A stretch of 45,710 bases of DNA from Coprinopsis marcescibilis (Eukaryota > Basidiomycota > Agaricomycetes > Agaricales > Psathyrellaceae): positions 154,297 through 200,006 of the forward strand of contig ML210187.1 in assembly GCA_004369085.1 (NCBI GenBank), read 5' to 3'. Below the pieces are notes generated by a model. That model searched no databases. It was not told the origin of the DNA and was given only the letters and a program-made list of their open reading frames with translations. This document shows, piece by piece, positions 1 to 45,710 of the stretch (positions within the stretch are counted from its first letter, which is position 1; every line of letters begins with the position of its first letter). Both the position numbers and the translations under genes were made by a program.

Positions 1-2300
1 GGTAGAACATACACTGTGATTTTCGGAACTGCAGGTATTGTGGATCTAGACATATGAAGCGGGCAAGATTCAAAAACCTTAGAAAATGCGCAGAATTGAC
101 AGAATTTCAGGCTTGTAATGCAGAATTTGTAGGATATATCATTTCAGCTGTTAATAAAAATATTTGGAAGTGGTAAAGTAGGCCCATATCTAATTGCTAA
201 CATTGGTTTGAAGTCAATTGGCCAAGTTCTCGATGAGGGAGGGGAGAAAGAAGGTTTGCCGTCACGTCATGTGATCGTGTCACATTGGCCGGTCCATGAC
301 TGTATATTTGGCGGTGCTTGGCAAATCCCTCTGACGGATTGGTCATCCGCTTGATGGTTTTCGAACCGCGTCGTGCTCGCTGTCGACGTCAACGACGACG
401 ATGGCAGCAAAGGCAAAGGCTAGGTGCGTGTATTTTAAACCTGAGGAGATTTTTGCAACGTATCCCTAATATCTATCTTCAGGACCTTGATTATTCGGCT
501 GATATCGACTGCCCAGACGGGTTTCTTCTATACCACACAACGGCTCCGAACAGGTCCCAAGCTTTCCGCCGTAAAATATGACCCTGTAGGCAAGTATTGA
601 CCCAGTATGCAAGGCAAGTCGCAGAACTGAATGTGCTCGTCTCTTTAGTGAGGCAGCGGGTTCTATTCGTTGAGAGCAAGAAGACCAAGAAAGGTTGAGC
701 ATCTTTGAGGGGCGTGTTGGGAGACTAGACTGTGAGTTGGCGCAGCCCTCTCGAATACCTTTGACTTATCGCACCCTAGTTTCCATGTATACTCACATAA
801 TGACGGAACCATAATGCATCATGTTTCACTTCTCTGGGTCCTCTTCACACAACAGTCACCGCCATAATTAGCGAGGAGTCATTTCCGTGGGCGGGACTGT
901 GACGGAGCAAGCGCCACGCGGAGGGTGAGTGGTGGATGATGAATAGAAATCTGCCCCCAGTTATTGCTGCATCTCAAAAAACACAACTATCCAGTCGGGG
1001 CAACCAGAGGCGGCTTGATACCCCGAGTTCGACCATCCTGGACAAGGGACATCCGGCGAATTGTGTTGCGGACTCTTACGTTCCCAAATCTTTCTTTCCC
1101 TGCACACAGTTGTTTGGAGGTCCGAGGAAGGCGGTCAACCTACCATCGCCCGATTGTTGGCCTGTTCCGCAGGCATCTCACAAAAGGACCCAAGGCTTCG
1201 CAGTTCGCCGCGGGCTGCACGACTGCTCATGGCCTCGCCCGTCAAGACAATATATGGAGCTGGAATGTTGTGACATGTCGTGACGGTGGTTGTTGCCGAC
1301 GGCTGAGCTTACCTGGATCGTCAGGAAATGATGCTCTAAACCCGATTTGGGCAGAATACGTCCAACAACACATCGGTGACAACGAAGCTTGCCCAAGGAA
1401 GTGACAACCTTTGCGCGTACCTGCCCGGGGGTGTACTGTCCTGACAAATTCCGGTTTCAGAAATGCGAGTGACGACGTTGGGCTGTGTACTTACGTTGGA
1501 TCATGGGTGTCAGTGAGGTATTTTTTTGCAATGTCGAAACTCAAGCAAATTAACATCGACTCAGGGTCGGAATCCAGGACCACCACGCTGCGGTCAATCT
1601 ATGCCGTTGAAGACGAAAACCTTCATTAAGTCGCTAGTACCCACCATAGCATTCTAACTCTTTAACGTTGGTAGCAGGTCGTGTAGCACCAAAGATATCT
1701 TATTTTCTTGTGCCCTACAAACTGATCTCAACCATTTCAAATGTATGGCGTCTCTGGCGTACAAATTACTGACTTGGAACGGTGAGTCGTTTAACCGGCA
1801 TTTTCAAGTTCAGGCTTATGATCACAATTCTCTGACGAACGATGCTTATCAGAGGTGCATGGCTACGCTGAAACACAAGGACTCAGTTACCAAACATCAA
1901 ACTTTGTGAGTTAACTATGACAGAAGTCAATCCCCTATGCAGGATTCGCCATCTCAGGACAAAACGCTCTGCTCGAAAAACTTAAAACCACGGTATATGT
2001 GTGGTATTGAAAACATTGTACGAGGCGAGCTTCAGAATCAGATTCCTCCCTAGAAATCAACTAATTATGGAAACACGAAGGCTCTGGTGATGGTGCCTGT
2101 CGTGTACCTGCCCAATCGAAGACCACGCTGCGCCCGGAATAAGTTTTCAGTCTGGGCGAGACCTCGAGATGAGATGGGCGGGCTCCTTCCGTCTCGTGTA
2201 AGTCTTTTCTCGGCAAGGGAACACGTCTCAAGGTTCGGACACAATATGTCAAAGTATCTGCCTGGGGCTCAGGTAGCCGTGAATCGGTGCACGAACATTC
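1..2300. other. 5' intergenic region, no gene recognised
   Basis: Open frames up to 146 codons occur (for example 964-1404 on the plus strand), but they overlap one another in several frames. None has a recognisable domain, signal peptide or intron-supported extension. The last few hundred bases are the upstream region of the laccase gene. Nothing else could be supported. Confidence 0.5.
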
Positions 2301-2305
2301 CAAGG

Positions 2306-2313
2306 TATAAAAG
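2306..2313 (+). promoter_or_regulatory. TATA box of the first laccase gene
   Basis: TATAAAAG lies 132 bp before the laccase ATG at 2438. This would give a 5' leader of about 100 nt, a normal length for a fungal gene. Confidence 0.6.
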
Positions 2314-2437
2314 CTTTATGGACTCGAGGAATATTCACCATCCTCACAAAATTGCCTTTCTTTTATTTTCATCTCTTTTGCTTTTCATAGACTTTTGCAA
2401 CATTGCTAATCCCCCAAGAACGTCCCAATTCTTTCTA

Positions 2438-4562
2438 ATGTTTAATTTCCGATCATTGCTATCACTCGCCACGTTGGCTGTGGCGTTAGCCCCCCAGCTC
2501 ACCATGGCTCAACCGCCTACAGGAATAATGGGTCCAGTCGGAACCATGACCGTCACCAATAAGATTGTGGGACCCGATGGTTTCAGGCGACCGTGACTCC
2601 GATTTCCATACGTATTCGACTTAGTACTGACCCTTGAATTCTCTAGTGTCATCGTCGTCAATGACCTCCATCCCGGTCCACTGGTGACTGGGCAGAAGGG
2701 AGACAACTTTGACATCACGGTTGTCAACAATCTCGAAGATTCCACCATGCTTCGACAGACCAGCGTTGTACGTCTTCAACTGCCCGCAGTAATCACAAGG
2801 GTTGTCTGATAAAGTCTGTTCTTACTACAGCATTGGCACGGTCTCTTTCAGCACCAATCGGCTTGGGCAGATGGTCCTGAAGGCGTAACCCAATGCCCCA
2901 TCTCGCAGTCCGGTGAATCGTTTCGTTATACGTTCACTGGTGGTCAAGAAGCCGGTACTTATTGGTACCATTCCCATTTTGGCACTCAATACTGCGATGG
3001 GTTGCGAGGCCCCATGGTCGTCTATGACCCGCAGGACCCTCACCTTGGCCTCTATGATGGTTAGTGCAATTGCGTTGCAATTGCTTGAGTGAATTCGACT
3101 GATACTCCCCTTCTAGTTGATGATGGTAAGCTCCGCGAGCACGAAGGCTCGCGCATTTCAGGCGAACTCACCCCAAATTGCAGCCACCACCATCCTCACC
3201 CTCACCGACTGGTATCATTTACAAGCGCCAGCCCTCCAAGCACCCGCTCGCCCAGACGCGACTCTCATCAACGGCAAGGGCCGTCAACCCGGAAACACCA
3301 ACGCAGAACTCGCCATCGTAAACGTCGAAGAGGGCAAGCGATACAGGATCCGTCTTATCTCGCTCTCCTGCGACCCCAACTACGTGTTCTCGATCGACGA
3401 GCACGAAATGACTATTATCGAAGTCGATGGTCAGAATATCGCGCCAGTTCCAGGCATCCAGAGAATTCGTATCTTCACCGGTATGTCAAATGCTCTCGCG
3501 TGTGATTCTATTTATGAGCTTCTTTTCTGCAGGCCAACGATATTCATTCATTCTTGACACCGAGGTAAAGCGGTCAAGAACTACTGGATCCGATCTCTGC
3601 CCAATTTGGGTAACAACGGATTGGCGGGTGGCTTCACTGGTGGCATCAACTCTGCCGTTCTACGCTACTCGGGCGCTGCGTCCGCAGAGCCTACCACCCC
3701 CCAGTGGCCAAATACCAGCAAGGTCCTCGACGAGACAGAGTTACACCCCTTGATAAATGCGGCCGCCCCAGGAGGCAGTGCGCCTGCAGACGTCCATCTC
3801 AACTTGGCACTTGCGTTTAACGCGGGAACGCGCAAGTGGACTGTGGATGGCAAGTCGTGGACATCGCCTCCTGAGCCGGTTATGGCCCAAATGATGGCTG
3901 GTATCCCTCCCGAGCAGCTCCTTCCCGCTGGTTCAATCCGAACCTTGCCTAGGAATGCTGTTGTAGAAGTGTCTTTGCCTGCTCTTGTTACTGGTGGACC
4001 GGTACGTTTGTTTTCCCGATGCTTATGTTGTAAAACTGGCTCATCATGCGAAATAATCAAGCACCCCTTTCACTTACATGGTCATGCTTTCAGCGTCGTT
4101 CGAAGTGCCGGTAGCAGCATTTACAACTACGATAACCCGGTCCGACGCGATGTCGTCTCTATTGGAAACGCTGGTGATAATGTTACGATCCGATTTATTA
4201 CGGATAACCCAGGGCCCTGGTTCTTTCACTGGTGCGTACTCTAGCAAAAAAGCCTAATGATTCTGTCAGCTGATCCTAGCTAAAGTCACATAGAATTCCA
4301 TCTGCACGAGTAAGTACCCTGAAACATGACTAGTCCTCGTTATTTACGGTCTGCGCAGTGGTTTAGCGATGGTGTTTGCCGAAGCTCCCGAAGCTATCGC
4401 CGAGCAAGCACCCCCCGGTACGCCCGTTCTCTCTCAAATCCTGACGAATTAACCTTTCTGATGCACGTTGCAGCCGAGTGGAACACGCTGTGCGACAGAT
4501 TCAACGCCCTCCCGGAGTCAGCCACCCGAATCACGGCGCCTACGCCCGTCCCCCAGGCTTGA
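2438..4562 (+). pseudogene. laccase (multicopper oxidase) with a frameshift in exon 6
   Basis: Laccases oxidise phenols and reduce oxygen to water with four copper ions, outside the cell. Ten exons are readable: 2438-2592, 2647-2767, 2831-3059, 3117-3125 (nine bases), 3184-3480, 3533-4001, 4062-4231, 4286-4309, 4359-4417 and 4474-4562. A signal peptide ending near TMAQ opens the protein. The copper motifs HWHG, WYHSH, HPFHLHGH and HCHIEFH are all present, and Leu lies ten residues after the type-1 Cys. Exons 1 and 2 have the same lengths as in the second laccase of this window (155 and 121 nt), and exon 3 and exons 4+5 match its exons 3+4 and 5+6 (229 and 306 nt). In exon 6 the frame breaks at 3565-3572: after ILDTE eight bases precede the VKNYW codons where a multiple of three is needed, and total exon length leaves remainder two. 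It is either a recent pseudogene or an assembly indel; every other part looks functional. Confidence 0.85.
3117..3125 (+). other. nine-base micro-exon of the first laccase
   Basis: The exon TTGATGATG has a TAG acceptor at 3115-3116 and a GTAAGC donor at 3126. It encodes the Val-Asp-Asp stretch that laccases carry before the second cupredoxin domain. The second laccase encodes the same residues inside a 37-nt exon (39231-39267), which shows the micro-exon is real coding sequence. Confidence 0.75.
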
Positions 4563-4778
4563 GGCGTTAACCTCTGAGGACAAAGTGAAACTGGCCAATT
4601 TTATGGCCTTCGCTGAATCAACGACTGATACGGTCCTTGACTCGGCGTCGTTTGAGTTTACGTGGGAGGTCCTTCCAATCCAGTACTAAGTAGATGTACA
4701 TCCTACCACAACCTGGAATGTAATACTAGACGTGCGTGTATGGACTTGAGCAGTAGGATTTTAGATGTTTAATTACAT

Positions 4779-5440
4779 ACACCCCTTGACAGACGGGGCC
4801 CCAGAGACAGTGCGGCAACGGATGTTCATCTCGACTTGGGACTTGTGGGGAGGCGCAAGTGGACTGTGGAGGGCAGGTCGTGGACGTTGTGGCCCAAATG
4901 ATGGCTAGCATCCCTCCCGAGCATGCGCCTCCTATCCCTGTCCTTGCTATGTTGAGGAGCCGGTTCATCAATCGTGTAGCCCGTTCACTTCTAGCGTCGG
5001 TGGAAGTCCCGCCCGATATCAGCATTTGTGACAACTATGATGACCGTGACCCCGTCCGACGTCTCCATTAGAAGTGCTGGTGACACCGGTACCATCTGCT
5101 TCATCACGGATAACCCAGGACTGGGGTCCTCCCATTTGTGTGCAAGTACGACACTAAGATCCAATGATTCTGCAGTGCCAGCACATCCAAGCTATGGTCA
5201 CATACGTCAGTAAATGCCCTGAAACATGACTAGCGTTTACTGCGGTTTGCGATGATGTTCGCCGAAGCTTCCTCCATCACCGAGAACGCACCACCCGGTA
5301 TGCCCATTCTCTCGCAAATTTGACGAACTTCCTGACACATGTTACAGCCGTGGAACGCACTGTACCACAGGTTCGTCGCCCTCCCGAAGTCGGCTACCCG
5401 AATCACTGCACCTAGACGTACACCCGTCCCCCAGGCTTGA
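4779..5440 (+). pseudogene. decayed tandem copy of the laccase 3' third
   Basis: The segment is colinear with 3744-4562 of the laccase just upstream. It begins at the ACACCCCTTGA sequence, passes the RKWTV and AQMMA codons, the VTIRFITDNPG region and the GLAMVFAE exon, and ends at the same PTPVPQA-stop sequence. It has many substitutions and deletions. The histidine copper ligands of the HPFHLHGH motif are missing, the motif after ITDNPG is changed, and no continuous frame remains. It is a dead 3' fragment left by a partial tandem duplication. Confidence 0.85.
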
Positions 5441-6508
5441 GGCGTAAACTTCTGATTGCTAACTTCTGTTTACGCTTTCGCCATGCCGACGCTCAATAGG
5501 TGTATATCCTTACTTAAGCGATGCTGTAGTCCATCATCACCAGCACAATAGAGTCGGATTTTGTGGTATGTACTCTGCTCTTAAGTCTGTTTTTCAATCC
5601 TAGAACTTTGGCGCCAGTATCAATCTCAATGAACAACAACATAGACCCGTTTCAGGCGGCTTGGCCTCTAGTGTGGCACATAGGCATACAAGGAATTATC
5701 CCCCATATGGCATTGGTGTATGTGCGGTGCGGGGGGGATCATCAGGAATCATCATCCTGATCATCGCAGACGAAGCCTGAAATAGCTCATCCGTCTCTAT
5801 AATCTCGTTAAACAATGCCATCATACCACTGTCCCACACCAGCCCAAGTCAATAAGCGTGATTACTGGTTGGCGCTCGCGGCTCTGTACCCGCTGCTGTG
5901 TTTCTTGAGGCGTTGTTTAACACTTGAACTAGAGTATGCCTGCCTCCCGATCTAATGCATGATGCGGCCAACTTATTCGGATAACGAGTAACTCGTGCAA
6001 CGCTTGGTGAGACATGGAGCGCCGGAGGATCCACTGAGCCTACTATTACCAATTAGGCGAGATTCGAGGTCAATCTATTACTACTAATTTACACATCCAT
6101 CACGTTTAGCCCCGGATAACTCCTTGTACTACGGTCTGCTGCGCACCTGATGGATAACATTTGAGTAAGACAGTCGTAAGCCGGTCTCCTTGTTTCGAAG
6201 GCGCAGAAAATAGATTTAGCGCGCGGTCATTAGCGCCTGAGAATTGCTGAGGCGTGGCTTATCAACAGAGCGATGATGGTAGCAGAATGAGATTGAACAT
6301 AAGACAATGTGGTACTACAGATGACGATTCTTATAAAATGATACATGAAAGAACAAATGAGCGGTGTGGGGAGATCTACTAGATGGTACTATCAATGCAA
6401 GGAGGGTGGATGGATATGAATGGGCAAATGAATGGTCGAACACATAAATATCAATAATAGTACAGTTCAAAAAGGGACTTGAAACATAGGAAACAGAAAC
6501 AAGGGTTC
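5441..6508. other. intergenic, no gene recognised
   Basis: Only short unsupported frames occur here. A near-perfect hairpin (11-base arms, one mismatch, 7-base loop) lies at 5737-5765, made of ATCATC/GATGAT-type sequence. The right end is the 3' flank of the acireductone dioxygenase gene. Confidence 0.5.
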
Positions 6509-7377
6509 TCAGAGGGACAATTTCTGCCACGGCGTTATCCATGTAACCCAACTCCATATCCACAGGCCCCACCCTCGTGGTCCATGGCCGTCTTCCCCTT
6601 CCCTCAGCCCCAGCCACTCCTTCGTCTCCCTCAAGTATTCCATCCGATACGGATTAACCTCCAGCTCCTTACTCCTATACAAGTACACCCACTTCGGATC
6701 TGAGCCAAACAAGCGGATAGATTTGATATACCCCTCCTCGTCGAGGGTAAAGCGGTGGTAGATTCCTACCGGAATCACAACGAGGTCTTGAGGCTCGATC
6801 TGAAAGCGGATCCAACGCTCCGTCGGTGTTTCTGGGGCGGTAGGTGGGAGATCAGTTTACTTTTCGATGCGGAGCGGACGACCCTCGGAACAACAGGTTC
6901 TCTGAGACCGCCTTGCAAGATTAAACTCACCTCGGATATCATAGTAAGCTGACCCGTCGACGACGAACCGGATCTCCTCGTCCTCGTGCATGTGCCTTAT
7001 GACCAGCCGTCAGTTTACGCGACAGGATCTGATGCTGACCCCTCTTACTCTTGGAAAAAATAGACCATCTTTTCCTCGTATATCTGAAAGGAGGAATGTG
7101 TGGTCAGTGCTTGTGTGGCGACGGGAGACGACGTGCGGTCTGGACGCGAATGAAGAGTATGGCTTACCAGACCCAAGCCTTCCTTTGAAAGGCACATAAC
7201 ATCTCGGTTGGGGTAATCCCGTTCGATTGCAATTTGGTTCAGGATTTCCTCGTGCTTCTCCAGAGGTATTCTCCAATGCTTGATTCCCATATCGTATACT
7301 TTCTGGTTTGAAACAGACTCGCCCTTATGAGGGAGCCTTTGGTGTCCAGGGAGGTCGTCGTAGTACCAAGCGCGCAT
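6509..7377 (-). CDS. acireductone dioxygenase, paralogue 1 (C-terminally extended)
   Basis: This cupin enzyme acts in the methionine salvage pathway. With iron it converts acireductone and oxygen to formate and 4-methylthio-2-oxobutanoate, the methionine precursor. Four exons give 210 residues: 7168-7377, 7049-7083, 6931-6995 and 6509-6831. The start MRAWYYDD matches the family start. The metal ligands are visible in HMHEDEE (exon 3) and in [10 protein letters not shown] (exon 4). The protein runs about 30 residues beyond the usual end into a Trp-rich tail (LWIWSWVTW). Exons 2 and 3 have exactly the lengths of those in paralogue 2 (35 and 65 nt), but the last intron of that gene is absent here. 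A TATAAG lies about 75 bp upstream. The odd tail and more diverged sequence suggest it is the faster-evolving copy. Confidence 0.9.
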
Positions 7378-7450
7378 TTTGATGGATAATCGGGGGGAAG
7401 ATTGGGGGTAGGTTAAAGGATAGAGAGTGGCAACAGACGTATACCGAGAC

Positions 7451-7456
7451 CTTATA
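7451..7456 (-). promoter_or_regulatory. TATA box of acireductone dioxygenase paralogue 1
   Basis: TATAAG reads on the minus strand about 75 bp before the ATG at 7377. This fits a 5' leader of roughly 45 nt. Confidence 0.45.
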
Positions 7457-9765
7457 AAAAAGTCGACAACACCGCAGTACAGGCTTGTGGGAAGGGGGAT
7501 TTAATGAAGGAGGGACGATGCCACAGGATTCGCTTGTTAAATACCCAGATTTAGAATATATTCCCTTCAAGGCCCGGCCTGAGATAATCATCGAAGAACG
7601 CATTCCATTGGTGTCCTAACGGCAGTTCATCATGCTTCGCTGGTAACTTCACCGCGTTTCAAGTATCAAACTGGATCATAATTGATGTTGTCCACTTTCT
7701 CTGGATACACCAAAGTTGTTCCTTGATATCCGCACGCGCTTCAAGCCTAATTCAGCGCCAAATATCCAGTTTATCCAGTAATAGCCTATGAAAGTCAATT
7801 TACGGAGCACGCATTCCTCGTCTAGAGTTACCAGGCTACCCGAGCGGCGAAAGGCACATAGCGTCATTGGGAAGGAAGTTAGACCCATCGGGGAGCCGGC
7901 AAGGGCATTTCTGATGCGCAAGTGATCGTACTGGGAAAGGATGTCTTAATATGACAGGATACGACTCATAGGTTTCGCCAGACTAAGGGCTGCCTACAGC
8001 CGTTGCTTCAATCTTTCACCAACACAACACGGGTGTGCCACGAGGGCCCAGTCCCGGGTAAACCTGTATCGTCGCACCAGCGATCTCCACAGCTCAACAT
8101 ATCACTAGTGCACACGGTCGGGCTAGATGTTGAGATACCGAACCATGTGCTGCCATGTTCGGTTCGGAGATGGATTATAATGGGACAGTGGACTATGTAA
8201 GTGTCGTTTTCATTAACGAAATCTACAAAGCACGTCCGTCCCGTGCCTTGAAAATCGTGGGTTCCAATCGGGCTTGGCTGAAGATGCGAGGCTTCCACTT
8301 TCCAGCACGAGCTTGCGGCGTACCCTCCGGTGGAGTCGTTAAAGTTTACTTTAAGTTGGACGGAAGAATGCAGTTTAGACATTCCCAGCTTGTCATACCA
8401 AGCCTTCGTCCCTAATTACCATGAGAAATCGAAGCTGTCATTCGGCCTAATACGAGGGTGTTTGTGGCGGGCATGGCGGGGATGCACAGCGTGAGTTGAT
8501 GGGAACACTTCAATTGGTGATAAGGGATCCTAATTGGTGTGCGATCAAGTCGAAGCACTCAATCGCAAGAAACACCCCTGCGGACCTCTGCTTCTACTTC
8601 TACGCAGTGATAATCAAGAATTTAGAACCTTGATAGAAAAGATATCTTTAAAATGGCCTCCTTCTTGAGGGTGTGGGGCATGTAACTCTGTAAAACCCTT
8701 TCCCTGGACGCATCTCACCGAGTATACACTGGGGTGGAACTCTGCTTACTGTTTATATGTGGCCATCATTCGCGCGTTCGGTGACGGCAGTGAAATCAGT
8801 AATCAAAGATCACTCTCAGTCAGAGTTTCCCAAACACCTCAGCCCAGCAAGCCGCGATGCGGCGATGGAGTGTCGGGAATGCAACGCCGACCGCTACTGA
8901 GCCCTGACGACATGCTTAAATTAGCGAGCTTGCTGTTCAGCTCGTGTGGCAGGGTTAAGTTATGTCGTCGTCGTCCGGCTGGCGGGTTGCTTGCCTGCAG
9001 CGCTCACCCCTGTCGGGATGACGGCGACAGTTGTCAGCAACAGGACCGCCATCATTACGGCACGACGTAATATGTCCTACGCATTCAGGGATGACGAATC
9101 CAAAGAATCTGCAGCATTCAGGCCCCAGACCTCAGTCAACTTCTCAGATCTCAGCGATTGAAACGCTGCGTACGAAAGAATGCGTTTACATAGGCTTTAC
9201 AACTTGGCAATACTTTACAATGTTTACCGGGCATTCGGTCATTATCTATTGCGACTTCTTGGACGTTCGGAGAAGGGAAACACCGAGCCCAGCTGGTCAC
9301 AATCCAGTTTTTAGTAACAAAGATGACCGGACCGATGTAGCTGTAAGGTAACATGTCCAAGGTTGGCATCATGAAGTTTGGTTAATACACCGGCCTTGTT
9401 TAATCCGCCCTTGGTGAAGCGTTCAGGCCTTTAAACGTGACGGTTGCATGAGTCACGGAGGCACCCGGTGGCGGGGAACCACACTGACAGGTATTTCGAG
9501 AGATGGAAAGACGATGTAATTACACGGGCAATCGCTGTATCAGGTCAGAGATGGTCTAAGTTAGCTCACTGACTAGCAATCAACGCTCCCGCGGCGACCC
9601 CGCGAATCTTGAGGAAGGGTTAACTTCAACAACCTTTTAATAACGGGCAGAGACCGTTCCGTCGTGATATACTGTCATTTATTTCTAAATTGTATAAGCA
9701 TAAACTTTGGTCAGTGCGCACTAGTGTTGAGGGAGGATTGTTATAGTCGAGCTTGGTAATCATCG
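7457..9765. other. intergenic between the two acireductone dioxygenases
   Basis: About 2.3 kb without a recognisable gene. The longest frame (8008-8382, minus, 124 codons) is opposed by another frame on the plus strand (8155-8415) and has no family motif. No transposon ends, tRNA or clear repeat was seen. Confidence 0.5.
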
Positions 9766-10568
9766 TCAAGCCCCAACACCGATGGTGCGAAGGTAGGTGA
9801 GGCGATGTGCGTTATGTTCCGTTTCGTCGTTTCGGTTATATGGAACCCACTTCGGTTCGTCCTAGTCGCAACACAGGTCAGCCAGCCTGCAAGGGAACAT
9901 GGACAGAGGGTTTAGTTTGGACATAGGACTACCCACCTGGAAAAGACGGATAGCCTTGATGTAGTTGTTCTCGTCCAAGGTGAACCTGTGGTAGATACCA
10001 GCAGGGATTATCAAAAGATCTCCGGGGACAACGGAGATCCTGATCCACTCCTCGGACGGCGACTCTTCATCCGGAAACTGGGATTAATTGGTGGACAGGC
10101 GAAGATGCAGGCGTGTGCGCGTACCTCGGATGTCGAAGAAACCGCTGCCATCGACTACATATCTTATTTCCTCATCCTCGTGCAAGTGTCTAGATGCAAA
10201 AAGGGCTAATTAGCATATGCATCCTGCAGCAGAGACATCTAGATATAACGTACTCCGAAAAGAACGACTTGAGCTTCTCCTCGTACAGCTAGCGGAATTA
10301 TAAGCACATTTTCGTCGAAGCTTTTCGCCAGCCTAGCCGGAGGACTCACGTCTCCCAATCCATCCTTAGACACGGTGATGTGGTCTCGGTTCTTGTACCC
10401 TCTCTCTTCGGCGACCGCGTCGAGCTTGGGAAGATAACCATCAATTGGGATTTCCCAATAGCTGACACCGAGCTTCTTGAGCAGCGGTTCAGGAACAGGC
10501 CGCGAAGGAACGTAGTCGTGCGCAAGACGTTGGTCGCCCGGGATATTGTCGAAATAGTACGCTCGCAT
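9766..10568 (-). CDS. acireductone dioxygenase, paralogue 2 (canonical)
   Basis: This is the same methionine salvage enzyme, closer to the family standard. Five exons give 180 residues: 10350-10568, 10254-10288, 10125-10189, 9937-10064 and 9766-9861. The start is [15 protein letters not shown]. Metal-binding residues are in HLHEDEE (exon 3) and [10 protein letters not shown] (exon 4), and the C-terminus has the usual PYNRNDETE stretch. Exon 4 uses the acceptor at 10065-10066; an earlier AG at 10081-10082 would break the frame. An in-frame ATG at 10619 would add 17 residues, but the TATA box at 10655-10662 would leave almost no leader for it, so 10568 is preferred. Confidence 0.92.
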
Positions 10569-10654
10569 TGCCGTCCGGGATGTGTGCTGGGGCTGTTGGG
10601 GTCGTTGTGAAGCAGGCAAGGTCCAAAGAATGCTTACTCGTTGTAATCCAGCCG

Positions 10655-10662
10655 CTTATATA
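10655..10662 (-). promoter_or_regulatory. TATA box of acireductone dioxygenase paralogue 2
   Basis: TATATAAG on the minus strand lies about 90 bp before the preferred ATG at 10568. Its position helps choose that start over the upstream ATG at 10619. Confidence 0.45.
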
Positions 10663-11324
10663 CGATTTAGGACGTTTAGGAAGTCAGAACTGCGCTAATC
10701 CGAGTTCGATGGCGCAATCAGAGTGAATTGGAGAAGGATCCTTGCGAGAAATTACTCCGAGCTCGGCCAGGGCCAGGCTGGGCTGAAGCGTGAGAGTACG
10801 ATGACATCAGCCTCGGCTGGCTTCTCGGCAAGGTCCAGGAGGATCGCCGGGAAAATCCGCATTGCATCTTTTAATCGTCACACTCGACAAAGGTTCTAGT
10901 GTACGAATTTACTGCATTACGCGCGCTTTCTTCATTGGCTCTAAAATACTCAGACTAGCGCCTCATATCTATCTGAAAAAGTATGAACCAACTGGGCGGT
11001 GACGAACTAATAGCATTGTCGAGGATATTCCGTGAAATAATTTGAAGGAAATTCCGCCACCTCTGGTGAGTTGTGTTCGTTCAAGTCATATCAAAACTGA
11101 AGACCATTGCAGATTAAAGGATCTGCAAAACAAAACTGCGGAAGGGCTCTCGTCCTTCTGTGAGCGATTACCGCCCAGGTTACTGCGCAATCAACGTGTT
11201 TTCAAGACTATGTCTTCCAGCTTTGGAAAATCTCCGCAGGGCGCAGCTATGCCGCAGCCTCAAATCTCACCGAGAATCAAGGGCTATCACTTATGACATC
11301 AAAAGACCAAGCGAACCGATATGG
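10663..11324. other. divergent intergenic region, no gene recognised
   Basis: This is the shared upstream region of the minus-strand dioxygenase and the plus-strand membrane protein gene. Open frames here are short and overlap on both strands. Confidence 0.5.
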
Positions 11325-11330
11325 TATAAA
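11325..11330 (+). promoter_or_regulatory. TATA box of the membrane protein gene
   Basis: TATAAA lies 63 bp before the ATG at 11393 and only 15 bp before the upstream in-frame ATG at 11345. This favours 11393 as the start. Confidence 0.45.
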
Positions 11331-11392
11331 TCACGTCGTTCCCGATGTCAACTTTCAGCTTCCCCGCAACGAAGCCCATTTCATCTTTCACC

Positions 11393-12998
11393 ATGTCAAC
11401 TGGGATTAGCGACAAGGCCACGGGCGTCGGCCTTCCGTTCGCAGATTACGACTACGACCCCTTGTATTCTTCAAATAATGAGCGTTACAACCGAGACCTT
11501 GAAGGCGTGGAGGAGAATTCGAACAATCGGTGGAGGCGTAGGCTGCTTGGGTGTTTTGCGTTGTTAAGCCTATGGGCCTTGGCCAGGGAGCTCGTCAAGG
11601 GTCATAAGATAAACTGCAACAAGACCTATCCTTCGTGGATTCGCGGTGTGAGTTTCTCTCTAATACTCCTATCCATTTGGCTGGACTGACGCGTGCGATG
11701 ACGACAGAACCCGCGCTCTTACCCGATCCCCCCTGATGTCATACTTGGAAAGTGCATCGATTGGGAGAGCAATGAAGGGACGGTCTCTCAGACTTCGCAT
11801 TCGGTTTCTGGGACGTTCAATGATCTTGCTCTGGATCCAGGCCTTTTCTTCATTTCGGGAGGGTCCTCATCCTATGGCACCTTTGTCGTCTCGCAGACAA
11901 GTGACGAGTCGGAGCTGGGGGATAAAGCGGTGGCCACGGTTGGTGTCGTCGTCAATTACCTCGAACAAGGGTTCCTCGATATCGTCAAGGTCTGCAAGGT
12001 CGCGCGTTTCGATGGCACGACAGGGGTTGGAATCTTTGTATGTGTCATCTATGATCGTCATCATCTGATTCTTACTTTGGTTGCCCCGGAATTTAAATAG
12101 ACTCCTCGATGGCGCGACAGACACCCCAGGAATCCCAGAAGCCCGCCGTTCCACATTCACGTTAAACTCCCGAAAGCATTCGTACCCTCGTTTGAGACGG
12201 ATTTGCCACTATTCTCGCAGAATGTGACTGGGCTTAGGGAGGGCACTATCTTCAGGAACCTAAGCTTGAAATCTGTTAATGAGCCAATTCGCGTGGAGGT
12301 ACGTCAGCCTGGTTTCCCCTGTGTCAAACATGGCGCTGATAGAGTTGTTATCTACAGTTCGCCAGAGGGGAGAACATAAGTGTCCATACCGTCAACTCGC
12401 CGATTGAAGGAACCTTCAGAACCAACTCTTCGATATCGTTGAAGACTGACAACGCTCCCATCCTCGTAGACCTCGAATTGCATCACGGGAACACGACTGA
12501 ACGGACAAAGGCAGACTTAGTTACAACGAACGAGTAAGCGCGTTATGCCGTATCTCTGTTTGTTCGAAAGCTGATGAATGGGATCGCGTTAGCAGGATCA
12601 TTGCAACTACAAATCTGACTACCTCAGATCGCAACGATGGTGGAAAATTCAGTGTCAGCGCTTCCACAGTCCGGGGAAGAATCTCCCTCGATTTTCCTGA
12701 AGCTCCCGTCGACCATGCGCTCGATCTAGATGCTGTTACTGTCCTTGACAAGATTGACGTTCGCCTTCACCCAGCTTATCAAGGGTCGTTCCAGCTCAAG
12801 ACGGTTCTGGACAGGGTGAAACTTCAGGTAAATGACTCTGTGGAGGATCCTGCTGGCAAGAATCGGAAGCGTGTTGTCCAAACTACTAGTGTCACATCTA
12901 ATGTGTTGGATGGTGCAACTTGGTGGGAGGAGGAATATAGGAAACTGGGGTCAGTTTTGTTGAAGACGACATTGGGTTCTGTTGTACTTTCATTGTAG
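11393..12998 (+). CDS. putative type II membrane protein with beta-rich exterior
   Basis: I do not recognise a characterised family; it resembles the DUF7330-type proteins common in agaricomycetes (inference). Five exons give 454 residues: 11393-11647, 11708-12037, 12101-12298, 12358-12533 and 12593-12998. An N-terminal soluble stretch of about 45 residues is followed by NRWRRR and one hydrophobic segment (LLGCFALLSLWALA), then a long exterior part. The exterior repeats short strand-like patterns such as ISVHTVNSPIEGTF, as in LEA-like or adhesin-like beta folds, and has several N-glycosylation sequons. The start at 11393 has a CACC context; 11345 would add 16 residues. The last acceptor is a tandem TAGCAG (12591-12595): both AGs keep the frame, giving Asp-Arg or Glu at the junction. 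Confidence 0.72.
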
Positions 12999-13382
12999 TT
13001 AGTATTCTGTCCAACCTATGTGAATTTCTCTGTCCTGTTCGTTATTTCGCCAAATCAAATGTTTCGACACTTTAACCTGGTAACCTCGGCGACCAGCTTC
13101 GACTCACTCTTTCTGTTCAGAAAACAGGAGCGTCACCAACTTCCAAGGCTTGCGACAGCGGACTGCGGCGCGGGTACAGCCGACCCATCAAAGCACAGCA
13201 AACATTGCCAAAAAGACAAAAGCCACCGGGTTCTGCAGTGCATAGACATGCCGCAGTTCGTCATCTGCCGTGTAGTGGTACTGCGACTTGACTGCGTTCC
13301 TCTACATCATCGACATCGTGCGTATACAAGAAGGCTTGGATTATCATTTGACTCACTCTCGATCGCGCGCGGCTAGGCACCC
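12999..13382. other. intergenic, no gene recognised
   Basis: This short spacer lies between two same-strand genes. It holds the 3' flank of the membrane protein gene and the upstream region of the next gene. One 118-codon frame has no recognisable features. Confidence 0.5.
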
Positions 13383-14764
13383 ATGATCATTGACCAATCC
13401 CAGCTGGATCAAAAACTACCACTGGATGCTCCCCCATCCTACGATACCCTAGTCTCGTTTGACCCCAGCGCCTACAGAGATGAAAAGTCTACGTATAGAC
13501 CTCTGTCTTCAACATCTAGCGACCCCAGCCTCTCACCCACCTCTTCCCGGACACCCACCAGTCCCGCTTCATCCACCTACCACGGGTATGGCTCAGGGGC
13601 TCTAAGCCCCAAAGGCAAGGCCAAAGCCGTCAACTGGTTCAACTTCACCGCCACCCGCACCTCGCGCGAGGTCAGAAACACCGTGCTCGGGCTCGTACGC
13701 GACCTCGTGCGGGAGCACCACGCCGATTCCGCTGCCCCCGCCGGGATCCTCAGCAGCTGCGCAGGGGCCTGCGCGGCGTACGACCTCGCAATCAGCGACA
13801 TCCTGCAGGAAAAGTCAATCGAGAACCACACACCGCTGTATTGGGCCATCGTGAAGCGCAAGCCGGACGAGCTGCAGGACGAGGGGACGCAAATACCGGA
13901 CCTCATCATCGCGCTGCTGTCCTATTCCACCCCGCTCAAGCCGGCGAGTGTTGCGGACATCAGGCTGGCGTGTCTGGTCACGTCAGACCAGAGGCTGTTT
14001 CAGCGATTGAGGATGAGCAGCGAGTTCTCGACTGTGAGTGCGGCGGATGAGATGCTTTTGGGGGTTACGCAGAGCCAGGATGAGGTGGAGGTGACGGAGG
14101 TCGCTGCGGACGATGATGGTTCGTTTGCTGTCGATATGGTCATTCCGCACTTTCAGAAGCGGATGATGGTGACTGGGGAGATTATGTTGGAGTTTATTGC
14201 GAGGAGTGAGTATTCTAAATTTAATTCTCGTTTCTTTGCTCGAATGCTCTGATATTTACTGTGAATGATCATGTTATATCCAGGTCGGATGTGGAGAATC
14301 ATGTTCAAGGTGGCTACCCACTACCAGCACACGAGTGTAAGCGGCGGGTCGTGGTGCCTTATAGTCGGTCTACAGCCAAATAGCCCACCAACCTGGCTGG
14401 ACGGTCAGCTGGTGATCGAGGAACCAGCCCGTCTAGACGATAGCAATCCCAAGCCGCCCATTCAAATTCGACTGAAGACTGGCCACCAACAGATGGACCC
14501 ACCGAGGCTAGGGGTCTGTTCATCAACGGACGTGGTCGCGTCGTTGCAGCAGGATAGCATAGCTTCCACGTTGCAATACAAGTGAGTGACCTCCGAAGCG
14601 GGGTTGATAACCATCCGCTGCTATCACATATGTCCATTTGTTGACTGTTATCACCCCACTCCTCTGATAGCGGAACTTCGTATATTGCTGCTGACGAAAA
14701 GCTGCGGGCGCGGTTCGAAGCGAGGCTGCGCAAGCCTGAAGATCCCGATTGTGTCATTTGTTGA
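13383..14764 (+). CDS. PPSY-motif protein with C-terminal CaaX box
   Basis: The function is not known to me; proteins like this are common in agaricomycetes. Four exons give 332 residues: 13383-14205, 14284-14336, 14553-14581 and 14671-14764. The N-terminus MIIDQSQLD leads into DAPPSYDTL; PPSY at residues 17-20 is a PPxY motif of the kind bound by WW domains of Rsp5-type ubiquitin ligases. A Ser/Pro/Thr-rich linker follows. A helical globular part starts near residue 80 (KAVNWFNFTATRTSREVRN) and includes a TPLYWAIVKRKPDE segment like one ankyrin helix pair. The C-terminus KPEDPDCVIC ends in a CaaX-type box, so lipid anchoring is likely (inference). Intron 2 is 216 nt, long for this window. 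The MIID start and the PSYD motif recur in the minus-strand genes nearby. Confidence 0.8.
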
Positions 14765-15124
14765 GCCGAGGTTGGACACGTGCGAGTACTTTATATCTAC
14801 ACCTTGTAACTTATTTCTGCCTTTTTGTTTTTTTTCGAGCACCGGAACTCAAACCATTTGCGCCCTGGGCGTTGTATCACAACCTAGTACCCCATTTTCT
14901 CTACTCGGCTCTTAGATACTGATAGTGTCAAATTGATTAAGTGTTAATACTTTCACTGAAATCATAGGATCTTTAAACCGAGGAGAAAGCCATATTCCAA
15001 GATCAAGTCCGTGACAATGCAACTATATACAAACTGTTCTTTTAGTCGTCCATCTTGAAGAGGATACAGAATAAGTATAATACAAATATAGGGCCTAGGC
15101 TAGCGCCCAATTCCAATCTACAGC
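14765..15124. other. convergent 3' flanks, no gene
   Basis: AT-rich spacer between two genes that converge on it. It holds their 3' untranslated regions. No repeat or RNA was seen. Confidence 0.5.
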
Positions 15125-15844
15125 TTACATACTAATCTTCTCCATGGTGACTGTATGCATCTTCCTCATCGCCGCCCCAATCTCCTCCACCACAATTCCC
15201 GACACCCTCAACGCCGCACCCGTAACCTCCACCATCGCACCACTCAGATAGATCGGACCGGTGACCATCAGCGCAAAGCCAGCTGCGATTTTTTTGCCCG
15301 GCGAGGCGTCCCTGTTCCAACCTCTGCAGCCCCTCCTGGACCTTCTCGCCTGGTCTTTACTATAGCCCGCGCGGAGCTTGTGGGCTTTGCGGAGGAGAGA
15401 TGCCCTGGTACGTGCGTTCGGATGCTGCTCTGCTGCTGATTCGAGCGCTTGGGCTGCGTGCTCGATCGAGTCTTCGAGATCCTTGTTGCCAGTTTCGACG
15501 TCGGCATACGTCTGGGTAGGAGCTCGGATGGGTGCCACGGGGACTGGAGGGACCTCTGGTACTTGTGGTACTTGTGGCACTCTGGGGATCTGGCCGTGGT
15601 TGAAGGTGGGGCCATGGGCCGTGTATGCGGGGACGATGTCGTCCGCGTGTGGTCTGTTGACCACTCCAGCCTGGCTTAGCCCTTCCGAGCTGTGTTCGCG
15701 CTTCTGGCTTCCGGGTACGTCCGTCCAGGCTGGGTCGGCGAAGGATGGCGGTGGAGAGAGGAAGGGGTCCGTCTCTCCGATGGTGTTCATAGAGGGGTTC
15801 CCGAGCGAGTCTCGTTTGCCGGAGTTCGAGAAGAGGTTTAGCAT
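15125..15844 (-). CDS. Pro-rich small protein with Ala-helical and hydrophobic C-terminus
   Basis: A 239-residue single-exon frame with no characterised family that I recognise. The N-terminus is MLNLFSNSGKRDSLGNPS, then SPPPSFADPAW (a PPSF variant of a PPxY motif). A short repeat follows: VPQVPQVPEVPPVPV. A helix-forming stretch (AAQALESAAEQHPNARTRA, about residues 134-152) matches the corresponding stretch of the 18837-19463 protein (AAQALELAAAEHPDPHTKR). The C-terminus is a Gly/Ala-rich hydrophobic part (GPIYLSGAMVEVTGAALRVSG) that could associate with a membrane. The two proteins are therefore distant paralogues. The first roughly 20 codons and upstream region were duplicated to 18192-18246. 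Confidence 0.65.
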   Translation of the reverse strand: MLNLFSNSGKRDSLGNPSMNTIGETDPFLSPPPSFADPAWTDVPGSQKREHSSEGLSQAGVVNRPHADDIVPAYTAHGPTFNHGQIPRVPQVPQVPEVPPVPVAPIRAPTQTYADVETGNKDLEDSIEHAAQALESAAEQHPNARTRASLLRKAHKLRAGYSKDQARRSRRGCRGWNRDASPGKKIAAGFALMVTGPIYLSGAMVEVTGAALRVSGIVVEEIGAAMRKMHTVTMEKISM

Positions 15845-16447
15845 TTTGGGCTCGGGTTGGGTGATTGAGATGTGGATCCTAAAACTAAGTGTGCGTAGAG
15901 ACTCCGGCTCGCTTTATGCTGGTGTCAATATCGTCATGTTATTTGTACTTTGCAGATCCTGTCCAGACGGTCACGTTTGGCCGCTGCGATTGCGGCGCAG
16001 CCATCAAAGGTCATGTACTGGCTGCGGTTCCTGATCATGAACTAAAATTAAACAGTAGCTGTGAATTGTATTGAAGCCGCAGTCTGTCAAGGCCCGAGGT
16101 GTTGCTTTTTCGGCACGGTAAGAAAATATGCGTCGACAGATGGAATCTCACTTGGGGTAATGACACTGCCTCTGGAAGGACACTGTGTACTCGCTTTAGA
16201 ACGTTACTGAGAATGGTTGGTCGATATTATCAATTACATGGAAGACGTTTGTTGTACAGAAGGTAAGTATCAATATCATATACAGGGTATCTAGCATAGT
16301 ACTAGTACCTATCGATGCGTTGAGACTAGATAGTTGATTCAGAGGCATCACGGACGGGCAAGTGTACGAAAGTCATAAAAAACATCGAAAGTGCAACAAA
16401 ACTCACGCTCCTACGAGCAGCCTAACAAACAATTCATCTCCCATTCT
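15845..16447. other. spacer inside duplication unit A
   Basis: Non-coding spacer holding the upstream region of the 15125-15844 gene and the 3' flank of the 16448-17047 gene. It is conserved in unit B at 18247-18836. Confidence 0.6.
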
Positions 16448-17047
16448 TCATCTTCTACACAGCCCAATCATGCGCCTTTGTGATCCCACACTGGGCGTCA
16501 GGCCCAATGGCTGCCTCCCGCGCGCACCCACAGCTTCCATCAAGGACGCACTTAAATACAAAGGTCCGGTGACCAGTGGTACCAAACCCGCACCAGGGAC
16601 GTTTCTAGCTGCCTTTGTGCACGAGTTCTTCCATAATTTCGTGTGCTGGCTTTCCCTTTTCCTTATCCGCTTGGCCTCGCGCATTAATGATCTTTTGGTA
16701 TGTGGGTCTGGGTGTTCGGCGGCGGCGAGCTCTAGAGCTTGCGCTGCACGCTCGATGGCAGCCTTGTCGTCTGTGGGGTTGCTAGATGTATGGGAAAGTT
16801 GGACATACGCAGTCCTGCCGTTGTCGTGATGGTCTACGTGGCTTCCGGGTTGGTCCAAGAGGTGGGGGCTGGAGCTGAAAGTTGAGCTGGAACTGGAGCT
16901 AGGGCCGGCACTGGGGCCTGAAGAGAAGAGTTGGTCGTAGGAGGGTAACTCGGAATCTCGCCTTGGCGGTGAAGGTGGGCCGGGTAGAGTAGCGAAATTT
17001 CTGGGTTTGGGCTCGGAGTTCTTGTCGAATGGGGCGTCGATTATCAT
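16448..17047 (-). pseudogene. LPSY-motif protein, duplicated copy A with frameshifted end
   Basis: This copy of the 18837-19463 gene matches it for the first roughly 170 residues: MIIDAPFD start, PGPPSPPRRDSELPSYDQLF, and AAQALELAAAEHPDPHTKR. Near 16513-16530 it lacks 16 bases that copy B has between GCTGCCTCC and CGCACCCACAG. The frame therefore changes just after SLMEAVGA. The end becomes an unrelated Arg-rich tail instead of the hydrophobic and WAVEKLKNGR end. It may still be translated as a 199-residue protein lacking the last hydrophobic part, or it may be a pseudogene. The deletion is seen directly; which of the two is an inference. Confidence 0.7.
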
Positions 17048-17372
17048 TTTCGTACAAGTAGATGAAGCTATTTCACTTCAGTATCTCGCCTAGCAGTGAG
17101 ACAGATGAGATACTTACAGACCAGGGCAAGAGAGCTCTGAGCCAAAGAAGCGGTTGGTGGGGGTGCCGCAGACGTGTGTTGGGCCTTATTATACCTGAGA
17201 GCACGTTACCGGCAAAAGGTGTGAAGAGCAACTGCGGAATACCGTGATATGAAGGGCCTATTCACGGCGAGGCTACTTCTACTAGGTCATTGTTTATGCA
17301 AATGCACAGTCTTGATGATAACGATCTCTACAGCATTCCGAGTTCTCGGAATCGTCCATTAACCACGTGCAG

Positions 17373-18191
17373 CGTGCGAGTGCCTTGTCTGATATCATAT
17401 ATGAGACATCATTAATCATCCATTCCCGCTACTACCAAGCTACTACCTAAAGGTAGTGGTGCACCATGTTAGGTAGTCTACGCGCCCATCGTGTAGGAGA
17501 TGTAGGGCGGGCTAAGCGGATTAGACGGGTCGAGATCGGCTCGAGATACAGACAGCCGGGTAGATTATGATGTAGATAGAGTGGCTGTGTGACGACAAGC
17601 GCCGGATAACAGACACAACTTCCTCCTCGACTACGCTGCGCCTGGACTCTGGAGTGTTCCCGAGGACTATTCCAGAGGGTCTTACAGCTTACAGGTCCAC
17701 TCGAAAGTCCACACTTTGATTTTTTGGCTGTATCCCTGCTTAACGGAAAGTGGTTTGACAAAGCTCAAATCAGACTGGAAAAGATTTGAATCAGACCGGA
17801 TTATTTCAGTCCCGTCTTCAAAGAGGGGTTTATCGACAAGATTTCAGTCCCGTTCTCACAGCAAATTCCAACTCAGATATGGCCTCTTGGACTCACTGTG
17901 GTTTGAGTGTGGGTCAGTTTGTGGGATCGTCTAGGCGCTGCTGGACACTGGATGTTGGTTTGCCGTGCATGTTTGGCTTGACTCACTCACTCCGGGACAG
18001 CGGCAGAATACAGAGTATGAAGGAATTGGACCGGAAGATGCACTGTCTACGGGTTTGACTTGGCGAAGGGGCCCACTTTCGTTCCACAACGACCTTTGAA
18101 AATCTGAATGGCTGTTTGGCTTGATCCCCCTTTGGACATTGGTTTGACTTGCCGAAAGCTCTGGCTGTGGCTACAGGCTTGACTTGGTTCG
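17373..18191. other. spacer between the two duplication units
   Basis: No gene is recognised. The right part (about 17750-18190) carries several degenerate direct repeats related to GGTTTGACTTGNCGAA (for example near 18050, 18142 and 18178). A small palindrome, ACTACCTAAAGGTAGT, lies at 17442-17457. The repeats continue up to the start of unit B. Confidence 0.5.
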
Positions 18192-18246
18192 TAGATGGGT
18201 TACCGACCGAGTCTCGTTTGCTGGAGTTCGAGAAGAGGTCTAGCAT
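18192..18246 (-). pseudogene. 5' stub of the 15125-15844 gene
   Basis: From the ATG at 18246 the codons MLDLFSNSSKRDSVGNPST match MLNLFSNSGKRDSLGNPSM of the 15844 gene. After that the frame enters unrelated spacer and stays open to 17983. The duplication breakpoint cut the gene after about 18 codons, so this is a promoter with a gene stub. Confidence 0.8.
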
Positions 18247-18836
18247 TTTGGGCTCGGGTTGGGTGATTGGGATGTGGATCCTAAGACTATGTGTGCGTAG
18301 AGACCCCGGCTCGCTTTATGCTGGTGTAAATATCGTCATGTTATTTGTACTTTGCAGATCCTATCCAGACAGTCTCGCTTGGCAGCTGCGATTGCGGCGC
18401 AGCCATCAATGGTCATGCCATGGCTGCGGTTCCTGATTGTGGACTAAAATTAAACAGCAGCTGTTGAATTGTATTGAAGCCGCAGTCTGTCAAGGCCCGA
18501 GGTGTTGCTTTTTCGGCACGGTAAGAAAATATGCGTCGATAGATGGAATCTCACTTGGGGTAATGACACTGCCTCTCTGGACGGACACTGTGTACTCGCG
18601 TTAGAACGTTATTGAGAATGGGTGGTCGATATTATCAATTACACGGAAGGCATTTGTAGTACAGAAGGTAGGTATCAATATCATATACAGGGTATCTAGC
18701 ATAGTACTAGTAGTTTTCGATTCGTTGAGATTAGATAGTTGATTCAGAGGCAAAACAGACGGGCAAGTGTATGAAGATCATAGAAAACATCGAAAGCGAC
18801 AAAACTCACGCTCCTACGAGCAACCTGACAGACGAT
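18247..18836. other. spacer inside duplication unit B
   Basis: The sequence is equivalent to 15845-16447 with substitutions and small indels. It contains no gene. Confidence 0.6.
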
Positions 18837-19463
18837 TCATCTCCCATTCTTCAGCTTCTCCACAGCCCAATCATGCGCTTTTTTGATCCCACACTGGGCG
18901 TCAGGCCCAATGGCTGCCTCCGTGACTCTCACCACCACGCCCGCACCCACAGCTTCCATCAAGGACGCACTGAAATACAAAGGTCCGGTGACCAGTAGTA
19001 CCAAGCCCGCACCAGTGACGTTTCCAGCTGCCTTTGTCCACGAGTTCTTCCATAATTTCGTGTGCCGGCTCTCCCTCTTCCTTATCCGCTTGGCCTCGCG
19101 CATTAACGATCTTTTGGTATGTGGGTCGGGGTGTTCGGCGGCGGCGAGCTCTAGAGCTTGCGCTGCGCGCTCGATGGCAGCATCCCCGTCTGTGGGGTTG
19201 CTATATGTATGGGAAAGTTGGACATACGCAGTCCTGCCGTTGTCGTGATGGTATACGTGGCTTCCGGGTTGGTCCAAGAGGTTAGGGCTGGAGCTGAAAG
19301 TTGAGCTGGAACTGGCGCTAGGGCTGGCACTGGGGCCTGAATAGAAGAGTTGGTCATAGGACGGTAGCTCGGAATCTCGCCTTGGTGGTGAAGGTGGGCC
19401 GGGTAGAGTAGCGACGTTTCTGGGTTTGGACTCGGAGTTGTCGAATGGGGCGTCGATTATCAT
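18837..19463 (-). CDS. LPSY-motif small protein with hydrophobic C-terminus, copy B (intact)
   Basis: A 208-residue single-exon protein of unknown function. It starts MIIDAPFDN like the MIID start of the 13383 gene. Pro-rich PGPPSPP is followed by LPSY at residues 33-36 (LPxY, a variant of the PPxY ligand for Rsp5-type WW domains), then a Ser-rich linker. A charged helical stretch comes next (AAQALELAAAEHPDPHTKR, then REAKRIRKRE). A hydrophobic Gly/Ala segment follows (GPLYFSASLMEAVGAGVVV), and the end is WAVEKLKNGR. It shares the helical and hydrophobic parts with the 15125-15844 protein. A GTAAGT donor-like site upstream (about 19536) suggests an intron in the 5' leader. Confidence 0.72.
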   Translation of the reverse strand: MIIDAPFDNSESKPRNVATLPGPPSPPRRDSELPSYDQLFYSGPSASPSASSSSTFSSSPNLLDQPGSHVYHHDNGRTAYVQLSHTYSNPTDGDAAIERAAQALELAAAEHPDPHTKRSLMREAKRIRKRESRHTKLWKNSWTKAAGNVTGAGLVLLVTGPLYFSASLMEAVGAGVVVRVTEAAIGPDAQCGIKKAHDWAVEKLKNGR

Positions 19464-19786
19464 TTTGGTTCAAACAGATGAGTCTATATTCCGCTTTAAC
19501 CAACAAATGAGACAGGGATATGGCAAAAGTTACTTACAGACCAGGGCTAGGGAGCTCTGAGCCAAAGAAGCGGTTGTTCAACGGGGGTGCCGCAAACGTG
19601 CGTCCTTATTATACCTGAAGGGTTCGGTGTGAAGAGCAGCTGCGGAATACCGCGATATGAACGGCCTATTCACGGCGAGGCCTACTTGTAAGGTCATTGT
19701 TTATGCAATGCACAGTCTTAATGATAAAGATCTCTACAGCTTTCCGAGTTCTCGGAAACTTCGAATGACCACGTGAAGCGAGCAAA

Positions 19787-19865
19787 GGTCGGCGACGCAC
19801 TGGTGTTCTTGCCATAAGCCACTTATATCTCCAGTTGCGGGTTCGAGCCTTACAGACGCCCTCCA
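19787..19865 (+). other. possible degenerate tRNA-like (Pol III) promoter head
   Basis: GGTTCGAGCC at 19840-19849 fits the B-box consensus GWTCRANNC. About 45 bases upstream, ACGCACTGG (19795-19803) is a weak match to an A box. GGCG and TGCC around it could pair as a D stem. The anticodon arm does not fold properly, and a T4 run at 19876-19879 would stop Pol III soon after. It may be the remnant of a tRNA-derived SINE head, or chance. Confidence 0.25.
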
Positions 19866-20016
19866 CACAGAGACGATGCTTTTCCCCTTATCTTCGGAGA
19901 CGGGGGACTGGATCGTGCTCCGGAGGCGAGCCACAGACAGGACTGGGCGCGGCAAAGCCCCGCTGATGGGAGCGATCCTATCAGTTGGCCGTCGGCCGGC
20001 ATCTCGGACCACGTTC

Positions 20017-20045
20017 GATGTCTTTTGGGACTCCCAAAAGACATC
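20017..20045. repeat. perfect 14-bp inverted repeat with one-base loop
   Basis: GATGTCTTTTGGGA is followed by C and then its exact reverse complement. In DNA it could form a cruciform. In RNA it is a very stable hairpin within the structured segment. Confidence 0.95.
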
Positions 20046-20171
20046 TGGAAAAATTGGGAGTGAGCCCCAGACCCCCCACATTTCACAACCCGGCTCACGG
20101 GGTCAAGCCCCTGCATCACGCACAGCCACGCATCACGGGGTGGAATCCCCCAAGCTGGGCAGCGCCTACAG

Positions 20172-20242
20172 TTCATGTAGCCGGTTGGGGTAGCGGTTAA
20201 GCCCCCTGATGAGTCCCTTCGCAAGGGCGAAACCGACTATGG
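20172..20242 (+). ncRNA. putative hammerhead ribozyme (open stem III, type III topology)
   Basis: All invariant core bases are present. U16.1 is at 20185 and H17 (a U) at 20186. Stem I is GGGG 20187-20190 with CCCC 20202-20205, plus a U-G pair. Then come C3-U-G-A-U-G-A9 at 20206-20212. Stem II spans 20213-20228 (G10.1-C11.1 closing pair, then CCCUU/AAGGG with a bulged U, or a U-G/CC-GG version). G12-A-A-A15.1 are at 20229-20232. Stem III pairs 20178-20185 with 20232-20239 (seven of eight pairs, one C/A mismatch) and extends by two wobble pairs. Stems I and II are closed by loops, stem III is open. Predicted self-cleavage is between 20186 and 20187. Activity has not been tested. Confidence 0.8.
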
Positions 20243-20255
20243 TACTAGGAGTCAA

Positions 20256-22425
20256 ATAGGAGCGGCTCGGAACTTGTTAAGACCCAAGTCTGTGCTGATC
20301 GGATGTGAGCGTAGCCGTGAGTGTGATCGACTGGTTCTCATTATCTTTGCCTCCCACCCTGGCGTCCCTCTCCCAGATAACGCCATTTTCATCGTCAGAA
20401 GCGAAGACCCTCGATTCAAAACTGATAAGCCCCAGCGCAATCTGTGAAATTCTTGCCTCATTTAACAACAGAAGCAAATTGCTAACTACATTCTTTGATA
20501 GGTGTCCAACTTGAAAAATGGCCTTCCTGTATCTTCGGACGCACACCGAAGTACCACGACCATTTGTTTTGACGGCTCTCAAGTGAACCGTTCATGGAGA
20601 ACTTTGATTTCAATTGGCACCTTCCCAGTGTGCAAACTGAGACGCAGTCGGAACGATTCGCATGGGCTCTACATAACCCGGCCACAAATGTTAACGTGAC
20701 ATACTTGTTTCTGTGAAGTGTACACCTGTGGCAACCGTTGGACATCCAGAAGACTTCTTTCGTCTACCGTCGCTGTTGTTCATTTGGTCAGCAAATCGCA
20801 ACGGGTGTCAGTGGGTAGATTCTTGGGTCGATGACACACGCTTTCCCCGCCTGTGGCGTTGTGTGCGCACTGCGGCGTGATAACAATTTCATCTATAGGC
20901 CGGTGAGTCGACGGTGTACAATGTGACCTTGGCAGTCAGCTGACCCGGAAAATAGTGCCCGTCTGGAATCTTACAACGAGGTTTTGTACCACCACGAACT
21001 GCAAGCCCCAAGTTCCGAATATATCTTGAGAATTTCCGGTCAACCTTTGTTTTCAAGTAGGCATATGACCTCAGTTCCTGCCTCCCGGACACTGACAATG
21101 CACTTCTACCGTATTCCATGTGCTTCAGAAAGTGTATTATGTGTCAGAGTGCAGAGTAGACGCGCGGAAATCGACTTCCGTCCACTTCTGCAGGCAATCG
21201 CGTGCGAACTTCGAAGGTTGTTGAGTAGGTGTGTAGGACGGACATTCATTCTTGTCGCAGTCCTTCCACGTAAATTGATGCCATTCACAGGAGTTAGATC
21301 AAAAAGTCTCGTATTTTGGGATCGCTGGGCTATCTTGCTTCACGTCGGAAATATCAAGGTCGGAGCTTTGCTCTAGTGCGGGAGGAGGTCGGAGGTCGGT
21401 GTGCGGGAGATCGGGTCGGTCGTGCTTCGTTCCGTTGGCTCTTCGTCGAGCGACGATTGTCGGAACCGAGCTCATCCCCTGAAAGAACTGGAAGCCCCTG
21501 CACCCAAGCCATAGTTGAATCGCTTTCATGCCCTTCGTATCTTGGCCAAAGCAAGAGAAAATCAGTTCCAAGCGAGAATCTAACAATTTAGGACTGATCA
21601 GTTCAACTACCTTCTTCTCGTGGGAATGTTGGGACGCCTTCCAAAGGTGCCGTCCATCTCATTCATAGAGCCTTGTGTTGAGTGATCCAATTCGATCACC
21701 CGGCTCGAGAGTGGCGTTTGAAGCATATCACAAGGCGCAACATGAATGGATTTCTCATCATCCATCTTCGAAGGTCTAAACAGCTTCGACAGTAGAACCA
21801 CACGCGATTCAAAAGTTCGAAGGAAGCTTAACCACATGCTCTTAATGCCTTACCTGGGAAGGAATAGGACAAGCTCAACTTGTATATGGGGAATACGGAA
21901 CTTCGCTCGATATCGATCGTTGTACTTGTTCACGCCGATTATATGCCTATCGATGGTGTAGCGTCTATCAATAGTACGTCCCCTGCCCCAGTTGAGGAGA
22001 AGGTTTACGACGCGTTTTCGGGGACGGAAAAGGCTACACGCCGGTACTATCTGCGAGAAATACGGCCACACGAACCTTCAGACTCGTTGTGCATGCGTTC
22101 CGTGCTACCTTCACGCAAGGTTTTACTCACGAAGAACACAGATCTCGTTCACTCCCCAATGGAATCGTGCAGCAAAGCTTCAGACCAGCATCGAATAGGC
22201 AACAATATCACAGAATTGCTAGCCCCATAAGGGCTCTCGTGTCACAAATCTGGTGTGGGACGTGACCGAGACAGCGTTCAATCCTCCGATTTGGGTTCCA
22301 GCGATTATCATCTGGCCCGGCTCGATTATCGCATACCCAGTGGTAATGGCGACTTTGTGCAATCGTGCTATCCGGAATCGGGAGGAGCGGTGCGCTTCTA
22401 ACCTACACGTCGCCCCATGATAAAG
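20256..22425. other. 2.2 kb without a supported gene
   Basis: Many short overlapping frames occur on both strands. The stretch 20573-20716 (plus) reads as 47 codons that look protein-like (from MENFDFNWHLP onward). It has no upstream continuation in frame and no recognisable family, so it may be a decayed exon. The right end is the upstream region of the protease. Confidence 0.45.
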
Positions 22426-22433
22426 TATAAAAG
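22426..22433 (+). promoter_or_regulatory. TATA box of the subtilase gene
   Basis: TATAAAAG lies 117 bp before the ATG at 22550. This gives a leader of roughly 85 nt, which is pyrimidine-rich. Confidence 0.6.
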
Positions 22434-22549
22434 CCATGTTCTATCTCTTCCCAATTCTTCACACTGGAAGCCTTCCAAGTGCCCCTCTACTCCTCGAGAC
22501 CTAAATCTTCGGTGTTTCATCCATCCCCCTTCATTTCTCCGCAGTTACA

Positions 22550-24505
22550 ATGCATTTCACCGCCGTTTTCGCCACTCTCGCCGTTCTCCTGACAACACCC
22601 ATCGTGTTGGCGGCACCCGGTGCATCGTTGATGTCTGTTGAGACCTTCAGCGGCGAGACCACTGGCAAGCACATTGTCAAGTTCAGGGCTGGCGTTTCCC
22701 GAAGCGCACGAAGGCAGTGGATCCGCAGGCTCAAGCTTGCGGCCAACACCGAAGACTGGGATCTCATCAACGGTATCGCAGGTTCGTCGTCCAAGTCTTG
22801 ATTCGCCGCTTGGTCGTTCAACGGGTGCACATTTCGATAGGAAACCTCAACGAGGAGGCGCTCAACACCCTGCGAGCATCTGAGGATGTCGAATACATCA
22901 CTGAGGATGGTATCGTACATACCATGGCAGCTGTGACCCAGTTAGTCCTTTGATACTCCCTGATCCGGGCTTATTATTAACTCCCGGAAAGGAGCAACGC
23001 ACCCTGGGGTCTTCAGAGAATCTCACAAGCTGGAATCCTTTCAAACACCAACGCTGCGTATGTCCTGTGCAGTTTCATTACGACTGTTCCCGACTGACCG
23101 CCACACAGTGCGCTTACCTACTCCTACACCTATGACTCATCCGCTGGTAGTGGTGTCGACATCTACATTGCTGGTATGTATAGAGCAATTAGGCCCGGAT
23201 GTTGAAACTGACCGCCTACTATTTTTATAGATACCGGTGAGAACCATGCCCTTCTGAGTTTCTGACAAACTAAATACCCACGAAACCTCAGGTGTTCTGG
23301 TCACTCATGTAAGAGTTATTTGTTTCGCGTACAGCAAGACAGCTGCTCACACCATTATTAGTCTCAATTCGGTGGACGTGCTCGATGGGGTGGTACCTTC
23401 GGAACTACCGGGTATGTTCTCACTCTGCGGCAGATAGCTAGCCTGCTGATACTCTCATCTAGGTCGACTGATGGACACGGTCACGGAACTCACTGCGCGT
23501 GCGTTTGAACTTTTCTCATTCTGCACGTTCCCGAAGGGTACTCATCGTTATTAGTGGCACAGCTGCAGGTAGCCAATACGGTGTCGCAAAGGTAAGCATC
23601 GGTATCTCTCGACAGTCGTTTTGTCCCTCTAACATCCCCGTTCTATAGAATGCATCCATCATTGCCGTCAAGGTTTTGTCCGATGCTGGATCTGGTAGCA
23701 TTGCAGGAATGTGCGTATGGCTTTACTAGCGGACACTACAACTATCTTACACGATGTTCAGTGTATCTGGATTGGATTGGATCCGTGGCCAAGCCGCCGC
23801 TTCAGGACGACCAACAGTCGTCTCTATGTCTCTTGGTGGTGGCGCCAACACTGCTCTCGACAACGCTGTTGCCAACGTATGTGAATCAATCCTATCCCCG
23901 AACACAGACTTACTCCCTTTTAGCTTGTCTCTGCTGGTATTCATGTCACCGTCGCTGCTGGAAATGACAACCGAGACGCTGCCAACACCTCGCCCGCCCG
24001 AACCCCATCCGCCATCACCGTCGGTGCCTCCAACATCCTCGATCAGAAGGCTTCCTTCTCCAACTTTGGCCCTATTGTCGACGTCTTCGCTCCAGGCCAA
24101 GCAGTGATCAGCTCTTGGATCGGAGCCAGCAACGCCGTACGTCGCCTCTCCTCTGCTTTCCTTTAGCCTACCATCTAATATTATGTATTCGTTCCAGGCT
24201 ACGAACAGCATCTCCGGAACCTCCATGGTAAGTTTGCGCTGGATTATCCTTGATATGGTACTACGTTCTGATATATCTATAAGGCTACTCCCCACGTTGC
24301 TGGCTTGGTCGCATACTTGATCTCCAAGGAGGGTAACGCCGCCCCCGCTGTCATCGAAGCCAGAATCAAGGCCCTCTCCGTCAAGGGCGTCATCACCGGT
24401 CTCAGTAAGGCATACAATAGCATCGTCTTCGGTCTCTATACTGACTAGCAACCTTCTTCAGATGCCGCAACTGCTAACAACCTTGCCCAAATCGGCCCCG
24501 TTTAA
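22550..24505 (+). CDS. secreted subtilisin-like serine protease (proteinase K type, S8)
   Basis: A secreted endopeptidase made as a preproenzyme. Fifteen exons give 397 residues: 22550-22781, 22841-22940, 22992-23057, 23109-23173, 23231-23236, 23292-23308, 23362-23411, 23463-23498, 23555-23591, 23649-23710, 23762-23876, 23924-24136, 24198-24227, 24284-24404 and 24462-24505. A signal peptide (ending near VLAAP) is followed by an inhibitor I9 propeptide (KHIVKFRAGVSRSA, then VEYITEDG). The mature part starts near NAPWGLQRIS. The catalytic triad is Asp in ADTGV, His in GHGTHCAG and Ser in GTSMATPHVAG; the oxyanion Asn is in AAGNDNRDAANTSPA. Length and order are normal for fungal S8A proteases. 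The catalytic Asp is encoded across a 6-nt exon. All splice sites keep the frame. Confidence 0.93.
23231..23236 (+). other. six-base micro-exon carrying the catalytic Asp
   Basis: The exon is ATACCG, between a TAG acceptor at 23229-23230 and a GTGAGA donor at 23237. It completes the Asp codon, encodes Thr and begins Gly of the DTG motif. Skipping it keeps the frame but removes two residues including the catalytic Asp. The next exon is only 17 nt (23292-23308). Confidence 0.85.
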
Positions 24506-26019
24506 GAGCCTGCTTCACCACTGACGTAATTGCGACAGATTTGTCCCTTCTCGAGGGTTCATTGAAAAACGAAACGAATAAAGTACATACTGTACCATAA
24601 ATTGTACCTCCAGGAATGACAATATCATATTTATGCCCTGAACACGTTGATAAAGCGGAATGGAAGAAAAAATCGAGGAACAAAATTTTGCATATAGAGT
24701 ATAGTATATGGCCGCAAGCAAAACTTGAGTTGTAGGAAAGCAATTATTAAGATAATTTAATATATGATTAAAATCGAAAACTATATCCTTGCCCTTATTC
24801 TAATCTTTTGAGTGATTTTCACTTCAATGAGTCCTTGAAGTGGTAAATTCTCTTTCATAACTTCATTCAAATGGTCTTCTGCGCAAATTTAATCATTTGA
24901 GAGCAATGTCAAACATCATCATTCTATTTTCTGCGCATATTTCTCTTCTCACTTTTGTATTTAAAGGTCGTTGGAGCTCAGGAAACAGCAAATACAAAGC
25001 TTTGGCACAATAAATAAGAAAATAGTTGAATATCTATTAAATCCTATTCCCGACCCTATACTTTATAATTACCCTCAAAAAAATCCGAAGAATTCAGTAT
25101 TGGCTTTTCCCGTGTCTTCTACAAAAGACCCCTTGTACGCCCACCTGGCGCGTCGACGGCCTTTATAAGGTATATACCATATTACTTCCCTACTATACAT
25201 ACTCTGCTCAGCTGTATAGGGATAGGGTAGGGTTGAATCAGAATCAGAATCAGAATCGTTTCCCAAAGATTGAAACGTTTTCAGGACACGGTGCAAAGGG
25301 AGGCATTGTATAATAATTCTTGGCACAAAACTTGCTTTTTCTGGAGCATCAAGAAGCTGTGGGACAACCCTCCTGTCCCGTTCTACTGTCCGTATCGTGC
25401 GATTGTGGCATGCATCGCGCGGCGCTACCTGGTTGAGAAAATGAGATATTGACAAAATCCGGATAAGAATATGAATGAGCTCATACACAAATCATTTGAA
25501 ATGAGGCACGATCAGGCATAATTGGCGTCTCTTTCCTTTCAACTTGTTGTAATCGTGCGAGTGACTAGGAGAAGCATGTATTCATTTATTCGATAGCGCC
25601 TCCCATCTCTCGTCATAGGGTTCAAGTTGGTGCCACATAATAGACGCCCAAGGAAGGGCTTCCTGTTTTGGTGGTCTGCGAGCTTAGTAGCCTGAGAGTT
25701 CATCTTTACCTGGTGTTTTGCTTATCATGCCGTCCTAAACTGAACGTAGAATAACTTAGCCTTTGCCACAGCAGACATTCCTCAACTGGGGTCATGTCGA
25801 GCAGAGCATCCAAATTGGATTATCAATGATTAAGTTATTCTAGGATGTGGTCAGAAGATCCTTGTCGAATGAATGTTTGGGCGAAGCTGTGATACGCTGT
25901 TGAGATAAAAAAGGTTGACCTTGTATACACCTTTTGTTCTTTCTTCTTTCTTCTCCAACCACCCACTGCACAAGCCGAGAGACCACTGGAGAGGCGGACA
26001 AAGGATAGACCTACTGTAA
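24506..26019. other. AT-rich intergenic region
   Basis: From about 24520 to 25470 the base composition is clearly richer in A and T than its surroundings, especially 24720-25080. No gene is recognised. A hexamer repeat (GAATCA, three full units plus five bases) is at 25235-25257. The frame at 25075-25488 on the minus strand has no motif. Confidence 0.55.
25235..25257. repeat. short tandem repeat (GAATCA)3.8
   Basis: GAATCA is repeated three times and followed by GAATC. Confidence 0.95.
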
Positions 26020-26220
26020 CCTGCCAAGTTGAATTCCGATGCCGTTATACCTCTACCTGAATGGGCCTCTGCAGGATGACAGTACGGGTGACGAGGATGC
26101 TCCTCAGATATTGCAAACCTTGGGGCCTGAGCATGCCGCCGGCGAGGAGCTTGGTGATCCCGAACGATGGTAGGAATCGCTGGCTTGCCATAGCTCTGAG
26201 ACCATCTGACCGTCAGTTTT
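26020..26220 (+). pseudogene. duplicated leader exon of the ankyrin gene, copy 1
   Basis: This segment is colinear with 26301-26507. It carries an ATG at 26039 and codons such as LYLYLNGPLQDD and LGPEHAA that match the first exon of the ankyrin gene (LYPHLNGPLQDY, LGPEHAA). A small indel in the later part changes the frame, and the donor equivalent reads GTAGGA rather than GTAAGA. No ankyrin repeats follow before the second copy, so this is a tandem duplicate of exon 1 plus part of intron 1. Confidence 0.75.
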
Positions 26221-26319
26221 GTCACTGAGCAGCACGGGGTCACGTGGCTTGGGCAAGACTCCGCATTGTCGTCGCTGCCTCGCAATCTACCAACCACCTA
26301 CCTGCCAATTTGAATTCCA

Positions 26320-27126
26320 ATGGTGCTGTACCCCCACCTGAATGGGCCTCTGCAGGACTACAGTATGATTGGCGAGGTTCCTCGTGCGTTATGGCAAAAC
26401 TTGAGCTTGGGGCCTGAGCATGCCGCGGCGACGAACTTGATGATCCCGAACGATGGTAAGAATCACTGGCTTGCTATAGCTCTGACACCATCTGACCGTC
26501 AGTTTTGACACCGCAGTATTTGATATAGGCTGGAAGTTCAGTCATAGGTGGATCACACCACTCATTAGAGCCTCGGAGTATGGGGATCTCGATGCAGTGA
26601 AACTCTTGCTGGGGGACGTTGACATTGAGATTGTCAATGCAACGGATACGGACGGCTGGAGCGCGCTGACGCACGCGTCGCGTAAGGGGCATGTGGAGGT
26701 TGTCCGAGCCATCCTTGGATTTCAAAGCACCAGGACCAGGATGGGCAACGCCGCCTCGGACAGCCAGTCCGCTATGGTGCCGGTATTGCGGTCAACGGGG
26801 CTTCAAGGGATGGCCTGACTGCCTTGATGTATGCGGCATATTTCGGCCACACTGCAGTCGTGGAAGAGTTGCTCCGCGTCAGGGACGACATCGATGTCAA
26901 CCACTGTAGTACCCATCCTCTTTACAAAGGATCGGCCCTCGTCTACGCATCCCAGTATGGCCATCGCGATATTGTTCAGCTTCTCGTGGACCACCCAGGG
27001 GTTGACCTTAACGTCGTAGGCCGAAATGGATTGATGGCACTTGGTTGGGCTAGGGAGAATCAGCACAAGGAGATAGAAGAGCTCCTCTACTCTCGTGGTG
27101 CACAGGAGCGCAGATGGTATCGATAA
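26320..27126 (+). pseudogene. ankyrin-repeat protein gene with a frameshift
   Basis: Ankyrin repeats mediate protein-protein contacts. Exon 1 (26320-26455) starts MVLYPHLNGPLQDYS and ends at a GTAAGA donor; exon 2 starts at 26517. About four repeats are visible: TPLIRASEYGDLDAVKLLL, SALTHASRKGHVEVVRAIL, then in another frame TALMYAAYFGHTAVVEELL and SALVYASQYGHRDIVQLL, then a final partial repeat ending at the stop at 27126. The frame changes between about 26722 and 26785. No intron with usable length and signals explains the shift, so a one- or two-base indel is likely. The whole is short for an ankyrin protein (about 250 residues). It may be a pseudogene, a recent break, or an assembly error. 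Confidence 0.7.
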
Positions 27127-29112
27127 TATTGGTGTTTGTGTTCGTTGGCTCGATGTCTATATGACTCTACGTAGGTAACCCCACCCTTCTTATGTACTAG
27201 ACTTAGTATTTTTAACTTGTCAATCATCTGAGTCATGGTTAATATCAAAGCCTTGTCATTGAAGGGCGCGGATCTACTTGTACATACATCTTTATCGCCT
27301 CTAGGCTTCATAGCGCGCCCAGCGCCAGTCGCAATACGACTCTTAACTCGACCCATGCTCGTCCAACCACCTATTGACGACATGAGGCAAAGGACACGCA
27401 GTCGACTCGGCCTTATCCTGCGTGCTCTGGGTCTGGTAAAACTGCTGACAGCATTGGTATAACTTGCGCATATTTATATGGCACCGTTCCGGTGTGTAAG
27501 TGTATTTGTTGAGGCAGGTTTGCAGTGCACATGCTGTGTTTGTGTGAGGGTGTTAGCGATGTGAGGCAAGGAGTTATGTGTTAAAAATAAAGCAAAGCTG
27601 AACTTAGAGCTTCGCGTAGAAAGAACTACGACGACGTTCGCGTCCTCTTGGTGAATCCGCAACAGGAATCTGGGATTGAAAGAATTCGCGAATCGACTAT
27701 TATGTGGAAACGGAACCTAGACAATTTGAACCCACCTTCGCTTTGACACGCGTTTATTTCTTTCTGTGAAGAGTATATGTTGTCAGAGGCTTCCAAAGAC
27801 ATTTCTATACTCGAAGCTTGAAGCAAGCTTACTGACCTTTGGCATCTCGCAAGGCGAAGTCAGGGTTCGTCGTCAACCGACATTCTCAATCAGGTTGCGT
27901 CATAGGAAGAGGTCGGGCCGGGCCATACCGTGAAATAGTCTCCGCTTTAAATAATACGGAAGGATCCGACGCATCGTCGCCGCTGTCCATGATTCCTGAA
28001 CGATGTTCACTGCGGGCGATGGTCTAACCAAGGCAACTCGAGAGTCTTGAAATGCAAGGTGCGCTTCACCCCAGTATCTAATTTAATACTTGGTTTCTGA
28101 TGGCACAGATATCTACAGCTTATGCTATGTCGTACAAATATCTGCATCACCCACCCACCCCCTGCCCCAGCTGCCAGCCCCAAGGGTTTAAACTCAAGGC
28201 CAAAGGGTTTAAGGGACAAGAAAGGGACTTTCGGATCCTCTGTAGGAGTCACGAGGACCTGTACTCGTAAACGTGAGTTGTTGCTGTTGTTACTATGTAC
28301 ATAATGCAATCTGAATTTGGTCAGTTTCGCGGTTTGTAGGTTTGCAGGAGTGTGTCGTTCTGATGTCCCAGGCCCTTTGTGTACTTTCAATTTCGGCGAG
28401 AAGGTCGGATGGCTAGGGCTATGGCTATAGCGGCACTGGCTGATACATGGATCTAGTAATCCGTTGGAGAGACAAGGCTATGCTTGTCTCGGAAGTCTAT
28501 TTTCGGTGAGCATTCAACGCTGTTCAACAACGCTTCAAGGGCCTTGTCTAACCCATCGCACGTATATATCAGCTTCCAGAATCGCTCCCCGCGAAACACG
28601 AAACAGGAAGGACGATTTAAATAAGGCAACCATGGATCCGCTTGGTGGCTTGGCACGTCCAAACGGGGAGACCTGCCAGCATGAACGGCTACATATGTAC
28701 CGCATAGCTGCGAGAGGAAGCCGCCAGCTCCAACGGGGTTTCACAATCAATAAACAACCAATGCCGTGCAGCGCCTCCACGACGAAAGCGTCCAAATGTC
28801 GCCGCCAATCCCTTTCCGGCGCCCGCAGCTTACCTCGTTCTACTTTTATGGTTTCCCCAATTTCCACCCTTCGCGAGAATTGTACTTAGAGGACGGGAGC
28901 TGGTGCGACACCGCCTTTCTGCTTTCCTCTTCCTCACCCTCAGTGTTCCATCCGAAATCCGCCCCGTCACACATACCGCTGGAAACCGCACATTAAATCA
29001 ACGACGGATTCGGATTGGTCGTTTAGGCTTGGCTAGTCGTTCGCTTCATCTAGGAGAGCCGTGAAGGCCGATACTCAAAGGCCTCCAGTCCCACAAACCA
29101 ACGAAATAAAGC
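27127..29112. other. 2 kb without a supported gene
   Basis: Only short unsupported frames occur on both strands; the longest (28464-28889, 141 codons) overlaps an antisense frame and has no motif. The right end is the upstream region of the next gene. Confidence 0.45.
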
Positions 29113-32100
29113 ATGTCGGATACAACATCACAACCCTCTTCCTCCTTTCCCCCTTCCTCGCCTTCCGCAACACCAGTGAACCAGAGCACAACGGCGCAAG
29201 CGAACGAAGCGACCCGGATGGCAGCTATAATCGGCGGCACGGTCGGTGGGCTGCTGCTCCTGGCCATCGTTGTGGCTGCGATTGTGGTACCACGGCAGAG
29301 ACGCCGCAAGGCTGCCAAGGAGATACGCAAACGACAGATGGTGGATTTTGATCCGCCGTTTTGGGATGGCAATGCGGGTGTGGGTTCAGGTAAATTGGGG
29401 GGAGACAAGGAGGACCGCCATGGTAGTGGCAATAGCGATAATGGCAGCGGGAACGGGAACGGGAACAGGAATATGAATAGCAGCTGGAAGAAGAAGAAAG
29501 AATACCCGGTCAATGATGGGACGTTTGGAACGAGGGGTGGGAGGAACCACCGCTCGACGGAATCTGATCTGGTTGGGATGTTGCCCTTACTCGGTATGTT
29601 CTTTGGTTCTTTGGTTCTATTACGGGTTTGTCGGGTCGTTCCGTGTTGCTGGAGTTGTTACAATCTCCATCTTCATCCACATCTTCATCTGCACCAACAC
29701 CGAAATTGGCATTGACATTCATCCGAGGCTGTACAAGTTAACTGACGAAACCTTGATCACCTATGCTTTGTGGGTGATCTCTAGGCAATGGCGATGTGGG
29801 TTCGCCATCAAGTTATAATCCAAATTTCGGTGCCAGCGTACAAATAGCAGGTGGTTGGGAGGAAGGCGCTGGGGTGTATCCGCATCCACAACCACATACG
29901 CCACAGTCCGCACTCCGCGAACAGCGGTTCAAACAGCTGCAAGAGCGTGAACGCCTGTTGGGATCTGCAATCGACTACCCTCACCAACATTACGACTACG
30001 AAATCGAACAGGAAGAAAACGAAGAGGATAGGATCATGCCCCCTCGACCGCCTAGAGATGCACATACGAGGCCTGGGTGGACTCAGTACGTCCAGCAACA
30101 CCAGAATCAGCATATTGGGGGCAGTAGGGGTACGACACCTACCGGCAGCCCCCGCGCGGTTGGCAGGCCGTTACCTGGCTCACCGCCGGCGGCGTCGCCT
30201 GGGTTTGGTGTGGGTGGACCTCGCCCGCGCAATGGCTCACCTGCACCTTCTCCCCGCCCGCTTCCACGACCCACACCTGGCACGAATCTTACCGGAGCAG
30301 GGGGTGGGGGAAGAAGTGCGATGACCCACAGTCCTAAAAGTGTACCGCAGGAGATCGGGAGGGAGCTGGACGTACCGGAACGATATCGCGCGCCTGTGTT
30401 TATCAACCCACCTCCCCCGCCCGGAGCTAAGCACCCGCACGACACCCCGCAAGGCCAGATTACGGACTCCCCTGTACCCCAGTTTAGCTTGCCTAACCCA
30501 TACGTCGACAACCTGCATTCCAACAACCCCTTCGACCCCATCTCGAAGGTACCCTCCCCGCCGCCTGCCACATCGGCCTTTCCGAATGTGTTGGAACGAT
30601 TAAAGTCGTTCGCGTCCGCTTATTCTTATAACGGAGGCTCCGTCCGATCTGATTCGGTAGGCTCAGAGGGGAGTGTGTATTCGCAGATGTCGATGTTGGG
30701 CGGTGGCGGTGCTGGTGGGGTTTCACGGGCTGGGAGCGGGAGCGTCTCGAGGGTTGGGAGCGGGAGTGTTTCGAGGGCTGCGAGTGGTGTTCGGAGCGAA
30801 AGGAATGGGGAGAGGAATGTGGGGCTGGATGCGATCGTGGAGAGGTTGGGTGCTGAGGATGGTTCTCCCGCCTCCACCCTTGTGCATACGCATGCTCGCG
30901 GGTATGTGCCCAGGACGCAGCGCGAGCCTTCGTCTGCGCCTCCGATGCCGTTGAGGTATGTGAAGAGTGTGAAGGGCAAGGAGAGGGATGGGGGGTCGAG
31001 GAGGTTGCCGACTCCGCCTAGTGTGTTTAGTGAAAGAGGAGAGAGGGGTGATGAGAGGAGTGGGTCTGGGGATACGGATTCTGATTCGGGGTTTGCGACT
31101 AGGGGGTCGCATTTTACGGGTGGTTCCCATTCCAATACCGGTGGTGGGTCGAAGATCGGTGGAGGCCTCGACGACGGTACCAACGCCAACGACAAGTCCA
31201 GACTCGACGTTTATGGAAAAAGCCATGGGCATGTTAAATCTGCCTCGATGGGGAATTTGAATTTGGGTGTGAGTGAGGGGCTGGATACTGTTGCTATTGG
31301 GAATTTGATTAGGGATCGGGCGAAGGTTGATGGGAGGTACGAGGGGGAGGGGGTGTTTGATTATGCCCGCGGCAATGGCAGTCCCAATGCGAGGGAAGGA
31401 CGAGGCTCGAAGATTTCTGTTGATGTGAATGTGCATCGCGTGTCGGGTGGTGTGCGGTCTCGCGGGGAGGGTCAGCAGGAGGTGATGGGTGAAGAAAAGG
31501 AGGAGGCTGAGGCTACGCCTGGTGGATATAGCACTGAAGCGGGCAGCGAGGATATGGTGCTTTATTCTGCGGTTTCGAACCATGTGGTGCATTTGCCGAG
31601 TGTGAGGACGCGGTTGAGGGTTGAGCGGGAGATACGTGGTGGGGAAGTTCGTGTTCCGCCTTTGCCTGTACGAGCGGCGACTGCTGGGGATATCGCAGAA
31701 GTGGAGCGTGCGCCGTCCAAAGGCTCAAGCTCTAACCAGGTCCAACGTGGATCGCCCATCAAGCGTCTGCCGAGTGGGAGAGGAAGGCTGGTGGTTGTTG
31801 AGAGACCGGAGGGGCCGAGGGATGCGAGGGGGTTGGTTGATAGGAGGAGCTCGATGGAGAGGAGGGGATCTGTTAGGCCTCGTGCTGTTTCCGGACCTTC
31901 GCTTGTTGAGAATCCGATTAAGCCCGGGGTGAGGGGTCTGGGTGTTAGAGCCAAAGCGAGGGCGGAAGAGCGGGGTGGTGCTGGGAGACGACAGCCCGTT
32001 ACGCCCCCTGCGCGGTTGGATTCGTTGCCGCGGCTTGGGGATCCGATTGGCAGTGCGGGTGCAGCAGGAACGACGCCTCCAGGGTTTCTGGACCGGTCTG

Positions 32101-32333
32101 GCCTGCTAGGACGTGGTGGTGCTGACGATGAAAATGACAGCGAGGACAGGCCGGTACTCCCGCCGATAGTCCAATCCCCGCCGCTTTACCCTCTCATTGG
32201 GGCCTTTGGGATGTCCAAGGATCCGTCGATGAGGAGTCCGGAACCGACTTCGTATGTGTTTGAGAGCTTTGATGTCAATGCGTATCTGCCGGGGACTCGG
32301 CCGTTGAATGTTGGCGGGGCGGGGCGGGGGTGA
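29113..32333 (+). CDS. single-pass membrane protein with long disordered cytoplasmic tail
   Basis: A 1009-residue protein of unknown function in two exons (29113-29593 and 29785-32333). It has no signal peptide. The first 36 residues are Ser/Thr/Pro-rich with one N-glycosylation sequon (NQS at 23). One hydrophobic segment follows at residues 37-59 (IIGGTVGGLLLLAIVVAAIVV without its last residues), then PRQRRRK, which places the rest in the cytoplasm by the positive-inside rule. The tail is low in complexity: Asn/Gly repeats, Pro-rich stretches, and a Ser/Gly repeat (SRAGSGSVSRVGSGSVSRA). It is dominated by Ser, Gly, Arg and Pro, as in scaffolding or phosphoregulated proteins. The layout resembles small fungal surface sensors, but no domain confirms that. 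Very long antisense frames here are composition shadows. Confidence 0.8.
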
Positions 32334-33084
32334 GGGATGTTGATATGGTGGTGCACTAGATTGAATTGGACTGGACTGGACTCATTGAACTTTGTCGTTC
32401 CTACATTGACTCATAATTTGTTGTAATATAGTCGTTATGTTACGCTATTGAAATTTCGTAAGTTAGATGTTGTAATAATAATATGGTTATGTTTTATCGT
32501 TGGATAGAAACTTTCAATCAATGATTGTGGGCACATCGAGGTTTTTTGTTATGGGTGTTGTTGGATTGATTTTCGGGATTGATTTTGATTTTCTGGTGAA
32601 TATAATGCCGAGCACAGCCAGGCAGCTCCCGGGATCTGGACCAGGGTCAAGGAGAGCTGAAAATAGTCAGGGTATCATAGTACGCATATTCAGGAGCAGC
32701 TAGCAGCGAGAAGAATGATGAGTGGCTAGGGCTCGCTCATAGCATTTCACAGCGATGTGATGTTGACCCTTCCAGGGTAGTAGAGCTAGAAAGTTGAAAC
32801 ACTGTCACAGCAAATGGATTCCAGTGTAGTAGAAGGTAGATGGCAGATAATAGTAGTCACATCACGAATAGATAACAGTACTACATAGGTAGGTGACCTG
32901 GAAACCCGAGCCGGTGATGATGGTAGCCAGGTTGAAGGGATATATTTGCATACTAGTACGCCTGCATTATGATTACGAGCAGTCGACAGGAAAAGATAAC
33001 AAAGCGTCCGGATTTCGAAATTAGTGTAGGGTTAGCTACTCTTCGAACTTCCAAGTGGGTACTAATGTGTAACGGGAGATACGA
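32334..33084. other. convergent 3' flanks, no gene
   Basis: Spacer between the plus-strand membrane protein gene and the minus-strand channel gene. It is AT-rich just after 32360, as expected for a 3' untranslated region. No RNA or repeat was recognised. Confidence 0.5.
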
Positions 33085-35839
33085 TTAGATCAGATCCCGG
33101 TGTGAAACCAGTGTCACTTCCTCCTCATGACCATGCTCATGTCCCGAGGCATCTGCGGTGGTAGTAGCAATGGCATGCACTGTGCTTTCCTGCCGGTGTA
33201 GCGTTTGAGGGTGTGAGCGGATGGTCGGTGCAAGGTAGACGTTCAGCCCTGGTGAGACTTTGAGGTGCTTGATGTCGGACCCGATAATTTCTGAGCAGAA
33301 TAGGTCGAGATCGAGGTCATTCTGGTGGAATAAACAGTGTGAGTGTAGGGTTTTCGATGCGATGAGTATTAGAAAAGAGGGATAAATGGATCTGGGTGTG
33401 GATCTTGAAAATGCAGAAACGGGTTGTACCGCAAATGAGGGAAGGCAAGGGAAAAAGCAATAGATGGACGCATAGACCGAGGGATCCGACCGAGCGTTTC
33501 ACCCAATCAGAAACCGGAAAGGTGGAAAGAAAGGTATAGAATTATACGCAAAACAGACACGAGGATCCGAATACTCACATCGTCATACCCGAAAGGCTGT
33601 TCGATCTCCTCGCCAGCAGCGACGAAGCCGAGATAGATGAAGGCGGCGATTGCGACACCCGGGACGGTGTAGTACTGGAACTGGCTGACTAGCTGGAAGG
33701 GGAGGAAGAAGAGGTAGAGCCAGACAGTGCTAGAGGTCGGTGTTAGCGCCAGATCGAGTTTGGAAGCAACCGGAAGACGCACTGCCTGTGGTACAATAGG
33801 ACGGGAGATGGGAGATGGGAGATGGGAGATGGGGAGAGCACGATATATATGTTAGTGGGCGATTGAGTGCGCTAAAACTGTGGAGCATACCTGATGTGAA
33901 CAGAGTAGACGCTGGGTAGGGGATGGTTGATGAGTATTGTGGCGTTCAATGGAAGATGGAAGGCACTTACAAGGGCAGGGGTGTTGTCAGGATACGCTCC
34001 AGACCTGGATTCGAAGAAGCGATCATGAGTATCAAGCTCTGATACAGAGATCGTTGCGTGCACTAACAGGTCAAACTATCTTCGAGGGCTGTGAGGGTAG
34101 CGATCATTCCGCCCAAACTGGTACCTGTAACGGAGAGTCAGACTGGGAGCAGCAGGCACAGCTGAGGGTAGTGGCAACGAACCAGGAACGGTCCCTCGAT
34201 CTTCGAGAACGCTGAACCACTCGCTCAGGCAACGGACGATCTCAAGAGGCAAATTTTCTCCTCCGCCAGCGATGACGGGTCGATGCTTGGTGTGAAGACC
34301 AGATTGTACGGGACCTTTCCACTGTCGTTGCACACGGAATGCATCGTTTCCAGTGCCTTGTTCGATTTCCTTATATCGCCACAATATTTAGTACCAGCTT
34401 GATACACGGAAAAGGAGTATGGCTCACTTGTCCTCCTGCATTGGCGATAGGAAGCTCAGCCACTATCGACGACGAGAACCAGCCCTTGATGATCTTCCAG
34501 CTGCGAGCAAATGGGATGAGGTCACTCGACACGCGGTTCATCAACTCGTCATCCGGGGGCTGAGTGGAAGGCAGCAGGGGTTGATGGACGCTTGATACGT
34601 TGCTGGTAACCGACTTGAGCGAGGGGGAATGCCTGAGCTGGGCTTCTGACGAGCCGGCATCACCAAACGTGCCGTAAACCGGTGGGCTTTGGGTGGTTTC
34701 TCCCGCCTTGACCGTATCTGCACTAGCCAACACAGAAAACTCGGGCGAAGACGCAACGGCGGTATGTGTAATACCACCCTCATGCTGAGCTGGCAGATTG
34801 GTCTGCTTCGTGATTCGCATTCCTTTTCTGGGAGGAAGGGCGGAGGATACGGATTGTTGGACATCGTCATCTGCGGTGTGTTCGTGCTGTGTGATCAAAA
34901 CCCAGATAAGCCGCTGTTAACACACCTCCGCCTGACTCTATGACTGACGGGAGTGAAATGATGTACTCACGTCATGTAGAGGACGAATCAAATGATAGAG
35001 GTCCTCGAAATAGATACCCAGCTCCCCACGGAGATGGTGTTTGAGCGCGACAGAGTAGCTGGAGGACGTGGTCAGTGAAGATTGGGCGCAATCGTTCTGG
35101 GTACACACCCATGGATTAGGTCGAGGGCCATGCGTTTCTCCGCCATGACCTTGTTCAGCTCTTGAACAGGGCGTAAGAGCTTTTCTGCTTGCACCTCTTC
35201 TGGGGTCTTCCCTGAAAGCCTTGGAGGGACATGGTACCAGACCAAGCGACCAAGGGTTCTCGAATTGCGCATAATGTCGGACCAGTACGTGCGCCCAAGC
35301 CAGTACCGTTCGTATCTGCCACACTCATTCGTCAGACACAGATGAAACGACAACAGTGGCAGAAAAGGCTTACCCGCTCATTGCCCTGTAGGAGATGACG
35401 AAACCGATAACAACACCAAGAACCGTTAACATGACATTGGGAATCTCCAAGTGCACGATGTTTCGAACGGATGCGGTGACGATAGCTGTTGGGATATATG
35501 CATGAGGCGAACGCCCCCAAGTCTGGTAGGAGTCTTAGCGACATACCTGCAGCGAAAACGGTGTGCAACAGTACAGCTGGCCATATCCTCCAAATCTAAA
35601 ATTCAATTGTTGAGCACACGACCAACAATTATGGGGCATGTAGTTTCACGACAATAAAGAGACTAGCCCCTGAATAAAAAAGTACATACCACAGATCCTC
35701 TGCCAAAGGTCCAGGTTATCAATGAATAGGTCGGAACGCGTGGAATATGCTCGAAAGCAGCAGAAGTTGGCCTGGAGGCGGGGAGGAGAACATGGTTCCC
35801 GGTCGATGACCTCTTACTGCTTCTGCCACTGGGTGGCAT
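33085..35839 (-). CDS. bestrophin-like anion channel (UPF0187 family)
   Basis: A membrane channel protein of the bestrophin/RFP-TM family; the fungal members are thought to conduct anions. Twelve exons give 583 residues: 35690-35839, 35547-35595, 35374-35485, 35109-35315, 34971-35058, 34428-34886, 34183-34369, 34068-34124, 33971-34004, 33891-33911, 33579-33729 and 33085-33321. Family landmarks in order: TYSLITWTFGRGSV, IWRIWPAVLLHTVFAA, SYRAMSGYERYWLGRTYW, NSRTLGRLVWYHVP, RMALDLIHGYSVALKHHL, ENLPLEIVRCLSEW, LPFVYSVHI, VWLYLFFLPFQLV and GEEIEQPFGYDDNDLDL. Residues from about 203 to 355 (exon 6) form a Ser-rich insert, and a His/Glu-rich tail ends the protein. The start at 35839 is used; an in-frame ATG at 35917 adds 26 residues with less support. 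Confidence 0.9.
33803..33830. repeat. minisatellite (GGGAGAT)4 in a channel-gene intron
   Basis: Four perfect units of GGGAGAT followed by a diverged fifth. It lies inside the intron 33730-33890 of the bestrophin-like gene, so length changes would not alter the protein. Confidence 0.95.
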
Positions 35840-37768
35840 GTCGATTCCCAGTCGAATGAATGTGTTTGGGATTAGGATAGACTGTGGTCGGATAAGATGA
35901 ATGACTATGAATGACAAGGAGTGTTTGTGGGCAGGTCGGCCTGCAGGCAGTCACGAGAGAGAGAAAGGGGCGGTTTTCGTTCGGCGCTGATTTCGTCCCT
36001 GCTGGCATCAAATTTCATTCGTCGTCCATCACGCGCATGATGAACATCCTCACAAGCTATCAGCAAGCGGGGATAAGTGACACGTAAAGGTGTCGCGTAA
36101 ATAAATGAAGCTTCTGATTGGGACAGGGGTTCAGGAACAGACTCGGACGATGTAAACGAAGACAATGCATTTCATATGAAGGATGTTTGTTATGAACCCA
36201 GTTAATATTGGCGTGAAACGGGCTCTTATTAATTAAGTTGACGCGATGATAGTGATGTGGGGTAGCTGTGGTCACGGTATGCTTTTGGAAGAACACCGGA
36301 AACCGAAAGTCTATTCTGAATGGATTTGACTAGGAACAGAACGTTGTATCCAATCCGGTTTGTCGTGGAAATACAGGGGGCGAAAATAATGGACTTCGAA
36401 GAAAGGTTTTAAATACAGACTTTTCTCAATATACCAAACACTTAAGCTTGTGCATAGAAAGGCACAGTGGTGAATCAGGTTTAAATTGTACTCTGAACGC
36501 TATAGGCCTTGTGAGGGGGTGTATTACTTCAAGACTGCAAGTATCGTCGACAAACCAACTTAAAGCTTACTTAGCAGATGAAAATCAATGTAGCACTCGC
36601 ATTGGGTCGGACGAGATGGGTGGAAATTAGCCTTTCAATGGAATTGATAAGCAGCATTCAGGGACAACTTACTCGTCTCGGGGACTCTCTCTGAACTGGC
36701 CTTGGTCGAAGAGCGACCCGTACCGCCCGCATGGTTCTATCGAGAGACCAGCCTTGATGAAAAAGAAGATGAGCTTTAACGAGGTCAAAGATCTGTGGCA
36801 ACGTGCGCGACGACCTATGAAGGCAAGAGTTAGCGAGGTTCGTCTGAATTGGACATAGCGACCCACGAGGAACTAGACGCCGAAGCACCACCGGTCTGGG
36901 AGTCCATGGTGTCCTAAAGGGTGTTGGGGGTGTAAAGTGCTAAGTGAATGAATGATGGAGAAGCCTGGACCACTCAAGTCTTTCCGCATTTGTACGGTTC
37001 AGAAAGTGTTGCTAGGGCTCCGAGGTCTTTGATCTTGTACAATGTGTGCATGCCACTGGCCACGGGCGAGTATAATGTTTTCGGCGGTACCTTCGATGAA
37101 AGGAGATAGTACGTCTGACCAAATGCTGTTTCCAGTTTCTGGCGTACCAACTGGGTACCATGAGCGACTGTATATCCGGATGTCCGGACCCACCGCCATT
37201 GAGTGGTGACATCAAGTGCACATATCCAATTCAAGGGTGTTTGAAGGTCCAGGTTTGGTCTGTTTCCTTAAAACCACCTCTTGGCTAGGTATCGTCGTGT
37301 AGACCTATACACAATAAGCGGCACCACACAATGTTTGTTGAGTGCTTCAATGAACAGACAGTTGCTTACTAAGTTCAACGGGCCTCTACTCAACGAAGAC
37401 AGGCATCTCCCAGTGCCTTGAATCGTAAACTTGAACGCTACAACATAATTTACTAGATGACTACGAGTATCCTCTTATCATACCTTTTGACTGCAAGCGA
37501 AGCAAGAAAAAGCGTTGTCAGCTTAGGACGAGTAGCTCGTCAAAGACTCAGACAAGGTACAATGATAACCGAATTAAAATCATATTAAAAGTCTTCAACA
37601 TGTAGTATAAGTAGTAAATTAAGTATGACTTGAACGAGTGTGTGAAAATTAAACGCTTCTAAGGATGTTATAATATCGGATAGATGTTCGTTATGTCGTT
37701 ATGTCGTTGTGAAAGAGCCGGTTGCCAGAAAATCGATAACCAAGGTGATTCGTGAACGGCCGCAATGT
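35840..37768. other. 1.9 kb without a supported gene
   Basis: No gene is supported. On the minus strand, 36905-36660 starts with ATGGACTCCCAG, has an intron-like segment with CTAAC and TTCATAG, and is followed by a donor GTAAGT near 36671. It could be part of a small spliced gene, but no continuation or family was found. The segment 37560-37690 is AT-rich. Confidence 0.4.
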
Positions 37769-39989
37769 CTAAGGCAAGGCGTGAGCGCCAGGTGTAGGGA
37801 GTGACCTAGCGACGAGGGACACGCTCGTCTCTGCAGGTGTAAGCTTCTTGAAGTCCTCGCAGAGCTTGTTCCATTCAGCTATCACCATTTGTCAGTATCA
37901 ACGAACACGAGCTTTCGACGATTCAGACTTACTCGGAGGGCGTGAAATATCTTCGGGAGCCTCCAGGAACACCATGCCAAGTCCACCATCAAGATGGAAT
38001 TCAATGTGGCTGTGTAATGATCAACAGGTTAGTCGGACAGTAGATGATGCGGCCTTGGTGAAGAGACGCACCAATGGAAGAACCAAGGTCCAGGGTTATC
38101 GGTGGTGAATCGGATGATGGTCACACCATCGCCGCCTGCTGCAGTCAAGCCCGTGCTGACGACATCGCGACGAACAGGGTTCACAAAGTTTGCAGTATCA
38201 GCCGGCTCATTGGCGCTCTTGATAACACTGAATGCATGCTGCGAAGCGAAACCGTCAGGATTGCAGAACTCGTATCTCAAGAAGGGGATATTGCTCACTC
38301 CGTGCAAATGGAAAGGATGCTAATGGCGGAAAGTAAAGTGTCAGCGGTGCAGAGATGAGGGAGGGCGAGCTGAACTTACGGGACCACCGGTGCTCAGTGC
38401 CTCGACCCTGATCTCAACAACCTTGCCTTTGGGAAGGACCTTCATCAGCTCGTTCGGCAAGCCAAGGTCCGAGGGAGGAACATTGTTCATGAGCTTGACC
38501 ATAATCGGCTCTTCCTGATGAGGCCAAGACTGTCCATCGATCCTCCACAGGCCACCGGTGAATGACATCTTGATAGGGACAACGATATCAGCCTCGGCGC
38601 TTCCGCCAGGTGCAGCAGGATTCAGCAGTGCACGCAGGTTCTTTTCAGCGAGCTTGATTGGGTTGGTGGCGGCTGAGGTTTCGGGGAGCTTGGTATCGTT
38701 CGGGTTGGCGGGGTCGGCGTAGCGGAGGATGGCAGAGTTGACACCCCCTCCTGAGATCCGTGGGAGTTGGCCTCTGCCAATGTTGGGGATGGCTCGGATC
38801 CAGTGCGCGCTGCCTACAGCTGCGTTCGCTTCCAAGACGACGGAGTACCGTTGGCCTGCGCCATATGAGTAAAGCGAAGGAGGAAGACTAAGAAGATATC
38901 ACGTACCAGCGAAAATACGAAGCTCCTGCACGGTCAGTGGCTCGGTGGGCTGACCGTCAGCCTCGATAATTGTCAAGTTGTGGTTGTCGATGGAGAAGGT
39001 GTAGTCTGGGTCGCAGGACATGGATACGATGCGGAGGCGGTAGCGTTGGGTAGCCTCAACGCCAACCGTATGGATCTCACCGACGTCAGGTCGAAGAGGG
39101 TCACGGCCCTTGCCGTTGATCAAAGTAGCGTCTGAAAGTGCCGCGCCTCTGATTGAAGGTGCTTGGCGATGATACCTTTTGACACACTGTGGTGAGTGAA
39201 GGTGCTGTGCGGAGGACATGAGAGACTCACCAATCAGCAAGTGTGATGACGGTGGTCTCGTCGTCGACTGGGGACGTATCCAAATTAGCTGCTGGGGTAG
39301 TGGGAGCATCAACAGAAAAGACTAACCATTGTAGCGTGCTTTGTGTGGATCGTCGTCGTCGTAGATTACAATGGGACCTCTGAGGCCATCACAGTATTGG
39401 GTCTCTGTCAAAGGCATGAGTAAGGAATGGATCTGTTCGCTAGGGAATTCTGCTTACTGTAGTGAGAGTGATACCAATACGTTCCAGCTTCTTGTCCTGC
39501 GGTAAAGTCATACCTGAAGGTTGCACCGTTCTGTGGCAAAGGGCACTGAGTAACACCCTCTGGACCGTCCATCCACGGAGTTCCTTTTTGGAAGACGCCA
39601 TGCCAATGCTAAGCAGAGGCTGTCAGCATCCAGTATAAGTCTCCAAGATATTGCCAACGCACCACGCTGGTCTGGCGAAGCATAGTCGTGTCGTCAAGAT
39701 CATTGACGAGATTGATCTGGAAGTTGGCTCCCTTCTGAGCCGTGATAAGAGGCGCCGGGAACTGCCCATTAACACCGACAACTCTGAGAATTGTGTCAGC
39801 GAACGATATTCCACGGGGTAGGAAAGGCACATACGGGCGGTCGAAACCATCAGGAGCGGCGCGAATGTTACTGACTCTCATATCTCCAACCGGGCCCATG
39901 GATTGCGCGACAACGAAGACTGGGACAGAGCTCGCGGCTAGCGCAGCTAGCGTGACGAGTTGTCTGAACATCGGAGATAGGAGCATCAT
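37769..39989 (-). CDS. laccase (multicopper oxidase), intact
   Basis: Secreted four-copper phenol oxidase. Eleven exons give 553 residues: 39835-39989, 39663-39783, 39458-39608, 39327-39404, 39231-39267, 38907-39175, 38380-38855, 38299-38319, 38072-38238, 37933-38009 and 37769-37878. A signal peptide ([16 protein letters not shown]) is followed by the three cupredoxin domains. Copper motifs: HWHG, WYHSH, HPFHLHGH (split across the 21-nt exon) and HCHIEFH with Leu ten residues after the Cys, as in class 2 laccases. ATGs at 39989, 39986 and 39971 are in frame; the last (MFRQLV) best matches the MFNFRS start of the other laccase, but 39989 gives the same exon 1 length (155 nt). It is a full-length gene and lies about 33 kb from the broken laccase. 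Confidence 0.93.
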
Positions 39990-40090
39990 GGTGATTAAGC
40001 GATTAAGTTTGTTGGTTGAGGCAAGTCGTTAATATGAGAAAGAAGTCGAGATTAGTCGATTAGGTAGGTCGTCTCTGCGGAAAGTCTATA

Positions 40091-40130
40091 TGAGAGAGAG
40101 AAGAGAAATATAGAGAGAGCTCGAGAGACT
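40091..40130. promoter_or_regulatory. GA/CT tract in the laccase leader
   Basis: The plus strand is a run of GAGAGA-type purines, so the laccase leader is CT-rich here. Pyrimidine-rich tracts near the start of transcription are common in strongly expressed fungal genes. Confidence 0.5.
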
Positions 40131-40179
40131 TAGAATAGGGAAGGTGTTGAATGGTTTGAACCAGGAAACAAGGGACCCT

Positions 40180-40186
40180 CTTTATA
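40180..40186 (-). promoter_or_regulatory. TATA box of the second laccase
   Basis: TATAAAG on the minus strand lies about 190 bp before the ATG at 39989. This implies a leader of about 160 nt. Confidence 0.5.
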
Positions 40187-41643
40187 CCTGCAGCGACCCC
40201 AGCTTTCGTATCTGCATTGGACTTGGCCCGACAACCACATCGGACGACAGCCCTTCAGCGACCGACGAGGTATGTAAGGGAGGCGGTGGTGACACTGCGG
40301 AAACCATGCGTGACAGCCGTTTGAGCACGACCTATTCACGTCATCCACTGACAAGAATCTGGGTCTAAGCCTTGTCTGTATCCACATTCAGTCGGAAACA
40401 TACCTAATAATTCGAGCAAAGCATAACCTAGCAAGGCCACTATTCACGGTCCAGCCCTTCGCTGTGGCAATGGTCAATATCGTTAGAATACATGGACCTG
40501 CTCAGGGTACCCAATGGTTCTCTATGTTGGCTGAAATTGGACTCACCCGTCAAGGCAACTAGGGTTTACGATACCATTACGTTCGTTCTCTCAGCATTTG
40601 CGCCCTCAACGCTCATCGGGTCGCCATCTTTGAAACAACGGGCGGAGACCCTGTGTTTCACGTCAATTGCCTCTAACGACCGCTGAGCAGGAAACAAAGA
40701 AACAACTCACTCGTATCATGTTCACTGTTCAGTATGTAAAGTTCTGGATCCGCGGGCAATCAAAAAAGGCGAAAGCGACGCAAGAGAGTTCGCTCCTCTG
40801 CGCCCATAATTTGTACATTGTGCTTCACTTCCGGGGGTGTACTTGAAACAGTGCGATCAGGTGCAACTCTGGAGTCTCTAGATGTCTTGGAATTGAGGTT
40901 TTAGTGTCCGAAAGAGACCAACGTGAAGGCCGAAGTTCACGGAAGTAACATACCAATAGCGGAAATCGAAATCATTGTCAAGGATAGTAGTTGCCACGCG
41001 ATGGTGAGTTACTTACCTCCTACAAGTAGTTCGTACGTCATGGATAGCATTGATCGAGTCTCGAATCCCTCCGCAACATTCAAATTTCATGGGCCGCAGA
41101 AATCATAATCCAGTCCAAGATTGGTCCAACAGGGAAAGAGAAAATTTGCCATTTCTTGAGAGCTTTCTGAGTATACAGCCTGATGAAACGGAACGTAGAA
41201 AGTGAATGTCATGTCATACTGAAAGTGAGAATTGGGTGAGGTGGAGGCTCAGAGTCGGGAAAGCCTCCCCGCGCCGCAGTCTGATTTGTTTGGCGCCAGC
41301 ATGGGGTCCAATCATTAGGGCAGGTCGATCGAGGCTGCACAATTGAATGAACATGGAAGCACTCGACTACTAGGAGCATAGGCGCAACATCCAAAGGCAT
41401 ACGCTATAAGCTATATCAGCACCAGAATGGTATAATTCTAGTTATACTATTACAAGTACCCAAGACTTGTAACATCTCGGTGGTAGAAGGGAGTAGCAGT
41501 GGCACAACCCTCCCCGCTCGGTTCTTCCACATCCGGTTGCCAACCGATCCTCCGTCACCATAACAAGTTCGACGTACATAACATTTCCCCCACATACCCC
41601 ATACCCGGGCGCGTACTCTCACCGAATATCAAGCCATCTCATC
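40187..41643. other. intergenic, no gene recognised
   Basis: Contains the laccase upstream region on the left and the 3' flank of the RhoGAP gene on the right. Frames of up to about 75 codons lack any motif. No repeat was seen. Confidence 0.5.
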
Positions 41644-44600
41644 TCAACTCGCTCTCATACCCAACAAGCTTTTTTCCAGCTTTTCAATCCTCCGCTTCGC
41701 ATCTTCCAGCTCACCCAACGCCTTCTCCTGCTGCTTTTTATATCCCATCTCCTCTGTCCCATCTCTTTGATACGTTTGGTAAAGTGGACCCATCGTCGAC
41801 CTACGGTTCTTCTTCGCTTCGGGCCCAACGTTGAGCCCCGAAATGGGCATAATGTTCGGCGTCACGGCTATTGGGGATGGGGCTGGGATGCTGACTGATC
41901 TTGGCCTCGTGCTCGCATTTCTTCGTGTCAAGGAACCTTTCGAACAATCGTCATGTTCTGACGAACCCAGGTACCCATGAAGAATATCGTCGTACAACTC
42001 ATCAACCATCGAGACCACCCTATCATCCTTCCCACCAGCCTGATGCGGTATCTGTTGCCCGTCGGATGTTCCCTTCCGTTGTTCATCCACTTTGGCCAAG
42101 GTCTCTAATTTGGAAAGACCCGAGAAATGTCTCGTGGAAGTCGATGGCCCGTTGGCAGAAATGTCACAGAGCCTGTCGTTCACTGTAACCCACGTAAGTA
42201 ACACCCAATAATATCGAATGTGGAACAAGAATGAACGCACAATCAACCACAGAGGACAAGCTTGCTGCACCACTTGTATCAGTCCTCGAGACAGTTTCCG
42301 AAACAGGGACAGATAACAGTGTAGGCGAGAATGGCGACGCCAAAGTCCCACTCCCTTCCAACTCTCGACTGGCCAATCTGCCAATCCGCGTGAACCCATC
42401 CTCTTCTACTACTGCTCCCTCTTTCTCCTCCCCGTCGCTACCAGAATAACCACCAGGGCGCATACCAAGAGGTGGCTCCAGCTTCTGCAAGCTCTTCGCA
42501 AGCTGCGCCAACCCCATTCTCATCGTGTCATCCTTCATCTTCCTCCTCTCTCTTTCCTGCACTTCCTTCTCCACTTCATCCAACCTCTGCGCTTCCTGTA
42601 CCCGTACTCCCTCCGTTCTCCCATTTTCAACCTGATCCTCAGCGAGATTAATCTCCTTCTGCAAATCCTTCACCCCATCCACCAACCCCTTCATAATGTT
42701 CACCACCGCATCCGCATGCACACCCACCCCACTCTCCTTCATGTTTCGATTCGGGGGATAGCTCGGCACCCTGGAAAGTGCGGAGTCGCCGACAACGGTG
42801 GAGGATGACGCCGCAGACGTCAATCTGACGCTTCCAGAGTTGTCCGTTGGAGTAGACGATGAGGACGACGGGACCGGGATTCCCAAAAAGGAAGGTCGGG
42901 GGTTACCAGCAGACGCCTCCTCCAAGCTCTCCGGCGTCCTTCCAACGCCACTAGCAACACCATTCCCGACATCAACCCTCCGTAAATGCCTCTCGAGCGC
43001 ATCGAATGGATCCTCTCGCATCGCGCTGGGCCTCTGAGCCTCTTGATAACCACGCTCTCGACCGCCCCTATCGACACCACGAACCCAACTGAGGACCGCA
43101 TCATCAGGAGGCGGCGTCATATTCCCCCCTAGTTCCTCATTAGGCACCCCGCGGTCTCCCACAACACCCAATCCCACTGCCGGAGCAACAACAACGCTAT
43201 CCCGACTCAACCCATCACCAAGCTCAAACAAGCCCTCTGAAATCCTGTCCCATCGCTCCAAAAACCACATCATCACCACAACCCCCTGGTCCGCAGAAGC
43301 ATCCGTCCCACTTCTGCTTAAGAGAAGATTGTGTACCTTCCCTGCACCACCAAACACCCACTCCCCAAACAACTCCGCAACACCCTCGACGCTCAACAAC
43401 CCCGCCTTCTTCATCAACATCCCACCACTCCCATCACCCGGGGGTAACCCAACGTTGAGCCCAGCCTTCTTGAACGTCTCCTTCTGCACCACCACAACCT
43501 GCGTCAGAAACGCCATGGTGTATACAAGGAGTGCGTAGTTAGGCGAGGGTAGGAGCTGCAAGACAAGCTGTGCGGTTTGAATTCGGCGTTCCTCGTCCAC
43601 GAGCTCGGGCTTATTGACAACCACACCATCGGGGCCACCCGAGAGACACCATTCCCACAACGCTCCAGCTACACGCTGTGTGACGATAGGCTCGGGTAGC
43701 GTCATTAACCACGTCGAGAGGATCGCACAGATATTGGAGCGGGTTTCGTCTGCGAGTGTAGGCGAGGGTCCAACGCCTACATTGTTGAATTGTTGAACCA
43801 GTTCGCGAAATCGGATAGGGTCCGGAAGAGTCTTGAAAAGATGCGGTTCTGATAGACCTATGTCATACGCTGATATCAGCTGGTGTACAGGCGAAAGGGA
43901 AAGGAAACTCGGAAGCTCACCATGGCGATACAGCTCCTCCACGCACGAAACCACTACAACGGGAAGCTCCATTTCATGGCCGCCCAATACGACTGGAGCA
44001 GAAGCGTACATCGAGCACTGATTTAACGGAACGCCGAACACTTCTGAAAACCCGTCCGGAATAAGCAATCAGGTTCTCGCCAAGAGCGACAGAATCGCAC
44101 CTTCATACCTCCCCGGAGCACCACGTCCACCCAGCTGGCTTTCGGATCGCAACGTTATCCGCCGTTCGACGTCCCGCTCATCAAGCTCATGGATAATCAT
44201 AAGCTCGTGCAGATCAAACTGGCTCTCCAATTGCGACCGGTACCCAGCAGACGATAACGCGGCCAACACACTCCGAGGGTGCGGTTTGACGACTTTGGTG
44301 TATGGTGTGGTGGCCAGGGATGGCCGTCGGGGTTTCGCAGGGGTGTGCCCGCCGTTGATGGTATCCGCAGAAGGGAAAGATGCACCCTGTAGCCGTCTGG
44401 GCGATTGTCTCTTTGTTACTCCAACGTCGAGAGGAGAAGGCTTTATGGGGTGCCTGGGCGTAGATATCGTAGGGCTGGGCATCGCGAAGCTTAACGAAGG
44501 GCGAGGTTCTGCATCGTAGGGCAGGTCGATGGGTGCAGGTGTTGGAAAGTTAATAGGAACCGCGGCTTCGTCTGCAGCGGTACGCTCCTGGACCGCAGGC

Positions 44601-45142
44601 AACACGCCGCGTTCGCCAGGCCGTCTTCGCTGACCACGGCGAAGGACTGGGGCTGATATCGATGTGGCCATTCCACCAGGTTGGCTAGATGGCGGGTGCG
44701 CCATGCGACCACTGGCGGGGTAGCCATCGTCCGTCAAGGCCATAGAATTATCGCGAGACATGGACAAGGAACCACCAACACTCGACCCCACACTCCTGCT
44801 CCCCCGCAACATGCGTTCATCCTCCACATCCGAATTGTCAAACGTCTCCAATTCCCGTTCTACTTGGCGCCATTTCGGGTTGAGGGGACGGGAAGGCTCT
44901 GTGCCTGTGCCTAGTTCCTGGGAATCGGAACCAGGATGGAGGAGCGACTTGAACTTGCTCGATGCTCTAACAGCGGGCGACTTTCTCCTCCTTTCGCAGT
45001 CCTTGGAGTCTTTGCAGTCAGGGATCGCACTCTCCCTCCTCCCATCCTTCTTCTTCTCCGAGGACTTGTTGATACGTAGTTTGGATAGCGAGGATTTGAA
45101 GATTTCCAAAGGCGATGATCCTGCCGATTCTTTCAAGAGCAT
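41644..45142 (-). CDS. RhoGAP-domain protein with Lys at the Arg-finger position
   Basis: Proteins of this kind stimulate GTP hydrolysis by Rho-family GTPases and act on the cytoskeleton and polarity. Four exons give 1106 residues: 44101-45142, 43921-44043, 42241-43857 and 41644-42182. The first 340 residues are basic, Ser/Pro-rich and disordered, ending with a short helical part (QFDLHELMIIHELDERD). The RhoGAP domain runs from about 348 to 570: VFGVPLNQC, PVVVVSCVEELYRHG, LFKTLPDPIRFRELVQQF, ICAILSTWLMTLPEPIV and LLPSPNYALLVYTMAFLTQ. Where the family has the catalytic Arg (IFR, IYR), this protein has LFK at about 397. Coiled-coil stretches follow near 770-850 and at the C-terminus (KKQQEKALGELEDAKRRIE). 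Exon 3 ends at a GTGCGT donor (42240). An ATG upstream at 45258 opens a short frame that cannot be spliced on in frame. Confidence 0.85.
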
Positions 45143-45710
45143 AATCGGTTAGTACAAGCGGTACGTGAGGTTGCGTAGACGGTTAACGTACATGCTGTCT
45201 TGATTTGCTTTTGGCCTGGCGAGGTTTCAGAAACGGTGTGGTGCGTCCGCACAGGTTTCATGGTGACGAGTTGGAGAAATCGGGAAACACTGGAGTTATT
45301 TCACATTCGATGTCATGGTCTAAAGGCTGGGAGTGTGACGCAGGGTGGATTCCTCGCAAGCCGGCAATGATGAGTGTAGGTAAAGACCTGCAAGAGAGGT
45401 GTCAGAGGGGTGTCAGTGGCGGCGACCACCCATGATTGGTTCGGTATCAAGTTGGACTCCGCTCGGCTATTAGCGTAGGAACCTCGACCTCTGGTAGGCA
45501 AATTTAGCGCCCAGGGCGGAGCAGCCAAGCAGATGTGGGAGCGGGTGTAAAGAAGACAGATGGAGGACGGAGATGGATATCGGGAGGTTCTTCATTAGAC
45601 AAACGTGCGAATCAAACTTCGAATCCTGTACGTCATCTCTCACATACATAGGTCTGATGGACAAACCCTAAATGTGTGATAAATCTGATGAGTTTACATA
45701 TGTAAAGTAC
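45143..45710. other. upstream region of the RhoGAP gene
   Basis: Contains a short minus-strand frame (ATG at about 45260) that may be an upstream open frame or untranslated leader exon, and a TACTAAC branch-point-like sequence near 45150. No other gene is seen before the window ends. Confidence 0.4.

Follow-up and report, generated by a model that had tools for sequence, protein, structure and literature searches.

Small mobile elements that carry a hammerhead ribozyme (HHR) are a kind described from plants and animals and little described in fungi. In the plant LTR retrozymes reported by Cervera et al. (2016, PMC4918200), the LTRs carry two type III HHRs and are accompanied by a PBS, a PPT and 4-bp TSDs, and the model put forward for them is that the self-cleaved RNA is circularised and then copied by a borrowed reverse transcriptase. 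Metazoan non-LTR retrozymes are reported to be type I, low in GC and arranged in tandem (PMC7229834, PMC7761336), and the schistosome repeats to include a full tRNA-Gln (PMC4918200). In fungi, the Helenus TRIMs are presented as short LTR elements with a PBS, a PPT and 5-bp TSDs (Kojima 2024, PMC10886601).

Hammerheads as such have been recorded in fungal genomes. In Yarrowia lipolytica they are reported within interspersed repeats (Perreault et al. 2011, PMC3088659). For Pleurotus ostreatus five Rfam Hammerhead_3 loci of 55 nt are given, three of them within approx. 10 kb on one scaffold (PMC5040776), and in an Agaricomycete transcript study hammerheads found with Infernal are stated to have been filtered out (PMC8893723). 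A text search for the word "fungi" in the main texts of PMC4918200, PMC7229834 and PMC7761336 gave nothing, and our literature searches, which covered open-access PMC papers, listed no described fungal retrozyme.

The window analyzed here is a stretch of DNA of 45,710 nucleotides. It contains a laccase gene region (2054-4244, plus strand), the exon of which at 3561-4241 was confirmed as laccase by protein matches and a PDB search; among the best 120 of 260 matches, the best-ranked named relative is 54% identical. The named relatives among these best 120 of 260 matches are presumably Agaricomycetes. A second laccase-like region (38341-40028, minus strand) and a secreted subtilisin-like protease (at approx. 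22550-24505, plus strand) were named by eye. Two similar minus-strand open frames (16448-17077 and 18837-19469) were likewise recognized by eye in a local duplication, directly upstream of the element described below, with an 84-bp piece matching at 87%.

The same window carries a type III hammerhead sequence, whose parts are located as follows:

20178-20239, plus strand: type III HHR sequence, with core and three stems (direct sequence reading)
20178-20185, plus strand: 5′ strand of stem III, pairing with 20232-20239; its last base is U16.1 (T20185)
20186-20187, plus strand: predicted cleavage site between H17 (U20186, T20186 in the DNA) and G20187, deduced from the HHR core
20187-20205, plus strand: stem I, in which 20187-20191 pair with 20201-20205, with the loop AGCGGUUAA
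20206-20212, plus strand: core CUGAUGA, C3 to A9 (sequence reading and copy alignment)
20213-20228, plus strand: stem II, with a G-C closing pair, a bulged T20214 and CCCUU/AAGGG (sequence reading)
20229-20232, plus strand: core GAAA, i.e. G12, A13, A14 and A15.1 (sequence reading and copy alignment)
20232-20239, plus strand: 3′ strand of stem III, with whose final base the family A copies end (copy alignment)

All features of a type III HHR are present at this site: CUGANGA and GAAA, the U16.1-A15.1 pair, H17, three stems and an open stem III. The sequence-only reading that preceded this analysis had described the core positions in order with three stems, and direct inspection of 20178-20239 agrees with it: stem I of the window copy has four G-C pairs and one U.G, stem II closes with a G-C pair, and stem III (20178-20185 / 20232-20239) is paired at seven of eight positions, with one C.A. 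The wobble pairs by which that reading extended stem III (20176-20177 / 20240-20241) lie outside the end of the element and are incidental. The base directly 3′ of the predicted cut is the G of GGGGUAGCGG, and the cut at 20186/20187 would leave 53 nt before the 3′ end of the element. Loop II CGC (20220-20222) and loop I GCG (20193-20195), as read by eye, could form a kissing contact; loop pseudoknots are reported to be common in hammerheads (PMC3088659). The ribozyme at 20178-20239 is probably real, and the core predicts self-cleavage of transcripts between 20186 and 20187. The presence in fungal DNA of a type III hammerhead sequence that closes a structured segment on its 3′ side is supported; that it would be notable in fungi does not hold in the same measure, in view of the hammerheads already known from Yarrowia (PMC3088659) and Pleurotus ostreatus (PMC5040776).

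A descriptor comprising the core, H17, U16.1 and the three stems, the thresholds of which were written once the site was already known, gave exactly one match when both strands of the 45.7-kb window were searched; 300 windows generated from the window's dinucleotide model (13.7 Mb, both strands) gave none. The Rfam scan of the window returned nothing at the gathering score. A permissive scan of 1.2 kb (19600-20800) listed the ribozyme on the plus strand only, where RF00008 matched the site with 23.7 bits (E 0.026; gathering score 48.5). In our own reading, the alignment of Rfam would shift the cut by 6 nt in the 3′ direction, and its pairing is poorer than that of the register proposed first. 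The genome-wide search with RF00008, in which 67 of 6586 candidates were scored, yielded four places, each inside a copy of one and the same repeat: C34 and C99a (26.7 bits, E 0.027), the window copy (23.7 bits, E 0.18) and C99b (19.3 bits, E 3.4). The covariance model proposed as a check therefore does match the site, with 23.7 bits in the window and 26.7 in the best copies, but below the gathering score of 48.5. At E up to 10 the same search also produced matches in 7 of 14 control genomes, and the score alone is therefore not decisive.

According to DNA searches of the fungus's own genome, a dispersed repeat of approx. 400 bp terminates on its 3′ side in the hammerhead, which is part of this repeat and not a stand-alone ribozyme. 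The following features were located in the window copy of the repeat:

19828-20239, plus strand: whole element copy of family A, 412 bp, 61% GC, apparently non-coding (alignment with C34, C99a, C99b, C146, C82 and C204)
19833-19849, plus strand: segment resembling the T arm of tRNA-Arg, at the 5′ end of the element (C34 versus tRNA-Arg(TCG), 16/17)
19840-19850, plus strand: pol III B-box-like site GGTTCGAGCCT (8/9 fixed positions)
19884-19906, plus strand: hairpin with a UUCG loop, the second block alike between families A and B (BLAST 87%, block 61-89)
20017-20045, plus strand: perfect 14-bp inverted repeat with a 1-nt centre (sequence; window copy only)
20186-20196, plus strand: A-box-like TGGGGTAGCGG, in stem I and its loop (6/7 fixed positions; weak)

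The sister copies C34 and C99a are 396-397 bp long. Three open frames over the window copy matched no Pfam family (E 0.1), and the longest open frame is not the same from copy to copy. Genome-wide, the repeat is present in at least 16 copies or fragments, the counts being lower bounds. Seven of these form family A (C42, which is the window copy, C34, C99a, C99b, C146, C82 and C204) and nine, reached through C67, form family B (C67, C142a, C142b, C364, C237, C374, C253, C59 and C289). The counts exclude a gene-paralogue match (C42:171589), self-inverted and continuation matches of listed copies, and matches to flanking repeats (C109, C52, C205 and C332). Three members of family B (C142a, C142b and C364) have flanks in common, which means that the 16 copies do not represent 16 insertions; these three may be segmental duplicates, in which one insertion was copied with its surroundings.

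Eleven copies are aligned as far as the 5′ end, and 10 of them start with TCT, C146 being the exception; the alignments of C237, C374 and C59 stop short of this end. At the 3′ end, CTA is found in all five family A copies that extend so far. The 3′ end of family B is not fixed: C67 has CTA yet resembles C289 over 9 bases beyond it (7/9), and C289 and C374 are without CTA. The 3′ part is missing from C146 and C82, and C204 consists of the last 74 bp alone. Among the scored candidates of the own-genome DNA searches, neither an LTR nor a tandem copy was seen, nor any further locus that has either end in common with the element. No TSD abuts both ends in the five two-ended copies (the 3′ boundary of C67 being uncertain), around which the longest nearby match is 7 bp and displaced.

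Within the element, the UUCG-hairpin pattern (up to 3 mismatches) matched at 10 places, all of them inside listed copies, and nowhere in the controls. The inverted repeat at 20017-20045 looks like a snap-back duplication; other copies aligned there carry one arm at most.

Another dispersed repeat was observed upstream of C289 (L045) and in four contigs (L047-L050). It ends in ...GTAGCTCGTCA, after which the flanks diverge, and its copy L049 has CTTGTCA instead. An empty site for C289 derived from this upstream repeat was rejected, since the repeat has an identical end point in four other contigs.

Comparison of the two families, made with one pair of copies (C34 of family A and C67 of family B), revealed 54 identities over the 60 positions of the HHR block (90%) and 147 over the 336 of the rest of the element (44%), with gaps counted as differences (Fisher p 5e-12). 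BLAST of the same pair found two blocks only, the HHR block and the UUCG hairpin near the 5′ end. As an alternative to selection, exchange of a module could have produced this likeness. The core is also conserved in other genomic copies, as had been expected of a genuine hammerhead: CUGANGA and GAAA are whole in five of the eight copies that reach the HHR and broken in three (C99b, C67 and C289). The whole cores are those of four family A copies (C42, C34, C99a and C204) and of C374, in which the closing pair of stem II is mismatched. N7 alone varies among them (U, U, U, G, A); C34 and C99a do not differ anywhere in the HHR, so that it is C204 and C374 that supply the variation. U16.1-H17 is aligned as T-T in all eight copies, and loops I and II are largely conserved.

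These data bear on the possibility that an ordinary structured repeat end merely looks hammerhead-like, through chance resemblance or as an inactive relic. This is improbable, given the lack of descriptor matches in 300 random windows, an HHR block far more alike between families than the rest of the element, and changes confined to N7 among whole cores; the sub-threshold Rfam scores and the matches in control genomes at E up to 10 nevertheless agree with it, as do weak thermodynamics and covariation that is not significant. Across 7 distinct rows, the stems are paired in 81.6% of cells, which was equalled in 33 of 500 shuffles, and their covariation score was equalled in 75 of 500. Stem I is paired in 94.3% of cells, stem II in 85.7% and stem III, the least, in 68.8%; all six slid versions of the stem register pair worse.

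In the window copy, the hammerhead fold has an energy of −17.3 kcal/mol and the best fold −20.8, so that the other fold is favoured by 3.5. The exact-register pairing probabilities of stems III, I and II are 0.13, 0.03 and 0.07 in the isolated window copy and 0.39, 0.04 and 0.11 in isolated C34; with flanks they do not exceed 0.07 (four copies tested). The minimum-energy fold of isolated C34 and C99a is a three-way junction of the same three stems, in which stem I is one pair off register and C3, H17 and A14 are drawn into pairs. By these models the window copy looks less favourable for folding than its sister copies, and it may be a poorly folding relic. Neither tertiary contacts nor co-transcriptional folding is considered by ViennaRNA, and the poor hammerhead fold is therefore a caution and not a refutation.

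The termini of the repeat partly recall those of Helitrons, the hallmarks of which are given as a 5′ TC, a 3′ CTRR, a subterminal hairpin and insertion between A and T (PMC4289320). The repeat has a 5′ TC, a hairpin approx. 9-11 nt before the 3′ CTA and no TSD; counting the first flank base, CTAA is present in four of five family A copies (4/6 with C67), and the genome contains Helitron helicase domains (16 matches). We nevertheless regard as unlikely that the repeat is a non-autonomous Helitron and its HHR either a passenger or coincidental. Both sides conform to the A^T target rule in only one of five copies, that of the window (the 3′ boundary of C67 being uncertain), and a whole HHR core with a free N7 is left unexplained. 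Moreover, HHR-block matches among the scored candidates are confined to listed copies, which means that no Helitron with the same 3′ end was seen. The helicase matches lie at 16 places, some of them in long open frames, the longest of 1790 aa.

The 5′ end of the element has a tRNA-like character. The alignment of C34 with the fungus's own tRNA-Arg(TCG) has a local score of 15 (maximum of 13 in 200 shuffles), and the window copy differs from C34 by one base over 19833-19849. At the B-box site of family B, C142a reads GTTCAACCC, and imperfect versions occur in five further copies. The B box is 12 bases away from the start of the element, which leaves no space ahead of it for an A box; in a circle or a tandem, the A-box-like site of stem I would precede the B box by 55 bp. 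This arrangement would suit a fungal retrozyme whose promoter is split by circular permutation, with the B box, of tRNA origin, at the 5′ end and the A box within HHR stem I at the 3′ end, an idea that we consider unlikely. If it were true, there would be a working pol III promoter only when the element is circular or tandem, and one sequence would serve as both ribozyme arm and promoter box.

The combined A and B box score is 14/16 in the circle, a value equalled by 16 of 200 shuffled circles. The joint is the best reported circle site, at score 14, in three of five copies (C42, C34 and C99a); C67 scores 12 at the joint and C99b is without an A-like site. A score of 14 is also reached elsewhere in the linear window copy. 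Two related candidates were rejected. Stem I taken as the D arm of a tRNA had a best score of 9, equal to the shuffle median, against 40 distinct tRNA sequences (representing 55 of 63 listed tRNAs; 5 were left out and 3 near contig ends skipped), and a tRNA across the joint was called by ARAGORN in doubled copies only at lowered thresholds, with many other calls there.

The repeats could also be DNA copies of a fungal viroid-like or satellite circular RNA that were reverse-transcribed and integrated by chance, an origin that we consider very unlikely. A length of approx. 400 nt, 61% GC, a stable circular fold (z −2.6 to −3.0 in three copies) and a type III HHR would suit such an RNA, and ribozyme-bearing viroid-like RNAs are reported from fungi (PMC11721086, PMC13343976). 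However, the spread of no fewer than 16 copies or fragments over two diverged families and the tRNA-like 5′ end suggest a resident element, the ribozyme is on the plus strand only in the permissive Rfam scan of 19600-20800, and two patterns had no match in IMG/VR, which is a weak test in a collection that is not fungal. The bacterial and archaeal genome set, not a fungal collection either, contained no match to the element.

A SINE of tRNA origin that is mobilized by a LINE, its tail being shaped like a hammerhead but recognized by the LINE reverse transcriptase and not acting as a ribozyme, would fit the 5′ tRNA-Arg-like T arm with its B box and the 3′ block alike between families, but is highly improbable in the face of a B box so near the 5′ end (12 bases) that an A box cannot fit before it, the absence of a TSD (five two-ended copies) and of a simple tail, and uniform 5′ ends alongside 3′ truncation of some copies.

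The repeat has copies in two families, a fixed 5′ end, a 3′ end fixed in family A and an HHR block far more alike between the families than the remainder. We hold with moderate confidence that the repeat in the window is one copy of a dispersed element of approx. 400 bp ending in a type III HHR, likely a retrozyme-like non-autonomous mobile element of fungi, whose RNA would cut itself between 20186 and 20187. Transcripts of such an element would self-cleave at 20186/20187. If the linear cut RNA were the template for new DNA, copies should begin or end at the cut; the whole-core copies of family A (C42, C34, C99a and C204) do not, and run 53 nt past it, from which we infer a circular, multimeric or uncut template. 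A linear monomer released by cutting would then not be what was copied back to DNA; among a re-ligated circle, a multimer and an uncut precursor, the circle is the most likely template, as proposed for plant retrozymes. The copying would be performed by the reverse transcriptase of a partner element. Before the HHR lies TGGGTAGCGCC, which may be PBS-like by comparison with Ty1. The HHR is the best-kept block between two diverged families, and its role in the cycle of the element is open to direct test.

The HHRs of Yarrowia lipolytica are, like the one analyzed here, located in multi-copy interspersed repeats of a fungal genome, but in that of an ascomycete yeast, and are compared here by description (PMC3088659). 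The Pleurotus ostreatus loci share the type III form and an Agaricomycete host; they are given as Rfam annotation, no element being described with them, and are likewise compared by description (PMC5040776). With the plant LTR retrozymes the element has in common that it is non-coding, that its HHR is of type III and that its ends are not at the cut site (PMC4918200). In contrast to them, it has one HHR and a length of approx. 400 bp, with no LTR or abutting TSD seen (five copies) and no second copy nearby. Like the metazoan retrozymes and schistosome repeats, it is small, LTR-less and non-coding (PMC7229834, PMC7761336, PMC4918200), but its HHR is type III, its GC content is 61% and it occurs as single copies. 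The Helenus TRIMs, found in some Agaricomycetes, are also short and have tRNA-like sequence with pol III boxes; the passages describing them mention no ribozyme of their own, whereas the element here carries an HHR (PMC10886601).

The element therefore resembles a retrozyme in plan, yet departs in defining features from both described retrozyme classes, as well as from SINEs and Helitrons. If real, it could serve as a resident source, in DNA form, of the viroid-like circular RNAs that fungi are now known to contain. Retrozymes have been described from plants (LTR, type III) and from animals (non-LTR, type I), and an LTR-less, GC-rich element with a type III HHR, present as a single copy per site in what is likely a mushroom-forming fungus, would help to fill the fungal gap beside them.
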